64,000 nt of DNA from positions 1,550,001 through 1,614,000 of the forward strand of contig NC_009486.1 in the NCBI RefSeq assembly GCF_000016785.1, read 5' to 3'. Each line of letters starts with the position of its first letter. Position 1 is the stretch's first letter. The notes below the pieces were generated by a model. That model was not told the DNA's origin, ran no database searches, and saw only the letters and a list, made by a program, of their open reading frames with translations. The stretch is from Thermotoga petrophila RKU-1 (lineage in GTDB: Bacteria; Thermotogota; Thermotogae; Thermotogales; Thermotogaceae). Shown piece after piece: positions 1 to 64,000 of the stretch. A program made the position numbers and the translations under genes.

Positions 1-1
1 C

Positions 2-628
2 AACCTGGGAGAGGTTCCAAAATTTCCAGATGCTGTGAAAGTTCTGTTCAGCGACGATTCCATCAGATCTTTACCTGTCGAATGGAACTTTGATTCTGCC
101 CTTGTTGAAGAATCCGGTGTTTACAAAGTGGAAGGCTACATTAAAGACATTGACCGGAAAATTTTCGCGACACTCACCGTGAAGGGTAGCAGAAACTATC
201 TGAAAAATCCGGGCTTCGAAACAGGAGAATTTTCGCCTTGGCAGGTCTCGGGAGACAAAAAAGCGGTGAAAGTTGTAAAAGTCAATCCTTCAAGCAATGC
301 GCACCAGGGAGAGTACGCAGTGAATTTCTGGCTCGATGAATCCTTCAGTTTCGAACTGTCACAAGAAGTGGAACTTCCAGCAGGTGTGTACAGAGTAGGG
401 TTCTGGACCCATGGAGAAAAAGGTGTGAAGATTGCTCTGAAGGTAAGTGATTACGGAGGAGATGAACGATCTGTAGAAGTTGAAACAACGGGCTGGCTCG
501 AATGGAAGAACCCGGAGATAAGGAACATAAAAGTTGAAACAGGAAGAATAAAGATTACCGTTTCTGTCGAGGGAAGGGCAGGTGACTGGGGGTTCATTGA
601 TGATTTCTATCTTTTCAGAGAAGAGTAA
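2..628 (+). CDS. Endo-beta-1,4-galactanase (GH53-type), C-terminal part only
   Basis: The reading frame is already open at base 2, so the gene starts before the window; 208 residues are visible. The first ~55 residues look like a bacterial Ig-like linker domain (VKVLFSDDS, LPVEWNFD, GVYKVEGYI). From about base 192 a second domain begins (NYLKNPGFETGEFSPW) and ends in FIDDFYLF, the pattern of a beta-sandwich carbohydrate-binding module. The catalytic domain is not in view. The identification as an endo-galactanase carrying a CBM61-like module is inferred from position: it sits just before a LacI regulator and the galactosidase operon, as in T. maritima. If right, the enzyme is secreted and cuts beta-1,4-galactan. 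Binding-domain character is well supported; the enzyme name less so. Confidence 0.6.
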   Translation, partial: NLGEVPKFPDAVKVLFSDDSIRSLPVEWNFDSALVEESGVYKVEGYIKDIDRKIFATLTVKGSRNYLKNPGFETGEFSPWQVSGDKKAVKVVKVNPSSNAHQGEYAVNFWLDESFSFELSQEVELPAGVYRVGFWTHGEKGVKIALKVSDYGGDERSVEVETTGWLEWKNPEIRNIKVETGRIKITVSVEGRAGDWGFIDDFYLFREE

Positions 629-643
629 CCGGAGGGTTAGAAC

Positions 644-1645
644 ATGAAGAAAAAGTACGTTACGATCAGAGACATAGCAGAGAAAGCGGGTGTTTCCATA
701 AACACAGTCTCAAGGGCACTCAACAACAAGCCCGACATTAGCGAAGAAACCAGAAGAAAGATACTGAAAATTGCACAAGAACTGGGATACGTGAAAAATG
801 CCACCGCTTCCTCTTTGAGGAGCAAGCAAACGAACATCGTGGGGGTCATCATAGCCGACAGTGCCAACCCGTTCTACGCGGAGGTCTTGAAGGGAATAGA
901 AGCCGCTTCGAGAAAGTACGGCTATCAGATCATGCTCATGAACACTGAGAGAATCTACGAAAATGAAGAGAAGGCTATAGAAGTGCTTCTCCAGAGGAGA
1001 GTCGATGGTCTTCTCATAACACCTGTTCAGGATAAATCAGACGATATAAGAGCTTTGATCGAAAGAAAAGTTCCCTTCGTCATAGTCGGCAGACACTTCG
1101 AAGAGTTAGAAGTGGATGAGATCCACAGTGATGAGGTAAAGGGAGGGTATCTTGCAACCAGACATCTCATAGAAAGAGGAAGAAAAAACATCATTATGAT
1201 CAGCGGATATCTGTTCAAATCGGCTGCCTACATGCGACTTGAAGGATACAGAAAGGCTTTGAAAGAGTACGGAATTCCATTCAGTGAAAAAATGATCATT
1301 GAAACAGACATTGACATAGAGAGTGGATATCGAGCGATGCGGGAAGCGATTGAAAAGGGACTTGAATTCGATGCGGTCTTCTGTTACAACGATCTACTCG
1401 CTTTTGGTGTGATAAAAGCCTTGAAAGAGTGTGGATATCGTATACCAGAAGATGTGGCTGTTGTTGGCTACGACGACATCGTTTATTCCTCTTTTGTTTG
1501 CCCCTCTCTGACAACGGTGAGGATAAAGAAGTTCGAAATGGGATATGAGGCGTTCAGGATGCTTCTTCAAAGATTGAAGGGGCGAAGAAAGAAAAGAAAA
1601 CGAGTAATCTTGGATGTGGAGCTCGTTGTGAGGGAAAGTGGATGA
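644..1645 (+). CDS. LacI/GalR-family transcriptional regulator of the galactoside cluster
   Basis: 333 residues, the usual LacI length. The N-terminus is a helix-turn-helix (TIRDIAEKAGVSINTVSRAL, residues 6-25) followed by the hinge segment (AQELGYVKNATASSLRS) and a periplasmic-binding-like effector domain (IVGVIIADSANPFYAEVL; VAVVGYDDI near the end). The start ATG has an upstream GGAGGGTT. It lies 15 bp after the galactanase gene and 57 bp before the GH42 gene, whose upstream region holds a perfect palindrome that suits this protein. The likely role is sugar-responsive repression of the operon that follows, with galactose or a galactoside as effector; the effector is inferred from context only. 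Confidence 0.9.
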   Translation: MKKKYVTIRDIAEKAGVSINTVSRALNNKPDISEETRRKILKIAQELGYVKNATASSLRSKQTNIVGVIIADSANPFYAEVLKGIEAASRKYGYQIMLMNTERIYENEEKAIEVLLQRRVDGLLITPVQDKSDDIRALIERKVPFVIVGRHFEELEVDEIHSDEVKGGYLATRHLIERGRKNIIMISGYLFKSAAYMRLEGYRKALKEYGIPFSEKMIIETDIDIESGYRAMREAIEKGLEFDAVFCYNDLLAFGVIKALKECGYRIPEDVAVVGYDDIVYSSFVCPSLTTVRIKKFEMGYEAFRMLLQRLKGRRKKRKRVILDVELVVRESG

Positions 1646-1675
1646 TGCTTGATCGATTTTTTTTCTTTATCTTTC

Positions 1676-1689
1676 CGTGAACGTTCACG
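1676..1689. promoter_or_regulatory. Probable LacI-family operator upstream of the GH42 gene
   Basis: CGTGAACGTTCACG is a perfect 14-bp palindrome with a central CG, the hallmark of LacI/GalR operators. It ends 13 bp before the GH42 start codon and overlaps the region just before its ribosome-binding site (GAGGGGTGAT). The LacI gene ends 30 bp upstream. Bound protein would block transcription of the operon. No other exact copy was noticed in the window. Confidence 0.7.
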
Positions 1690-1702
1690 AGGGGTGATAT
1701 GT

Positions 1703-3652
1703 ATGCTCGGAGTCTGTTACTATCCTGAACACTGGGGAATAGAGAGAGTGGAAGAAGACTTCAGAAGGATGAAAGAACTCGGGATAGAGTACGTGAGGAT
1801 TGGAGAGTTCGCCTGGAGCAGGATAGAGCCTGAGCGTGGAAAGTTCAACTGGGACTGGCTCGACAAAACACTTGAGCTGGCAGAGAAGATGGGGCTCAAG
1901 ATCGTACTGGGAACTCCCACAGCTACACCTCCGAAGTGGCTCATCGATGAACACCCGGAGATCCTTCCCGTTGATAAAGATGGCAGGGTGAAAAATTTTG
2001 GTTCCAGAAGACATTACTGCTTCTCCAGCTCTGTCTATAGAGAAGAAGTGAAAAGAATAGTCACCATCATAGCGAAAAGGTACGGAAAACACCCGGCAGT
2101 CGCAGGCTGGCAGACGGACAACGAATACGGCTGTCACGATACGGTTAAGTGCTACTGTCCGAGGTGCAAAAAAGCCTTCCAAAAATGGTTGGAAAGAAAG
2201 TACGAGGGAGACATAAAGAAATTGAATGAAGCGTGGGGAACAGTGTTCTGGAGCCAGGAGTATCGATCCTTCGACGAAATAGAGCTTCCGAATCTCACTC
2301 CTGCCGATCCAAACCCGTCTCATCTTCTCGACTATTACAGGTTCGCTTCCGACCAGGTGGTGGAATTCAACAAGCTTCAAGTGGAGATCATAAGGGAGTA
2401 TTCTCCTGGAAGATTCATCACACACAATTTCATGGGAGGATTTGTAGATTTTGACCATTACAAACTTTCAAGAGACTTGGATTTTGCATCCTGGGACAAC
2501 TACCCACTCGGACACACACTCGTTTTTCTGAGAATGAAGGGTGAGACGAAAAATCCGTTCGATAGAGTAGGACACCCGGACATCATCTCCTTCTCACACG
2601 ACCTGTACCGAGGAGTGGGCAGGGGAAGATTCTGGGTGATGGAACAGCAAGCAGGACCTGTGAACTGGGCTCCTTACAATCTCTGGCCTGCCAAAGGAGC
2701 AGTGAAACTCTGGACGTGGCAGGCATTCGCACACGGTGCGGAGGTGGTCTCTTACTTCAGATGGAGGCAGGTTCCTTTCGCGCAGGAGCAGATGCACTCC
2801 GGACTTCTGGCACCGGATTCAGCACCTTCCCCTGGATACCATGAGGTAAAGCAGGTTTTCGAGGAGCTCAAAAACATCGATATCAATGAACCCGTGAAAA
2901 GCGAAGTGGCACTTGTCTTCGATTATGAAACAGCATGGATCTTCTCCATACAACCGCACGGCGAGGGGGCGAACTACCTCGATCTTGTCTTCAGATGCTA
3001 CAGCGCGCTCAGAAGTCTTGGTCTGAACGTGGATATAGTACCCCCTGGATCTTCACTGGACGGATACAAAATGGTCGTTGTTCCAAGTCTTGCCATTGTG
3101 AAGGAAGAGGTTCTGAACACGTTTAAAAAATACGACGGTCTTCTCGTACTTGGCCCAAGAAGCGGAAGCAAAACAGAGACGTTCCAGATTCCTCCCGAGA
3201 TGCCCCCAGGTCTTCTCAAAGAGCTCATACCCGTTGAAGTAAGACAAGTTGAAAGCCTTGGGTACAACGCTGAAACTCTTATTTGGAACGGGAAAGAGTA
3301 TCCCGTCTTGATCTGGAGGGAGGACGTGGATCCTACTATCACGGAAGTGATCGCAAGATTCAAAGATGGTTTTGGAGCCATATTCCGGAAAGACAACGTT
3401 TTTTACCTTTCTTTCTGGCCTGACAGAGAATTTCTTGTAGATTTCTTTGAAGCACTTTCAAAAGAATCAGGAATTGAAACGAAAAGATTACCAGAAGGAA
3501 TACGCATTCAAAGGAGAGGTGAATATGTTTTTTCTTTCAATTTCACCTCTGAGGAGGTAGATTTAGAAATACCAGCAAAGGTTCAGATAGTTCTAGGAGA
3601 TCAAAAGATTCCTCCCTACGGACTGTTGATATGGAGGGAAAACGAACACTGA
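1703..3652 (+). CDS. GH42 beta-galactosidase
   Basis: 649 residues. Start taken at ATG 1703, 5-7 bp after a strong GAGGGGTGAT; the frame stays open upstream but has no comparable signal. The protein begins MLGVCYYPEHW, typical for GH42. The acid/base Glu is in TDNEYG (about residue 141) and the nucleophile Glu in VMEQQAGP (about 314). A zinc-type Cys cluster (CHDTVKCYCPRCKKAF) follows the acid/base motif. A trimerisation domain and small C-terminal beta domain complete the usual layout. No signal peptide, so it acts in the cytoplasm on imported beta-galactosides. It is the first gene of the galactoside operon and directly follows the palindromic operator. Confidence 0.93.
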   Translation: MLGVCYYPEHWGIERVEEDFRRMKELGIEYVRIGEFAWSRIEPERGKFNWDWLDKTLELAEKMGLKIVLGTPTATPPKWLIDEHPEILPVDKDGRVKNFGSRRHYCFSSSVYREEVKRIVTIIAKRYGKHPAVAGWQTDNEYGCHDTVKCYCPRCKKAFQKWLERKYEGDIKKLNEAWGTVFWSQEYRSFDEIELPNLTPADPNPSHLLDYYRFASDQVVEFNKLQVEIIREYSPGRFITHNFMGGFVDFDHYKLSRDLDFASWDNYPLGHTLVFLRMKGETKNPFDRVGHPDIISFSHDLYRGVGRGRFWVMEQQAGPVNWAPYNLWPAKGAVKLWTWQAFAHGAEVVSYFRWRQVPFAQEQMHSGLLAPDSAPSPGYHEVKQVFEELKNIDINEPVKSEVALVFDYETAWIFSIQPHGEGANYLDLVFRCYSALRSLGLNVDIVPPGSSLDGYKMVVVPSLAIVKEEVLNTFKKYDGLLVLGPRSGSKTETFQIPPEMPPGLLKELIPVEVRQVESLGYNAETLIWNGKEYPVLIWREDVDPTITEVIARFKDGFGAIFRKDNVFYLSFWPDREFLVDFFEALSKESGIETKRLPEGIRIQRRGEYVFSFNFTSEEVDLEIPAKVQIVLGDQKIPPYGLLIWRENEH

Positions 3653-3666
3653 GGGGGATCCAACAG

Positions 3667-7907
<4,241 letters not shown>

Positions 7908-7912
7908 TATGT

Positions 7913-9571
7913 GTGGAAATATTCGGAAAGACCTTCAGAGAGGGAAGATTCGTTCTCAAAGAGAAAAACTTCACAGTTGAGTTCGCGGTGGAGAAGATAC
8001 ACCTTGGCTGGAAGATCTCCGGCAGGGTGAAGGGAAGTCCGGGAAGGCTTGAGGTTCTTCGAACGAAAGCACCGGAAAAGGTACTTGTGAACAACTGGCA
8101 ATCCTGGGGACCGTGCAGGGTGGTCGATGCCTTTTCTTTCAAACCACCCAAAATAGACCCGAACTGGAGATACACCGCTTCGGTGGTGCCCGACGTACTT
8201 GAAAGGAACCTCCAGAGCGACTATTTCGTGGCTGAAGAAGGAAAAGTGTACGGCTTTCTGAGTTCGAAAATCGCTCATCCTTTCTTCGCTGTGGAAGATG
8301 GGGAACTTGTGGCATACCTCGAATATTTCGATGTCGAGTTCGAAGACTTTGTTCCTCTTGAACCTCTCGTTGTACTCGAGGATCCCAACACATCTCTTCT
8401 TCTGGAGAAATACGCGGAACTCGTTGGAATGGAAAACAACGCGAGAGTTCCAAAACACACACCCACTGGATGGTGCAGCTGGTACCATTACTTCCTCGAT
8501 CTCACCTGGGAAGAGACCCTCAAGAACCTGAAGCTCGCGAAGAATTTCCCGTTCGAGGTCTTCCAGATAGACGACGCCTACGAAAAGGACATAGGTGACT
8601 GGCTCGTGACAAGAGGAGACTTTCCATCGGTGGAAGAGATGGCAAAAGTTATAGCGGAAAACGGTTTCATCCCGGGTATATGGACCGCTCCGTTCAGCGT
8701 CTCTGAAACCTCCGATGTATTCAACGAACATCCGGACTGGGTGGTGAAGGAAAACGGAGAGCCGAAGATGGCTTACAGAAACTGGAACAAAAAGATATAC
8801 GCCCTCGATCTTTCAAACGATGAGGTTCTGAGCTGGCTCTTCGATCTCTTCTCATTTCTGAAAAAGATGGGCTACAGGTACTTCAAGATCGACTTTCTCT
8901 TCGCGGGTGCCGTTCCAGGAGAGGGAAAAAAGAACATAACACCGATTCAAGCATTCAGAAAAGGAATGGAGACGATCAGAAAGGCTGTGGGAGAAGATTC
9001 TTTCATCCTCGGATGCGGTTCTCCCCTTCTTCCCGCAGTGGGATACGTCGACGGCATGAGGATAGGACCCGACACCACACCGTTCTGGGGAGAACATATA
9101 GAAGACAACGGAGCTCCCGCTGCAAGATGGGCGCTGAGAAACGCCATAACGAGGTACTTCATGCACGACAGACTCTGGCTGAACGACCCTGACTGTTTGA
9201 TATTGAGAGAGGAGAAAACGGATCTCACACAGAAGGAAAAGGAGCTCTACTCGTACACGTGTGGAGTGCTCGACAACATGATCATAGAAAGCGATGATCT
9301 CTCGCTCGTCAGAGATCATGGAAAAAAGGTTCTGAAAGAAACGCTCGAACTCCTCGGTGGAAGACCACGGGTTCAGAACATCATGTCGGAGGATCTGAGA
9401 TACGAGATCGTCTCGTCTGGCACTCTCTCAGGAAACGTCAAGATCGTGGTCGATCTGAACAGCAGAGAGTACCACCTGGAAAAAGAAGGAAAGTCCTCCC
9501 TGAAAAAAAGAGTCGTCAAAAGAGAAGACGGAAGAAACTTCTACTTCTACGAAGAGGGTGAGAGAGAATGA
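7913..9571 (+). CDS. galA: GH36 alpha-galactosidase
   Basis: 552 residues from GTG 7913, the length I recall for T. maritima GalA. An upstream in-frame GTG (7904) overlaps the lacZ stop but leaves GAGGTGAT badly placed. N-terminal beta-sandwich, then a TIM barrel with [14 protein letters not shown]. The nucleophile Asp is in [10 protein letters not shown] at residue 327 and the acid/base Asp at residue 387 (GPDTTPFW); both numbers match those published for the T. maritima enzyme. It removes alpha-1,6-linked galactose from raffinose-type sugars and galactomannan fragments, feeding galactose to GalK. Cytoplasmic, no signal peptide. Its stop overlaps the galT start by 4 bp. Confidence 0.95.
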
Positions 9572-10524
9572 TGGAACTCAGGTACAATCCGCTCACAGAT
9601 GAATGGGTGATCGTTTCGGCGGCCACACAGAAAAGACCGGTACAGCCATCGAAGACGGAGTGTCCCATCTGTGTTGGAGGCCTCGAGCTTCCCGAGGAGT
9701 ACGATCTTGTCACCTTCGAGAACAGGTATCCTTCTCTGAAAAAAGATCCACCTCCTGTGGACTGGAAAGATAAGGGGCCTTTCAGGAAAGAAGAGTCCCG
9801 CGGTATCTGCGAGGTGGTCGTCTACACCTCGGATCACAACACAGCACTTCCTGGAATGCCTTTGAAGCAGATAGAAAAGCTCGTTGAGATGTGGGTGGAC
9901 AGAACAAGGGACCTTTCTCAGCACGACTTTGTGAAATATATCTTCATTTTCGAGAACCGTGGAAAGGAAGTCGGTGCTTCCCTTCCACACCCGCACGGTC
10001 AGATATACGCGTTTCCTTTCCTTCCAAAGAGAATAGAAGTGAAGATAGACGCGATGAGGAATTGGTACGAAGAGGAAAGGAAGTGTCCCATCTGCGAGGT
10101 CCTGGAGAGCGAAGGAGAGGAAAGAAAAGTTTACGAGACGGAACATTTCCTCGCACTCGTTCCTTTCTATGCACGCTTCCCGTACGAGGTGCACATCTAC
10201 CCGAAGAGGCACGTGAGCACTCTTCTGGAATTTTCGAAAGAAGAAAAGAAAGAGTTTGCGAAAGTTCTCAAGGTGGTAACTGCAAAGTACGACAAACTCT
10301 TCGATCAGGAGTTTCCCTACATGATGATGTTCTTCCAGGCACCGTTCAACGAAGAGGATGTGTCTCACTTCTTCCACTTCCATGTGGAGTTCAACCCACC
10401 GAAGCGAGACAAAGATAAACTGAAGTGGATGGCGAGTGTCGAGACGGGTACATGGGCGTTCATAAACCCCGTCGTTCCCGAAGAAGCAGCGAGGCAGCTC
10501 AGAGAGACGGAGGTGGAAATATGA
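9568..10524 (+). CDS. galT: Galactose-1-phosphate uridylyltransferase
   Basis: 318 residues. Contains the HIT-superfamily active site PHPHGQ with the nucleophile His in the His-Pro-His around residues 141-143, and a second HIT-like half ([17 protein letters not shown]). CPIC pairs at about residues 31-34 and in [10 protein letters not shown] suggest a bound metal, as in other GalT proteins. The N-terminal [15 protein letters not shown] is typical of the family. It transfers UMP from UDP-glucose to galactose-1-phosphate in the Leloir pathway. Translationally coupled: ATG overlaps the galA stop and its own stop overlaps the galK start. No UDP-galactose 4-epimerase gene is in the window. Confidence 0.96.
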
Positions 10525-11573
10525 AAGTGAAGGCACCAGGAAGAATAAACATCATCGGGGAGCACACCGACTACAACGACGGTTACGTTCTGCCGTTTGC
10601 GGTGAACAGATACGTGTTTCTCTCGATAGAAGGCTCAGATAGATTCATCTTCCACTCAGAAAACGTAAACGAAACGGTGGAGATGGAAAAGATAGAGAAA
10701 CTCAACAAATGGACGGATTACATCTCGGGAGTCATCGCCTCTTTTGAAAAAAGGGGCTACAGGGTGTCTCCTGTTAAAATCTCCGTTTCTTCCAATCTTC
10801 CCATGGGAGCGGGTCTTTCCAGTTCCGCCGCTCTCGAGGTGGCGACCGCTTACGCGATTTCAGAATATTTCAGTTTCAACGTTCCGAAACTCGAACTCGT
10901 AAAGATCGCTCGTGAAGCCGAGGTGGAGTTCGTGGGAGTCAGGTGTGGTATCATGGACCAGTTCACTTCCGCTTTTGGAAAGAAAGACCACGCAATCTTT
11001 CTGGACACGATGACCCTCGAGTACGAGTACGTTCCTCTGAGACTGGAAGGTTACGAGATCAACCTCGTCGATTCGAATGTTAAACACGAGCTCTCCTCTT
11101 CGGAGTACAACAAAAGAAGACAGGAGTGCGAAGAGGTACTGAAAACGCTTGGGAAAAAGAGCTTTCGAGAAGTGACAAAAGAAGATCTCGAAAGACTCTC
11201 AGGCACTCTGAGAAAACGTGCCCAGCACGTGCTCGAAGAAAACGAAAGAGTCCTGAAAAGTGTTCAGGCTTTGAAAGAAGGAGATTTTGAAACCCTTGGA
11301 AAACTGCTCTTTTCTTCTCACGAGAGTCTCAGAGACCTGTACGAAGTTTCCTGCGAGGAAACGGATTTCATCGTGGATTATTTGAGAGGAAAGGAAGGTA
11401 TCCTCGGTGCGAGGATGGTCGGTGGCGGATTCGGAGGAGGAGTGATCGTTCTTTCAAAGAAGGGGGCTTTTGGGAAGATAAAAGAAGAGCTGGTGGAGTC
11501 TTATAAGAAGCATTTCGGGATAGATCTCACCTTCCACGAGATAGAGAGTTCAGACGGTGTTCAAAAAATCTAA
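10521..11573 (+). CDS. galK: Galactokinase
   Basis: 350 residues, starting at the ATG that overlaps the galT stop (ATGA). GHMP-kinase motifs are clear: galactokinase signature GRINIIGEHTDYNDG near the N-terminus, phosphate loop LPMGAGLSSSAAL, and the third motif GARMVGGGFGGG near the C-terminus. Catalyses ATP-dependent phosphorylation of galactose at C1. It is the last gene of the operon and is followed at once by a terminator, so the whole set from the GH42 gene to galK is probably one transcript. Confidence 0.97.
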   Translation: MKVKAPGRINIIGEHTDYNDGYVLPFAVNRYVFLSIEGSDRFIFHSENVNETVEMEKIEKLNKWTDYISGVIASFEKRGYRVSPVKISVSSNLPMGAGLSSSAALEVATAYAISEYFSFNVPKLELVKIAREAEVEFVGVRCGIMDQFTSAFGKKDHAIFLDTMTLEYEYVPLRLEGYEINLVDSNVKHELSSSEYNKRRQECEEVLKTLGKKSFREVTKEDLERLSGTLRKRAQHVLEENERVLKSVQALKEGDFETLGKLLFSSHESLRDLYEVSCEETDFIVDYLRGKEGILGARMVGGGFGGGVIVLSKKGAFGKIKEELVESYKKHFGIDLTFHEIESSDGVQKI

Positions 11574-11596
11574 GGGAGCGTGAGCTCCCTTTTTTG
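11574..11596 (+). terminator. Rho-independent terminator of the galactoside operon
   Basis: Directly after the galK stop: stem GGGAGC / GCTCCC with a GTGA loop, followed by six T residues. No other strong terminator lies between 1703 and here. Confidence 0.9.
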
Positions 11597-11626
11597 TTAA
11601 AATGAAGTTGGTATTTCCAGATTCGG

Positions 11627-11692
11627 GGGGATCTGCGATCTTTGTTTATCGAACAAAGTGCAAAGAAGACACCATTTTCTATAAGGTGGGGA
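11627..11692 (+). repeat. Degenerate copy of the IS200/IS605-type right end
   Basis: The stretch ending TTCTATAAGGTGGGGA (11677-11692) closely resembles the right end of the TnpB element, TTCTGTAAGGTGGGGT (13050-13065), with 14 of 16 identical. Similarity extends left: GAAGACACC versus GAAGCCAC, and GGGGATCTGCGATCT versus GGGGTCTACGAGCT (13008 onward), with gaps between. The left copy also contains a 7-bp hairpin CTTTGTT/AACAAAG (11639-11657 region). I read it as the leftover end of a second, otherwise deleted element that once ended here. Inference from a hand alignment. Confidence 0.5.
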
Positions 11693-11736
11693 TGAATTTG
11701 CAATTTAATTTGTGCCAAAATGTTAATATATCATAG

Positions 11737-11817
11737 AGAAATGAAGAAGATTGTCTTTTGACAGTAGGCGGATCACCTTTGGAAGTGTTAAAAGAATACA
11801 TCAAATCTCAAGGACGT
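11737..11817 (+). pseudogene. Probable 3' remnant of a Y1 transposase gene (tnpA)
   Basis: After a TAG at 11734 this frame reads TVGGSPLEVLKEYIKSQGR, which resembles the C-terminal end of IS200/IS605 TnpA proteins, where a short helix of the form xxxLExxxxYIxxQ closes the protein. No HUH motif or catalytic Tyr region is present upstream, so only about 25 residues remain. It sits immediately before tnpB, where tnpA normally ends. The match is short and by eye. Confidence 0.45.
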
Positions 11818-11824
11818 GACAAAA

Positions 11825-13033
11825 ATGCTTCGAACCTACAAGTTCAGAATCTACCCTACGAGAGAACAAGAAGAAAAACTGGCCAAACATTTCGGTCACA
11901 CCAGATTCGTGTACAACTTCTTTCTGAACTACGCCAACATCATCTACAGAGTAATGGAACGTCCTACATACTACAACGAATGGGCATCTGTTTTGGTAAA
12001 ACTCAAAAAGACAAACAAATATTCATGGCTCAACGAAGTGAACTCTCAAGCGCTCCAGCAGTCGCTGAAAGATTTAGAACGCGCATTCAAAAATTTCTTC
12101 AAAAAGCAAGCTGGCTATCCAAAGTTCAAGAAAAAGAAATTCTCCCGCCAAACCTTTCGTATTCCACAGCACATTCAGCTGTATATCAAAGAAGACAATC
12201 CAAAATACGGCTGTATATTCGTTCCCAAGTTCAAAGAAGGGATAAAAGTGCGGCTTCACAGAAAGCTTCCGAAAGACGGAAAGATAAAACAAGCAACGTT
12301 CATCAAAACACCAACGAACAAATACTACGCTGCGATAGTCTTTGAAGTCCAAGATGCTGAAGTACAAAATACTTCCACCGACATTCTAGGTATAGACCTT
12401 GGAATCAAAGACACAATCACATTGAGCGATGGCAAGAAATATAAAATGCCAGACCTTTCAAAATACGAGAGACAGATCAAAAGACTTCACAGACGATTAT
12501 CCAGGAAACAGAGAGGTTCAAAGAACTGGGAAAAAGCACGTTTGTGTCTTGCAAAGCTGTACGAGAAAATAGTCAACATAAAAAACGACTGGCTTCACAA
12601 GATCACACACGATCTTGTCAGCGAAAGCCAAGCTGGAAAGATCGTGGTGGAAGATCTCAACATCAAAGGTATGGTTCAAAACCACAGACTTGCCAGGCAC
12701 ATCCACATGCAGTCGTGGAGGAGATTCTTAGAACTTCTCGAGTACAAGGCAAAGCGCTGTGGAATCGAAGTGATAAAAGCGAACAGATACTATCCCTCAA
12801 GTCAGATGTGCAGTGAATGCGGATACATAAACAAAGAAGTCAAAGACCTGAGCGTTAGAGAATGGACGTGTCCTGTATGTGGAGCGCATCACGATAGAGA
12901 CGTGAACGCTGCGAAGAATTTGGTCAGGTACGGCTTGATGCTTTCAATAGGGCGGGAACCGTCCGAGTTCATGCCTGTGGACAGTGCTCTGGCGGCGGAA
13001 CCCGAAAGGGGTCTACGAGCTATCACGGGTTGA
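11825..13033 (+). CDS. tnpB: TnpB (IS200/IS605 OrfB), RNA-guided nuclease
   Basis: 402 residues from ATG 11825 (MLRTYKFRIYP, the standard TnpB opening); an in-frame GTG lies 9 bp upstream. The RuvC-like triad is intact: Asp191 in GIDLGIKD, Glu276 in VVEDLNIKG, Asp359 in HDRDVNAAKN. Between the last two lies a zinc ribbon (CSECGY..CPVCG). TnpB proteins are known to cut DNA next to a short TAM under guidance of an RNA made from the right end of the element. No frameshift or stop interrupts it, so it may still be active even though tnpA is gone. It overlaps a long alternative frame that I regard as noncoding. Confidence 0.95.
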   Translation: MLRTYKFRIYPTREQEEKLAKHFGHTRFVYNFFLNYANIIYRVMERPTYYNEWASVLVKLKKTNKYSWLNEVNSQALQQSLKDLERAFKNFFKKQAGYPKFKKKKFSRQTFRIPQHIQLYIKEDNPKYGCIFVPKFKEGIKVRLHRKLPKDGKIKQATFIKTPTNKYYAAIVFEVQDAEVQNTSTDILGIDLGIKDTITLSDGKKYKMPDLSKYERQIKRLHRRLSRKQRGSKNWEKARLCLAKLYEKIVNIKNDWLHKITHDLVSESQAGKIVVEDLNIKGMVQNHRLARHIHMQSWRRFLELLEYKAKRCGIEVIKANRYYPSSQMCSECGYINKEVKDLSVREWTCPVCGAHHDRDVNAAKNLVRYGLMLSIGREPSEFMPVDSALAAEPERGLRAITG

Positions 13034-13090
13034 AGCGGGAAGCCACATCTTCTGTAAGGTGGGGTAGTTCACGTGGATCTGGACAATTTC
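12930..13090 (+). ncRNA. Predicted right-end (omega) RNA of TnpB, with guide in the flanking DNA
   Basis: TnpB guide RNAs are known to come from the 3' end of tnpB and the element's right end, with the guide read from the adjacent host DNA. Here that region includes a terminal hairpin at 13043-13064 and the end GTAGTTCAC. The guide would start at 13073 (GTGGATCTGGACAATT), inside the GGDEF coding sequence. The 5' limit is a guess; only the position of the terminal hairpin and element end is read directly. Confidence 0.4.
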
Positions 13091-13417
13091 AAAAAGATCA
13101 ACGATACCTACGGACACGAAAGCGGTGATGAGATTTTGAAGGCCCTCGTTCAAACAATAAAAAAGAATGTGAGACAGTCCGATATCGTGGTGAGAATGGG
13201 AGGAGATGAATTTCTTGTGATATTGAGAGGATGCAAACCAGAGAAAGCGGAGGAAATCTTCCAGAAGATACTGCTTGAATTCAAAAACAGCCATCCTCTC
13301 CAGCCAGAGTTTTCCTACGGTGTGGTTCCCTTCAAAGAAAGCCTCGAAAGGACACTTAGGGAAGTCGATGAATCGATGTACAGAATGAAGGATGTTAAGA
13401 AGGGGACGTTAAAATAA
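13073..13417 (+). pseudogene. GGDEF-domain gene, 5' part lost to the insertion
   Basis: The frame begins exactly at the element end with VDLDNFKKINDTYGH, which in diguanylate cyclases lies about 40 residues inside the GGDEF domain. The remaining 114 residues keep an RxxD inhibitory site (RQSD) five residues before the active site MGGDEFLVIL, and the C-terminal helices (ESMYRMKDVKKG). The start of the domain (D-x-LT-x-L-x-NR) and any sensor region are missing. The GTG at 13073 has no good ribosome-binding site. Probably inactive. It ends 5 bp before the 3' end of the opposing tRNA gene. Confidence 0.85.
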
Positions 13418-13422
13418 AAAAA

Positions 13423-13498
13423 TGGCTCCGGCGGCAGGACTCGAACCTGCAACCACCTGGTTAACAGCCAGGCGCTCTACCGGTTGAGCTACGCCGGA
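13423..13498 (-). tRNA. tRNA-Asn (GTT)
   Basis: Read on the minus strand: acceptor TCCGGCG pairs with CGCCGGA, discriminator G, and encoded CCA. The anticodon loop CTGTTAA presents GTT (Asn), and the T-loop GGTTCGAGTCC is standard. Length 76 nt including CCA. A run of T follows directly on the minus strand (13413-13422), which probably ends transcription. Confidence 0.97.
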
Positions 13499-13511
13499 AC
13501 CTCCACGGATA

Positions 13512-13540
13512 ATTGTACTACATACCTTCCTGAATTTCAA
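13512..13540 (-). promoter_or_regulatory. Promoter of tRNA-Asn
   Basis: On the minus strand TTGAAA, a 17-bp spacer, then TACAAT. The -10 box ends 13 bp before the tRNA 5' end, so transcription would start a few bases before the mature tRNA. Confidence 0.75.
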
Positions 13541-13587
13541 GTGGACTTGATGGTAAAATGAATGAAAAAATTGAAAAAAGGTTGATA

Positions 13588-14598
13588 TCAAGCACCGATG
13601 ACTATTTTTCTTACCGGTTTTGGAAGGATCCGTGCCAGTTTCAGTAGAATTTCCATGATCATCAAGGAAAACACCACCATGATGATCACCCAGCACCATT
13701 CGGGAAGATCAACAAAAGTGTCGAGAAACACGTAGAACATCCACTGAAACGGCATGTGAATCATGAAGAGAAGGAAAGAATACCTTCCCATCCTTTTCAA
13801 AAAGGACAGATTAACTTTTTCAGCCAGCCAGGTGAACACCTCTATACTGTAGATTCCCAGAAGTACTCCTGTGAGAGAAAACTGATCGACTCCCAAAAGT
13901 GTGTGGAATTTTCCGTACGCGTTCCAGTACTCCAGAGATCCGATCGCAAAGAGAAAGACGTATAGGAACAAAGATAGCTTTCGTGGTTCTCTCTTCTTTC
14001 TCTCGACAGCATCTTTGTATCCCATCAGAAATGGAAAAAGCCAGTGAACAGGATTGAGATAAGTGATCAACGCACCTTCTATGGGAGGAAGGAGTCTGTC
14101 CTTCGTGAGGAACCAAAAACTCACAAAAGAGGAGTTAACAACAGCTCCGGCGAAGGAAAACGGCAGAATCTTCCGGGGATCTTTTATGAAAATCGATATC
14201 AACAGCAGAATCATTACAACCAGTACGAAATAGTACTGCCACGATCCTGTGAAAGAAAAGATGGTGATCAGATATTTTTTGAGTATTGAATCATCAACGC
14301 TGAAAACCCTCTTCGTCACCCAGACGTTCGTATATTCTCCATCCAACAACACATAAGCAATGAAAGAAAGGGAAGCCCAGAAGAGATAGAAATGAAAGAA
14401 AGAAGAAGCCTTCTGGAGAATCTTCAAAGGGTTCTTTTTCACTCTTCCCTGTGAATATCCGAACAGATACACGAAGACGAAAACGGAAGGACTCACGAAT
14501 CTGAGCAGTGGAACGAGAAAAGTGAGGTCTCTGTACACCCCCACGATAGCGTGACCCATTAAAACGAACAGAATCAAAAGTCCCCTCAACGATTCCAA
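13588..14598 (-). CDS. Acyltransferase-3-family membrane protein
   Basis: 336 residues if translation starts at TTG 14598, which follows GAGGTG by six bases and gives LESLRGLLILFVLMGHAIVG, the usual opening of family-3 acyltransferases (LxSLRGxxxxxVxxxH). The protein has about ten hydrophobic segments. These enzymes move acyl groups such as acetyl or succinyl onto cell-surface sugars; the substrate here is unknown. The conserved His is in MGHAIVG. It stands alone on the minus strand, 43 bp from the oppositely directed AI-2E-family gene. Confidence 0.8.
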   Translation of the reverse strand: MESLRGLLILFVLMGHAIVGVYRDLTFLVPLLRFVSPSVFVFVYLFGYSQGRVKKNPLKILQKASSFFHFYLFWASLSFIAYVLLDGEYTNVWVTKRVFSVDDSILKKYLITIFSFTGSWQYYFVLVVMILLLISIFIKDPRKILPFSFAGAVVNSSFVSFWFLTKDRLLPPIEGALITYLNPVHWLFPFLMGYKDAVERKKREPRKLSLFLYVFLFAIGSLEYWNAYGKFHTLLGVDQFSLTGVLLGIYSIEVFTWLAEKVNLSFLKRMGRYSFLLFMIHMPFQWMFYVFLDTFVDLPEWCWVIIMVVFSLMIMEILLKLARILPKPVRKIVIGA

Positions 14599-14641
14599 CG
14601 GTCCCACCTCTGCTAAAATAATATCGAAAGGAGTGAAGAAC

Positions 14642-15607
14642 TTGAAGAACAAACACTTTGCCCTGCTGTATCTTGTTCTGTTTTTAGTACTCGCAAAACT
14701 TTCCCCTTTCATTATAACCGCTCTGATAATGGGGCTGTATCTTTCGATAATTATCGATTACGTTGCGCGATTTTTGGGAATACTCGTAAAAAAACCGCGC
14801 GTTCTTCCCCGCGTGATATCAAACGTTCTTGTCTTCCTCACGACAGCCTATTCGGCTGTTAATTTCTTTCCGGTGATCGTAAGAGAAGCGCAGAAGGTCT
14901 TCACTGAGATAGACAGAATAAGATCGGGTTTGGAGAACATCGACATACCCGGATGGTTGTCTTCTATATTGAACAGCATCAGCGCATCCTTCTCAGAAGG
15001 GGCACTCTCGCTTGTGAACAAAATCATAGGCTACGTTCCTTCTTTCATAACGGCTGCCATACTCATAGTGATCACGGCCTTTATCGTGTCCTCGTTGAAG
15101 AGACTCATAAAAGAAAATGTACACTACCTGTTTCCCACAAATCCCAGTGACGGTAAAGAGTTCCTGAAAACTACTTACACCGAGTTCGAAAGGTTTGTGG
15201 GTGGTCAGGTGCTCGTTGCGATATTCGTCGGTCTGTTTGTTGGCTTTGGTGCTTTCATTTTCAAAATACCGAGTGCGTTCTTTTTAGGAATGCTTGCTTT
15301 CGTAACGGATTTCGTTCCGTATCTTGGGGTGGTGATATCTGCTATTCCTCTTCTGATGCTTGCCTTCTCTGTTCATGGTCTGAGCGGTCTTCTCATAGGA
15401 ACGATCATCCTCGTCGCGGCGAATCAACTGGAAATGTGGGTGCTCGCTCCAAAGATACAGAGCAACACCTTGAACGTTCACTGGTTCATCATTCTGATCA
15501 CTATACTCATCCTCGGCGATCTTTTCAGTTTCGGTGGCGTTCTAATTGCGCTTCCGTTTCTGATATTCCTGAAAAACTTCTGGAAGCAGTACGTAATGGG
15601 AGGCTGA
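14642..15607 (+). CDS. AI-2E/PerM-family membrane protein
   Basis: 321 residues from TTG 14642, placed five bases after GGAGTGA; GTG 14633 overlaps that signal and is less likely. The protein has an N-terminal pair of membrane helices, a soluble loop (VREAQKVFTEIDRIRSGLENI), a conserved central segment (KTTYTEFERFVGGQVLVA) and four or more C-terminal helices with the family hallmark ATFVTDFVPYLGV-like sequence (here AFVTDFVPYLGVVISAIP). Members are transporters of varied substrates including sodium export and autoinducer-2; the substrate here cannot be told. The FmdB-type gene follows after 4 bp. Confidence 0.88.
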   Translation: MKNKHFALLYLVLFLVLAKLSPFIITALIMGLYLSIIIDYVARFLGILVKKPRVLPRVISNVLVFLTTAYSAVNFFPVIVREAQKVFTEIDRIRSGLENIDIPGWLSSILNSISASFSEGALSLVNKIIGYVPSFITAAILIVITAFIVSSLKRLIKENVHYLFPTNPSDGKEFLKTTYTEFERFVGGQVLVAIFVGLFVGFGAFIFKIPSAFFLGMLAFVTDFVPYLGVVISAIPLLMLAFSVHGLSGLLIGTIILVAANQLEMWVLAPKIQSNTLNVHWFIILITILILGDLFSFGGVLIALPFLIFLKNFWKQYVMGG

Positions 15608-15611
15608 AACG

Positions 15612-15818
15612 ATGCCCACTTACACGTTCAGGTGTAAAAAGTGTGGGGAAGAATACACGGTATTCACCTCTTACAGCAAAATAGACGAGGTGAGATGTCC
15701 TAAGTGTGACTCAAAAGAGAAGGAAAGAGTGTACAGGAAGATTTCCTTCTCCGTGCAGGGTGGTTCTTCTTCCTCCTCGTGCGGTGGAAGCTGTGGAGGA
15801 TGTTCAGGATGTAGCTAA
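15612..15818 (+). CDS. FmdB-family zinc-ribbon protein
   Basis: 68 residues. Begins [17 protein letters not shown] and has a second CxxC (RCPKCDSKE), the FmdB/CxxC regulatory zinc-ribbon pattern. The C-terminus is a Ser/Gly/Cys-rich tail ([11 protein letters not shown]) common in this family. It is co-oriented with and 4 bp after the AI-2E-family gene. Its function is unknown, possibly regulatory. It overlaps the end of the opposing mgsA gene by 4 bp. Confidence 0.88.
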
Positions 15819-16315
15819 GTCTCTTCTTCCTCACCCTCCACTACTTTTCTGATCCTTCTTTCCAGTTCTTCTTCGTAGTCTATCTGAATCTTCTCGTACA
15901 CATCGTTCATGAGCGGTGAGGAGATTAAGAAGTCCGCTGTGGATCTTGTGATGGCGACGGGAATGTTGTACACTGTGGCTATCCTGATGAGTGCTTTCAC
16001 ATCCACATCGTGAGCTTGGGGTTCCAGAGGATCCCAGAAGAATATGAGCACGTCTATCTTTCCTTCAGCGATCATCGCACCGATCTGCTGATCTCCACCG
16101 AGGGGTCCGCTTTTCAGTCGGTGTACTTTGAGACCGAGTTTTTCCTGAAGGAGAGCACCGGTCGTACCTGTAGCGTAAAGCTCGTGTTTGGAGAGCGTTC
16201 CAAGATTGAAGCTCACCCACTCAAGAAGATCTCTCTTTCTCCTATCGTGTGCAATGAGAGCGATCCTCTTCTTTTTATCCATAAAGATCTTGTACCTTCT
16301 TGGTCTGTCAGACAT
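15815..16315 (-). CDS. mgsA: Methylglyoxal synthase
   Basis: 166 residues from ATG 16315, which follows GGGGGAGAGA; an inner ATG (MDKKKRIAL) would also give a full domain. The active-site segment [13 protein letters not shown], with the catalytic Asp, and the ATGTTG phosphate-binding motif are present, along with [18 protein letters not shown]. Converts dihydroxyacetone phosphate to methylglyoxal and phosphate, relieving phosphate limitation when sugar phosphates build up. It is the last gene of a three-gene operon that starts with an aldo/keto reductase, an enzyme type able to reduce methylglyoxal. The Asp/Glu-rich tail (VVEGEEEET) lies beyond the core fold. Confidence 0.96.
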
Positions 16316-18239
16316 TCTCTCTCCCCCTCTTCTTGCTGAATTTATTCATGTACATCCTTTCGTCTGCGACCTTCAGGAGTTCTTCCACACTTTCTCCGTC
16401 TTCGGGGAACACGCTGATACCATAACTGAAATTCACTGAAAACAATTCTCCATCCACTGGAACAGATTCTCTGAAGTGCTCTTCTATTCTCTTCATGAGA
16501 ATTTCCGCTCCTGTTCGATCCGTTTCAGGGAGTATGATACCGAATTCGTCACCCCCGAGTCTACCAACTACATCCGATTTTCTCAGAAGTGAGGTGAGTC
16601 TGTTTACAAACTCTTTCAGAACTCGATCTCCAACCAGGTGGCCCTTTGAATCGTTTATACGCTTGAAATCATCAAGATCGATGAAGACGAAGGAGAGTTT
16701 TCTGCTGTACCTCTTTGAAAGGTTGATGAGGTAAGCGAGTCTACTTTCGAACGCTTCTCGGTTGTACACACCAGTTAGGGAATCGCGTTCAGCGAGCCAG
16801 AGGATCCTCTCCTCCCCCTTCAATTTCCAGTAGATGAGTTCTAGGTGATTTTTCAAAAGTCTGGCCATCTCAAAAAGTCTCTCATCGGTTTTTCCACAGC
16901 CGATGAGGAGTACTGCAAAAGTATCTGTTTCGTACTCAAGAGGAATTCTCAACATTCTATTCTCACAATCTATGTCTTCCGGTATCCTGGACAAAATCTC
17001 TTCGAAAGAACCGTTGAGAGAGGCTGTCAGAACGAAATCCCCGTTCTTTTTTTCGTACAGAGCCACACTCTTTGAACCGAACACTTCACCGAGTGATAAA
17101 AGATACTGTTTGAACACGAAATCGTTCCATCCGAGCGATAGAAGGCTTTTTGAAAGATCCAGAAGAAGCTGATAGAATTTTTTGTCTTCTTCCAGAGAGG
17201 TGAGATTTTCCTTTAACTCAGTGATGTCAAGGCCTGTTACCATCACTCTGTTCTCCTCAAGGGGTATGAACACCCATCTTATGATTCTTCCATCTATGGT
17301 ACCTTCGTGCACCATTTTTTCTTTGAAGGATCTTTCAAAAGTTTCGTGTGGAAAACTTTCGTGGAACATGTCGAACCAGTTTTTGTTCAGAAGCTGTTCT
17401 CTGTTCACTCCAAGAAGTTTGCAACCTGCTTCGTTCACGTCTTCAACCGTTCCATCTTCTCTCAGAATCACACTCAAAACGGGAATGTTGTTGAAATAAG
17501 TGAGGAATCTTTTTCTTCCTCTTCTGATCTGATCCTCTATTTTCCTTATATCATCGATGGGGCGTGCGATTTCCTGAATCATAGCGATCTTCTTTCCTTC
17601 ATATACCGGAGCCAATTTACACTCGCACAGAACGGTTCTTCCATCCTTTGAGAGAAGTTCCCTTTCCAGAGTCTTTATACCATTCTGTGAAAAATTCAAG
17701 ATTTGAAACAATACCCTTTCTTCACCTGGCTTAGAAATCTCCTCTATGGTTTTTCCGAGAAGCTCGATGCGAGTGTATCCCAGGAATTTCTCAGCGGCTG
17801 GATTCACATCAACGATCTTTCCAGATGGGTCGTAGTATATCACCATGTCGTTGTTTTCCTCGAAGAGTCCTCTGAACATCAGGGTGAATCTTTTCAGTTT
17901 TAAAAATACTCTGAAGATTCCAATTAGAAGCAGAAGAGAACCGGCCACGTAAAAGATCAATTTGACTGTATAGAAAAAAGAAGGAAAAGCGAAGAAAAAT
18001 TCCAGAAGATTCATCAGCGCGCCGAGAAACAAAGAAACGCTTCCAAAAAGAACCACGTACGATCCTGTCAGGGAAAACAAAGTGTTCAGCAAAAAAGATC
18101 CGAGAAGAAAAAGAACTCTGGGAAGGGCAATTTCCCAGCGAGTCGCTAAGTGAATTTCAAGAGGGGTGCCGATCAGGAAAGAATAAATGATTAAAAGTAC
18201 GGTGCCCACGAGGAGCACCGGCCAGATGAGTTTTTTCAT
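16308..18239 (-). CDS. Membrane-bound PAS-PAS-GGDEF diguanylate cyclase
   Basis: 643 residues from the ATG that overlaps the aldo/keto reductase stop (ATGA). The first ~110 residues form four or five membrane helices. Two PAS domains follow ([20 protein letters not shown].. and [17 protein letters not shown]..), then a GAF-like stretch, then GGDEF ([42 protein letters not shown]). An RxxD inhibitory site (RKSD) precedes the active site. It should make cyclic di-GMP in response to a signal sensed by the PAS or membrane part. It lies between the aldo/keto reductase and mgsA genes with overlaps on both sides, an unusual place for a signalling gene. Confidence 0.92.
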
Positions 18240-19375
18240 TTGACCTCCGCTAACTCCCTGTGAACTTTCTTCAGAAGGTTCGGTATGTCGAGCTTTTGCG
18301 GACACTTACTGAGACATTCGCCGCATTCAACACAGAAGGAAGCGGCGGATTTTTGACTTTCAAACCATTTGTACGTTCTTCTTCCACCTTCCCAATCTTC
18401 GAACATGATGGTTTCGTTGTACAGACGGAAGTTTCCGGGGATATCCACACCGTTCGGACACGGCATACAGTATCCACACTGAGTACAGTTTATCACAGCG
18501 AAAGATTCGAGGGTTCTTCTTATCTCTTCTATCATCTTCATGTCTTCGTCTGTGAGATTGCCGGGAGTGATATTGCTCATGATCTTTACGTTCTGTTCCA
18601 CCTGTTCGAGGGTGCTCATTCCACTCAATATGGTGGAAACCTCCGGGTGATGTCCAATCCATCTGAAGCTCAGTTCTACCGGAGACCAGTCCTTGTTGTA
18701 TTTCCTAAGAATTTCCATGACCTTCTCTGGAAGTCTTGCGAGCTTTCCACCTTTGAGTGGTTCCATGATCACAACGGCAAGTCCCTTTGATCCAGCGTAT
18801 TTCAACCCTCTCAGTCCTGCCTGGTAGTTCACGTCCATGTAGTTGAGCTGTATCTGGCAGAAGTCCCAGTCGTACCCATCGACGATCTCTTTAAAAACTG
18901 GATAGCTGTCGTGGAACGAAAAGCCCGCAAATCTTATCTTTCCATTTGCTTTCGCTTTCTCGAAGAAATCAAAGAATCTCAGATTCCTGATTTTTTCCCA
19001 TCTTTCTTTGTTCAGTGCGTGCATGAGGTACATATCAACGTGATCCGTCTGGAGTTTCTCCAGCTGTTCGTCGAGAATTCTCTCAAAATCTTCGTGTTTT
19101 TCCACCTGCCAGACGGGAGATTTGGTTGCGAGGAAAACTTTTTCACGGTATCCGTCTTTCAGAGCTTTCCCCACGATTCTTTCACTGTTTCCCCCGTGGT
19201 AAGGATAGGCAGTGTCAACGTAGTTCACACCGTGATCGATGGCGTAACGGATCATTTCGATGGCTTTCTCTTCGTCGATATTCGAGTGATCCTCTCCAAT
19301 GACGGGGAGTCGCATGGCTCCAAAACCGAGGAGCGACGTCTTCACTCCGGTTTTTCCGAAATCTCTGTACTGCAT
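18236..19375 (-). CDS. Aldo/keto reductase with C-terminal iron-sulfur domain
   Basis: 379 residues. N-terminal AKR barrel: MQYRDFGKTGVKTSLLGFGAMRLP, catalytic Asp/Tyr in VDTAYPYHGGNSE, Lys in LATKSPVW, His in LMHALN. From about residue 290 there is a ferredoxin-like domain with CTQCGYCMPCPNGVDIP and CVECGECLSKCPQKLDIP, each binding a 4Fe-4S cluster. This fused family accepts electrons through Fe-S centres rather than simply from NADPH. Start ATG 19375 has AGGAGG upstream. The promoter is shared face-away with smc. Co-transcription with methylglyoxal synthase suggests a role in reducing methylglyoxal or a related aldehyde; that is inference. Confidence 0.93.
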   Translation of the reverse strand: MQYRDFGKTGVKTSLLGFGAMRLPVIGEDHSNIDEEKAIEMIRYAIDHGVNYVDTAYPYHGGNSERIVGKALKDGYREKVFLATKSPVWQVEKHEDFERILDEQLEKLQTDHVDMYLMHALNKERWEKIRNLRFFDFFEKAKANGKIRFAGFSFHDSYPVFKEIVDGYDWDFCQIQLNYMDVNYQAGLRGLKYAGSKGLAVVIMEPLKGGKLARLPEKVMEILRKYNKDWSPVELSFRWIGHHPEVSTILSGMSTLEQVEQNVKIMSNITPGNLTDEDMKMIEEIRRTLESFAVINCTQCGYCMPCPNGVDIPGNFRLYNETIMFEDWEGGRRTYKWFESQKSAASFCVECGECLSKCPQKLDIPNLLKKVHRELAEVK

Positions 19376-19399
19376 ATTTTCACCTCCTTACAGTTATCA

Positions 19400-19425
19400 A
19401 TTTTATCACTCCACAATGATAAAAT
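19400..19425. promoter_or_regulatory. Symmetric divergent promoter between the aldo/keto reductase and smc genes
   Basis: A perfect 9-bp inverted repeat, ATTTTATCA - 8 bp - TGATAAAAT. Each arm read outward is TGATAAAAT, an extended -10 element (TGn-TAAAAT). The right arm would drive smc (start site near 19432, 17 bp before its TTG), the left arm the aldo/keto reductase (near 19393, 18 bp before its ATG). Neither has a good -35 in the space available. Confidence 0.7.
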
Positions 19426-19448
19426 CTAACGTGTGGGAGGGGATCGGT

Positions 19449-22400
19449 TTGAGATTGAAAAAACTCTACTTAAAAGGTTTTAAATCCTTTGGAAGACCTT
19501 CCCTGATAGGTTTCTCCGATCGCGTGACCGCTATCGTTGGCCCCAACGGTAGCGGGAAATCCAACATCATAGATGCCATAAAATGGGTGTTCGGTGAACA
19601 ATCGAAGAAAGAGCTCCGTGCGAGTGAAAAGTTCGATATGATCTTCGCTGGATCGGAGAACCTTCCACCGGCTGGTTCTGCCTATGTGGAGCTTGTCTTT
19701 GAAGAAAACGGAGAGGAAATAACCGTGGCCCGTGAGTTAAAGAGAACGGGAGAGAACACTTACTACCTCAACGGAAGCTCGGTTAGATTGAAAGACATCA
19801 GAGATCGCTTTGCAGGTACCGGTCTTGGAGTGGACTTCTACTCCATTGTGGGACAGGGACAGATAGATAGAATTGTTAATGCCTCTCCAGAAGAATTGAG
19901 GTTGCTGCTGGAAGAGGCTGCAGGGGTTTCCATATACAGGGAGAAGAAAAAGGAAACAGAGATGAACCTTGAAAGAACGAAGGTGAACCTCGACAGAGTG
20001 AAAGACGTTCTGTTCGAGCGTGAAAGGCAGATGAAATCTCTCTACCTCAAGGCCAAGCGTGCTGAAAGGTTCAGGGAATACACTGCTCAGATTGAAGAAC
20101 TTCAAAGAATCTACTACGGAAACGCTTTGAAGAGAGAAAGGAAAAAACTGGAATTCTACCAGGAAGAAGAGAAGAAGACAAACGAGAAAATAAAGAATAT
20201 CCAGAAAGAACTGGTGGAACTGGAGACGAAGTGGAGTACTCTGAGAAGTGAGTTCGGAGAGATGGACCAGGAGATAGAACGTTACACGAAGCTCCTCGAG
20301 GATTATAAAAAAAGACAGAATGATCTTGTGGAGATGAAAGGATTCTACTCTTCAAAGCTCGCAGACAGTGAAAACAAGTACGTGGAGTTATCCACCAGGC
20401 TCGACGAGCTGGAAAAGCGAAGAGAAGAGCACAAAAGACGTCTTGAAGAAATGGAGTACATATTCAAGGGAGTGACAGGAGAATACGAGAAAAAGGCAAA
20501 AGAACTCGAAGCGTTCGAAAAAGAAAAAGAAAATCTTCTCTCAAGATTCAGTGAGAAAGAGAAAGAATTTCTGAAAGTCAGGGACGAGATCTCCAGGTTA
20601 GAAAAGCAGATACTCAAACTGGAGAGCGAGCTTTTGAGGATAGGAGAAACACTCGAGGACCTCGAAAAGAGAAGAAAAATAACGGAAAACCAGATACTGA
20701 CAAGGAGAAGAGAACTCGAAGATAAGAAGAGCGAATTCAAAGAAATATCAAAGCGTGTGGAAGAATTCGATGAGAAAGAAAGAAAATTGACAGAAGAATT
20801 GAACACTGTTCGTGAGAGATTGGAAGAGGTCGAGAAAGAAATCAGAAAAATCACCTCGGAAATAGACGTGAAGGAGAGAAGACTGAGAGAGATCCTGTTC
20901 GAAAAAGAAATGATCGAGCGTGACATGAGAGAGTACAAGGGATTCTCACGGGCCGTGAGAGCAGTTTTCGAGGAAAAGGAGCGCTTTCCCGGACTCGTTG
21001 ATGTAGTCTCGAACCTGATAGAGGTGGATGAAAAGTACTCCCTCGCTGTGAGTGTACTTCTCGGTGGGATGGCTCAGAACATCGTGGTGAGAAACGTAGA
21101 TACAGCGAAGGCGATCGTGGAGTTTCTGAAGCGGAACGAAGCAGGAAGAGTGACGATACTTCCACTCGATCTGATAGACGGTTCTTTCAACAGGATATCC
21201 GGACTGGAAAAAGAGAAAGGGTTTGTGGGGTACGCCGTTGACTTGGTGAAACTTCCTTCAGATCTCGAGGTTCTTGGAGGATTTCTCTTTGGGAATTCCG
21301 TAGTGGTGGAAACACTCGACGATGCGATCAGGATGAAGAAAGAATACCAGCTGAACACCAGAATCGCTACCCTCGATGGTGAACTCATAAGCGGAAGAGG
21401 GGCTATAACAGGAGGAAAGGAAGAAAGATCGATCAACGTGTTTGAAAAACACATAAAACTGAAGCATCTGGAGCAGGAAATGGAAGAAACAGAGAGACAA
21501 ATCGCAGAAAATAGGGATGAACTGGCCAGTCTGAAGACAGAACAGGAAAACCTGCGAAACCAGGAAACGATCGTCCAGAGGGAGCTGTTCGAACTCTCCA
21601 GGAAATCGTCTTCGACCAAGACTGTTCTGTCCGAGATCCTGAGAACCATCAATCAGCTTCAAGAAGAAGTGGAAAATCTGGAGAAGCTCCTGGTTGAGTA
21701 CAGAGCAAAAGAAGAAGGACTGAACGCGAGAAGAGAAAAGATCTTCGAGGAAATCGACGAACTGAAACAGAACAGAGAAGACCTTCAAAGATCGTTGGCC
21801 GAATACTCCGAAGAACTCGAGAAAGAAAAGAGGATCCTCGATGAACTCAACGAAAAGATTTTCACACTCAGAGCAGAGGTTGGAAATCTCCTGGAAACAA
21901 AAGATCGATACGAAAAGGAAATGCGAGACACAAGAAAAACGATAGAACGAATTGCTCGGGAAACGGAAGACATAAAGTTGCAGATGACGAGCCTTGAAGA
22001 GGAAATGGAAAACTACAGAAAGTTCATAAGAGAACACGAAAGAGAAATCGAGCACTTGAAGAAAGAAATGGACAATGTGTTCGAAGCCATGAAACTCCAC
22101 AGATCAGGTAAAGAAGAGAAGATGCGAGAACTTCAAGAAGTGGAAAACAGAATGAACGAACTGAAGGAAGAAAAGGAAGGACTGAGAAACCACCTCCATC
22201 AGATAGATCTGGCTCTCCAGGAGACCAGGTTAAAGATAGCGAATCTTCTGGAGGAGTTTTCCGGAAACGAAGAAGATGTAGAGGAACTCGGTGAGGAAAA
22301 GCTTGAGGAGATCTATAGACAGATAAAAGATTTGGAAAACAAAATAAAGTACCTCGGCCCCGTCGATCTCACGGCGATAGACGAGTACGAAAAACTCCGC

Positions 22401-22961
22401 GAAGAGTACGAAGAAATACTGAAACAGAAAGAAGATCTCGAGGAAGCGAAACGAAAACTCGAAGAGATCATAGAAAAAACGGATCGAGAAGCAGAGAGTT
22501 TACTCTTCGACGTTTACCAGAGAGTGAACGAAAGCTTCAACAGGTTCATTTCTCTTCTCTTCTTCGGTGGTGAGGGAAGGCTCAACATCGTTTCTGAAGC
22601 CAAAAGCATTCTCGACGCGGGTTTTGAAATATCCATAAGAAAACCGGGAAGAAGAGATCAGAAACTGAGCCTTCTTTCGGGTGGTGAGAAGGCGCTCGTG
22701 GGATTGGCTCTGCTTTTCGCCCTCATGGAGATAAAACCGAGCCCCTTCTACGTGCTCGACGAGGTTGATTCTCCTCTCGATGACTACAACTCTGAAAGAT
22801 TCAAGAGGCTCCTCAAAGAGAACTCGAAGCACACCCAGTTCATCGTGATCACGCACAATAAAATCGTGATGGAAGCTGCCGATCTTCTACATGGGGTGAC
22901 CATGGTAAACGGTGTGTCGGCCATCGTTCCGGTAGAAGTGGAGAAAATACTGGAGGTGTAA
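19449..22961 (+). CDS. smc: Chromosome partition protein SMC
   Basis: 1170 residues from TTG 19449 (MRLKKLYLKGFKSFG), the length known for T. maritima SMC; GGAGGGGAT precedes it. N-terminal head with Walker A GPNGSGKSN; long coiled coil (about 170-500); hinge with the conserved Gly motif region (FPGLVDVVSNLIEV..LLGGMAQNIVV, VTILPLDLI, GAITGG, about 505-660); second coiled coil; C-terminal head with signature LSGGEKALVGLALLFA and Walker B FYVLDEVDSPLDD. Forms ring-like dimers that compact and segregate chromosomes with ScpA/ScpB, which are not in the window. First gene of a six-gene run ending at the HAD gene. Confidence 0.98.
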   Translation: MRLKKLYLKGFKSFGRPSLIGFSDRVTAIVGPNGSGKSNIIDAIKWVFGEQSKKELRASEKFDMIFAGSENLPPAGSAYVELVFEENGEEITVARELKRTGENTYYLNGSSVRLKDIRDRFAGTGLGVDFYSIVGQGQIDRIVNASPEELRLLLEEAAGVSIYREKKKETEMNLERTKVNLDRVKDVLFERERQMKSLYLKAKRAERFREYTAQIEELQRIYYGNALKRERKKLEFYQEEEKKTNEKIKNIQKELVELETKWSTLRSEFGEMDQEIERYTKLLEDYKKRQNDLVEMKGFYSSKLADSENKYVELSTRLDELEKRREEHKRRLEEMEYIFKGVTGEYEKKAKELEAFEKEKENLLSRFSEKEKEFLKVRDEISRLEKQILKLESELLRIGETLEDLEKRRKITENQILTRRRELEDKKSEFKEISKRVEEFDEKERKLTEELNTVRERLEEVEKEIRKITSEIDVKERRLREILFEKEMIERDMREYKGFSRAVRAVFEEKERFPGLVDVVSNLIEVDEKYSLAVSVLLGGMAQNIVVRNVDTAKAIVEFLKRNEAGRVTILPLDLIDGSFNRISGLEKEKGFVGYAVDLVKLPSDLEVLGGFLFGNSVVVETLDDAIRMKKEYQLNTRIATLDGELISGRGAITGGKEERSINVFEKHIKLKHLEQEMEETERQIAENRDELASLKTEQENLRNQETIVQRELFELSRKSSSTKTVLSEILRTINQLQEEVENLEKLLVEYRAKEEGLNARREKIFEEIDELKQNREDLQRSLAEYSEELEKEKRILDELNEKIFTLRAEVGNLLETKDRYEKEMRDTRKTIERIARETEDIKLQMTSLEEEMENYRKFIREHEREIEHLKKEMDNVFEAMKLHRSGKEEKMRELQEVENRMNELKEEKEGLRNHLHQIDLALQETRLKIANLLEEFSGNEEDVEELGEEKLEEIYRQIKDLENKIKYLGPVDLTAIDEYEKLREEYEEILKQKEDLEEAKRKLEEIIEKTDREAESLLFDVYQRVNESFNRFISLLFFGGEGRLNIVSEAKSILDAGFEISIRKPGRRDQKLSLLSGGEKALVGLALLFALMEIKPSPFYVLDEVDSPLDDYNSERFKRLLKENSKHTQFIVITHNKIVMEAADLLHGVTMVNGVSAIVPVEVEKILEV

Positions 22962-22963
22962 CG

Positions 22964-23503
22964 GTGAAGTTCTACGAAGAGAGAATCGAGAGCAAAAGAG
23001 TCTTCGAAGGAAAGATGATAAGTGTGAGGGTGGACTATGTGAGGCTTCCAGATGGCAAAGTGTCCACCCGTGAAGTGGTGGATCATCCCGGTGCTGTGGT
23101 GATCGTTCCTGTGCTCGGTGAGAAGATTCTTTTCGTTGAACAGTACAGGTATCCAATCGAGCAGGTCCTTCTGGAGCTTCCCGCGGGAAAGATGGATCCC
23201 GCAGAGTCTCCTGAAGAGTGTGCAGAAAGAGAGCTCGAGGAGGAAACTGGCTACAGGGCGAAGAAGCTTTCTTATCTCGGAAAGATCTTCACCACGCCGG
23301 GTTTCACCACGGAAGTGATACACATATTCGCTGCCGAAGACCTGGAAAAGACCACTCAGAACACAGATCCGGATGAGTTCATTGAAGTTAAGGAATTACA
23401 CATCGAAGAGGTACTTTCTCTGCTCAGGAACGCGGAGATAGAAGATTCCAAAACCATCTGTGCGCTAACACGGTTTTTCTTTGCGAAAGGAGTGATTCGA
23501 TGA
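22964..23503 (+). CDS. Nudix hydrolase, ADP-ribose pyrophosphatase type
   Basis: 179 residues from GTG 22964, 2 bp after smc. The Nudix box is complete: G-x5-E-x7-REL-EEE-TG beginning at GKMDPAE. Flanking features fit the ADP-ribose pyrophosphatase group: FVEQYRYP, LELPAGKMD before the box and a Pro-rich turn after it (FTTPGFTTEVIHIF). Such enzymes split ADP-ribose to AMP and ribose-5-phosphate using Mg2+. It is part of the smc-led run and overlaps the next gene by 4 bp. The substrate is family-based. Confidence 0.9.
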   Translation: MKFYEERIESKRVFEGKMISVRVDYVRLPDGKVSTREVVDHPGAVVIVPVLGEKILFVEQYRYPIEQVLLELPAGKMDPAESPEECAERELEEETGYRAKKLSYLGKIFTTPGFTTEVIHIFAAEDLEKTTQNTDPDEFIEVKELHIEEVLSLLRNAEIEDSKTICALTRFFFAKGVIR

Positions 23504-24093
23504 AGGTGATCGTGAACGGTGAGGAGATAGTCGTTGAAGGGGTCCAGACTTTGGGAGAGCTTCTCAATCGAGTGAGAGAAAACAAAGAGAATCTCGTTGT
23601 GAAAAGAATAGTTATAGACCAAGAAGAACAGCCTCTCTCCAGACTGGAAGACTTGAAGCAGATGGAAATAAACGAGGAAATGGAAATCGAACTGGAACTC
23701 TCTCCATTGAGGGATTTTCTCCTCGAAACAATTGAAGAGGTGCTCAGGTATATAGAACGGGTGAAACCTCTCCTTAGTAAGGTGGCAGACGCAGTTGTTG
23801 CTGGAACCACAGAGGGATACAGGAGTATAAACGATCTCGCCGAAGGACTGAACGCGATGGAGAACGTTCGCATGAACACCGTAAGAATCACCGGGATCAA
23901 TTCGAAAGAACTCGGACTGAAAGTCGAAGAGGAGAACCTGGTTCGTATCCTCACAGACTTTGTGAACGCTCTTCAAAGTAAAGATCTGGTGAAAATAGCG
24001 GATCTTATAGATGGGGAGCTCAAGGACGTCTTTGGATACTATGAAGAGTTCTTCAGAAGAGTTGAAGAGTTGCTTCAGAAAGAACCGTCCTGA
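23500..24093 (+). CDS. Unknown protein: beta-grasp-like N-terminus with helical C-terminal domain
   Basis: 197 residues, ATG overlapping the Nudix stop. Residues 1-66 (MKVIVNGEEIVVEGVQTLGE.. through EMEIELE) have the strand pattern of a ThiS/ubiquitin-like beta-grasp domain, but without a C-terminal Gly-Gly at the end of that domain. Residues 67-197 are predicted all-helical (FLLETIEEVLRYIERVKPLL, KIADLIDGELKDVFGYYEEFF). No enzyme motif is visible. It lies 11 bp before fliS. A role with FliS in flagellin export is possible but only from context. I do not recognise the family. Confidence 0.75.
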   Translation: MKVIVNGEEIVVEGVQTLGELLNRVRENKENLVVKRIVIDQEEQPLSRLEDLKQMEINEEMEIELELSPLRDFLLETIEEVLRYIERVKPLLSKVADAVVAGTTEGYRSINDLAEGLNAMENVRMNTVRITGINSKELGLKVEEENLVRILTDFVNALQSKDLVKIADLIDGELKDVFGYYEEFFRRVEELLQKEPS

Positions 24094-24104
24094 GAGGTGA
24101 AAAG

Positions 24105-24518
24105 ATGAAGGAAAACACCTATCTTGAAAAGATGGTGATGACCGCAAGTCCCGCTAAGCTCGTTCAGATGCTCTACGAGAAGGCGATAGAAGTTTTGAAA
24201 GAGGCCGAGAATTTGTTGGCCGATAAAAAATTCGTTGAGTTCAACGAGAAAGTGACGAGGGCACAGGACATCATCACCGAGCTCAACCTTTCCCTCGACA
24301 TGGAAAAGGGTGGGACGATCGCACAGAACCTGAGAGCCCTTTACAACTACATGTTCCAGAGGCTTGTTGAGGGGAACGTGAAAAAGGATGTGGAGAAAAT
24401 CAAGGAAGTTCGCGGGATGCTCGAAGAACTGCTCGAAGTCTGGAAAGAAGCTATGAAGAAAGCAGGGAACGTGACTCCTCCCGAAAAGAAGCAAGGGGGG
24501 TTGAATCTCATGGGGTGA
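24105..24518 (+). CDS. fliS: Flagellar export chaperone FliS
   Basis: 137 residues, FliS length. Typical opening (YLEKMVMTASPAKLVQMLYEKAIEVL) and the conserved FNEKVTRAQDIITELNLSLDMEKGGTIAQNLRALYNYMFQRLVEGN stretch, which in FliS forms the four-helix bundle that binds the C-terminal tail of flagellin in the cytoplasm. The Lys-rich tail after residue 120 is likely flexible. It sits away from any flagellin or FliD gene, inside the smc-led operon. ATG has GAGAGGTGA upstream; its stop overlaps the start of the GNAT gene. Confidence 0.92.
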   Translation: MKENTYLEKMVMTASPAKLVQMLYEKAIEVLKEAENLLADKKFVEFNEKVTRAQDIITELNLSLDMEKGGTIAQNLRALYNYMFQRLVEGNVKKDVEKIKEVRGMLEELLEVWKEAMKKAGNVTPPEKKQGGLNLMG

Positions 24519-25354
24519 CCATAAAGAAAGCGAGCGAAGTTTCTGTGATAGATCTTGTGAACCTCGTGAATGAGATTTTCAAGGATTATGCGGTGCCTGT
24601 GAACTGGGATGTTTACAACTTCAACCTCGACGTGAGAGAAAATTCGATCTCTCTTGACGATTCTTTCGTGTTTTTTGAAAATGATGTTCCGGTGGGATTC
24701 ATCCTACTGTGCATAAGGAAAGACAGGGGCAGAATAGACTCCATGGGTGTGATCAAACCGAAGAGAGGAACGGGACTTGCGGATATGATTTTGAAGCATG
24801 CACTGGAACATCTCATGTGGAAAGGTGTAAAAAGCGTTGTTCTTGAGGTTGTGGCGGATGATCAAAGGGCGGTTCGATTTTACGAGAAGAACGGTTTCAA
24901 AAAGAGAAGAGAGCTCTACAGTTATTTCTTCGACAGAAGAATAGATGGAACGGGTTCGGTGAAGTTCTTCGAAACGGACGAAAAGAGGATCCACATGTAT
25001 GCCCTCAAGGCGAGAACGGATTTTAAAAGAAACCCGAACTGGCAGAGGGAGTGTACCACTCTTCTTCTCGCAGATGGACGGTATCGAATGGAAAGGGCAA
25101 GCTGGAGAGACGGAGAAGGTTATCTGGTCTGGGGTGAGACTCCCCAGAGTGGCTTCATAGTGGACGCTTTTGCCCTGCGTGGAAGCATGGACGAGTTCAT
25201 AAGAGAGTGTGTGGATCACATCCAGAAAGAGAGCGGAAAAACGGCTGTGACGTGCACCGCGGTGCCTGAAGACGATCCCCTTTCTCGTTCACTCGAAGTG
25301 AACGGCTTTCAGAGAGTTCTCGTACAGTACGAAATGGAGTTGAAATTGAGTTGA
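24515..25354 (+). CDS. GNAT-family N-acetyltransferase, probably two GNAT halves
   Basis: 279 residues from GTG 24515. The first half is a clear GNAT domain: GFILLCIRKDRGRIDSMGVIKPKRGTGLADMIL (acetyl-CoA loop R-G-T-G) and LEVVADDQRAVRFYEKNGF. The second half (about 165-279) repeats the closing pattern (AVPEDDPLSRSLEVNGFQRVLVQYEMEL) but has a weaker cofactor loop, suggesting a tandem or decayed second domain. The acceptor is unknown. Coupled to fliS and the HAD gene by 4-bp overlaps. Confidence 0.85.
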   Translation: MTIKKASEVSVIDLVNLVNEIFKDYAVPVNWDVYNFNLDVRENSISLDDSFVFFENDVPVGFILLCIRKDRGRIDSMGVIKPKRGTGLADMILKHALEHLMWKGVKSVVLEVVADDQRAVRFYEKNGFKKRRELYSYFFDRRIDGTGSVKFFETDEKRIHMYALKARTDFKRNPNWQRECTTLLLADGRYRMERASWRDGEGYLVWGETPQSGFIVDAFALRGSMDEFIRECVDHIQKESGKTAVTCTAVPEDDPLSRSLEVNGFQRVLVQYEMELKLS

Positions 25355-26028
25355 AAAAGGGAGTTCTGTTCGATTTAGACGGAACGATTCTGGATTTTGA
25401 AAAGAGCGAAGATCAGGCTCTGAAAAGAACCTTCCTGAAGTACGGAATTCCTCTCACCGAGGATCAGGTGTTTTTGTACAGAGAAATAAACAGGAAATGG
25501 TGGAAGCTGCTTGCAGAAGGCAAGGTGTCGAAAGATGTCGTTGTTGTTGCCAGATTCGAAGAATTTCTGAAAACGCTGAACATCCCACTGGATCCAAAAG
25601 AGGTTGCAAAAGATTATCTGGAGTTTCTCTCTGAAGAAGCTCATTTCCTTCCAGGTGCAGAAGAATTCCTCGAAAGGCTGAAGAAGAAAGATCTTCGAAT
25701 GGCTGCTGTGACGAACGGAGTCAGGTTCGTTCAGGAAAAAAGAAGCAGGAAGCTGAAACTCGACAGATTCTTCGAGTTCGTCCTCACCTCCGAAGAAGCG
25801 GGAGTCGAAAAACCAGATCCACACATCTTCTGGATGGCACTCGAAAGAATGAAATTGAAAAAGGAAGAAGTCCTCTATGTGGGGGACGATCTCAGCAGTG
25901 ATCTCAAGGGTGCCAGAAACACCGGGATAGATTTCGTGCTCTTCTCACCTGACGGTGACTCCTCTGGAGATTTCCCGGTTGCAAGGAATTTCGAAGAACT
26001 GGAGAAGATAGTAGAAGAGCTTCTGTGA
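25351..26028 (+). CDS. HAD-superfamily hydrolase (YjjG-like phosphatase)
   Basis: 225 residues from TTG 25351. HAD motif I is VLFDLDGTILDF with nucleophile Asp and acid/base Asp; motif II is the Thr in AAVTNG; motif III the Lys in EEAGVEKPDPHIF; motif IV GDDLSSDLKGA. The helical cap (residues ~18-85, KWWKLLAEGKVSKD..) fits subclass I, like YjjG/YfnB nucleotidases. Likely a small-metabolite phosphatase such as a nucleoside monophosphatase; substrate unproven. Last gene of the smc-led run. Confidence 0.9.
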   Translation: MKKGVLFDLDGTILDFEKSEDQALKRTFLKYGIPLTEDQVFLYREINRKWWKLLAEGKVSKDVVVVARFEEFLKTLNIPLDPKEVAKDYLEFLSEEAHFLPGAEEFLERLKKKDLRMAAVTNGVRFVQEKRSRKLKLDRFFEFVLTSEEAGVEKPDPHIFWMALERMKLKKEEVLYVGDDLSSDLKGARNTGIDFVLFSPDGDSSGDFPVARNFEELEKIVEELL

Positions 26029-26040
26029 GATTCGTGAAGT

Positions 26041-26062
26041 AAAAAACCCGCCGGGCGGCGGG
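26041..26062 (-). terminator. Terminator of hcp
   Basis: On the minus strand CCCGCC / GGCGGG with a 4-nt loop, followed by six T, beginning a few bases after the hcp stop. On the plus strand the hairpin could also slow transcription coming from the HAD gene but has no T run. Confidence 0.88.
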
Positions 26063-26067
26063 GAAAG

Positions 26068-27363
26068 TCACACTTTCAGTATTTCTTTTATGTCCTTTTC
26101 CGGTTCCGAGATCGTCTTCAATCCGAATTCTGCGGTGAGCACTTTCAGAATGTCCTCGTTCACCCACGCGGGAAGAACAGGACCAACGTATATGTTCTTC
26201 AGACCGAGCGCGAGAAGTGTCCACAGGATCGCAACTGCCTTCTGTTCCATCCAGGTGAGAACGAGCGTGAGAGGAAGATCTGTGACTTCCACACCGAAAA
26301 CTTTCGCGAGTGCTTGGGCGATTTCTATCGCCACGATCGTGTCGTTACACTGTCCCACATCGATGAGTCTCGGAATGCCTTCTATGTCTCCAAGATCGAG
26401 GTCGTTTATCCTGAACTTCCCACATGCGAGTGTGATCACAACGGTTTCCTTAGGGAGTTTCTGAACGAACTCTCTGTAGTACTCGTTCCTCTTGAACGGT
26501 ACATCGCATCCTCCTACGACGAGGAAGTGTTTTATCTTCCCGGCCTCCACGAGTTCTTTTATTTTGTCCGCGAGAGAAACCACAACAGACGTGGAAAATC
26601 CTGTCCTGAGTTTGTAACTTCCCGGCTTTTCTTCAAGATCTGGCAAGCTCTTTGCCTTCTCTATCACCTCGGTGTAGTCGTATCCATCTATGTGTTTCAC
26701 ACCGGGGAGTCTTGCGATGCTTGTTGTGAACATCCTGTCTCTGTACGATTCAGAGGGAATCAAGACACAGTTTGAAGTTCCCAGGATGGCAACGGGGTAC
26801 TCTGTGAAGAGCTTTCTTTGATCGTACCAGGCTTTTCCTAAGTTCCCCACGAGATTCTTGTACTTTCTCAGACCGGGGTATCCGTGTGCTGGAAGCATCT
26901 CGGAGTGTGTGTAAACGTAGACATTCGTTCCTTCGACCTGTTTCAGGAGTTCTTCGAGAGCCTTCAGGTTGTGCCCTGTCACGATGATTCCCTTTCCTTT
27001 TTTCGTTCCGGTTTCCACCTCAACAGGGGTGGGTTCTCCGTAGGTTTCGATGTGTGCCTTCTTCAGAAGCTGCATCGCTCTCAGATTCATTCGGCCCGCC
27101 TCGAGTGCGTACTCCACAAAGGACTGTGCGTCGAAGTTCACATTTGTGAGAGTACTGTAGAGTGCTTCATCGAGGAAACCTGCGATCTCGGGATCGTCGT
27201 AACCGAGTTCTCTCGCGTGGTAGTAGTAGGCGGAGATCCCTTTTATGGCAAAGACGAGGTTGTCTTGGAGCCTTGCAACCGTCGGACTCTTTCCACAAAC
27301 ACCGTACTCTGTACAACCAGTACCATTCGCGGCCTGTGAACACTGATAACAGAACATCTGCAT
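26068..27363 (-). CDS. hcp: Hybrid cluster protein (Hcp), short form
   Basis: 431 residues from ATG 27363 ([10 protein letters not shown]), with AGGAGGGAAAAG upstream. The N-terminal 4Fe-4S motif is C-x2-C-x8-C-x5-C (residues 5-23). Ligands for the hybrid 4Fe-2O-2S cluster are expected in [46 protein letters not shown] and VGQCND; all these segments are present. The length is ~120 short of the ~550-residue form because the first helical domain is compact, as in the class III proteins of thermophiles. Hcp reduces hydroxylamine or nitric oxide and is part of nitrosative-stress defence. Divergent from its probable regulator. Confidence 0.95.
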
Positions 27364-27398
27364 GCTTTTCCCTCCTTTTTCTGGGTTTTCCACCATGA

Positions 27399-27441
27399 AG
27401 TATAATTAGGTTGGGATAATCCTGTCTGTAACAATTGTTAC
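27399..27441. promoter_or_regulatory. hcp / regulator intergenic promoters and HcpR-type operator
   Basis: GTAACAATTGTTAC (27428-27441) is a perfect 14-bp palindrome of the form known for HcpR-type Crp/Fnr regulators. On the minus strand a -10 TATACT (27404-27399) with a weak -35 CAGACA (18-bp spacing) would start hcp near 27392, placing the palindrome centre about -42: the class II activator position. On the plus strand TATAAT (27401-27406) would start the regulator gene near 27413, placing the palindrome just downstream, suited to self-repression. Confidence 0.75.
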
Positions 27442-27452
27442 GAGGTGAGAGA

Positions 27453-28058
27453 ATGGATCTGAAAAAACTGCTCCCATGTGGGAGAATAATCGTGTTCAAA
27501 AAAGGTGAAATCGTGAAATACCAGGATGAACCGATAGAAGACGTGCTCGTTCTCCTGGAAGGAACCCTGAAAACGGAACATGTCTCCGAAAACGGAAGAA
27601 CCCTTGAGATCGATGAAATAAAACCCGTTCAGATCATCGCATCTGGTTTCATCTTCTCCAGCGAACCTAGATTCCCGGTGAACGTGGTGGCAGGAGAGAA
27701 CTCAAAGATTCTCTCGATACCGAAAGAGGTTTTTATTGATCTTTTGATGAAAGACAGAGAGTTTCTTCTTTTCTTTTTGAGAGATGTGTCGGAACATTTC
27801 AGGGTGGTTTCTGAGAAGCTCTTTTTCCTCACCATGAAGACGCTCAGAGAAAAAGTGTTGAACTTCCTGGTGCATCACATGAACGAAGAGAGAGAGTTGA
27901 CACTCCCTGTCACCTTAGAAGAGCTCTCCAGACTTTTTGGTTGTGCCAGACCGGCGCTTTCGAGGGTCTTTCAGGAACTGGAGAGGGAAGGATACATAGA
28001 GAAACATGGAAGAAGGATAAAGGTTCTCAAAGATCCTCTCGAACATGATAGAATCTAA
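27453..28058 (+). CDS. Crp/Fnr-family regulator, HcpR-like
   Basis: 201 residues from ATG 27453 (RBS GAGGTGAGA). N-terminal cyclic-nucleotide-type beta-barrel (KKGEIVKYQDEPIEDVLVLLEGTLKTE), dimer helix (EFLLFFLRDVSEHFRVVSEKLFFL), C-terminal winged HTH (TLEELSRLFGCARPALSRVFQELEREGYIE). The recognition helix carries RPALSRVF. No N-terminal Cys cluster of the Fnr type is seen. Divergent from hcp with one palindromic operator between, so it most likely controls hcp in response to NO or related stress. The HcpR name is inferred from this arrangement. Confidence 0.88.
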   Translation: MDLKKLLPCGRIIVFKKGEIVKYQDEPIEDVLVLLEGTLKTEHVSENGRTLEIDEIKPVQIIASGFIFSSEPRFPVNVVAGENSKILSIPKEVFIDLLMKDREFLLFFLRDVSEHFRVVSEKLFFLTMKTLREKVLNFLVHHMNEERELTLPVTLEELSRLFGCARPALSRVFQELEREGYIEKHGRRIKVLKDPLEHDRI

Positions 28059-28075
28059 ACAGAACAGGGAAGAGG

Positions 28076-29932
28076 GTGATAGGGATCAGGGGGATTGTTC
28101 TTTTCTTTCTGATCTTCTCACTTTCGATCTTTTCTCAGCCCCCTCGGATAGCCCTCGATGAGGACTACGCACCATTTTCTTTTTACGATGAAAACGGAAA
28201 TCTTATCGGGATCTCCGTCGATTTCTGGAAGCTCTTTCCAGAAAAGACGGGTGTGGAAGTTGAGCTCGTGCCTGTGAAGTGGTACAGAGCGCAGGAATTG
28301 CTGACTGAAGGAAAGATAGACGCGATCGATCAGATCTTTAAAACACCCGAGAGAGAAGAAGCCCTCTCCTTTTCCAGACCCATATTCGAAATGAGATCCT
28401 GTGTGTTCTTCAGGAAAGACCTTCCCATAAGAGATTTTTCGGACCTGTCTTCTTACGTTGTCGGCGCTCTCAGAGGAGAAGGTGCTGTGGAAACTCTTCG
28501 TGAGAAAAATCCGGATGTGGAATTCGAGTTCTTCAACGATTATTCCTCCATCGCGAAGGCGTTGAAAGAGAAGAAAATATCGGTTTTCCTTGGTGATGAT
28601 ATAGTGGCAAGGTACTACCTCTCGAAGGAGGACCTCCTTCCAGAGTTCAGAACTCTTCATCTTGAGACGAATTATCTCCACGTTGCCGTTTTGAAGGGTA
28701 ATGAAAGTGTTCTATCGCTCATAAATTCTGGACTGAACCGTATTTCTGAGGGAGAAAAGAATGATATCATCAGAAACTACATACCGCTTGTCCTCGTGAC
28801 ACCCCTGTGGTTCTTGAGGGTGGTCTTTTATGGAACTGCAGCTTTCGTGATATCTTTTGGCATTGCCCTGACGTTCATCTATTTGTTGAGAAGAAAAGTT
28901 GAGGGAAGAACCCTTCAGCTGAAAGAAGCAAACGAAGAATTGAAAGCCCAGAACGAAGAGATAGAAGCCCTCTATCAGGAGGTCTCCGCGAACCAGGAAG
29001 AACTCGAGAAGCTCTACGGTGAGATCAGAGAGCTCAACGAGAGGTTCAGAGAATCGGTGTGGAAAATAGCCAAACTGGTTTTCATTGAAGATAAGTCCAG
29101 ATTCTTTTTCGAAGTGGGACAAATTGTGAAATACCTTCTGAACGTGAAAAACTTGAAAGTGATCCTCGATGATCGTGCACCTGAAAAAGTCGAAGGAACG
29201 GTATTTGAAATATCCCATTCAAATGAAAAACACGGTTACATTGTGCTGGAAGGCGATCTCAGCGAAGATGAAAAAGGAGTTCTCGAGTCGCTTCTAACCA
29301 TTGTCTCTGCCATATACACGTACAGAAAGTTGATAAGCAGAGAAAGAAAACTCTACAGAGACATCGTGAAAACCTGGGTGAAAGCTCTCGAGTATTACGA
29401 CTATTACACGAAAGGGCATTCGGAAGAGGTAGCTTATTACGCTGTTGAGATCGGAAGGATGTTTGACTTGGGCGATGAAAAGCTGGAAAAACTCTACTGG
29501 GCAGGCCTTCTGCACGATATCGGGAAGATCTACGTACCCCAGGTTGTTTTGAACAAAACAAGTAAACTCGACGAACGAGAATTTGAGCTGATAAAGATAC
29601 ATCCCGTTAGGGGATACGAGCTGGTCAAGGAGATCGAGGGTTTTGAAGATGTTGCTATCTGGATAAGGCATCACCACGAAAGATGGGACGGAAAAGGTTA
29701 CCCGGACGGTCTCAAAGGTGAAGAAATACCCTTCGAAGCCCGTGTTCTGTGTGTGGCGGATTCCTATCAGGCGATGAGAAGCGACAGGCCCTACAAGAGA
29801 GGAAAGAGCGTCGAAGAATCGATTCAAGAGCTGAGAAGAAATGCGGGACGGCAGTTCGACCCCGTCATCGTGGAGAAGTTCATAGAGTTTTTGGAAGGGG
29901 GAGGAGACCTTGGAACTGGGCATCAGGGATAA
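28076..29932 (+). CDS. HD-GYP phosphodiesterase with periplasmic solute-binding sensor
   Basis: 618 residues. N-terminal signal-anchor ([15 protein letters not shown]), then an SBP_bac_3-like extracellular domain ([29 protein letters not shown].., about 20-235), a membrane helix ([23 protein letters not shown], about 243-265), a coiled coil (about 270-325), a GAF-like region, and a C-terminal HD-GYP domain with [16 protein letters not shown] and [12 protein letters not shown]. Predicted to break down cyclic di-GMP when an amino-acid-like ligand binds outside. Start GTG 28076 is 17 bp after the regulator gene; the RBS (GGAAGAG) is close, so the exact start is uncertain. Confidence 0.93.
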
Positions 29933-30623
29933 GGGAGCACTCGTTCTTGCGGCGAGCAGGGGTATTGGAAGAGCTGTAGCGGATGTTTTGAGCCAGGAAG
30001 GAGCGGAAGTTACCATCTGTGCGAGAAATGAAGAACTTTTGAAGAGAAGCGGCCACAGATACGTCGTCTGCGATCTCAGGAAGGATCTGGATCTACTGTT
30101 CGAAAAGGTGAAAGAGGTGGACATCCTCGTTCTGAACGCAGGAGGACCAAAAGCGGGATTCTTCGATGAACTTACGAATGAAGATTTCAAAGAAGCGATC
30201 GACAGCCTCTTTTTGAACATGATCAAAATTGTGAGAAACTATCTTCCAGCGATGAAAGAAAAGGGCTGGGGAAGGATCGTAGCCATCACTTCTTTCTCCG
30301 TGATCTCACCGATAGAAAATCTCTACACATCCAATTCTGCGAGGATGGCCCTCACCGGATTTCTAAAGACACTCTCTTTTGAGGTGGCACCGTACGGTAT
30401 CACAGTGAACTGTGTGGCACCGGGCTGGACGGAGACAGAGAGGGTGAAAGAGCTTCTCAGTGAAGAAAAGAAAAAACAGGTGGAATCTCAGATCCCCATG
30501 AGAAGGATGGCAAAACCCGAAGAGATAGCCAGTGTTGTGGCATTTCTCTGTTCCGAAAAGGCCTCTTATCTAACTGGACAAACCATTGTTGTGGATGGTG
30601 GGCTTTCCAAATTTCCGCTCTAA
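29910..30623 (+). CDS. Short-chain dehydrogenase/reductase lacking the usual catalytic Lys
   Basis: 237 residues from TTG 29910 (GGGGGAGGAG upstream), overlapping the HD-GYP gene by 23 bp. Cofactor loop [19 protein letters not shown] in [11 protein letters not shown], Ser in ITSFSVISP, and C-terminal [12 protein letters not shown] are standard for FabG-like SDRs. The catalytic Tyr segment reads [10 protein letters not shown], so the Lys four residues after Tyr is Ser, and an Arg follows two residues later. A subgroup of SDRs with SNxxR in this place exists. Substrate unknown; called 3-oxoacyl-ACP reductase-like only by overall pattern. Confidence 0.88.
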
Positions 30624-30624
30624 A

Positions 30625-30646
30625 GAAAAAAGAGGGGCAGAGCCCC
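30625..30646 (-). terminator. Terminator of the glycogen phosphorylase gene
   Basis: On the minus strand GGGGC - TCT - GCCCC followed by TCTTTTTTC. It starts 4 bp after the phosphorylase stop and fills the gap between the two convergent genes. The plus strand reading has no T run. Confidence 0.88.
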
Positions 30647-30649
30647 CCG

Positions 30650-33118
30650 TCAGAGAACCTTCTTCCAGACAACCGGTACTTCGGGCAGGAACTTGATGGG
30701 AAGCCTGGGATGGTACGGTATGACTCTCACCGCGTAGAACCATCCGGGAGATCCAAGATGACCAAGAACACCATTGGTGTAAGTGTAAACGAATAGATCG
30801 TTCTCTTTCCTGTACCTTCTGATGTGTATCACTTTCCACACTTCGAGATCTTCCATTCCCTCTCCTCTTCCAGCCACAAGTTCGACTATCACGTCGTTCG
30901 GTGTGAGATCGCCCAGTTTTACAGTTACTTCTACGCTCTTCGAATCTTCAAGAACGATGCGCTCTATGGAAACATTCTCCCAGTTCTTGAGGATTCTTTC
31001 TTTCCAGGCTCCGATTTTTTCGACGTTTTCTCTTCTCTCCAGCCATTCCCTGTTCACAAGTCCCTTTATGTAGAATTTCTCCGTGTACTCTTTGAGCATG
31101 CGGGTGGTGCTGAATTTTGGAGCCACGCTCTTTATGCTTTCTTTCATCATGAAGATCCACTTTTCTCTGTTTTCGTAGTAGGTGGGGATTATTTCGTTTT
31201 CGAGAAGCTCATACAGAGCCTCGGCATCCTTTGGATCATCCGCTTCTGTTTCTGGAAGCACGCTTTCATCACCTATCACCCATCCGTTTCTGCCGTTGTA
31301 TCCCTCAACCCACCAGCCATCGTATACACTCGCGTTCAGAACACCGTTCGCTGCAGCTTTCATACCACTTGTCCCGCTTGCCTCCATGGGCCTCCTTGGA
31401 TTGTTCAACCACACGTCAACACCCGACACCATGAGTCGAGCCATTCCGATGTCATAGTTTTCGAGTACGATGATTTTGTTCTTGAAATCGGGCATCTGTG
31501 AAACTTCGTAGATCCTTCTGAGAAACTCCTTTCCACCTTCGTCTCTCGGGTGGGCCTTTCCAGCGTACACAATGTAAACCGGCCTCTCGGAATTATTGAC
31601 AATTCTCTTGAGTCTTTCCAGATCGCTGAAGAGCAGGACGGCTCTCTTGTAAGTTGCGAACCTTCTGGCAAAACCTATGATGAGCACGTTTTCACTGATC
31701 TCCGGCAGTGGTTCGTTGATTCCAAGCCTTTCGTTTCTCCTTTTGATGGATTCTCTTATGTAATCTATGAATCGTTTCTTTGCGTTCAGATGCGCTTCCC
31801 AGAGTTCTTCATCGGGTATTCTGTCAACTCCGTACCATATTCCTTCGAGGTCAGTGTGTTCCCTCCAGACTCTACCGAGGTACCTGTCGAACAGTTTTCT
31901 CATCTCGCGGTTGATCCAGGTTCCCATGTGGACACCATTCGTGATGCCTTCAATGGGGATCTCCTCCACCGGAACTCCCTTCCAGACATTTTTGAACATC
32001 CTTCTCGATACGTCAGCGTGAAGTTTGCTCACTCCGTTTATAAAGGAGGAGGTTCTCAAAGCAAGATACGTCATGTTGAAATTTCCGTCTTCGTCTTTTC
32101 CAAGGTTCATAAGCAGTTCTTTGGATTCGAATCCTTCGAAGAACTTTGTCAGCTTCTTTTCCACGAAATCGAACGGGAACCTGTCGTGACCTGCGGGGAC
32201 GGGGGTGTGTGTCGTGAAAACTGTGGTCTGTCTGACGATCTCAAGGGCCTCGGTGAAGGAATATCCTTCTTCCATGTAGCTCTTTATCCTTTCGAGGGAT
32301 GAAAAAGCGGGATGACCTTCGTTCAGGTGGATGACTCCAGGTTTTATCTTGAGAGTCTTCAGGAGTTTCATTCCACCAATGCCGAGCAGAATTTCCTGGG
32401 AAACTCTCACATCAGGCTCGGGATTGTAGAGATAGTCGCAGATCTTTCTGAATCTATCCTCGTTTTCCTCGAAGTCAGTGTCGAGAAGATACAGTTTCAC
32501 CCTTCCGACCTGTACCTCGAACACACGCGCTTTTACAGTATCGTTGTCTATGGGTACTTCTACGATCACCTGGTTTCCGTCTTCATCCCTGAGAGGTTTC
32601 ATCGGGAGTTCTTCGATGTCGTATTCTGGAAAGATCTCGATCTGTCTTCCGTCACTGTCTATCTGTTGAGTGAAATACCCGTGTTTGTAAAGAAGACCTA
32701 CGGCTATGAGAGGAAGGCCAAGATCACTGGCTGATTTGAGGTGGTCTCCGGCAAGGATACCGAGTCCTCCAGAGTAGATCGGAAGTGCTTTCGTCAGTCC
32801 GTATTCCATACACATGTAAACTATCTTTTCGTCCCATTCGGGATAGTTCACGTTGAACCAGGTGTCTTCCCTTTCCATGTAGTCTGTGAATCTCTCGAGC
32901 GTCAGTTCGTAGAGAGCGATGAAGTCCTCGTCTTTCGATAGTTCTTCCAGTCTTTCCTTTGAGACTTCTCTCAGTATTTTGACGGGATTTCTGTGTTCCT
33001 CCCACTTTTCTGAATCGATCATTCTCCAGAGTCTCTGAGCAGGTCTGGACCAGCTCCACCAGAGGTTGTAGGCAAGGCTCTCGAGCTCTTTCAGGTTCTC
33101 GGGAAGTTTCTCCAGCAC
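30650..33118 (-). CDS. glgP: Glycogen/alpha-glucan phosphorylase (GT35, short bacterial/archaeal type)
   Basis: 822 residues from GTG 33118 after GGAGGAGAAATT. N-terminal DUF3417-type segment (LKELESLAYNLWWSWSRPAQRLW), then the phosphorylase fold with EYGLTKALPIYSGGLGILAGDHLKSASDLGLPLIAVGLLY and HLNEGHPAF. The pyridoxal-phosphate lysine lies in MEASGTSGMKAAANGVLNASVYDGWW. A C-terminal beta domain (about 700-822) matches the AgpA type of Thermotoga. It releases glucose-1-phosphate from alpha-1,4-glucans in the cytoplasm. It has its own strong promoter and terminator, so it is a single-gene unit. Confidence 0.95.
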   Translation of the reverse strand: MLEKLPENLKELESLAYNLWWSWSRPAQRLWRMIDSEKWEEHRNPVKILREVSKERLEELSKDEDFIALYELTLERFTDYMEREDTWFNVNYPEWDEKIVYMCMEYGLTKALPIYSGGLGILAGDHLKSASDLGLPLIAVGLLYKHGYFTQQIDSDGRQIEIFPEYDIEELPMKPLRDEDGNQVIVEVPIDNDTVKARVFEVQVGRVKLYLLDTDFEENEDRFRKICDYLYNPEPDVRVSQEILLGIGGMKLLKTLKIKPGVIHLNEGHPAFSSLERIKSYMEEGYSFTEALEIVRQTTVFTTHTPVPAGHDRFPFDFVEKKLTKFFEGFESKELLMNLGKDEDGNFNMTYLALRTSSFINGVSKLHADVSRRMFKNVWKGVPVEEIPIEGITNGVHMGTWINREMRKLFDRYLGRVWREHTDLEGIWYGVDRIPDEELWEAHLNAKKRFIDYIRESIKRRNERLGINEPLPEISENVLIIGFARRFATYKRAVLLFSDLERLKRIVNNSERPVYIVYAGKAHPRDEGGKEFLRRIYEVSQMPDFKNKIIVLENYDIGMARLMVSGVDVWLNNPRRPMEASGTSGMKAAANGVLNASVYDGWWVEGYNGRNGWVIGDESVLPETEADDPKDAEALYELLENEIIPTYYENREKWIFMMKESIKSVAPKFSTTRMLKEYTEKFYIKGLVNREWLERRENVEKIGAWKERILKNWENVSIERIVLEDSKSVEVTVKLGDLTPNDVIVELVAGRGEGMEDLEVWKVIHIRRYRKENDLFVYTYTNGVLGHLGSPGWFYAVRVIPYHPRLPIKFLPEVPVVWKKVL

Positions 33119-33155
33119 AATTTCTCCTCCTCTCAGAGAGGTTTCTTTCAGAAGT

Positions 33156-33184
33156 ATTCTACGTTGATTATAAGATGGTGTCAA
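33156..33184 (-). promoter_or_regulatory. Promoter of the glycogen phosphorylase gene
   Basis: Minus strand TTGACA, 17-bp spacer, TAGAAT: nearly a consensus housekeeping promoter. Transcription would start near 33149, about 31 bp before the GTG. The rest of the 160-bp gap (33185-33278) shows no clear signal. Confidence 0.82.
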
Positions 33185-33278
33185 TTAAAAAATATTTCTG
33201 TAAACCAGAATATAGACATGATTAATGAAAGGAAATCTGAAAAGGACAGACTCCTCAGGGGAGGGTGATGAAGAAAAT

Positions 33279-33851
33279 TCAGAACCCAGCCACTTCGTAG
33301 AGTTTGTAGGCTATCTCGTGTGTTTTCTTCTTCAGTTCCTCGAAGTTTCCACGGAAGATTTTCCACAGGATCTTTGTCGTGTAGAGAAGAGAGAATCTGG
33401 AAAGCATGTTTCTGAGCTCTTCCGTGTTTTCGCTTGGAACTTTCACCATTATTCTGTCAAGCCACTCCTCATAAACACCGATGTGCAGTGAAGAACCTTC
33501 TGTTTCGTCTATGAGAGAATTTATAGAGTGAACCAAATCGTAGAGATGGAAGTACTTTGTGAGCTGAGAGATGAGTTTTTTGTCCACGTCCCAGTTGAGC
33601 TCTGCGGGTACCGGTTCATAATAAGAAAAAAAGACCACGCCGTTTGGAAAATCCGCCGATGAGATCTCGAGTTCCCTTTCCATGAAAGCCTTGTTGTCGT
33701 AGTAACTCATCATAAAAACCGGCACCTTTTTCATCAGGAGTTTCAAATCTTCGGGATGAACTTTCAAGCTTCCAATTTTCATGTTCAGGTTGAGTGAAAC
33801 CTTCTGTGGTTTTACAAAGAAATCGAGTCCTTTGTGAACTATGTGTGTCAT
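33279..33851 (-). CDS. Unknown conserved protein
   Basis: 190 residues from ATG 33851, which overlaps the HemW-like stop (ATGA). The sequence is soluble, with no membrane segment or signal peptide, and mixes strands and helices (VSLNLNMKIGSLKVHPEDLKLLM, VPVFMMSYYDNKAF, LTKYFHLYDLVHSINSL). The many aromatic residues in the middle (FFSYYEPVPAELNW) are notable. No catalytic pattern recognised. As last gene of the UPF0173-GGDEF-KorAB-HemW operon it is reliably translated, but its function cannot be inferred. Confidence 0.7.
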   Translation of the reverse strand: MTHIVHKGLDFFVKPQKVSLNLNMKIGSLKVHPEDLKLLMKKVPVFMMSYYDNKAFMERELEISSADFPNGVVFFSYYEPVPAELNWDVDKKLISQLTKYFHLYDLVHSINSLIDETEGSSLHIGVYEEWLDRIMVKVPSENTEELRNMLSRFSLLYTTKILWKIFRGNFEELKKKTHEIAYKLYEVAGF

Positions 33852-34972
33852 CTCCCGCCCTCCCTGTACCATTCGATGAGATCAGAGAGTATCTTCTTTG
33901 AGAAATTCATACCATCCTCGCTTAAAAAAATTTTACCATTTTTCACCTTCAGATAACAAGGGTACTTTTTCTGTAACTTTTCTAGCAGGGGAAGGAGAAT
34001 TTTCACCCGGTTTAACTCTACTCCTTCCTTTATCCTCAAACCCATGAAGACTGTCTCCAGCGCTTCCTCTTCTTCTGTGTTTTCGTGCACGTATTCGTAA
34101 GGTAATTCTCCTTTGGTGATTTTTTCCTCGTACTCTTTAAGATCAGAGGCGTTCACGTATCGAAACCTTCCGATGTGCCCACCTGCGGAAACACCGAGTC
34201 CCAGATAGTTTTCATTTCTCCAGTAGAAGAGGTTGTGAAGAGATTTCTTCCCTGGTTTGGCAAAGTTCGAGATCTCGTATCTGAGAAATCCTCGTTCTTT
34301 CAGAAATTCAACGAAAAGGTCGTGCCTCCTTTCCACATCGTCTTCTTCGGGGAGTTCTACAAGACCTTTCTGAATGAGATCGAAAAGTCTTGTTCTTTCG
34401 TCTACCTCGAGGAGATATAGCGAAACGTGCTGAGGGGGAAATTCTTCAAGGAAACGGAAGTCTTTCTTCAGTGTGATGTCGGTCTCACCAGGAAGTCCAA
34501 GAATAAAATCGAAATTCACGTTTTCGAACTGTTCCAGAACTATCTTCGCTTTTTTCTTGAGGGTTTCTTCTTTGTAGAGCCTTCCAGCGTTCTTCAGCAC
34601 AGTGTCATCGCAGGCCTGAACACCGAGACTGATTCTGTTGATTCCGATTTGTTTGTAGATTTTCAGTTTCTCTGTTTCAACAGACTCCGGGTTGACCTCG
34701 ATGGTTATTTCATCTGGTGTGAAACCTCTGGAGACTCTCTCCAGTTTTTCCAAAACCATTTTCAAAAAAGAAGGAGGGACAACGGAAGGAGTCCCTCCAC
34801 CGAAGTAGACGGTTTTTATCTCGCTTTCGCTGAGTACTTCTTCGTAGAGATCGATTTCTCTCAGGAGATGAGAGAAATACTCGTCAAATTTTTCAGAGAC
34901 AACAGAGTAAAAATCGCAGTACACACACTTGCTCTTGCAAAAGGGAACATGGACGTAAACAGCGAGTTTCAT
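33848..34972 (-). CDS. HemW-like radical SAM protein (coproporphyrinogen III oxidase family)
   Basis: 374 residues. Radical-SAM motif C-x3-C-x2-C in [14 protein letters not shown] at the N-terminus, followed by VYFGGGTPS and [22 protein letters not shown], and [14 protein letters not shown]. The C-terminal HemN-like domain ([37 protein letters not shown]) is present. HemW proteins bind heme and may deliver it; they are often misnamed coproporphyrinogen oxidases, and the extra N-terminal residues of true HemN are missing here. Thermotoga has little heme metabolism, so the substrate is unclear. Overlaps korB by 4 bp. Confidence 0.88.
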
Positions 34973-35817
34973 GACTTTTTGCTTTCGATCAGCTCCTTCA
35001 GTTTTTCAAAATTCACTTCGTACTCGTAGAGAGGTGTCCTGTCACCTTTTCTTGCAAGTTCCTCGAAGGTCTCTTTGTTCTTGTTCACGTAGAATATTCC
35101 AAGCGGGAGTTTTTCAGTTTCAATGGCTCTTTTGAAGGCGAGTTCTCTGTCTGTGGGGTCGTGGTCTTTCAGATAGTACGTGTTTTCCCTGTACCATTCG
35201 TAGGTGTTCAACTTGTTGAAGGTGACACAGGGCTGAAGAATGTCCACCAAAGCGTATCCCTTGTGTTTCATCGCTTCCTTCAGTATGTCTTTTGTGAACT
35301 CTATGTCTCCTATGAAAGTTCTTGCAACGAAGGAAGCATCGAGCGCTATGGCAACAGCCAGAGGATTGAACGGTTCCAGAATCACACCGTCCACCTGCAC
35401 TGGTGTTTTGAAACCTTTCAGACTCGTGGGAGAAGCCTGACCCTTCGTGAGACCGTAAACCTGGTTGTCGTGGACTATGTTCACGATATCCGGGTTTCTT
35501 CTGATCGTGTGTATGAAGTGGTTTCCACCTTCACCGTACATACATCCATCTCCACTCTCTGCGATCACGAGAAGGTTCGGATTCGTCGTCTTTATCGCCG
35601 TTGCCACGGGAAGTGCCCTTCCGTGAAGTCCGTTGAACATGTTAACTCCAACGTACTGGGGCATCTTCGCCGCCTGGCCTATACCCGATACTATGACCAC
35701 CTGTCGTGGATCGACGTTCAGTTCCTCCAGCGCCTTCATGAGAGCGGTCCTTATTCCGAAGTTTCCGCACCCCGGACACCAGGCGATGTCCCTGCTTATG
35801 TATTCATCCAGCCTCAT
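34969..35817 (-). CDS. korB: 2-oxoacid:ferredoxin oxidoreductase, beta subunit
   Basis: 282 residues. Thiamine-diphosphate binding region: [46 protein letters not shown], then [23 protein letters not shown] with [15 protein letters not shown]. No C-terminal Cys cluster, as expected for the KorB type. With the alpha subunit it oxidises a 2-oxoacid, most likely 2-oxoglutarate, to the acyl-CoA while reducing ferredoxin. ATG 35817 directly abuts the alpha-subunit stop. Substrate assignment is by family resemblance only. Confidence 0.92.
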
Positions 35818-37494
35818 TCACAACACCTCCGCTATTTTCTCTTTCAGCTCTTCGACGGAGAACTGAAGACCGTTGTACTTTAGGATTCTGTCCTTTATAT
35901 GGAAACCCGTCACCTGGCGGATCAGATTCGCGAACTGCCCTGTCGCGTTTCCTTCCACTGCCACAACTTTCTCGGCCTTTTCGAAGTATGTCGCGACGGA
36001 CTCATCGATCGGCCAGACCTGAGAGAAATGAAGGAGCGCCACACCGTCAAGGCCTTCTATCGCTTCCTTTATCGGCTCCAGAGTGGAGCCCCATGCCACC
36101 AGGAGAACGCGGTAGTTTTCATCACCGATCAGTTTTGGTTTCACAATTTCTTTTTTCAGAGTTTCCCCTTTTCTGAGTCTCTTGTTGACCATCCTCACAC
36201 GGGTATTGAAGTCTTCAGTTATGTGACCGAACTCGTCGTGCTCGTCGCTGTCGACCCTCACAAGACCCTCACCGTATCCGGGAATTCCTCTTGGAGAGAT
36301 ACCGTCTTCGGTGATGGCGTATCTGATGTAATCCCTGGTTGTTTTTATGAAGTGTTTTTCTACTTTCAATTCGTTCAGATCAAAACCGGGAAGATTGTAA
36401 TACGAGTCAACGAGGTACTGATCCGTCAGGACGAAGACAGGCACCTGATATTTGTCGGCGACGTTGAAAGCTTTCTGCGTCAGATAAAAAGCCTCTTCCA
36501 CGTTTCCGGGAGCATAAATGACCCTTGGAAAATCTCCGTGTCCGGCGTACAGAGCCAGGTTCAGATCTCCCTGCTCCGTTCTTGTGGGAAGGCCGGTAGC
36601 GGGTCCAGGTCTCTGTGCCAGATGGATCACAGCGGGCGATTCTATCATTCCTGCAAGACTGAGTGCCTCTTCCATGAGGGCAAAGCCTCCACCCGATGTG
36701 GTGACAAGACCTCTCGCACCGGCGTACCACGCTCCGATGATCATGTTCATGGCGGCGATTTCGTCTTCTGCCTGCTCCACCACTATTCCGAAGTCGTTCT
36801 TGTGCTGGGCAAGGAAAACAAGCACGGAGGTGGAAGGAGACATGGGATAGGAGGAGACAAAATTACAGCCTCCAGCGATCGCTCCAAGTCCCACAGCCTC
36901 CGCCCCATTCAGAAGAACTTCATTCTTTATCGATGGATCCTTTTCAACGTCGAATTCGATTTTCTGAGAGAGTTCTTGACCTTTCTTGTATCCTTCCAGC
37001 GCAGCGCGGATGTTGTCGTTCACGATGTCTTCACCTTTACTGCTGAACTGTCTGGTGATCTGGTCTTTCAGAGCGGATTCATCGGCGCCGAGCAGTCCAG
37101 AGAGAAAACCTATGGCAACTGAATTCGCGTATATGCTCTTTCCAATCTGTTTTGCTATGTTCAGGAATGGAATCACGATCTTTTCTCCGGGTGATTCTTT
37201 GATGAACTCTTCCTCTCCGATGACCAGTGTTTTTTCCGTGATACGATTCTTCAGCCTTTCTGTGGCCCCCTTTCCCAGGGGTATGAGCACGTCTATTCTG
37301 TCAACGAAGGAACGAACCCTTCTCGATGAAACCCGGATCTCCGTGGTGTTGTTTCCTCCTCTCACTCTCGACATGTACTCTTTGGTGGCAAACACATGGA
37401 ATCCGGAGTCTTTTAAAACCCGTGTCAGAACGTTCTCGACCGTTTGTATTCCCTGTCCCGCTTCTCCGCTCAGGACGATGCTCACGTCTTTCAT
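35818..37494 (-). CDS. korA: 2-oxoacid:ferredoxin oxidoreductase, fused gamma-alpha subunit
   Basis: 558 residues. Residues 1-180 are the gamma domain (DVSIVLSGEAGQGIQTVENVL, RVRGGNNTTEIRVSS); the alpha domain follows (LNGAEAVGLGAIAGGCNFVSSYPMSPSTSVL, EQAEDEIAAMNMIIGAWYAGARGLVTTSGGGFALM) and a transketolase C-terminal-like domain (YRVLLVAWGSTLEPIKEAI). This fused order is usual for KorA. No ferredoxin-like delta domain is present. Partner of the beta subunit next to it. It overlaps the upstream GGDEF gene by 4 bp, so the signalling and metabolic genes are translationally coupled. Confidence 0.93.
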   Translation of the reverse strand: MKDVSIVLSGEAGQGIQTVENVLTRVLKDSGFHVFATKEYMSRVRGGNNTTEIRVSSRRVRSFVDRIDVLIPLGKGATERLKNRITEKTLVIGEEEFIKESPGEKIVIPFLNIAKQIGKSIYANSVAIGFLSGLLGADESALKDQITRQFSSKGEDIVNDNIRAALEGYKKGQELSQKIEFDVEKDPSIKNEVLLNGAEAVGLGAIAGGCNFVSSYPMSPSTSVLVFLAQHKNDFGIVVEQAEDEIAAMNMIIGAWYAGARGLVTTSGGGFALMEEALSLAGMIESPAVIHLAQRPGPATGLPTRTEQGDLNLALYAGHGDFPRVIYAPGNVEEAFYLTQKAFNVADKYQVPVFVLTDQYLVDSYYNLPGFDLNELKVEKHFIKTTRDYIRYAITEDGISPRGIPGYGEGLVRVDSDEHDEFGHITEDFNTRVRMVNKRLRKGETLKKEIVKPKLIGDENYRVLLVAWGSTLEPIKEAIEGLDGVALLHFSQVWPIDESVATYFEKAEKVVAVEGNATGQFANLIRQVTGFHIKDRILKYNGLQFSVEELKEKIAEVL

Positions 37495-38966
37495 TCTGAA
37501 CCACCTCTCTTTTTGAACTTGTTTTTGTAGAGAAGATCGTCCGCTCTCGCGAGCGCTCTTTCTATCGGCATGAAACCGTCTATCTCTTCATAACCAAAGG
37601 AGAATTCTATTTTGAAGGGCAGGTCTACATCTTTAAGGTTTTCTTCAACTCTCTTCAAAACACTGGCAGCGTTATCTTTGGTGCTATCGACGAGTACCAG
37701 AAGGAACTCGTCACCACCGTATCTGAAAACAAGATCCGACTCTCGAACGGTTCTCTTCAGGGTTTTGACGAATTCGACGAGTGCTTTGTCCCCCATGAGG
37801 TGGCCGTAAGTGTCGTTTATCATTTTCAAACCGTCCACATCCATGATCACCAGAATGGACTTCTTCTGGTTTCGCCTGAGCCACGCCATGTGAGAGAATA
37901 TCCACTCGTTGAAGTAGTGCCTTGAATAAGCTTCGGTTAAAGGATCTTTCAGTGCGAGTTCACGGTACTTTTGATGAAGATGGTACTCTCTCAGATAGAG
38001 AGACACCACTTCCGCAAACGTATTGAGAACGCCAAAGAATGAAGGTGCTATGTTTTCATTCGACAGAAAAACCATGTGGTAAGAAGGTATGTTTTCATCC
38101 TTCAGATTCACGATGATGTAATGAGCACCTTCTTTCTCCAGTTTTTCTATTTTTTCTGTCTCTTCTCGGGATTTTCCAAAATCGAATTCCGGTATCTTCT
38201 CCATACCCATATGAAATACGGGGATGTCCCCTTCGAATACGATTCCCCCTGTGAAAACATTACTCGCTTCTACGATCTTCTGCAGGGCCTCTTTGAGAAA
38301 TTCTTCGGCTGAGATGGGTTTTCTGAAAAGGAGCAAGAGGGTGAATATGGTGCTCATGATCTTTTGAAGTTGCTGTTCGTTTGTCAGAGTTTTTCTCATG
38401 AGAAGATAAGTGCTCGTAAGGTTTCCCAGTGATTTCAAGACCTTTTTTGAAAGTTCTGAAAAGCCAAAGTAAGGACTGTCGAGGGCGATGTTTCCCACGA
38501 ATTCGTCTCCAGAAAATATACCCACAACGAGGCTCTTTCTCGTACCTCGGAGAGTCTTTTCAAAGAATTTCCACATGTCGTCTGGAAAAAGTCCCCTGTC
38601 ATAGTCAAGGAAATCAACCTCTAATGGATCTTTTCCAGCTCTGAACAGATATCTGGATGGAAATCTTTTTCCAAACAGATCTACAATGTGTCCCCTCGAG
38701 GCAACAAAGACCCAGTCTCCTGATGGGGTGATTCTGGAGACGCTCCCTTTTACTGCTTCCGGAACAACTTCCATCGCGATATCCAGGATTTTCTGAAAGA
38801 ACTCTTCTTCAGGCGAGTTCGGATCGAGTTTTGAAAGTCCATCAACTATGGTATCGAGGCTCTTTTCCAGCTGTCTGTAGTACTCGATCTTCCTTCTCAC
38901 ATGACAGAAAAGATAAAGCGCAAACACAAGAAATCCGAACGAGACAACGTAGAAAAAAACTTGCAA
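37491..38966 (-). CDS. GGDEF-domain diguanylate cyclase with N-terminal sensor
   Basis: 491 residues from TTG 38966, eight bases after AGGGGG. One N-terminal membrane helix (VFFYVVSFGFLVFALYLFCHV), a GAF-like region (about 60-200) and a second sensor-like region (about 210-310), then GGDEF (KDPLTEAYSRHYFNEWI, DVDGLKMINDTYGHLMGDKAL, RYGGDEFLLVL). The RxxD inhibitory site (RESD) stands five residues before the active site. Predicted cyclic di-GMP synthase. It lies between a UPF0173 hydrolase and korA in one operon. Confidence 0.92.
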   Translation of the reverse strand: MQVFFYVVSFGFLVFALYLFCHVRRKIEYYRQLEKSLDTIVDGLSKLDPNSPEEEFFQKILDIAMEVVPEAVKGSVSRITPSGDWVFVASRGHIVDLFGKRFPSRYLFRAGKDPLEVDFLDYDRGLFPDDMWKFFEKTLRGTRKSLVVGIFSGDEFVGNIALDSPYFGFSELSKKVLKSLGNLTSTYLLMRKTLTNEQQLQKIMSTIFTLLLLFRKPISAEEFLKEALQKIVEASNVFTGGIVFEGDIPVFHMGMEKIPEFDFGKSREETEKIEKLEKEGAHYIIVNLKDENIPSYHMVFLSNENIAPSFFGVLNTFAEVVSLYLREYHLHQKYRELALKDPLTEAYSRHYFNEWIFSHMAWLRRNQKKSILVIMDVDGLKMINDTYGHLMGDKALVEFVKTLKRTVRESDLVFRYGGDEFLLVLVDSTKDNAASVLKRVEENLKDVDLPFKIEFSFGYEEIDGFMPIERALARADDLLYKNKFKKRGGSE

Positions 38967-38978
38967 ACTATTTCCCCC

Positions 38979-39659
38979 TCACAATTCCAGCGATTCTCCC
39001 GGCTCAAGAATCACACATTCAACACTCATTTCCGTCACTTTCTTCTTGAATAGTTCCACATCCGCGAAGATGAGTTCCCATGTTCCATAATGCATGGGAA
39101 CAACCTTCTTCGGTTTTATCATCGCCGTTGCTCTCACGGCGTCTTCCACGTCCATGACGAAATTTCCACCGATTGGAAGAAACGCTACATCCACGTTCTC
39201 TTCTCCGAGAAGTTCCATCTCCCTGGTCAAACCGGTGTCTCCTGCGTGGTATATCTTTTTTCGCTCGAGCGTGATGAGAAAGCCAGCAGGATTTCCTCCG
39301 TAGATCATACTGTCTCCATCGAGAATTCCAGAGCCATGAACGGCAGGTGTCATCTTCACCCTGCCAAAATCGAAGAGGTAGCTTCCACCTATGTGCATGG
39401 CATGGGTCTTCACACCTTTTTTTCCGAGGTAATGGCAGATTTCGTAGTTGGATATCACCGTGGCATCGTTTTTCTTTGCTATTTCTACAGCATCCCCGAG
39501 GTGATCTCCGTGTCCGTGTGTCACGAGTATGTAATCGATCTTTGGAAGATCCTCTAATTTTACAGGACAAACCGGATTTCCTGAAATGAAAGGATCGATG
39601 ATGATGTTTTTCTTTCCCTCTATCAGCACCACGGCGTGTCCCAGGAATGTGACTTTCAT
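38979..39659 (-). CDS. UPF0173 metal-dependent hydrolase
   Basis: 226 residues, family length. Metallo-beta-lactamase fold: [11 protein letters not shown] gives the H-x-H-x-D-H metal motif; [17 protein letters not shown] and PMHYGTW supply the other ligands. The family is widespread but its natural substrate is not established. Start ATG 39659 has AGGAGGTGG upstream and a TATAAT box 20 bp further. First gene of the six-gene operon that includes the KorAB enzyme. Confidence 0.9.
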
Positions 39660-39679
39660 GTTACCACCTCCTACTTTAG

Positions 39680-39685
39680 ATTATA
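39680..39685 (-). promoter_or_regulatory. -10 box of the UPF0173-GGDEF-korAB-hemW operon
   Basis: TATAAT on the minus strand, 20 bp before the ATG. The -35 is weak (TTCAAC at 18-bp spacing). Confidence 0.55.
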
Positions 39686-39767
39686 CTCTTTTCGGAAATT
39701 AACGTTGAAGAAGGAATGTGTTCGTTGAAAAATTTTTCTTTCTGTACTGGTGTTTCTTCCGGTGTGA

Positions 39768-39776
39768 TGTTAGAAT
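39768..39776 (+). promoter_or_regulatory. Extended -10 promoter of the mgtE leader
   Basis: TGTTAGAAT reads as an extended -10 (TGn-TAGAAT). Transcription would begin near 39783, giving an 84-nt leader that contains the short ORF at 39815. No good -35 is visible. Confidence 0.5.
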
Positions 39777-39814
39777 AGTTCTACGCAGATGCTTTTTCGG
39801 GAGGTGATTTCTAA

Positions 39815-39841
39815 GTGGAAAGCACCAGTCTTCCTCCGTAA
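39815..39841 (+). CDS. Eight-codon leader ORF upstream of mgtE (MESTSLPP)
   Basis: GTG GAA AGC ACC AGT CTT CCT CCG TAA, preceded seven bases earlier by GGGAGGTGA, one of the strongest ribosome-binding sites in the window. It is out of frame with mgtE and stops 25 bp before the mgtE ATG. It ends Pro-Pro-stop, a context known to slow ribosomes. Its Pro codons contain CCTCC, which can pair with the GGAGG of the mgtE ribosome-binding site. Enterobacterial mgtA has an unrelated Pro-rich leader peptide that senses Mg2+; a similar logic here is inference. Confidence 0.5.
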   Translation: MESTSLPP

Positions 39842-39859
39842 AAAAGCAGTCCGAGGAGG
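39833..39859 (+). promoter_or_regulatory. Possible ribosome-binding-site-masking hairpin before mgtE
   Basis: CCTCC (39833-39837, the Pro codons of the leader ORF) is complementary to GGAGG (39855-39859) of the mgtE ribosome-binding site, with a 17-nt loop. The same CCTCC is also complementary to GGAGG of the leader ORF's own site (39800-39804). The helix is short for a hyperthermophile, so its stability at growth temperature is uncertain. Confidence 0.45.
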
Positions 39860-39866
39860 TGTGAAA

Positions 39867-41207
39867 ATGAAGATCAAGGTAGAGATCGATCTTCAGGAAT
39901 TGATCGAAAAAGGAGACTTCAAGACACTCAAAAGAGTTCTCGAACAACAGGATCCCGCCGACGTGAAGGAGATGATTGAAAAGCTTCCGCCTGACCTGAA
40001 AGTGGTCGTTTTTAGACTCCTTCCCAAGGATAAGGCCGCTGAAGTGTTCAGCGAACTCGAACCCGATGATCAGTTGGAACTCATAAAACTTTTCAGAGAG
40101 GAACGGCTGAAGGAGATTTTCGAATCGATGGATCCAGACGACAAGGTAGAACTGCTCGAAGAGATGCCCGCGAACGTGGTGAAGAAGCTCCTTTCATACC
40201 TTCCTCCACAGGAGAGGGAGGAATTGCTTCACATCCTGAATTATCCCGAAGATTCTGCGGCAAGGCTTGCCACCACAGAATACGTAGAGCTTTTCGAGGA
40301 TATGACCGTCAGGGAAGCACTGGAAAAGGTGAGAAGAGAAGGAAAGAAGAAAGAGAACATCTACTCTCTCATGGTGATAGATAGAACAAGAAAACTCAAG
40401 GGAACCGTTGAGCTCAGAGACATGATCGTTGCCGATCCCGATCAGAAGGTATCGGAAATCATGAACAAGGATCCTGTTTTTGTTCACGCCACTGATGACC
40501 AGGAACTCGCGGCGGAACTCATGAAGAAATACGACCTGATCATACTACCGGTAGTTGACAGCGAAGAGAGATTGATTGGTGTGATCACCTTTGACGATCT
40601 CGTTGACGTCATCGAAGAAGAGGCAACGGAAGACATACAGAAGATGGCCTCAATGAGTGTTACTTACACACCCTATTTCCACACTCCTGTATGGAAGTTT
40701 ATTTTGAAAAGATCCCCATGGCTTGTGGCGCTTCTTCTTCTTGAAAGTATAAACAGCAATATCATATCAGGCTATGAAAAATTCCTCGCATCAATACCAC
40801 TGATAGCAGCCTTTATTCCAACGATGATGGATGCTGGAGGGAACATTGGTTCTCAGATATCTGCTCTCATAATAAGAGGAATGAGTTTAAACGAGATAAC
40901 CGCAAAAGACTGGTGGAAGGTTCTGCTGAGAGAATCTCTGATAGGTTCTATCTTAGGTTTTATTCTTGCGGGTGTTCTGTACCTGAGGGCTTTTCTGATC
41001 TCTTCTGATCCCACATTGAATTTCGCCGTTGCAACAGCCTTACTCGTAGTAATTCTGTATGCAAATATCTTGGGCGCGCTTCTTCCCTTCATCGCCCGTA
41101 TCTTCAAAATTGACCCGGCCTTCATGGCAGGACCGCTTCTCACCACGATCGTCGACGTGACAGGCATCATGATATATTTCTACGTGGTGCACAGTTTCTT
41201 GAGTTGA
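39867..41207 (+). CDS. mgtE: Magnesium transporter MgtE
   Basis: 446 residues from ATG 39867 after GAGGAGGTG; an upstream in-frame ATG (39789) would pass through the leader and lacks a site. N-terminal MgtE domain with EExPxxxxxLLxxLP repeats (about 1-125), a CBS pair (about 130-250: YSLMVIDRTRKLKGTVELRDMI, LPVVDSEERLIGVITFDDLVDVIEEEATEDIQ), the plug helix, and a five-helix membrane domain with PLIAAFIPTMMDAGGNIGSQ and LLTTIVDVTG. Mg2+ binding between the CBS and N domains gates the channel in known homologues. Forms a plus-strand unit with the hydrolase genes after it. Confidence 0.96.
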   Translation: MKIKVEIDLQELIEKGDFKTLKRVLEQQDPADVKEMIEKLPPDLKVVVFRLLPKDKAAEVFSELEPDDQLELIKLFREERLKEIFESMDPDDKVELLEEMPANVVKKLLSYLPPQEREELLHILNYPEDSAARLATTEYVELFEDMTVREALEKVRREGKKKENIYSLMVIDRTRKLKGTVELRDMIVADPDQKVSEIMNKDPVFVHATDDQELAAELMKKYDLIILPVVDSEERLIGVITFDDLVDVIEEEATEDIQKMASMSVTYTPYFHTPVWKFILKRSPWLVALLLLESINSNIISGYEKFLASIPLIAAFIPTMMDAGGNIGSQISALIIRGMSLNEITAKDWWKVLLRESLIGSILGFILAGVLYLRAFLISSDPTLNFAVATALLVVILYANILGALLPFIARIFKIDPAFMAGPLLTTIVDVTGIMIYFYVVHSFLS

Positions 41208-41219
41208 AGAGGAGAGACC

Positions 41220-42140
41220 ATGGTTAAGCTGATAATCAAGTTTGGCTTGATAATAATCTCTTTCGTTGTGTTGTTTTCAAATGCCCTTCTGGGGCTTCTT
41301 TTCTTTTTCCTGCTTTCCCTTCCTGTGGTGAGAAACGCTGTTTTGGGAAGACTTCCGATAAAATTGAAAAAATCGGTAACGGGCAATGTTTACACTTACG
41401 AATACAAAAATGGCCTGAAAATGGACATATATTATCCATCTGTGAAAAGAAAGAGTTATCCGTTCGTGCTTTTTGCACACGGTGGTGGATGGATCTCCGG
41501 ATACAGAAGGCAGCCCAACAACGTTTCGTGGTACAGATTTCTCAATGCAAACGGTTTCGCTGTGGCGACATTTGACTACAGATACGGTTACTTTCATTAC
41601 ATCGAAGATATTCTGGAAGATCTGAAAAGTGCTGTCTCTTTCCTGAATGAAAACAGGGAGCATCTTTTGATTAAAAACCTGAATCTCATGGGACTTTCAG
41701 CGGGAGGGCATCTCGTTCTGTACCACGCGATGAGATCTTCGAAGGAAGGAAAAAAAGATTTCGATGGTCACGTGGTAGCCTGGTACGCCCCCTGCGATCT
41801 TCTCGACCTGTGGAGCATGGAGACATCCTCTCTCTTTGCGAGGTTCTCCGTTGCCACAACATTGAAAGGGTTTCCTGTACGAAAGAAAGAAGATTATGTG
41901 TTCTACTCTCCTGTAGCCTGGGTGAACCCGAAGGCACCTCCCACCATGCTGGTTCACGGCATGAAAGACGACGTTGTACCCTACATCTCATCTGTTAAAA
42001 TGTACAAAAAGCTCAGAGAAAACGGAGTGGAAGCAAAACTGAGACTTCATCCGGAAGGGAAACACGGCTTCGAGTTCGTTCTGAAAGATCCTTTGACGGT
42101 GAAGATCCTCTACGAAACGGTCTCGTTTTTGAAGAGGTGA
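41220..42140 (+). CDS. Membrane-anchored alpha/beta hydrolase (esterase/lipase family)
   Basis: 306 residues. An N-terminal hydrophobic helix (LIIKFGLIIISFVVLFSNALLGLLFFFLL) anchors the protein, followed by MDIYYPSVKRKSYPFVLFAHGGGW, the oxyanion HGGG motif of hormone-sensitive-lipase and BD-FAE-type esterases. Nucleophile Ser is in GLSAGGH, Asp in MLVHGMKDDVVP, His in HPEGKHGFEF. Likely hydrolyses short-chain esters at the membrane. ATG 41220 is 12 bp after mgtE, with AGAGGAGAG upstream. Confidence 0.9.
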   Translation: MVKLIIKFGLIIISFVVLFSNALLGLLFFFLLSLPVVRNAVLGRLPIKLKKSVTGNVYTYEYKNGLKMDIYYPSVKRKSYPFVLFAHGGGWISGYRRQPNNVSWYRFLNANGFAVATFDYRYGYFHYIEDILEDLKSAVSFLNENREHLLIKNLNLMGLSAGGHLVLYHAMRSSKEGKKDFDGHVVAWYAPCDLLDLWSMETSSLFARFSVATTLKGFPVRKKEDYVFYSPVAWVNPKAPPTMLVHGMKDDVVPYISSVKMYKKLRENGVEAKLRLHPEGKHGFEFVLKDPLTVKILYETVSFLKR

Positions 42141-42144
42141 AAGT

Positions 42145-43095
42145 GTGTTCGAACACGTAAAGGTGCCTTCCGATTATTCTCTCGGATACGTTCACAGGAC
42201 AAAGAACGTCCGAATTTCCATTCTGAAGTTCAAATCGACCTATCCAGACGCAGAAAAAGGAACGGACCCTGTGGAGGTGTACATCTTCTCTCCGAAGAGG
42301 AGAAAAGTAGGATCGGTGATGATACTTCAAGGACTTGGAAGCCGAAACGTTCTGTATCTTCTTCGGATGGCCTACTACCTTTCCAAAAGGAAGATAGAGG
42401 CGGTAGTTCCCGTTTTGCCGGGAAACTTCACCCGTGTAGCACACGGTTCTGTGAGCGGAAAGGATTATTTTTCCTCCGATCTGGGGAAGATGACCAGGTT
42501 CTGGGAACACGCTCTCACAGATCTTCTCAGTCTTTTGGAACTTTTGAAAGTTAAGAAGATGTGGCACGAGAGAAACTGCCTCTTTGGATATTGCCTTGGA
42601 GGCATGATCGCTGTTTTACTCAACGCACTGAGCAGTGATTTCAAAAAGACGATCATTATGATGGCGGGTGGTGACTTTGCCACTCTGTTTTGGAGGTCAC
42701 CCACTCTGTCTTTTGTGAGACGTGAGCTGAGAAGTGGAAAGGGAGAAGAACACGGAATGACGAACGAGGAGAATTTCTACGATGTCTACAGGAGCGATCT
42801 GGAGAGGCTGAAGGAATTTTCCTCGGTGCAGGAGATGTTGAGTTCAAACATACATCCCCTTTTGAAACTCGATCCGCTCGCTTACGCGAAGTTCGTGGAT
42901 ACCTCACGGATCGTGATGCTGGAAGCGATGTTCGATAAAGCGCTCCCAAAGAGCACAAGAGACATTCTATGGGAGCATCTTGGAAAGCCCAAAAGGATAA
43001 AGGTTCCATCAAGTCACGTGAGCTGGCTTCCCTTCCAGGTGCTCGCTGCCAGGTACATAATGAAGCTTCTCAAAGAACAGGGCGCTGAGGATTGA
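42145..43095 (+). CDS. Alpha/beta-hydrolase-like protein with a Cys nucleophile motif
   Basis: 316 residues from GTG 42145 (GAGGTGAAA upstream). The fold fits an alpha/beta hydrolase: VGSVMILQGLGSRN, then LFGYCLGGMIAV as nucleophile elbow, VMLEAMFDKALPK as acid region, and a C-terminal SSHVSW His. The elbow has Cys where Ser is usual, as in dienelactone hydrolases (GYCLGG) and PHA synthases (GxCxG). No signal peptide. Substrate unknown. The last 87 bp lie opposite the 3' end of the arginase-fold gene on the other strand. Confidence 0.82.
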   Translation: MFEHVKVPSDYSLGYVHRTKNVRISILKFKSTYPDAEKGTDPVEVYIFSPKRRKVGSVMILQGLGSRNVLYLLRMAYYLSKRKIEAVVPVLPGNFTRVAHGSVSGKDYFSSDLGKMTRFWEHALTDLLSLLELLKVKKMWHERNCLFGYCLGGMIAVLLNALSSDFKKTIIMMAGGDFATLFWRSPTLSFVRRELRSGKGEEHGMTNEENFYDVYRSDLERLKEFSSVQEMLSSNIHPLLKLDPLAYAKFVDTSRIVMLEAMFDKALPKSTRDILWEHLGKPKRIKVPSSHVSWLPFQVLAARYIMKLLKEQGAED

Positions 43096-43731
43096 GAGAT
43101 TGATCTTCTCGCTTTCTTTTATCTTCCAGAATTCCAGCGGATCCGGTTCACCGCAGATGTCCGCTCCCAGGATCTTTCTCAAGGGGATGTGACGGAGCAC
43201 GTTGAGAAGATCTTCCAGCGAAACTCTCCCGCTCTCCCATCCCGTTATCCCGATATCCAGAACATCTTTGTCAATACTCAGATACACCGGATGTCTTCCG
43301 AGGAGTTTCAGGATCTTCTGCGGATCCGTTTCAGAGTAAAACACTCTGTGGATCTTTTCCTGTTCCTGAGTGCCAACAACCACAACTTTTACCAAATGTT
43401 TCAGTTTCAGAGCTTTTCTGATCCAGCTGTCGCAGGTGAGGAACTCTTCCTCTCTGGCATCGAGGTGATTGTCGAAAACAACCAGTACGAAAGGTCTCTT
43501 TATTTTCTTGATGATGAAGTAGGTGAGGTGGTGGAACTCTCCATCGCCCAGAAACGTCACTCCCGGATGTGAAGGAAGGATGTTTTCAATTTCAGGAATC
43601 TTTTCGGGAAGGATCATGTACCTGATGCCTTCGATTTTTTTGGAAAACACAAACTCAGCGAGAGATTTTAGAGTCCGCTGTTCTTCGTAAACTCCATTGA
43701 AATCGAGGATGTGGATGTGAGGAGGTATCAC
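43009..43731 (-). CDS. Arginase/agmatinase-fold (ureohydrolase) protein of unknown substrate
   Basis: 240 residues from GTG 43731 (GAGGAGGTG upstream). The dinuclear Mn site residues are present: His in GDGEFHH, D-N-H-L-D in VVFDNHLDA, and D-K-D in LSIDKDVLD, followed by ADICGEPDP with the conserved Glu. It is shorter than classic arginases (~300) and the N-terminal part is diverged, so the substrate could be another guanidino compound or a different group. Last gene of the minus-strand operon that starts with the PspC-domain gene. Its tail overlaps the opposing hydrolase by 87 bp. Confidence 0.8.
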   Translation of the reverse strand: MIPPHIHILDFNGVYEEQRTLKSLAEFVFSKKIEGIRYMILPEKIPEIENILPSHPGVTFLGDGEFHHLTYFIIKKIKRPFVLVVFDNHLDAREEEFLTCDSWIRKALKLKHLVKVVVVGTQEQEKIHRVFYSETDPQKILKLLGRHPVYLSIDKDVLDIGITGWESGRVSLEDLLNVLRHIPLRKILGADICGEPDPLEFWKIKESEKINLSILSALFFEKLHYVPGSEHLEGKPAHVT

Positions 43732-43743
43732 AATAACACCTCC

Positions 43744-44427
43744 TCAGCTTTCCACCATCCTTTCCAAAAGAGACCTCAAGAGGCCTTTCAGGACTTTTTC
43801 CTCCCTCTCCGCCGTTTCAAGGAGAAGCCTGGGATCTATCTTCTTTTTTTCAAGTTCATCTTTGTATGCCTCTATCCAGCGTTTCATGGTTCTGGCTCCC
43901 ACTTCTATATGGAACTGGAGCCCCACAGCCTTTCCATAGACGAATCCCTGGTTTTCATACTTTTCAGAAGTAAAGACCCTGGTTGCTCTGCGTGGAAGAT
44001 CGAAAGTATCTCCATGCCACTGAAACACCCGCAGTCTGTCTGGAAATTCTCTGAAAAACTTATTGTCGGAGACCTTTTCAACAAAATACCAGCCTATTTC
44101 TTCTCCGTTTTTTCCTCTGTAGACACTCGCCCCAAGGACTTTAGCGAGCATCTGAGAACCCAGACATATTCCAAGGAACGGGATTTCTTTTTTCAGGATC
44201 TCTTCTATCAACTGAAATTCGTACTTCAAGAAAGGGTATTTCTCTTCCTCGTAGGCTCCCATATACCCTCCAAGAAGCACCACGAGAGAATACTCTTCGA
44301 GAGGCCTTTCGAGTTTTTCCCCTTTTGGAGTGTCCAGATAATCGAAACTCCAGTTCTTCTCCCTGAAGATATCTTCCATCATTCCAAGGTCCTCTATCTC
44401 GACGTGTCTAATAGCGAGCACTCTCAC
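43744..44427 (-). CDS. Class I glutamine amidotransferase (GMP synthase-like, free-standing)
   Basis: 228 residues from GTG 44427, eight bases after AGGAGG. The nucleophile Cys is in FLGICLGSQMLA, and His/Glu in GLQFHIEV complete the triad. An oxyanion segment is VVLLGGYMGAYEE. This subgroup (GATase1_GMP_Synthase-like) often acts on gamma-glutamyl compounds or as stand-alone glutaminase; no synthetase partner is next to it. Its neighbour is an arginase-fold gene, which hints at nitrogen-compound breakdown. That link is inference. Confidence 0.88.
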   Translation of the reverse strand: MRVLAIRHVEIEDLGMMEDIFREKNWSFDYLDTPKGEKLERPLEEYSLVVLLGGYMGAYEEEKYPFLKYEFQLIEEILKKEIPFLGICLGSQMLAKVLGASVYRGKNGEEIGWYFVEKVSDNKFFREFPDRLRVFQWHGDTFDLPRRATRVFTSEKYENQGFVYGKAVGLQFHIEVGARTMKRWIEAYKDELEKKKIDPRLLLETAEREEKVLKGLLRSLLERMVES

Positions 44428-44428
44428 A

Positions 44429-45226
44429 CTATATTCCTCCTTCAAGATGAACTCGAAAGACACCGTCTTTCAGTTTGAAGAAGAGATGAGGATTGAAATC
44501 CGATTCAACTATATTCCCTTCGATGGTCTTCAAAAGAAGTCCGTCTTTTTTATCGATGAAGTAAGAGACCCCAGTGGGTAGTCTGAACAGGACCTCCAGA
44601 ACGCAATCTTCTGCCTCGAAATAAAGCGGAACGTTCATCTTTTGGAAATTGAATCTTATATTCAAAACACTGTCTTTTGTTTCAACCCGTGTGAACCTGT
44701 TTTCTTCGAATTCGCCCTTCACCGTGAAAGCACCTTCTTCAAAAGAAAGTTCAAATGTATCCCTCGGTAGCTCGACCTCCACCATCTTTGGCCCGAATCT
44801 TTTCCAAAGAGAACCCTTCACGATCAGATTTGAGCCAGCTTTTGATACTTCTATTCCGCTTGACGTGGACACCCTGAACTTTTCGCCTTCAATGAATCTG
44901 ACAGTGAATCCCCCGCTTTTGAACAAGATTCTATTCACACCGGTGAAAACCTGATATTTTCCAGGTGCTGAAACAGATTCGTATGGCCACACAAGAAGCA
45001 GTATCAGAAAAGCGGAAAAGACACCCACGCTCAGGAAGTACAACCACTTTTTCTTCACGCTGAGGTAGATGAAATAAATACCGAAAGTTATCAGCATCAT
45101 CGGCCAGAAGAGACCAAGATTGTGAAATATTCTTGTGAAGAATGAAAGAGAGAAAAGATCCAGAAAGATCGTTGTAAGGAGCAGAACTCCCAGGAAAATG
45201 AGAAATATACCAAATATTATCTTCAT
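44429..45226 (-). CDS. Membrane protein with LiaF-like C-terminal domain
   Basis: 265 residues. Four membrane helices in the first ~100 residues (IIFGIFLIFLGVLLLTTIFL, LGLFWPMMLITFGIYFIYL, KKWLYFLSVGVFSAFLILLLV), then a beta-rich external or cytosolic domain (VEVELPRDTFELSFEEGAFTVKG..; LEVLFRLPTGVSYFIDKKDGLL) like the LiaF/DUF2154 and toastrack domains found beside PspC proteins. Such proteins take part in cell-envelope stress responses. ATG overlaps the PspC-domain stop by 4 bp. The exact family is not certain. Confidence 0.72.
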   Translation of the reverse strand: MKIIFGIFLIFLGVLLLTTIFLDLFSLSFFTRIFHNLGLFWPMMLITFGIYFIYLSVKKKWLYFLSVGVFSAFLILLLVWPYESVSAPGKYQVFTGVNRILFKSGGFTVRFIEGEKFRVSTSSGIEVSKAGSNLIVKGSLWKRFGPKMVEVELPRDTFELSFEEGAFTVKGEFEENRFTRVETKDSVLNIRFNFQKMNVPLYFEAEDCVLEVLFRLPTGVSYFIDKKDGLLLKTIEGNIVESDFNPHLFFKLKDGVFRVHLEGGI

Positions 45227-45606
45227 TTTTCATCTCTCCTCAGAAGAAGGAGAACACCAAAGATCACTAACAGAACGCCAAGAACCACCTTCCATGCCAC
45301 ACCGAAGAAGATTGGGAAAAAAGCGGACGCGAGAAAGACAATTCCCAAGAAGATGAGAAGGCCACCGACTAACACTTTCAACCCTTCTGCGTTTTGAAGT
45401 GGTTTTTCTTCGCTTTCTGTTTTCCCCTCTTCCTCAGGTATGATCAACCAGGCGATTATGTAGAGCAGAAGACCCGCTCCCCACGCGAGTGTGATGAGAA
45501 CCCAGATCAATCTTACGAGAGTCGGATCGACGTTGAAGTACTCCGCAAAACCTCCACAAACACCCGCTATGATCCTGTTCTTTCTGGACCTTTTGAGCTG
45601 TTTCAT
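45223..45606 (-). CDS. PspC-domain membrane protein
   Basis: 127 residues if started at ATG 45606, six bases after GGGGGG; an ATG two codons earlier is closer to the site. N-terminal PspC domain: KRSRKNRIIAGVCGGFAEYFNVDPTLVRLIWVLITL.. then a helix ending in WLIIPEEE. A second helical pair (LKVLVGGLLIFLGIVFLASAFF, VVLGVLLVIFGVLLLL) follows. PspC proteins sense envelope stress, usually with a toastrack partner, which is the next gene. First gene of a four-gene minus-strand operon. Confidence 0.92.
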   Translation of the reverse strand: MKQLKRSRKNRIIAGVCGGFAEYFNVDPTLVRLIWVLITLAWGAGLLLYIIAWLIIPEEEGKTESEEKPLQNAEGLKVLVGGLLIFLGIVFLASAFFPIFFGVAWKVVLGVLLVIFGVLLLLRRDEK

Positions 45607-45694
45607 AAACATCCCCCCTTTCAGAAGATTTTAACATAAAAGAAATTAGACATCCCTTATTTTATGGTAAAAAATTCATAAAGAAGGTGAGAAT

Positions 45695-47185
45695 ATGAAA
45701 TGCAAACTGGGGTTAGAGAGGTGTCCAGATGATATCCTCCGGTGTTTCCCCAAGATTGAGCAATCCTTCGGAGTGGTGATTTTCGGTGCTTCTGGTGACC
45801 TCACAAAGAGAAAGCTCATTCCTGCTTTAAACAGGTTGTTCGAAGCAGGCATTCTACCTGATCGTTTTTTTGTTCTCGGTGCGGCACGAACGAATATGGA
45901 TGATGAAGAATTCAGATCCAGATTCGAAGCTCATCCTGACTTTTTGAGACATTGCAGTTACATCAGCGTGGATTATCATAATCCCGAGAGCTTCAAATCG
46001 TTGAAAAACACCATCGAGGGTTTCATGAAAAGAATCAATTCCAACAATTTGGTTTTCTATCTCGCTGTTCCACCGGATCTTTACATCCCTATTTTGGAAA
46101 ATCTCTCGAAAGCTGGATTGAACAGGAAACCCGCGCGCGTCGTGATTGAAAAACCGTTCGGGAAAGATTTGGAGTCAGCCAGAAAACTGGAAGACACTCT
46201 TCAGAAACACTTCCAAGAAGATCAGATTTTCAGAATTGATCATTACCTTGGAAAAGAAACCGTTCAGAATATATTGGTGTTCAGATTTGCCAACTTCATA
46301 TTCGAGGAGATCTGGAACAACAAGTTCGTGGATCACGTTCAGATCACGATGGCCGAAGACATAGGAGTCGAACACAGGGCAGGATATTTTGAAAACGTAG
46401 GACTCCTCAGAGATATCTTCCAGAACCACATGCTTCAGGTCTTCGCACTGATCGCCATGGAACCCCCTTCCTCTTTCAATGGAGAAAATTTCAGAAACGA
46501 GCGGGTGAAGCTTCTCAGATCGATCAGACCACTCCCTGTAAAGGAGCTGGAAAACTGGATTGTCAGAGGTCAGTATGGAAGAGGGGTTGTAAACGGGAAA
46601 GAAGTTCCGGCTTACAAAGAGGAACCTGGAGTGGCTGAAGACTCCAATGTGGAAACCTTCGTTGCCATGAAACTCTTTGTAGACAACTGGAGATGGAGCG
46701 GTGTACCCTTCTATCTGAGGGCAGGAAAAAGACTCTGTAGAAAAATAACAGAGGTCGCCGTTGTTTTCAAGAAGATTCCTCACTCTATCTTTGCCGGTGT
46801 ACCTTCAGACGAACTGGAACCGAACACGATAGTTTTCACTATACAGCCGAACGAGGGTATTTCTCTGGAATTTCAGGTAAAAAGGCCCTGTCCCGGCATG
46901 TTTCCACAGCTTCTCAGTATGGATTTCAAATACGAGAATTACTTCGGTGTGAAACTACCAGACGCTTATGAGAGGCTTCTTCTGGACGTTATACTTGGAG
47001 ATGCCACGCTCTTCATGAGAAGAGACGACCTCGAAGTTTCCTGGGAACTTCTCGATCCCGTTCTGAAAGCCTGGGAGGATGACCCCGTTCGTTTCTCTCT
47101 CAATATATACCCAGCGGGAACGTGGGGACCGAAAGAAGCCGATCTCCTCATAGAGAGGGACGGTAGAAAATGGAGAAAACTGTGA
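45695..47185 (+). CDS. zwf: Glucose-6-phosphate 1-dehydrogenase
   Basis: 496 residues. NADP-binding [18 protein letters not shown] near the N-terminus, [13 protein letters not shown], and the substrate signature RIDHYLGKE with the catalytic His region, then [14 protein letters not shown] and [14 protein letters not shown]. The extra ~20 residues before the nucleotide fold contain three Cys ([15 protein letters not shown]). Catalyses the first step of the oxidative pentose phosphate pathway. ATG 45695 follows AGAAGGTGAG. Its end overlaps pgl by 16 bp, so the two are coupled. Confidence 0.97.
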
Positions 47186-47832
47186 TATACCTGCTTGAAG
47201 ACGGGTACGTTGATTTTGTCGTCGAGAAAATTCATAAGAAAATGAAAAAGCTTCTCGAAGAAAAGGAGAAGATCTTCGCCGTCCTCGCTGGTGGAAGGAC
47301 CCCCCTTCCCGTTTATGAGAAACTGGCAGAACAGAAACTCCCATGGAATTGTATCCACTTCTTTTTGAGCGATGAGAGGTATGTGCCCATCGACTCAGAT
47401 CAAAGCAATTTCAGGAACATAAATGAGGTCCTTTTCAGCAGAGCAAAGATCCCTTCCAGTAATGTTCACTACATTGACACTTCCCTTTCCATTAAAAAAG
47501 CCTGCGAGAAATATGAAAGGGAAATAAGATCGATCACCGACCAGTTCGACCTCGCTATTCTGGGGATGGGTCCCGATGGCCATGTTGCGTCCATATTCGA
47601 TCTTGAAACGGGAAACAAGGATGTCTTTGTGACCTTCACTGACCCTTCTGGTGACCCTGAGGTTCCCAGAGTCACCCTGACGTTTCGTGCACTGAACACA
47701 TCGCGGTACGTACTCTTTCTCATCAGGGGAAAAGAAAAGATAAACAGACTAGCGGAAATTCTAAAGGAAGAACCTCTTCCTGCCTACTTTGTGAGGGGCA
47801 AAGAGAAGACCGTCTGGCTTGTGGGAAAATAA
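47170..47832 (+). CDS. pgl: 6-phosphogluconolactonase
   Basis: 220 residues, the DevB-type length. Conserved [36 protein letters not shown] and [16 protein letters not shown] (with the catalytic His). Hydrolyses 6-phosphogluconolactone made by Zwf. ATG lies inside the zwf end. Together the two genes supply NADPH and 6-phosphogluconate; no gnd gene follows, the next genes encode a transporter with its own promoter. Confidence 0.96.
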
Positions 47833-47840
47833 TTCGGAAA

Positions 47841-47869
47841 TTGAAACTTATTCCAGTATGTGGTATTAT
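47841..47869 (+). promoter_or_regulatory. Promoter of the opp-type operon
   Basis: TTGAAA, 17-bp spacer, TATTAT, beginning 8 bp after the pgl stop. Transcription would start near 47876, which is why the permease start is placed at GTG 47900 rather than at earlier in-frame codons. Confidence 0.78.
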
Positions 47870-47899
47870 TATGAAAAAAGAGAAGCGAGGTCGAAGGTT

Positions 47900-48763
47900 G
47901 TGATCTCTGAGAAAGTCTTCAAGCCAGTCTTCAAACTGTTCAGACGAAGAACGGGTGTTTTGGCTTTTGTTGGAATGATCATTCTTTTGTTTTACATCTT
48001 TCTGGCCATTTTTGCTCCTGTTCTTGCCCCCTACGATCCCACTGTGCGAGTGGGAAGGTCTTTGCAACCTCCTTCAGAGAAACACATATTCGGTACTGAC
48101 AATCTCGGAAGGGATGTCTTCAGCAGGGTGATCTATGGCTCGAGAGTCGCTCTGATGGTGGCGTTCCTTGCCGTTGCCATAGCGTCCACGATAGGTATTC
48201 CCCTCGGTTTGATTTCTGGATACGTTGGAGGGGTTTTCGACCGTGTTTTAACCCTTGTTATGGATGCTGTTTATTCTTTTCCGGGTCTGATTCTTGCCAT
48301 AGCAGTTGCGGCAGTTTTGGGACCTGGAATGATGAACATAGCCGTTTCGATTGCCGTTGTTTATGCCCCCACGTATTTCAGAGTGGTGAGAAACCAGGTT
48401 GCGAGCGTGAAAAACGAGCTTTACGTGGAAGCGGCAAGAGCACTCGGTGCGAAAGATTGGGAAATTCTGGTTAAATACGTGCTTCCCAACGTTTTTCCAT
48501 CGATTGTGGTGGTTCTCTCCATGAACCTCGCTGATGCGATCATGACAGAAGCGGGTCTCAGTTTCCTTGGGCTTGGAATAGCCCCTCCCACTCCGGACTG
48601 GGGATTCGATCTCAGCAACGGTCAGAGGTTCATCTTGAGCAGAGCCTGGTGGGGTGTGTTGTTTCCTGGACTTGCAATCATCACTTCCGTTCTTGGTTTT
48701 TCCATGTTCAGTGAAGGGTTGAGCGAAATTCTCAATCCGAATATCGGGGAGAGAAGCAAATGA
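47900..48763 (+). CDS. Oligopeptide/oligosaccharide ABC transporter permease (OppC/DppC type)
   Basis: 287 residues from GTG 47900; earlier in-frame starts lie at or before the promoter. N-terminal FRRRTGVLAFVGMIILLFYIFLAIFAPVLAPYDPT is the OppC hallmark, with a six-helix core and the ATPase-contact loop EAARALGAKDWEILVKYVLPN. The motif TEAGLSFLGLGIAPPTPDWGFDL is typical of DppC. Inner-membrane subunit; pairs with the second permease at the operon's end. Gene order is unusual: permease, two ATPases, binding protein, second permease. Confidence 0.92.
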   Translation: MISEKVFKPVFKLFRRRTGVLAFVGMIILLFYIFLAIFAPVLAPYDPTVRVGRSLQPPSEKHIFGTDNLGRDVFSRVIYGSRVALMVAFLAVAIASTIGIPLGLISGYVGGVFDRVLTLVMDAVYSFPGLILAIAVAAVLGPGMMNIAVSIAVVYAPTYFRVVRNQVASVKNELYVEAARALGAKDWEILVKYVLPNVFPSIVVVLSMNLADAIMTEAGLSFLGLGIAPPTPDWGFDLSNGQRFILSRAWWGVLFPGLAIITSVLGFSMFSEGLSEILNPNIGERSK

Positions 48764-49731
48764 AGGTGCTCGAGCTGGAAAACGTGAGCGTGAGATACAA
48801 AACTGAAGAAAAAACTGTGAACGCCGTCGAAAACATCTCCTTCCACCTGGAGAAAGGAGAAACCCTGGGTCTCGTCGGTGAATCCGGTTGTGGAAAGTCT
48901 ACCCTCGGTTTTTCCATAATGCGACTTCTTCCAAAGGGAACGAAGATTGATGGAAGCATAAAAATCGAAGGGACAGATATTTCATCTCTTTCGGACGAGG
49001 AAATGAGACAGATAAGAGGTTCAAAAGTTGCGATGATTTTCCAGGATCCGATGACGTCGCTCAATCCGATTCTCAGAATAGAGGATCATTTTGTGGAGAT
49101 GATCCTCACCCACAGACCTGAACTGAGCAAAGAAGACGCCAGAGAACTCGCAGCGAAGGCCCTGGAAGATGTTGGAATAAACAGAAACAGACTGAAGGAT
49201 TACCCGTTTCAGTTCAGTGGAGGAATGAGACAGAGGGTGATGATCGCCCTCTCCATAGTTCTCAATCCCGCTGTTTTGATCGCCGATGAACCCACCACAT
49301 CTTTGGATGTGATAGTTCAGGCTCAGATAATGGAACTGCTCGAGAAGCTGACGAAAGAGCACAAAACCGCCATGATTCTGATCACCCACGATATGGGGCT
49401 GGTCGCGGAAGCCGCAGACAGAATAGGTGTGATGTACGCAGGGCACCTCGTGGAACTCGCATCGAAAGAGAGGATATTCACCAATCCTCTTCATCCATAC
49501 ACCGTTGGTCTTCTGAGGTCTATTCCGAACACGGATGTGAACGATAGAGAACTGAGATACATTCCCGGCTCTCCCCCTGATCTTTCGAATCCCCCTGAAG
49601 GTTGCAGGTTCGCTCCAAGATGTGAGAAGGCAATGAAAATTTGCTGGGAGAAAGAACCACCGGAGTTTGAAATAGATGGAACGCGCGTGAAATGCTGGCT
49701 TTACGGAGGAGATCAGAATGGCACTGATTGA
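48760..49731 (+). CDS. Oligopeptide/oligosaccharide ABC transporter ATP-binding protein (OppD type)
   Basis: 323 residues, ATG overlapping the permease stop. Walker A GESGCGKST, Q-loop FQDPMTSLNP, signature FSGGMRQRV, Walker B VLIADEPTTSLDV, His in ITHD. C-terminal oligopeptide extension with Cys cluster (GCRFAPRCEKAMKIC) may carry an Fe-S cluster as in some Opp ATPases. Forms a heterodimer with the next gene product. Overlaps it by 14 bp. Confidence 0.95.
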   Translation: MKVLELENVSVRYKTEEKTVNAVENISFHLEKGETLGLVGESGCGKSTLGFSIMRLLPKGTKIDGSIKIEGTDISSLSDEEMRQIRGSKVAMIFQDPMTSLNPILRIEDHFVEMILTHRPELSKEDARELAAKALEDVGINRNRLKDYPFQFSGGMRQRVMIALSIVLNPAVLIADEPTTSLDVIVQAQIMELLEKLTKEHKTAMILITHDMGLVAEAADRIGVMYAGHLVELASKERIFTNPLHPYTVGLLRSIPNTDVNDRELRYIPGSPPDLSNPPEGCRFAPRCEKAMKICWEKEPPEFEIDGTRVKCWLYGGDQNGTD

Positions 49732-50695
49732 AGTGCAGAACCTTAAAAAGTATTTCCCTGTGAAACAGGGACCAATAGATGTGCTTTTGAGAAAACCCAG
49801 GAAGTTTGTGAAAGCGGTGGATGGTGTGAATTTTCAGATTGATGAAGGAAAGAGTCTGGGGCTGGTGGGGGAGTCGGGATCCGGAAAAACCACAACGGGA
49901 AGAGTCATTCTGAGACTTGAAGAACCCACCGATGGCAAAATCATTTTTGATGGTAGAGACATCACAAAACTCTCAAAAGAAGAAATGAGGAAGCTGAGAA
50001 AAGAGATGCAGATCATCTTTCAAGATCCAATGGCCTCTCTGAACCCATACATGAGGGTGGGAAAAGCCATAGAACACGCCCTTGAAATTCACGGAATCGG
50101 AGACAGATCGTCGAGAAAAGAGATGGTGTTTGAGATGTTGAGGAGAGTGAATCTGGAACCCGCGGAGGATATCTACAGAAGGTATCCGAGGGAGCTTTCT
50201 GGTGGTCAGAGGCAGAGGGTAGTCATCGCCCGTGCTTTGATTTTGAAACCCCGCCTCGTGGTGGCCGATGAAGCGGTGGCTATGCTCGATGTTTCCGTGA
50301 GATCACAACTGCTGAGACTCCTTCAGGACCTCAGAAAGGAATTCAACCTCACCATGCTCTTCATCACACACGATCTCGCCACGACAAAATACGTCTGCGA
50401 TGAAATCGCGGTGATGTACCTCGGAAAGATCGTGGAGGTCGGTGATTTTGAGGACATATACCTCAATCCAAAGCATCCTTACACACAGGCTCTTATATCC
50501 GCCGTACCGGAACCTTCTCTCAAGAAGAAAAAGAAGTTCATCCCTGAGGGAGAAACACCAAACCCGATAGACGTGCCATCTGGATGCAGGTTCCACCCGC
50601 GCTGCCCTTACAGAATGGATATCTGTATGAAAGAAGAACCTCAACTCAAGGTTGTGGAGGAAAATCACAAGGTGGCATGTCATCTTTACAACTGA
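49718..50695 (+). CDS. Oligopeptide/oligosaccharide ABC transporter ATP-binding protein (OppF type)
   Basis: 325 residues. N-terminal KKYFPVKQGPIDVLLRKP is the OppF signature. Walker A GESGSGKTT, Q-loop FQDPMASLNPYM, signature LSGGQRQRV, Walker B LVVADEAVAMLDV. The Walker B region reads DEAVAMLD where most Opp ATPases have DEPVSALD; the catalytic Glu is kept. C-terminal Cys motif GCRFHPRCPYRMDIC. Second ATPase of the transporter. Confidence 0.95.
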   Translation: MALIEVQNLKKYFPVKQGPIDVLLRKPRKFVKAVDGVNFQIDEGKSLGLVGESGSGKTTTGRVILRLEEPTDGKIIFDGRDITKLSKEEMRKLRKEMQIIFQDPMASLNPYMRVGKAIEHALEIHGIGDRSSRKEMVFEMLRRVNLEPAEDIYRRYPRELSGGQRQRVVIARALILKPRLVVADEAVAMLDVSVRSQLLRLLQDLRKEFNLTMLFITHDLATTKYVCDEIAVMYLGKIVEVGDFEDIYLNPKHPYTQALISAVPEPSLKKKKKFIPEGETPNPIDVPSGCRFHPRCPYRMDICMKEEPQLKVVEENHKVACHLYN

Positions 50696-50710
50696 AGGGA
50701 GGTAGTGGGT

Positions 50711-52216
50711 ATGAAAAAGTTAGTCTGGTTGTTTTTGATCCTGACAGTAACGCTCTCCTTCGCGGCAAAAGACATCATCGTGGTGGGTACAACGGACAAA
50801 ATCAGAACTCTCGATCCTGCCAACTGTTACGATTACTTTTCTTCCAACATCCTTCAAAACGTCATGGTTGGATTGGTTGATTACGAAATAGGAACAAGCG
50901 TTCTCAAACCCGTTCTGGCGGAGAGATGGGAAGTCGATGAAACAGGAACGGTTTACACGTTCTATCTGAGAAAGGATGCAAAGTTCGAGGATGGAACACC
51001 CATCGATGCTCACGTCTTTAAGTACTCTTTCGACAGAGTGATGAAACTGAATGGAGATCCGGCATTCTTACTCTCTGATGTCGTCGAAAAAACAGAAGTA
51101 GTGGATGACTACACCTTCCGTGTAACTCTGAAGTACCCATTCTCCGCGTTCGTCTCTGTCCTCGGTTACACCGTTGCGTATCCGGTGAACCCGAAGGTCT
51201 ATCCAGTCGATTCCTTCTACGAAGGTATCCCGTCTGCATCCGGCCCCTACAGGGTCAAAGAATGGATCAGAGATGTGAGAATCGTTCTCGAAGCGAATCC
51301 GAACTACTTTGGTGAAAAGCCAAAGACAAAGACCATCGTGATCAATTTCTACGAGAACGCTTCCACACTCAGATTGGCACTCGAGACGGGAGAAATCGAT
51401 GTTGCTTACAGACATCTCGACCCCAGAGATGTTATCGATCTCGAGGGAAGAGAAGACATCGTCGTTTACAAAGGTAACAGTCCACAGATCAGATATCTGG
51501 TGATCAACGTCACACAGCCCCCGTTCGACAACGTGAAGGTGAGGCAGGCACTAGCTTATGCGGTGAACAGAGACGTCATAGTTGAAGACGTGTTCGTGGG
51601 GCTTGCAAAACCGTTGTACTCGATGATCCCGGAAGGCATGTGGGGACACAAGGACGTATTCCCGAAGAGGGAGCTCGAAAAAGCGAAAGCTCTTCTCAAA
51701 GAAGCAGGCTATGACGAGAAAAATCCTTTTGTGATAGACCTGTGGTACACACCTTCACACTACGGAACGACAGAAGCGGATGTTGCCCAGGTGTTGAAGG
51801 AATCGTTCGAAGAAACGGGTGTCATAAAAGTGAATCTCAAGTACGCAGAGTGGTCCACTTACGTGGAGTACTTCCTGAACGGAACGATGGGTTTCTTCCT
51901 CCTCGGATGGTACCCCGATTACCTTGATCCGGACGATTACGTGTGGCCGTTCCTCAGTGAAAGCGGTGCAAAATCCCTCGGTAGCTTCTACTCGAATCCT
52001 GAGGTAGAAAACCTGATGATAGAAGCAAGGAAATTCACTGATCTGGAAAAGAGAACAGAAATCTACTACAAAGTCCAAGAGATCCTTGCAAGGGATGTTC
52101 CTTACATACCGCTCTGGCAGGGAGTTGCAACCTGTGCAGCGAAAAAACAGGTGAAAGGAATTCTGCTTGAACCCACACAGATATTCAGATACTACATACT
52201 CTACTGGGAAGATTGA
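50711..52216 (+). CDS. Extracellular solute-binding protein, family 5
   Basis: 501 residues from ATG 50711, seven bases after GGGAGGT. Signal peptide KKLVWLFLILTVTLSFA with cleavage near AKD. Family-5 features: LDPANCYDYFSSNILQNVMVGLVDYE, LAERWEVDETGTVYTFYLRKDAKFEDGTPIDAHVFKYSFDR, RQALAYAVNRD. No lipobox Cys, so it is free in the periplasm or toga space rather than lipid-anchored. In Thermotoga such proteins often bind oligosaccharides rather than peptides; the ligand is unknown. A strong hairpin follows its stop. Confidence 0.94.
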   Translation: MKKLVWLFLILTVTLSFAAKDIIVVGTTDKIRTLDPANCYDYFSSNILQNVMVGLVDYEIGTSVLKPVLAERWEVDETGTVYTFYLRKDAKFEDGTPIDAHVFKYSFDRVMKLNGDPAFLLSDVVEKTEVVDDYTFRVTLKYPFSAFVSVLGYTVAYPVNPKVYPVDSFYEGIPSASGPYRVKEWIRDVRIVLEANPNYFGEKPKTKTIVINFYENASTLRLALETGEIDVAYRHLDPRDVIDLEGREDIVVYKGNSPQIRYLVINVTQPPFDNVKVRQALAYAVNRDVIVEDVFVGLAKPLYSMIPEGMWGHKDVFPKRELEKAKALLKEAGYDEKNPFVIDLWYTPSHYGTTEADVAQVLKESFEETGVIKVNLKYAEWSTYVEYFLNGTMGFFLLGWYPDYLDPDDYVWPFLSESGAKSLGSFYSNPEVENLMIEARKFTDLEKRTEIYYKVQEILARDVPYIPLWQGVATCAAKKQVKGILLEPTQIFRYYILYWED

Positions 52217-52221
52217 ACTCC

Positions 52222-52245
52222 GCCGCCCCTTCCCAGGGCGGCTTT
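52222..52245 (+). terminator. Intra-operon hairpin after the binding-protein gene (attenuator or 3' stabiliser)
   Basis: GCCGCCC - 7-nt loop - GGGCGGC followed by only three T, placed between the binding-protein stop and the ribosome-binding site of the next permease. Seven G-C-rich pairs. Such hairpins let the binding protein be made in excess over the membrane parts by partial termination or by protecting the upstream mRNA end. Confidence 0.7.
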
Positions 52246-52258
52246 CGGAGGTGCCGTG

Positions 52259-53266
52259 ATGTCCCTTAAAAACTACGTGATAACAAGAATCCTCCTTGCT
52301 GTTCCCATGATATTCATTCTTCTGGCACTCATATTCCTGGTGCTCAGGATCATACCCGGGGATCCGGTGCTCGCTATTCTCGGAGGAAAAGCACCGAAGG
52401 AAGTCATCGAACAGAAGAGACACGAGCTCGGTCTCGATAAACCCATCATCGTCCAGTTTTTCGATTACATTGGAGATCTTCTCAAAGGTGATCTGGGAAA
52501 ATCTACACTGACGGGAAGACCCGTTTGGGAAGAAATAAAGGAGAGATTTCCCGCGACTTTGGAACTGACACTCTTCGCTTTCATCGTAGCCGTCCTCATA
52601 GGTATCTTTTGGGGGAGCTTCGCTGCGTACAAAAGAGACAGCGGTGTTGATATAGGTGCCAGGATGTTTTCAATGGTGATGTACGCGGTTCCGGTTTTCT
52701 GGTTCGGTTTGATGATGCAGTACATCTTCGGAGTTATCTTGAGATGGCTTCCCGTTGGTGGGCGATTGTCACCCACTATGAATTTGAAAGTGATAACGGG
52801 TATCTATTCGATAGATGCGCTTTTCACAGGAAATTGGGAAGCACTGAAAGACGTCTTCGAACATCTCTTACTTCCGGGACTCACACTCGGACTCGTGATC
52901 TCCAGCGTCTTTGTCCGTATGGTGAGGAACAACACCGTTCTAACACTGGCCCAGGATTTCGTGAAGGCGGCTCGTGCCCGCGGTTTGAAGGAGAGGGTAA
53001 TTCTGTTCAGGTACGCCCTGAAAAACGCACTGGTACCCATCTTCACCATGATGGGTCTTCAGTTCGCTCTCCTTCTGGGAGGGGCGGTCCTCACAGAAAC
53101 CACCTTCTCCTGGCCCGGTCTTGGAAGCTACCTTGTGATGAAGATCAGATACAGGGACTTCCCTGCCATACAGGGCACGGTTGTTTTCTTCGCTTTGATC
53201 GTGGTGGTGATAAGCATTCTCGTCGACGTGATCAACGCCTTGATAGATCCTAGGGTGAGATACTGA
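52259..53266 (+). CDS. Oligopeptide/oligosaccharide ABC transporter permease (OppB/DppB type)
   Basis: 335 residues from ATG 52259 after CGGAGGTG. OppB hallmarks: first helix NYVITRILLAVPMIFILLALIFLVLRIIPGDPVLAI, then KSTLTGRPVWEEIKERFPATLELTLFAFIVAVLIGI and the ATPase-contact loop ARGLKERVILFRYALKNALVPIFT. C-terminal GLGSYLVMKIRYRDFPAIQGTVVFFALIVVV. Completes the transporter. Separated from the other subunits by the binding-protein gene and the hairpin. Ends 3 bp before a terminator shared with the convergent icd gene. Confidence 0.94.
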   Translation: MSLKNYVITRILLAVPMIFILLALIFLVLRIIPGDPVLAILGGKAPKEVIEQKRHELGLDKPIIVQFFDYIGDLLKGDLGKSTLTGRPVWEEIKERFPATLELTLFAFIVAVLIGIFWGSFAAYKRDSGVDIGARMFSMVMYAVPVFWFGLMMQYIFGVILRWLPVGGRLSPTMNLKVITGIYSIDALFTGNWEALKDVFEHLLLPGLTLGLVISSVFVRMVRNNTVLTLAQDFVKAARARGLKERVILFRYALKNALVPIFTMMGLQFALLLGGAVLTETTFSWPGLGSYLVMKIRYRDFPAIQGTVVFFALIVVVISILVDVINALIDPRVRY

Positions 53267-53269
53267 AAA

Positions 53270-53286
53270 GAGCGGGACACGCCCGC

Positions 53287-53288
<2 letters not shown>
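53270..53288 (-). terminator. Terminator between the opp operon and icd
   Basis: GAGCGGG - 5 nt - CCCGCTC. On the minus strand it is followed by TTTT and overlaps the icd stop by two bases. On the plus strand the T run is displaced by seven bases, so it may also stop the opp transcript weakly. Confidence 0.78.
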
Positions 53289-54561
<1,273 letters not shown>

Positions 54562-54571
54562 TCATCGTTTC

Positions 54572-54600
54572 ATTTAACGCTTTCGTGAAATTTGACTCAA
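54572..54600 (-). promoter_or_regulatory. Candidate icd promoter
   Basis: Minus strand TTGAGT, 17-bp spacer, TTAAAT, leading to a start near 54565, about 79 bp before the icd GTG. A run GGTATCATTAATAAT nearer to the gene could also supply a -10, so this is tentative. Confidence 0.45.
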
Positions 54601-54614
54601 GAGGAAATCGTTGC

Positions 54615-54641
54615 AAAAAGTAAAAGGGTGCGGAAGCACCC
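54615..54641 (-). terminator. Terminator of the thioredoxin-like gene
   Basis: Minus strand GGGTGC - TTCC - GCACCC followed by TTTTACTTTTT. It begins 4 bp after the stop and separates this unit from icd. Confidence 0.88.
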
Positions 54642-54645
54642 TCTT

Positions 54646-55305
54646 TCATTTAACGAGCAGAACACGGAGAGCGCCTTTTTCCTGAAGGGTCTTTGCAACA
54701 TCAGGTGAATCCGTCACGTATATCCTGTCTCTTCTCACTTCGTTCGGTACGGTATCCACTTTCACAGCGTTTTTATCTTTTTTCAGAACGAAATCTGCGT
54801 CTTCTTTGGAAATTTCGATGATCAACGGCTCACCCACGAACGGATCGTCTTTCTTCAGGTAGGTCTGGAAGTCTTCTTTCAACTCCTGAGCGACGTATTT
54901 CAGAATCTTTATGAAGTTGTCTTTGTCCACGTAGCCAGGAAGGTATCCCAGACCTTCTTTTCCCTTGAAAAAGAAAAACGTAGGCGTTCCTCTCACACCA
55001 AATCCAGCGAAGAGATCCCTGTAGCTAACCGATTCCTCTCCCAGAACTTCCTTCGCAAAGAGTGTGGTTTTTTCATCTGTGGCGTACAGCTCAACGAAGA
55101 CGAAGTTTGGAATCAGAATTTCCTGGAAATCTTCTTTCGGGAATACTTCTTTCTTGAACAGATTACAGTAGTAACAGGTTGGACTCGAGAACATCATGAT
55201 CAGCTTTCTCTGGGTGATGTTTGCGAGTCTGTAGGCATCATCTAAAGTGAGGGCCAGTGAGATCACACTCAAAGCCAAAATCGCGATGATTAAGAACCTT
55301 TTCAC
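54646..55305 (-). CDS. Exported thioredoxin-like protein
   Basis: 219 residues from GTG 55305 (GGGAGGATGG upstream). Signal peptide KRFLIIAILALSVISLAL. Thioredoxin active site CYYC in FSSPTCYYCNLFKKEV (about residue 44), and cis-Pro in GVRGTPTFFFF. The last ~65 residues (PFVGEPLIIEISKEDADFVLKKDKNA..) form an added domain not present in plain thioredoxins. Probably passes electrons in the periplasm. It follows a CcdA gene by 15 bp, so CcdA would keep it reduced. Confidence 0.9.
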   Translation of the reverse strand: MKRFLIIAILALSVISLALTLDDAYRLANITQRKLIMMFSSPTCYYCNLFKKEVFPKEDFQEILIPNFVFVELYATDEKTTLFAKEVLGEESVSYRDLFAGFGVRGTPTFFFFKGKEGLGYLPGYVDKDNFIKILKYVAQELKEDFQTYLKKDDPFVGEPLIIEISKEDADFVLKKDKNAVKVDTVPNEVRRDRIYVTDSPDVAKTLQEKGALRVLLVK

Positions 55306-55320
55306 AGTACCATCCTCCCA

Positions 55321-55971
55321 TCAGTATGTGATGAACCTTCCCGTGAGAATGAGCACTCCAACGAGAACGAGTGAGAGAGAACCCACTACTTTGAGAACAT
55401 TCATCCACACAGGTTTTTTGAAACTGACGCGGTTCAAAAGTCTGTTGACGAATCCTCCCATCAGTATGAACGGAATCGAAATACCCAGAGAGTAAAGGAA
55501 AAGAAGTACTCCTCCCTTCACCGGTTCTCTTCCACTCGCCACTATCGCGAGGATACTCCCCAGTATAGGACTCGAGCAGGGAATCCACACGAGTCCCACA
55601 CTACCACCGAGTAAGAAACCATTCAGGAATCCTTCCCCTTTGTAGCGCCACACGTTGGGATTCTTTTTCATCTTCACAAGTTCAACATCGAACAGGTAAA
55701 ACAATCCAAAGACTACGAGAGCAAGCCCGGAAATCCACGTGAGTATGTAAGTAGGAATGAAATTTCCAAACAGTCCAAAAAGGACTCCTATGACTGAAAA
55801 GAGAGAAGATATTCCCACGAAAAAACCTATGATCTTCAGGAAATCTCCTTTCGAGGCAAAGAGTACGCCAAGAAAAGCGGGGATCAGGGGCAGGACACAC
55901 GGACTGAAAAATGCGAGAAAGCCATATCCGAGAGCCATCCAGTAACTCACTTCTGCGACGGCGAAACTCAT
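55321..55971 (-). CDS. ccdA: Cytochrome c biogenesis/thiol transport protein CcdA
   Basis: 216 residues from ATG 55971 (GAGGAGAGAAC upstream). Six membrane helices, with the paired Cys in FFSPCVLPLIPAFLGV and WIPCSSPILGSIL that shuttle electrons across the membrane. First gene of a two-gene unit with the exported thioredoxin-like protein. Since c-type cytochromes are not expected in Thermotoga, general periplasmic disulfide reduction is the likelier job. Confidence 0.93.
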   Translation of the reverse strand: MSFAVAEVSYWMALGYGFLAFFSPCVLPLIPAFLGVLFASKGDFLKIIGFFVGISSLFSVIGVLFGLFGNFIPTYILTWISGLALVVFGLFYLFDVELVKMKKNPNVWRYKGEGFLNGFLLGGSVGLVWIPCSSPILGSILAIVASGREPVKGGVLLFLYSLGISIPFILMGGFVNRLLNRVSFKKPVWMNVLKVVGSLSLVLVGVLILTGRFITY

Positions 55972-56015
55972 GTTCTCTCTCCTCTTCATTTTTTCTACTG
56001 AAAAAGTCCAAAATA

Positions 56016-56024
56016 ATTATAACA
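56016..56024 (-). promoter_or_regulatory. Promoter of ccdA (extended -10)
   Basis: Minus strand TGTTATAAT, a consensus extended -10. Start would be near 56009, about 38 bp before the ATG. It lies just behind the terminator hairpin of the CBS-ACT gene. Confidence 0.65.
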
Positions 56025-56032
56025 CAGAAACA

Positions 56033-56051
56033 CCCCCTCACAGCGAGGGGG
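56033..56051 (-). terminator. Hairpin at the end of the liv/CBS-ACT operon
   Basis: CCCCCTC - 5 nt - GAGGGGG, 9 bp after the CBS-ACT stop. The following minus-strand sequence GTGTTTCTGTG is only modestly T-rich, so termination may be incomplete. Confidence 0.65.
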
Positions 56052-56060
56052 GCTGATGAT

Positions 56061-56708
56061 TCAGTTCGAATGATAGTACAGAAGCTTCACGTCGATTTCA
56101 TCGAGAGATTTCACGAACTTCTCGTGGTCGATGTTTTCCACCCTGAGTGTGGCAAGGTAAGAATCCTTCCCTTCTTCGAAAAGTGTTGCGATAGAGATGA
56201 TGTTTCCACCCGCTTCATAGATCCTCTTTGCCACTTCGAGAAGTTCACCCGGTTTGTCAGGCATTTCCATCGTGTACCTTATGGTTCCTTCCCTCTTGGT
56301 TCCGAATATTTCCACAAAGACTTTGAAAATATCCGTCTGTGTGATGATTCCAACGAGACGTCCCGCATCGTCAACCACAGGGAGTCCACTTATGTCCTTC
56401 TCTTCCATTATCCTTGCCGCATCTTCTATCGGTGCGTTTTCGTTCACTGTGACGACATTTTTTGTCATGATCTCCTCGATTTTGAGTTTGGAAAGAAGGT
56501 AGTGGAGTTCCCAGATGTTGAGTGTCGTGGCTTTAGAGGGAGATGCGTAGAGAAGGTCCTTTTCTGTCACGATACCGACGATCTTTTCATCCTTCATCAC
56601 TATGAGGCGTTTGATTTTGTTCTGTTTCATGAGTTTGAGGGCCTCAGAAAAAGAGGTCTCTGGAGCGATGGTGATGGGATTTCTCGTCATGAAATCCTTG
56701 ACAAGCAT
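56061..56708 (-). CDS. CBS-pair protein with C-terminal ACT domain (AcuB-like)
   Basis: 215 residues. Two CBS domains: VKDFMTRNPITIAPETSFSEALKLMKQNKIKRLIVMKDEKIVGIVTEKDL and IEEIMTKNVVTVNENAPIEDAARIMEEKDISGLPVVDDAGRLVGIITQTDIFKVF. The last ~70 residues are an ACT domain (TIRYTMEMPDKPGELLEVAKRIYEAGGNIISIATLF). CBS pairs bind adenosine nucleotides, ACT domains often bind amino acids. It lies 12 bp after livF in the same direction, so it may report amino-acid or energy state for the branched-chain amino-acid transporter; that is inference. Confidence 0.88.
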   Translation of the reverse strand: MLVKDFMTRNPITIAPETSFSEALKLMKQNKIKRLIVMKDEKIVGIVTEKDLLYASPSKATTLNIWELHYLLSKLKIEEIMTKNVVTVNENAPIEDAARIMEEKDISGLPVVDDAGRLVGIITQTDIFKVFVEIFGTKREGTIRYTMEMPDKPGELLEVAKRIYEAGGNIISIATLFEEGKDSYLATLRVENIDHEKFVKSLDEIDVKLLYYHSN

Positions 56709-56720
56709 GTTTTCCCCCCT

Positions 56721-57440
56721 TTATGCAACACCAAGATAGGCCTTTCTGACCATTTCGTTATTCAGAAGGTCGCTGGCTTTTCCTTCGAGAACGATCTGTC
56801 CAGTTTCGAGAACATAACCGTAGTGGGCAACCTTCAAAGCGCCGAGGGCGTTCTGTTCCACCAGGAGAATGGTGGTCCCCTCCTGGTTGATCTTCTGGAT
56901 GACCTCGAAAACTTCGGAGACCAAAATGGGGGCAAGACCCAGAGAAGGTTCGTCCATCATCAGAAGCTTTGGCCTGCTCATCAAAGCCCTTCCAATTGCG
57001 AGCATCTGCTGTTCTCCACCGGAAAGAGTGCCCCCAAGCTGTTTCAATCTCTCTTTCAACCTCGGGAAGAGCGAGAAGATCCATTCCAGGTCACGTTTTA
57101 TTCCCTCTTTGTCTTTCCGGTTGTACGCTCCCATCATGAGATTCTCGTAGACGGTGAGTTCTGGAAAGATCCTTCTTCCTTCGGGAACCAGGGCTATTCC
57201 CATTTTGTTTATCATGTGAGCAGGTTTGTTCGTTATGTCCTGGTCGTTGAAGATGATCTCTCCTTTTTGTGCCCTCACGAGTCCTGCTATCGCGGAGAGT
57301 GTTGTGGTCTTTCCCGCACCGTTTGCTCCGATCAGCGTTACGATCTGACCTCTCGGGACTTTCAGGTCTATTCCCTTGATGGCGTGGATCGCACCGTAAT
57401 AAACGTGGAGAGACTGGACTTCAAGGACGATGTCAGACAC
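56721..57440 (-). CDS. livF: Branched-chain amino-acid ABC transporter ATP-binding protein LivF
   Basis: 239 residues from GTG 57440. Walker A GANGAGKTTT, signature LSGGEQQMLAIGRAL, Walker B LLMMDEPSLGLAP, His-loop replaced by VEQN as usual for LivF. Segment YYGAIHAIKGIDLKVPRGQIVTLIG is typical. Energises uptake with LivG. It overlaps livG by 8 bp. Confidence 0.95.
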   Translation of the reverse strand: MSDIVLEVQSLHVYYGAIHAIKGIDLKVPRGQIVTLIGANGAGKTTTLSAIAGLVRAQKGEIIFNDQDITNKPAHMINKMGIALVPEGRRIFPELTVYENLMMGAYNRKDKEGIKRDLEWIFSLFPRLKERLKQLGGTLSGGEQQMLAIGRALMSRPKLLMMDEPSLGLAPILVSEVFEVIQKINQEGTTILLVEQNALGALKVAHYGYVLETGQIVLEGKASDLLNNEMVRKAYLGVA

Positions 57441-58287
57441 TCTCCCACTCCCTTCCGAGGTAGGCCTCTATCACACGTGGATCGTTCTGAATCTCCTTCG
57501 GTGTTCCTTCTGCTATGATCCTGCCGTAGTCCATCACTATGATTCTCTCACAAATTCCCATGACCACTTTCATATCGTGCTCTATGAGAAGCACCGTCAG
57601 GTTGAAGTCTTTTCTGATCTGTTTTATGAACTCCATGAGGTCCTCTGTTTCCTTTGGATTCATACCAGCGGCGGGTTCATCCAGCAAGATCAGTTTCGGT
57701 TCCGTTGCAAGAGCTCTGGCTATCTCCAGCTTTCTCTGCTCTCCATACGGGAGCGAGGAAGCCTTCTCGTACATCACCTTTTCGAGTCCCACCCTCTTGA
57801 TGAGGTCCTTGGCTTTTTCTACCATTTCTTTTTCTTTCTTCAAATACCCGATTTTCGTGACAGCCCTCCAGAACCAGAAACGTCCGTGGCCCTTTTTCGG
57901 CTTTCCGTGTTTCACAAGAATCCTGTCCGCGTCAGGATTGGAAAGAACATGATGCTGAGCCACAAGAACGTTCTCGAGGACGGTCATGTCAGAAAAGAGC
58001 CTGATGTTTTGAAAGGTCCTTGCGATTCCAAGGTGTGTGATCTGGTACGGTCTCAAACCCGTGATATCTATACCGTTAAACACGATTCTTCCCTTTGTGG
58101 GAGTGTATATACCCGTTATCACGTTGAACACGGTTGTTTTTCCCGCGCCATTTGGTCCTATGAGCCCGACGAGTTCTCCCTCTCTGATCTCGTTCGTGAA
58201 ATCGTCCACCGCTAAGAGTCCACCAAACTGCATTGTCACATGATCCAGAAGGAGGAGAGGTTTCTTGGAAAGATCCGTGACTGTCAT
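57433..58287 (-). CDS. livG: Branched-chain amino-acid ABC transporter ATP-binding protein LivG
   Basis: 284 residues. Walker A GPNGAGKTTVF, long LivG-type insert (LSNPDADRILVKHGKPKKGHGRFWFWRAVTKIGYLKKE), signature LPYGEQRKLEIARAL, Walker B LILLDEPAAGMNP, His-loop LIEHDMKVVM. Insert is longer and more basic than in many LivG proteins. Overlaps livM by 4 bp. Confidence 0.95.
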   Translation of the reverse strand: MTVTDLSKKPLLLLDHVTMQFGGLLAVDDFTNEIREGELVGLIGPNGAGKTTVFNVITGIYTPTKGRIVFNGIDITGLRPYQITHLGIARTFQNIRLFSDMTVLENVLVAQHHVLSNPDADRILVKHGKPKKGHGRFWFWRAVTKIGYLKKEKEMVEKAKDLIKRVGLEKVMYEKASSLPYGEQRKLEIARALATEPKLILLDEPAAGMNPKETEDLMEFIKQIRKDFNLTVLLIEHDMKVVMGICERIIVMDYGRIIAEGTPKEIQNDPRVIEAYLGREWESV

Positions 58288-59360
58288 TTCTTTTCACCAC
58301 CCTTGCGACGAGCAAAGAGCCATCTGTAAATGTTGTTCCAGGTGAGTTCTTCCCTTCCCATGATACCCCTCTGCCAGAAGATCATCACAAGGATGAAGAT
58401 AGCGGATATCACGAGGATCCTCATTCCCTTTATACCGGGAACGTGTATACCAAAGAACGTGAAGGGCTCTTCCAGATCCCTGAGCCACTCGAAGAGTATG
58501 GCGAAGAGAGCAGCTCCTATGAGCGAACCCGAAATGCTGCCGAGCCCACCCAGAACTATCATAATGAGAACGTAGAAGGTGAGCATGGGACCGAGTGTGG
58601 TCGTTCTGGGATCTATCGTGGTGAGCCAGTGTGCGTAAAGTGAACCAGAAACACCCGCGAAGAACGCTCCTATGACAAAGGAGAGAAGCTGATGTTTGAA
58701 AACATTTATTCCCATGGCTTCCGCTGCTATGCGGTCTTCTCTGATAGCCTTCAGTGCCCTTCCGTAACTACTGTTCACAAGGCTTGCTATGAACAGAACC
58801 GTTACAAACAGCCAGCCGTAGCACCACCAGATGTTCGAGTATTCCGGAATTCCCTTGAGACCAAGAGGCCCGTTTGTGATTCTGATGGCGTTGAGAGCGA
58901 TGATCCTTATCACTTCTGCGAAACCAAGGGATGCTATCGCGAGGTAATCACCAGAAAGCCTCAAAACCGGCCATCCTATGAGAAAAGCGAAGACGGCTGC
59001 CAGTACACCACCTGCCACTGTGGCGGTGAAAAAGTCGGTGTGTACGTTCGCAAGCCAGGGAACAATCGGCTCTATTATGAAAGACATCGCTTTTTGTTCG
59101 GGTGAAAGCGTAAGAAGAGACGCCGTGTAAGCACCTATCAATATGAAACCGGCGTGTCCAAGAGAAAAGATACCCGTGATACCGTTTATCAGGTTCAAAC
59201 TCACCGCCATGATACCGTAGATGGCGATGAGCCTCACTACCCTCAGCTTGTAGCTGTCCATGTATCTATCGGCCAGATAGAGAAGAAGGGCCATGAAGAT
59301 CAGAAAAACAACCGTGAGAATGAAGTTCGTTCGTGCAGATAGTTTCTTCTCCATCTTCAT
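58284..59360 (-). CDS. livM: Branched-chain amino-acid ABC transporter permease LivM
   Basis: 358 residues from ATG 59360, which shares one base with the livH stop (TGATG); GTG 59363 is an alternative. Eight to ten membrane helices, with the ATPase-contact loop SYGRALKAIREDRIAAEAMGINVFKHQLLSFVIGAFFAGVSGSLYAHW that defines LivM. A loop rich in charged residues follows helix 4 (SPEQKAMSFIIEPIVPWLANVHTDF). Confidence 0.94.
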   Translation of the reverse strand: MKMEKKLSARTNFILTVVFLIFMALLLYLADRYMDSYKLRVVRLIAIYGIMAVSLNLINGITGIFSLGHAGFILIGAYTASLLTLSPEQKAMSFIIEPIVPWLANVHTDFFTATVAGGVLAAVFAFLIGWPVLRLSGDYLAIASLGFAEVIRIIALNAIRITNGPLGLKGIPEYSNIWWCYGWLFVTVLFIASLVNSSYGRALKAIREDRIAAEAMGINVFKHQLLSFVIGAFFAGVSGSLYAHWLTTIDPRTTTLGPMLTFYVLIMIVLGGLGSISGSLIGAALFAILFEWLRDLEEPFTFFGIHVPGIKGMRILVISAIFILVMIFWQRGIMGREELTWNNIYRWLFARRKGGEKK

Positions 59361-60259
59361 CACACCTTTTCCACGATTTTTTTACCGAGAAGTCCCGAAG
59401 GTTTGACGAGCAGTATGATGATCAGGATGATGAAAGCAAAGGCGTCTCTGTAACCCATAACGGCTGGAAAATAAGCCGCAAGGAATATCTCAATGAGACC
59501 GAGAAGAACACCACCGAGAACAGCTCCGGGAATTGAACCTATTCCTCCAAACACAGCCGCAATGAAAGCCTTGAGACCCGGCATGAAACCCATGTAAGGG
59601 TGCACGTTTGGAAATCTCATTGCCCACATGATACCACTTGCCGCTGCGAGTGCCGAACCGAGGGCAAACGTAAAACCGATGACGGCATCCACGTTGACCC
59701 CCATGAGAGCAGTTGTTGGTATGTCCATGGAAATCGCCCTCATAGCCATTCCGATCTTTGTCCTGTAAACGATGAAAAACAACACTATCAGGATGACGAT
59801 GGTGATGAAGATCACGAGGAACGTGAGAAGTGGTATTCTGGCCCCTGCTAATGTCAGAACCTTGTTCAGTATGGTTCTGTCTTTGAAAACATTCAAGAAA
59901 GACTTGGGAATGGCACCGAACACGACCACCGCGAGACTCTCAAGAAAGAAAGAAACCCCGATAGCGGTGATAAGAGCGGAAATTCTGGGAGCATTTCTCA
60001 GAGGTTTGTAAGCGACCCTGTCTATGAGAAAACCAAGTACCGCTGCCCCAAGGATTGCTACGATGGCAGAAAAAAGCGGATTCAAAGAAAGAAGAGTAGC
60101 AGCGTAGAAGGCAAAGTAAACACCCATCATCATAACATCGCCATGGGCAAAATTGATGAGCCTCAGAATTCCGTAAACCATGGTGTAGCCGATCGCTATC
60201 AGTGCGTACAGACCTCCAAGCATGATTCCGTTGAAGAGATTCTGGAGGAAGAATACCAC
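59360..60259 (-). CDS. livH: Branched-chain amino-acid ABC transporter permease LivH
   Basis: 299 residues from GTG 60259, five bases after GGAAGGTGA; the open frame continues upstream through the intercistronic hairpin and is not used. LivH features: FLQNLFNGIMLGGLYALIAIGYTMVYGILRLINFAHGDVMMMG and the contact loop RTKIGMAMRAISMDIPTTALMGVNVD. C-terminal AYFPAVMGYRDAFAFIILIIILLVKPSGLLG. Pairs with LivM. Confidence 0.94.
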   Translation of the reverse strand: MVFFLQNLFNGIMLGGLYALIAIGYTMVYGILRLINFAHGDVMMMGVYFAFYAATLLSLNPLFSAIVAILGAAVLGFLIDRVAYKPLRNAPRISALITAIGVSFFLESLAVVVFGAIPKSFLNVFKDRTILNKVLTLAGARIPLLTFLVIFITIVILIVLFFIVYRTKIGMAMRAISMDIPTTALMGVNVDAVIGFTFALGSALAAASGIMWAMRFPNVHPYMGFMPGLKAFIAAVFGGIGSIPGAVLGGVLLGLIEIFLAAYFPAVMGYRDAFAFIILIIILLVKPSGLLGKKIVEKV

Positions 60260-60288
60260 TCTTTCACCTTCCTTTCTTATCAAAGAAA

Positions 60289-60311
60289 GCGAAGCCCCAA
60301 AGGGGCCTCGC
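60289..60311 (-). terminator. Intra-operon hairpin between livJ and livH (attenuator or 3' stabiliser)
   Basis: Minus strand GCGAGGCCCC - TTT - GGGGCTTCGC, ten pairs with one G-T, followed by TTTCTTT. It begins 24 bp after the livJ stop and ends 29 bp before the livH start. Strong enough to stop part of the transcripts. Confidence 0.78.
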
Positions 60312-60335
60312 CTTCGTTCGTTCCAACTGGGCTTT

Positions 60336-61448
60336 TTATTTGAGGTCGCCAGGATTGATGACGGCTTCAAAGTCAACGGAACCGTTCTTCACGACGTTTA
60401 CAACGACAGACTTGATAGCGTCTCCGTTCTCGTCGATGTTTATGATACCGCTGGCACCGTTGAAATCTTCCGTTTTTCTGATCTCCTCGGCGATCTTTTC
60501 CGTGTCGAAGCCTCCTGCCCTTTCGATCGCGTCGAGAAGCACCATGTAAGCGTCGTATCCGAGGGCACTAAGTGCAGCAGGTTCTTTTCCGTATTTTTCC
60601 TTGTAGACTTCTACGAACTTCTTTGCAACAGGGTTGCTGGCTGCCTTCGGATGGTAGTGTGTGGTGAAGAGAAGACCTTCCACTGCTTCTCCACCGATCT
60701 CTATGAGCTCCGGTGCGTCTGCGCCGTCACCAGCGAGGATGTAACCGGTGAATCCAAGCTGCCTTGCCTGTCTGGAGATGAGGGCGATCTCCGGGTAGTA
60801 CCCTGTTATGTAGATTGCATCCGGGTTGAACGACATCGCAACGGAAAGCTGTGCGGAAAAGTCCTGATCTCCGCTCCTGAAGAACACCCTTTTCACCTGT
60901 CCGCCGAGTTCGGTGAACTTGTCTTTGAAGAAATTAGAGAGTCCGACGCTGTAGTCCTGTTCAACGTCCGTGAACACAACAACCCTTTTTGCGCCCAGAT
61001 TTTTATACGCAAAAACTGCCATGGCTACTCCCTGGAATGGGTCGATGAAACAAACTCTGGAGACGAACTTTCTTCCCTGCGTCACGAGTGGATTCGTGGA
61101 AGCGGGAGTTATCATGGGAACTTTGTTTTCTTCTGCAATGGGTGCTACGGCGAGAGAATGCGCACTTGCCACTTCACCAATTATTGCGAGGACCTTCTCT
61201 TTGTCGATGGCTCTTGACGCTGCGTTCGCTGCTTCGGTTTTTTCACTTCTGGTGTCGAGAAGAAGGAGCTCCACTTTTTCTCCCAGAACTGTGGGTTTCT
61301 CTTCGTACGCGATCTGAATCCCTTCCCACACCATCCTTCCAAAAGCGGAAATACCACCCGTCATTGGAAGGATCACACCGATTTTAACGGCAGAAAAAAG
61401 ATTCAAAACTGTCAAAACAAGAAGAACAGTTACCAGCACCTTCCTCAT
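60336..61448 (-). CDS. livJ: Branched-chain amino-acid ABC transporter substrate-binding protein LivJ/LivK type
   Basis: 370 residues from ATG 61448 (GAGGGGAGGG upstream). Signal peptide RKVLVTVLLVLTVLNLFSA with no lipobox Cys, then VKIGVILPMTGGISAFGRMVWEGIQIAYEE, the type I binding-protein opening, ALSALGYDAYMVLLDAIERAGG and GASGIINIDENGDAIKSVVVNVV. Binds leucine/isoleucine/valine or related amides outside the membrane; the precise ligand is not known. First gene of the liv operon. Confidence 0.93.
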   Translation of the reverse strand: MRKVLVTVLLVLTVLNLFSAVKIGVILPMTGGISAFGRMVWEGIQIAYEEKPTVLGEKVELLLLDTRSEKTEAANAASRAIDKEKVLAIIGEVASAHSLAVAPIAEENKVPMITPASTNPLVTQGRKFVSRVCFIDPFQGVAMAVFAYKNLGAKRVVVFTDVEQDYSVGLSNFFKDKFTELGGQVKRVFFRSGDQDFSAQLSVAMSFNPDAIYITGYYPEIALISRQARQLGFTGYILAGDGADAPELIEIGGEAVEGLLFTTHYHPKAASNPVAKKFVEVYKEKYGKEPAALSALGYDAYMVLLDAIERAGGFDTEKIAEEIRKTEDFNGASGIINIDENGDAIKSVVVNVVKNGSVDFEAVINPGDLK

Positions 61449-61486
61449 ATCTCTTCCCTCCCCTCACAAGAATGATTTTTATAAGT

Positions 61487-61515
61487 ATTTTACAGGCTCA
61501 CCATAAAACGGTCAA
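61487..61515 (-). promoter_or_regulatory. Promoter of the liv operon
   Basis: Minus strand TTGACC, 17-bp spacer, TAAAAT. Start near 61480, about 32 bp before the livJ ATG. It begins only 16 bp after the stop of the upstream membrane-protein gene. Confidence 0.8.
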
Positions 61516-61531
61516 GAAATCCTTTTGAATC

Positions 61532-62788
61532 TTAATGCAGATTTTTCTGGGGGTTAATGTTTGCCTTTTTCAGTTCTTTCTCTGATTCCGAGAAAATCTT
61601 TGCTATTTCTTTCTCAGGCAGTTTTATTCCTTTTCCTGCATATTTACTTTCGACGTACAGCTCGGTCAAACCTCTAAAGTGTCGAAACTTTTTCCCGGAT
61701 ATCAACTCGTACGGAGTGAGATGTTCCTTCCCTGGAAAATATTTCCACCTCAGGAAGAGGTACGCGTCTTCTAACGTGTGTATTTCTTTCCGTTCAGTGC
61801 GATGTTCCTTTTTTTCAACATCTTCTTTTTCTTCCTCTCTCGATTCTTCCGTTTCAATTTCTTCGCTCGACGTTTTCAACGTTCTAAGGAAGAGCTTCAA
61901 AGTGGTGTGGAAGAACAACAAAGCCACGAAAAGAGAAACAACGGTTAGGATCCATCTTACCGAATTCCACGAAGGATTTCTTTCGATTTCAACGATGGTC
62001 ACAGAAGCAGAAGGAGTGGACGAAAGCATCTGACCCGCTGGTGTGAGTTCTGGAATCCCTATATCGAGATTCACGTTCTGGACCACCATGTTCACAAACA
62101 ACACGAACAGATAAAAACTGACCACAAAAATACCGAGAGCAGCAAAGACGTAATGTGAAACCTTCAAATTCATTCGAAACTCTTTGAAGAAAACAACAAC
62201 GAGTAGTACCACACCTGCCACAGCGATCCAGAAAATGACCTCCCAGAGAAGCTTCATAGCAGGGCTACTGTTCTGTGTGAACTTTTCTATCACGATCACA
62301 ACGTTTCTCACCATCTGTTGAACTGATTCAACACCCTCAGGCTGGTGCGTTTCTGAAAAAAGAGACGGAAGCTTGAGTTTTGGAACAAAAATCAGAAGTG
62401 GAACCACAGAAGCGTAGAGGAACTTCTTCTCATAAAGGAAAAAGAGGGCCATAGCTCCTGAGACAAAAAGGAGTGAAAATGGATTCCTTTCGAAGATCAA
62501 CGAAAGCGCGAAAAAGAAGACCAGCGAATACACTTTTGACCTTTCATTTTCGAAGTCTGAAAGTACAAGGAAAAATGTGACCACCAGAGATAAGAGAATC
62601 AGGTCTTTTTCTTTCGAAAGTATCCAGAGAAGGAGACCTGAGATCGGAAGAACGATCAGGTAGGCTCTGGAGAATTTCTTCAAAACCACCGCTACCGCTG
62701 AACTTGAAAGGAGCAACAGAGAGTAGAGGTTGATATCTTTCATCAAAACCAGAAGCAAAGCACTACCGAACAACACGTCAAGGAACAC
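61532..62788 (-). CDS. Multi-pass membrane protein with C-terminal DUF4129-like domain
   Basis: 418 residues. About nine N-terminal and central hydrophobic segments, including a closely spaced set in residues 1-130 (FGSALLLVLMKDINLYSLLLLSSSAVAVVL..), then helices near 180-210, 225-250 and 280-300, a charged Glu/Lys-rich linker (SREEEKEDVEKKEHRTERKE), and a C-terminal stretch (EDAYLFLRWKYFPGKEHLTPYELI..) like DUF4129. Proteins of this layout occur with DUF58 and MoxR genes and transglutaminase-like proteins. It overlaps the DUF58 gene by 11 bp. Function unknown. Confidence 0.72.
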   Translation of the reverse strand: MFLDVLFGSALLLVLMKDINLYSLLLLSSSAVAVVLKKFSRAYLIVLPISGLLLWILSKEKDLILLSLVVTFFLVLSDFENERSKVYSLVFFFALSLIFERNPFSLLFVSGAMALFFLYEKKFLYASVVPLLIFVPKLKLPSLFSETHQPEGVESVQQMVRNVVIVIEKFTQNSSPAMKLLWEVIFWIAVAGVVLLVVVFFKEFRMNLKVSHYVFAALGIFVVSFYLFVLFVNMVVQNVNLDIGIPELTPAGQMLSSTPSASVTIVEIERNPSWNSVRWILTVVSLFVALLFFHTTLKLFLRTLKTSSEEIETEESREEEKEDVEKKEHRTERKEIHTLEDAYLFLRWKYFPGKEHLTPYELISGKKFRHFRGLTELYVESKYAGKGIKLPEKEIAKIFSESEKELKKANINPQKNLH

Positions 62789-63992
62789 TTTCTATAACCT
62801 CCTGAACGGTCATGTTCTCCTGCACTCCCCTCACGATCACGTGGTTCTCTTCGAGTAGCTTCACCTTTTCCAGAAGATCGAGGAGATCTTTCCTCATGAG
62901 TAGATAGCTCCTGAAAGGCTTCGTGTTTGGATCGCGTAAACCGTAAGGTATGACAAATACTATCAATTTTGAAACCTGAGACCTTATTCTGAGAAGCAGA
63001 GGAAGTTCCTGCTCCGTCAGGTGTACACAGAAAAGGAGTACAGTATCCGAAGGATCGAATGCAACGGTCTCCAGGACACTCTTCGTATCGGAACGAGGAT
63101 TGTCTGTTCCTCTCACGGTAGCGAGCAGTTCAAAATCCACCACCCAGTCTCGATCGCGATTTTTCCAGATTTCTTCACCTATGACCGTCAATTCCACCGG
63201 TGTGTGACGTTCTTTCAGGTCTTTCACCATGCTCGCCACGAACCGCACCACTTCCTCCTCGTAGTACCTCCTCAGCTCTTTCCAGACTTCTCCCAACTGG
63301 ACATCTTTTGGAAGGTTCAGATCGAGGAGGATTTTCACCCTTCCCAGTGCGGTGTGGTCGTGCTCTTTCACGAGCAATTTTCCATATCTTGCGGAGGCTT
63401 TCCAGTGTATTTTGTTCATCGGCTCTCCGTTGTAATCTCTGAGGCCTTTCAGCATCGTGTTGTCCTCGAGAAGCCTCTGAGGGCTTTTTCTACCCGGCAG
63501 GAGCTCTTTCAGGGCCTCTTTGTAGAATTCGATCGGCACATACTCAGGGAAAACGATCACCTCGTCCTCTACGTTGAACTCCTTCTCCACAGAAAAAGTT
63601 GCGAATGTGTCCTCGATCGTTATGGAAAACCCTTTTAGAATCTTCTTTCCACGTGTTCCAAACGAGAAAACGAACACCAGTTTTTTTGAAGAAGACGGTG
63701 TCAGAGAAATTTCTTCGGTGTCTTTCTTGAAAAACCTGACGGGGGAAAGACTCGGGTTGAGCTTCATCGAAAGCCTCAAGGGACCGGAATAACTGATCTC
63801 GTAGATCATCTCTGCCTTTTCGTCCACGAAAAGTCTGGTTTTCGTGATTTGCCTTTCTATCTTTATCTTTGGAATGGTTTTCAGAGTCAGAAAGAGATCC
63901 AGCCACCTTGTCACGACAAAGAAAACCATCAGAAGAAAAATGTTGTTCTGTGTGAAGATCCATACTGCAACGGAAAAGATTGTGAGAATCAC
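62778..63992 (-). CDS. DUF58-domain protein
   Basis: 404 residues visible, starting at GTG 63992, only 8 bp from the window edge; the frame may continue further upstream. Two N-terminal hydrophobic helices, a beta-rich region, then the DUF58 core GLRDYNGEPMNKIHWKASARYGKLLVKEHD followed by a von Willebrand A-like segment (KILLDLNLPKDVQ, DTVLLFCVHLTEQELP). DUF58 proteins are usually encoded with a MoxR ATPase, expected just upstream outside the window. Their function is poorly defined, likely in assembling or maturing a membrane complex. Confidence 0.88.
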   Translation of the reverse strand: MILTIFSVAVWIFTQNNIFLLMVFFVVTRWLDLFLTLKTIPKIKIERQITKTRLFVDEKAEMIYEISYSGPLRLSMKLNPSLSPVRFFKKDTEEISLTPSSSKKLVFVFSFGTRGKKILKGFSITIEDTFATFSVEKEFNVEDEVIVFPEYVPIEFYKEALKELLPGRKSPQRLLEDNTMLKGLRDYNGEPMNKIHWKASARYGKLLVKEHDHTALGRVKILLDLNLPKDVQLGEVWKELRRYYEEEVVRFVASMVKDLKERHTPVELTVIGEEIWKNRDRDWVVDFELLATVRGTDNPRSDTKSVLETVAFDPSDTVLLFCVHLTEQELPLLLRIRSQVSKLIVFVIPYGLRDPNTKPFRSYLLMRKDLLDLLEKVKLLEENHVIVRGVQENMTVQEVIESVP

Positions 63993-64000
63993 AAGTGGTT

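Follow-up and report, generated by a model that had tools for sequence, protein, structure and literature searches.

The mgtE locus of T. petrophila

The window, by which is meant the whole stretch of 64,000 nucleotides of Thermotoga petrophila RKU-1 DNA that was analysed, contains the Mg2+ transporter gene mgtE, arranged head to head with a minus-strand ORF (39659 to 38979). A leader ORF of eight codons (39815-39841) lies in the intergenic region between them. The features of the locus are as follows.

39768..39776, plus strand: extended -10 promoter element, TGTTAGAAT; no differences among seven Thermotoga genomes and G004
39799..39807, plus strand: Shine-Dalgarno sequence (SD) of the leader ORF, GGGAGGTGA, seven bases before GTG 39815; GGAGGTG in all eight genomes of family f1
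39815..39841, plus strand: leader ORF, GTG GAA AGC ACC AGT CTT CCT CCG TAA (VESTSLPP-stop); kept in the genus and the phylum with mostly synonymous change
39830..39836, plus strand: CTTCCTC, able to pair with GAGGAGG (39853-39859) of the mgtE SD; pairing kept in Thermotoga and G004
39833..39841, plus strand: Pro-Pro-stop, CCT CCG TAA, proposed slow-termination site; Pro-Pro-stop leaders precede 40/46 mgtE and 25/40 corA genes
39853..39861, plus strand: SD of mgtE, GAGGAGGTG; GGAGGT kept in all eight f1 genomes
39867..41207, plus strand: mgtE, Mg2+ transporter of 446 amino acids, start ATG 39867; Pfam MgtE_N, two CBS and MgtE domains

An earlier note, made from the DNA letters alone, had described this leader ORF and the two SDs, and its description was borne out in each particular: the SD and its seven-base spacing, the GTG start, the Pro-Pro-stop end, the CCTCC at 39833-39837 and the SD of mgtE. 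The GTG start is expected to be read as formyl-Met. A longer mgtE N-terminus, beginning at an in-frame ATG at 39789, was considered and rejected, the extension not being open in most relatives. In the 1.82-Mb genome the pattern GGAGG-NTGGA-CCNCCNTRA has a single match, which is the leader ORF locus.

The position of the extended -10 element predicts a transcript start near 39783, upstream of the leader ORF, and a simple promoter scan found no two-hexamer promoter at the locus. The extended -10 is the commonest promoter type in T. maritima, and the predicted 5′-UTR of the leader ORF, at ∼32 nt, falls at the edge of the 26-32 nt class called common in that species (PMC3636130). Further upstream of the -10 element, the sequence ACTGG (39746-39750) is invariant in seven Thermotoga genomes and is complementary to CCAGT within the leader ORF; because this places it ahead of the predicted start of transcription, it could be an operator or simply a chance match.

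Conservation of the leader ORF upstream of mgtE

In the seven Thermotoga genomes and G004, whose MgtE is 77% identical, the peptide occurs as MESTSLPP, MEGTSLPP or MESNNLPP. Changes in the leaders of f1 are chiefly synonymous (AGC/AGT, ACC/ACT, CCT/CCC, CCG/CCT and, at the stop codon, TAA/TAG), with a pN/pS of 0.16 and a dN/dS of 0.13; the corresponding values for family f2 are 0.14 and 0.09. The mean pairwise difference in f1 is 0.10 within the ORF, against 0.54 in the next 12 nt and 0.40 in the preceding 20 nt.

MgtE genes were found in 52 of 103 Thermotogota genomes, and their upstream regions were compared using the 46 orthologues with an identity of roughly 50% or higher. A Pro-Pro-stop mini-ORF with an SD run of 5-10 bases is present 11-33 nt upstream of 40 of these 46 genes. 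The peptides include MESTSSSFSLPP and MEGTSSSLSLPP in f2, MEYPSYSSNKPP and MDYPSCCSPLNKPP in f3, MEDYPGSRPP in f5, MGEDYPSSRPP in f11, and MDSTGSFIEFSDLPP, MEDPLSSYSNKPP and MDNCDSSKQKPP in f10. The remaining six orthologues have no leader, and two of them (in G003 and G014) apparently lie directly behind another ORF. As a control, dinucleotide shuffles of the 150-nt upstream regions were searched for ORFs of 5-30 codons running from a start codon to Pro-Pro-stop; such an ORF arose in 0.6% of shuffles, and in 0.09% when an SD run of at least 5 was also required. Set against the 40 of 46 real orthologues, the 0.6% indicates that the mini-ORF before mgtE is real and not a product of chance.

Conservation among relatives had been named beforehand as a test of the leader, and the start, stop and Pro codons are kept both in the genus and across the phylum. 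The locus has the marks of a regulatory leader peptide, namely a short SD-bearing ORF directly upstream of a gene, with its frame and peptide preserved. Judged from the sequence comparisons, selection has preserved the ORF, its strong SD, the early acidic residue and the Pro-Pro-stop end.

The same type of leader upstream of corA

All 103 Thermotogota genomes were scanned with a motif consisting of GGAGGTG, a start codon, GA, CCNCCN and a stop codon. This gave 23 matches, compared with one for the reversed pattern. Fifteen of the 23 precede mgtE, seven precede a CorA-family gene, and one (in G029) apparently lies inside another gene; all in-frame matches not belonging to mgtE precede corA, the identity of CorA being confirmed by Pfam. 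A survey of 40 corA genes in 40 genomes found a Pro-Pro-stop leader before 25 of them. The peptides include MELYSSEGDLPP and MELYSSESEPPP in f9, MSSESYTSSYSDEPLPRPP and MESYGSYSDEPLPRPP in f3 (genera g12-g14), MDYFSCSEDPLSRPP and MDSSSSSKDVVSLPP in f10, and MESASNTEIPLRPP in f7. The leader of G019, MARNAEMPTRPP, is counted among the 25, shares no other features with the rest and may be due to chance. Eight further f9 genomes carry close variants: MELYSSESEPPL-stop, ending in Pro-Pro-Leu-stop, in seven genomes of g27, and MDIYSSESAMPN-stop (MPN-stop) in G039.

The 40 genomes with an mgtE leader and the 25 with a corA leader do not overlap, so that 65 of the 103 genomes have the leader before one Mg2+ importer or the other and none has it before both. 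No leader was seen upstream of corA in the T. petrophila genome of the window. It is as if each lineage placed one main Mg2+ importer under leader control.

MgtE and CorA are unrelated families whose common trait is Mg2+ transport. Nothing argues more strongly for a role of the leader in Mg2+ homeostasis than this sharing, and the link of the leader to Mg2+ transport is strong. In standing before Mg2+ transporter genes (MgtE 40/46, CorA 25/40) the element is placed as Mg2+-transporter leaders are.

Conserved features of the peptide and its codons

The Pro-Pro end is present in all 65 leaders by the way the set was selected. The residue before it is L, R, K, Q or P, the peptides are 8-19 residues long, and the stop codons are TAA (38), TAG (20) and TGA (7). 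An acidic residue occupies one of positions 2-4 in 63 of the 65 leaders, and an AGT serine codon occurs within codons 3-8 in 64, the leaders being related by descent and so not independent. Of the serine codons at positions 1-8 of the leaders, 73% are AGT, versus 19% in the transporter genes, a preference that looks like a constraint on nucleotides or tRNA. An early acidic residue together with proline is also found in leaders of the mgtL, corL and mgtQ kind, an early Pro being present in only part of the Thermotogota families. Pro-Pro directly before a stop is a poor context for termination; such C-termini favour trans-translation and are found less often than expected in bacterial proteins (PMC3985003).

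The AGT bias raises the question of whether the leader is an RNA element that only resembles an ORF, the AGT segment being folded or bound and the peptide incidental. A local hairpin around CCGAGT can indeed be drawn in f3, but the f3 leaders yielded no covarying consensus fold. Third positions vary, yet the frame, the start, the stop (whether TAA, TAG or TGA) and Pro-Pro persist, and length differs by whole codons, which makes this explanation highly improbable.

Pro-Pro, as the most constant feature of the leader, might instead point to another signal, with proline supply, EF-P activity, polyamines or translation capacity being sensed and Mg2+ import being only the output; EF-P is known to relieve ribosomes at consecutive prolines (PMC3985003). 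We consider this very unlikely. Many leaders have only two Pro codons, there are no runs of one amino acid, and the target among in-frame scan matches is always a Mg2+ importer of one of two families and never an amino-acid gene.

Pairing, folding and the geometry of the importer SD

The earlier note had proposed that CCTCC masks the mgtE SD and that a ribosome paused at the Pro codons frees it. In strict form, this explanation holds that CCTCC/GGAGG pairing hides the importer SD, that the Pro-Pro-stop pause uncovers it in a SecM/CutF-like manner, and that low Mg2+ lengthens the pause. CutF provides a proposed precedent (PMC9973294). The CTTCCTC/GAGGAGG pairing is kept in f1, where 92.9% of cells are paired and one pair shows a compensatory change (U-A to C-G in G008 and G010, probably one event); 21 of 500 shuffles score as high. 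Masking by this pairing may hold in Thermotoga and one near relative. It does not extend to the rest of the phylum: the first Pro codon of mgtE leaders outside f1 and G004 is never CCT, and synonymous recoding gave no sign of selection for masking: compared with its recodings, the real mgtE SD is only slightly more masked in f1, hardly different in f2 and less masked in f3 and f10. The predicted leader folds are also marginal at 75 °C. For these reasons the pairing in Thermotoga may matter but is not the conserved principle, which is Pro-Pro-stop itself. Codon choice, recoding and geometry led to the rejection, outside f1, of the idea that the Pro codons generally mask the mgtE SD. A helix between CCTCC and the leader's own SD, likewise suggested in advance, was discarded; it shows no covariation, and a slid version pairs equally well.

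The core of the mgtE SD starts from -2 to 21 nt after the leader stop, and within 12 nt in most leaders. In G059 and G066 it abuts the stop codon, so a paused ribosome would cover the SD rather than free it. The idea of a freeing ribosome fares better in the corA leaders of f9, in which about 72-102 nt separate the leader stop from the start of the CorA match. Here (L178-L191) a strong hairpin beyond the leader stop includes the corA SD and, in g27, also the start-codon region. The consensus hairpin of g27 (-18.1 kcal/mol, 18 pairs) has numerous pairs altered on one side with pairing preserved and none altered on both, and in the predicted fold a ribosome standing at the stop codon of the leader would extend to the base of the SD hairpin. 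In corA leaders with short gaps the spacers are rich in A and the SD comes soon after the stop. Strict masking is unlikely overall.

Given stop-to-SD distances of -2 to 21 nt, no single physical mechanism fits all leaders, and this varied geometry suggests that what the leaders share is a ribosome detained at Pro-Pro-stop, ahead of the importer's ribosome binding site. Such a ribosome need not sense anything. The leader could simply be a loading ORF from which terminating ribosomes reinitiate at the importer, Pro-Pro-stop prolonging their stay. The short, non-overlapping gap in most leaders would suit such coupling, and a boost to initiation of this kind has been proposed for leader genes (PMC4833913). 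The importer, however, has a strong SD of its own, loading needs no specific peptide tied to Mg2+ importers, and the f9 corA gaps of 72-102 nt are too long, so that coupling alone is quite unlikely to be the explanation.

Search for M-box riboswitches

The M-box (ykoK) riboswitch controls mgtE and other Mg2+ transporter genes in other bacteria. Its apparent absence from the mgtE leader, remarked on before any scan, was upheld: a covariance-model search (RF00380) detected no M-box in the window, in 20 leaders or in any of the 103 Thermotogota genomes, with the positive controls B. subtilis and L. lactis both detected. Mg2+ transporter genes are the common association of the M-box and the Thermotogota leader, the M-box being an RNA aptamer.

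A proposed leader peptide responding to Mg2+

Taken together, these findings favour a leader ORF that is a cis-acting leader peptide gene controlling importer translation according to cellular Mg2+. Its parts differ in firmness. That a conserved, translated leader acts in cis on the importer is very likely, and the signal is probably Mg2+ or a Mg2+-dependent state of the ribosome. The complete proposal, including the sign of the response, we regard as about evenly balanced between right and wrong. With regard to the peptide-based Mg2+ control of mgtE put forward in the earlier note, the conserved leader, the selected Pro-Pro-stop and the occurrence of the same type before corA all speak for it, and what has to be given up is strict RNA masking as the rule.

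In the mechanism we propose, Pro-Pro-stop would slow termination. The leader usually ends 11-33 nt ahead of the importer's start, and whether the importer is initiated would depend on how the ribosome fares on the leader. At high Mg2+ the leader would be translated smoothly and the importer kept low. As Mg2+ falls, the acidic, proline-containing peptide would be translated inefficiently, either through a pause at Pro-Pro-stop or through early drop-off, and the importer would be made. Where the importer SD lies in a hairpin, as in f9 corA and perhaps Thermotoga mgtE, a paused ribosome would open it; a bare SD near the stop codon would be exposed once the ribosome is lost. Whether the held ribosome blocks, opens or delivers may differ by lineage. 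An importer switched on at low Mg2+ is the sign suggested by analogy with the enterobacterial mgtL and mgtQ leaders. A spacing of 11-33 nt leaves little or no room for an attenuator and no terminator-like site was found between the leader and mgtE, which points to control at the level of translation. Weighing against the proposal are the variable geometry, the seven Pro-Pro-Leu-stop and one MPN-stop variants of f9, the few importers without a leader, and the constraint on AGT, for which it does not account.

Comparison with known leaders

Peptide-based sensing of Mg2+ is known from enterobacteria. In the acidic, proline-containing leaders mgtL and mgtQ, and more weakly in corL, translation is efficient at high Mg2+, and the importer is switched on when translation becomes poor (PMC11282234, PMC11552253, PMC8092293). 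The Thermotogota leader resembles mgtL, the leader of mgtA, in being a short ORF before a Mg2+ importer with an acidic codon 2 and Pro codons (PMC11282234, PMC11552253). It differs in that mgtL has its EPDP early and acts by Rho-dependent transcription termination within a long leader, whereas here Pro-Pro stands at the stop and mgtE follows 11-33 nt on; no relation of sequence between the two tested positive. With corL of Salmonella and E. coli it shares a position before corA, corL being Mg2+-dependent, but corL again has a long leader with Rho-dependent termination and contains few Pro or acidic residues (PMC11552253). The short gap and the lack of a terminator-like site appear to set the present leader apart from mgtL and corL proper.

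The leader mgtQ of Salmonella mgtB is likewise an eight-codon ORF with a strong SD and acidic codons that acts on translation of a Mg2+ transporter; it does so through alternative stem-loops (1:2/3:4 and 2:3), its Pro codon mattering only as RNA (PMC8092293). In the Thermotogota leader, by contrast, Pro-Pro-stop is constant and most spacers are too short for a switch of the mgtQ type. Outside Mg2+ transport, leaders of the CutF-cutO and TnaC type arrest ribosomes near their ends, and a downstream gene is likewise governed by an ORF ending in a Pro-rich stretch or in Pro-stop. A stem-loop covering the cutO SD is thought by its describers to be opened by CutF (PMC9973294), and in TnaC the stall occurs with Pro at the stop codon (PMC3985003); both are larger peptides with other ligands (Cu and Trp, respectively) and no Mg2+ transporter. 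The best reading of these comparisons is a new peptide-based Mg2+ leader operating at the level of translation, one that would work like mgtL, mgtQ and corL but with a sequence and layout of its own.

A literature search covering few subscription journals found no paper describing a Thermotoga mgtE leader peptide. The chances are roughly equal for and against an undescribed, phylum-wide class of Mg2+-sensing leaders, defined by an acidic start, an AGU serine and Pro-Pro-stop, which precedes the MgtE or CorA of each lineage and senses through the ribosome. If so, the peptide-based principle would seem to be the normal way in which a distant phylum, made up mostly of thermophiles and with no M-box detected, controls its Mg2+ import. 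The leader would also mark the importer that is probably under Mg2+ control in each lineage, and would offer a natural, very short Pro-Pro-stop system for testing the coupling of Mg2+, termination and ribosome stability.

Leader ORFs of other kinds

In about 190 genomes of other phyla the Pro-Pro-stop pattern with AGT gave five matches, about as many as the reversed control, and the exact leader therefore looks limited to Thermotogota. No M-box reached the gathering score in the mgtE upstream regions of these far phyla. Upstream of about 60 far mgtE genes only three ORFs have an SD run of seven bases, and all three hold acidic-Pro motifs (EEIPEE, SEDVP and DEPDDPGP), for which 0.03 is expected in shuffles, the motif having been defined after the ORFs were seen. 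Leader ORFs among the far-phylum mgtE loci L096, L109, L146, L125, L140, L151 and L094 contain EEIPEE, SEDVP, DEPDDPGPR and SEPASS. In four far-phylum mgtE leaders a CCTCC-type (anti-SD) stretch before the mgtE SD is able to pair with it. The looser acidic and proline-containing leader ORFs before far-phylum mgtE hint that ribosome-based Mg2+ sensing might be widespread, and are offered as a lead only.

Within Thermotogota, two distant MgtE paralogues, in G059 (L077) and G051 (L074), are preceded by leader ORFs beginning MSNEDSVPDSSCIYKG and MEEDLPDSYKIIMNK, respectively. These start with acidic-Pro stretches, and the leader SD forms inverted repeats with codons further on; they are possibly mgtL-like leaders of another type.
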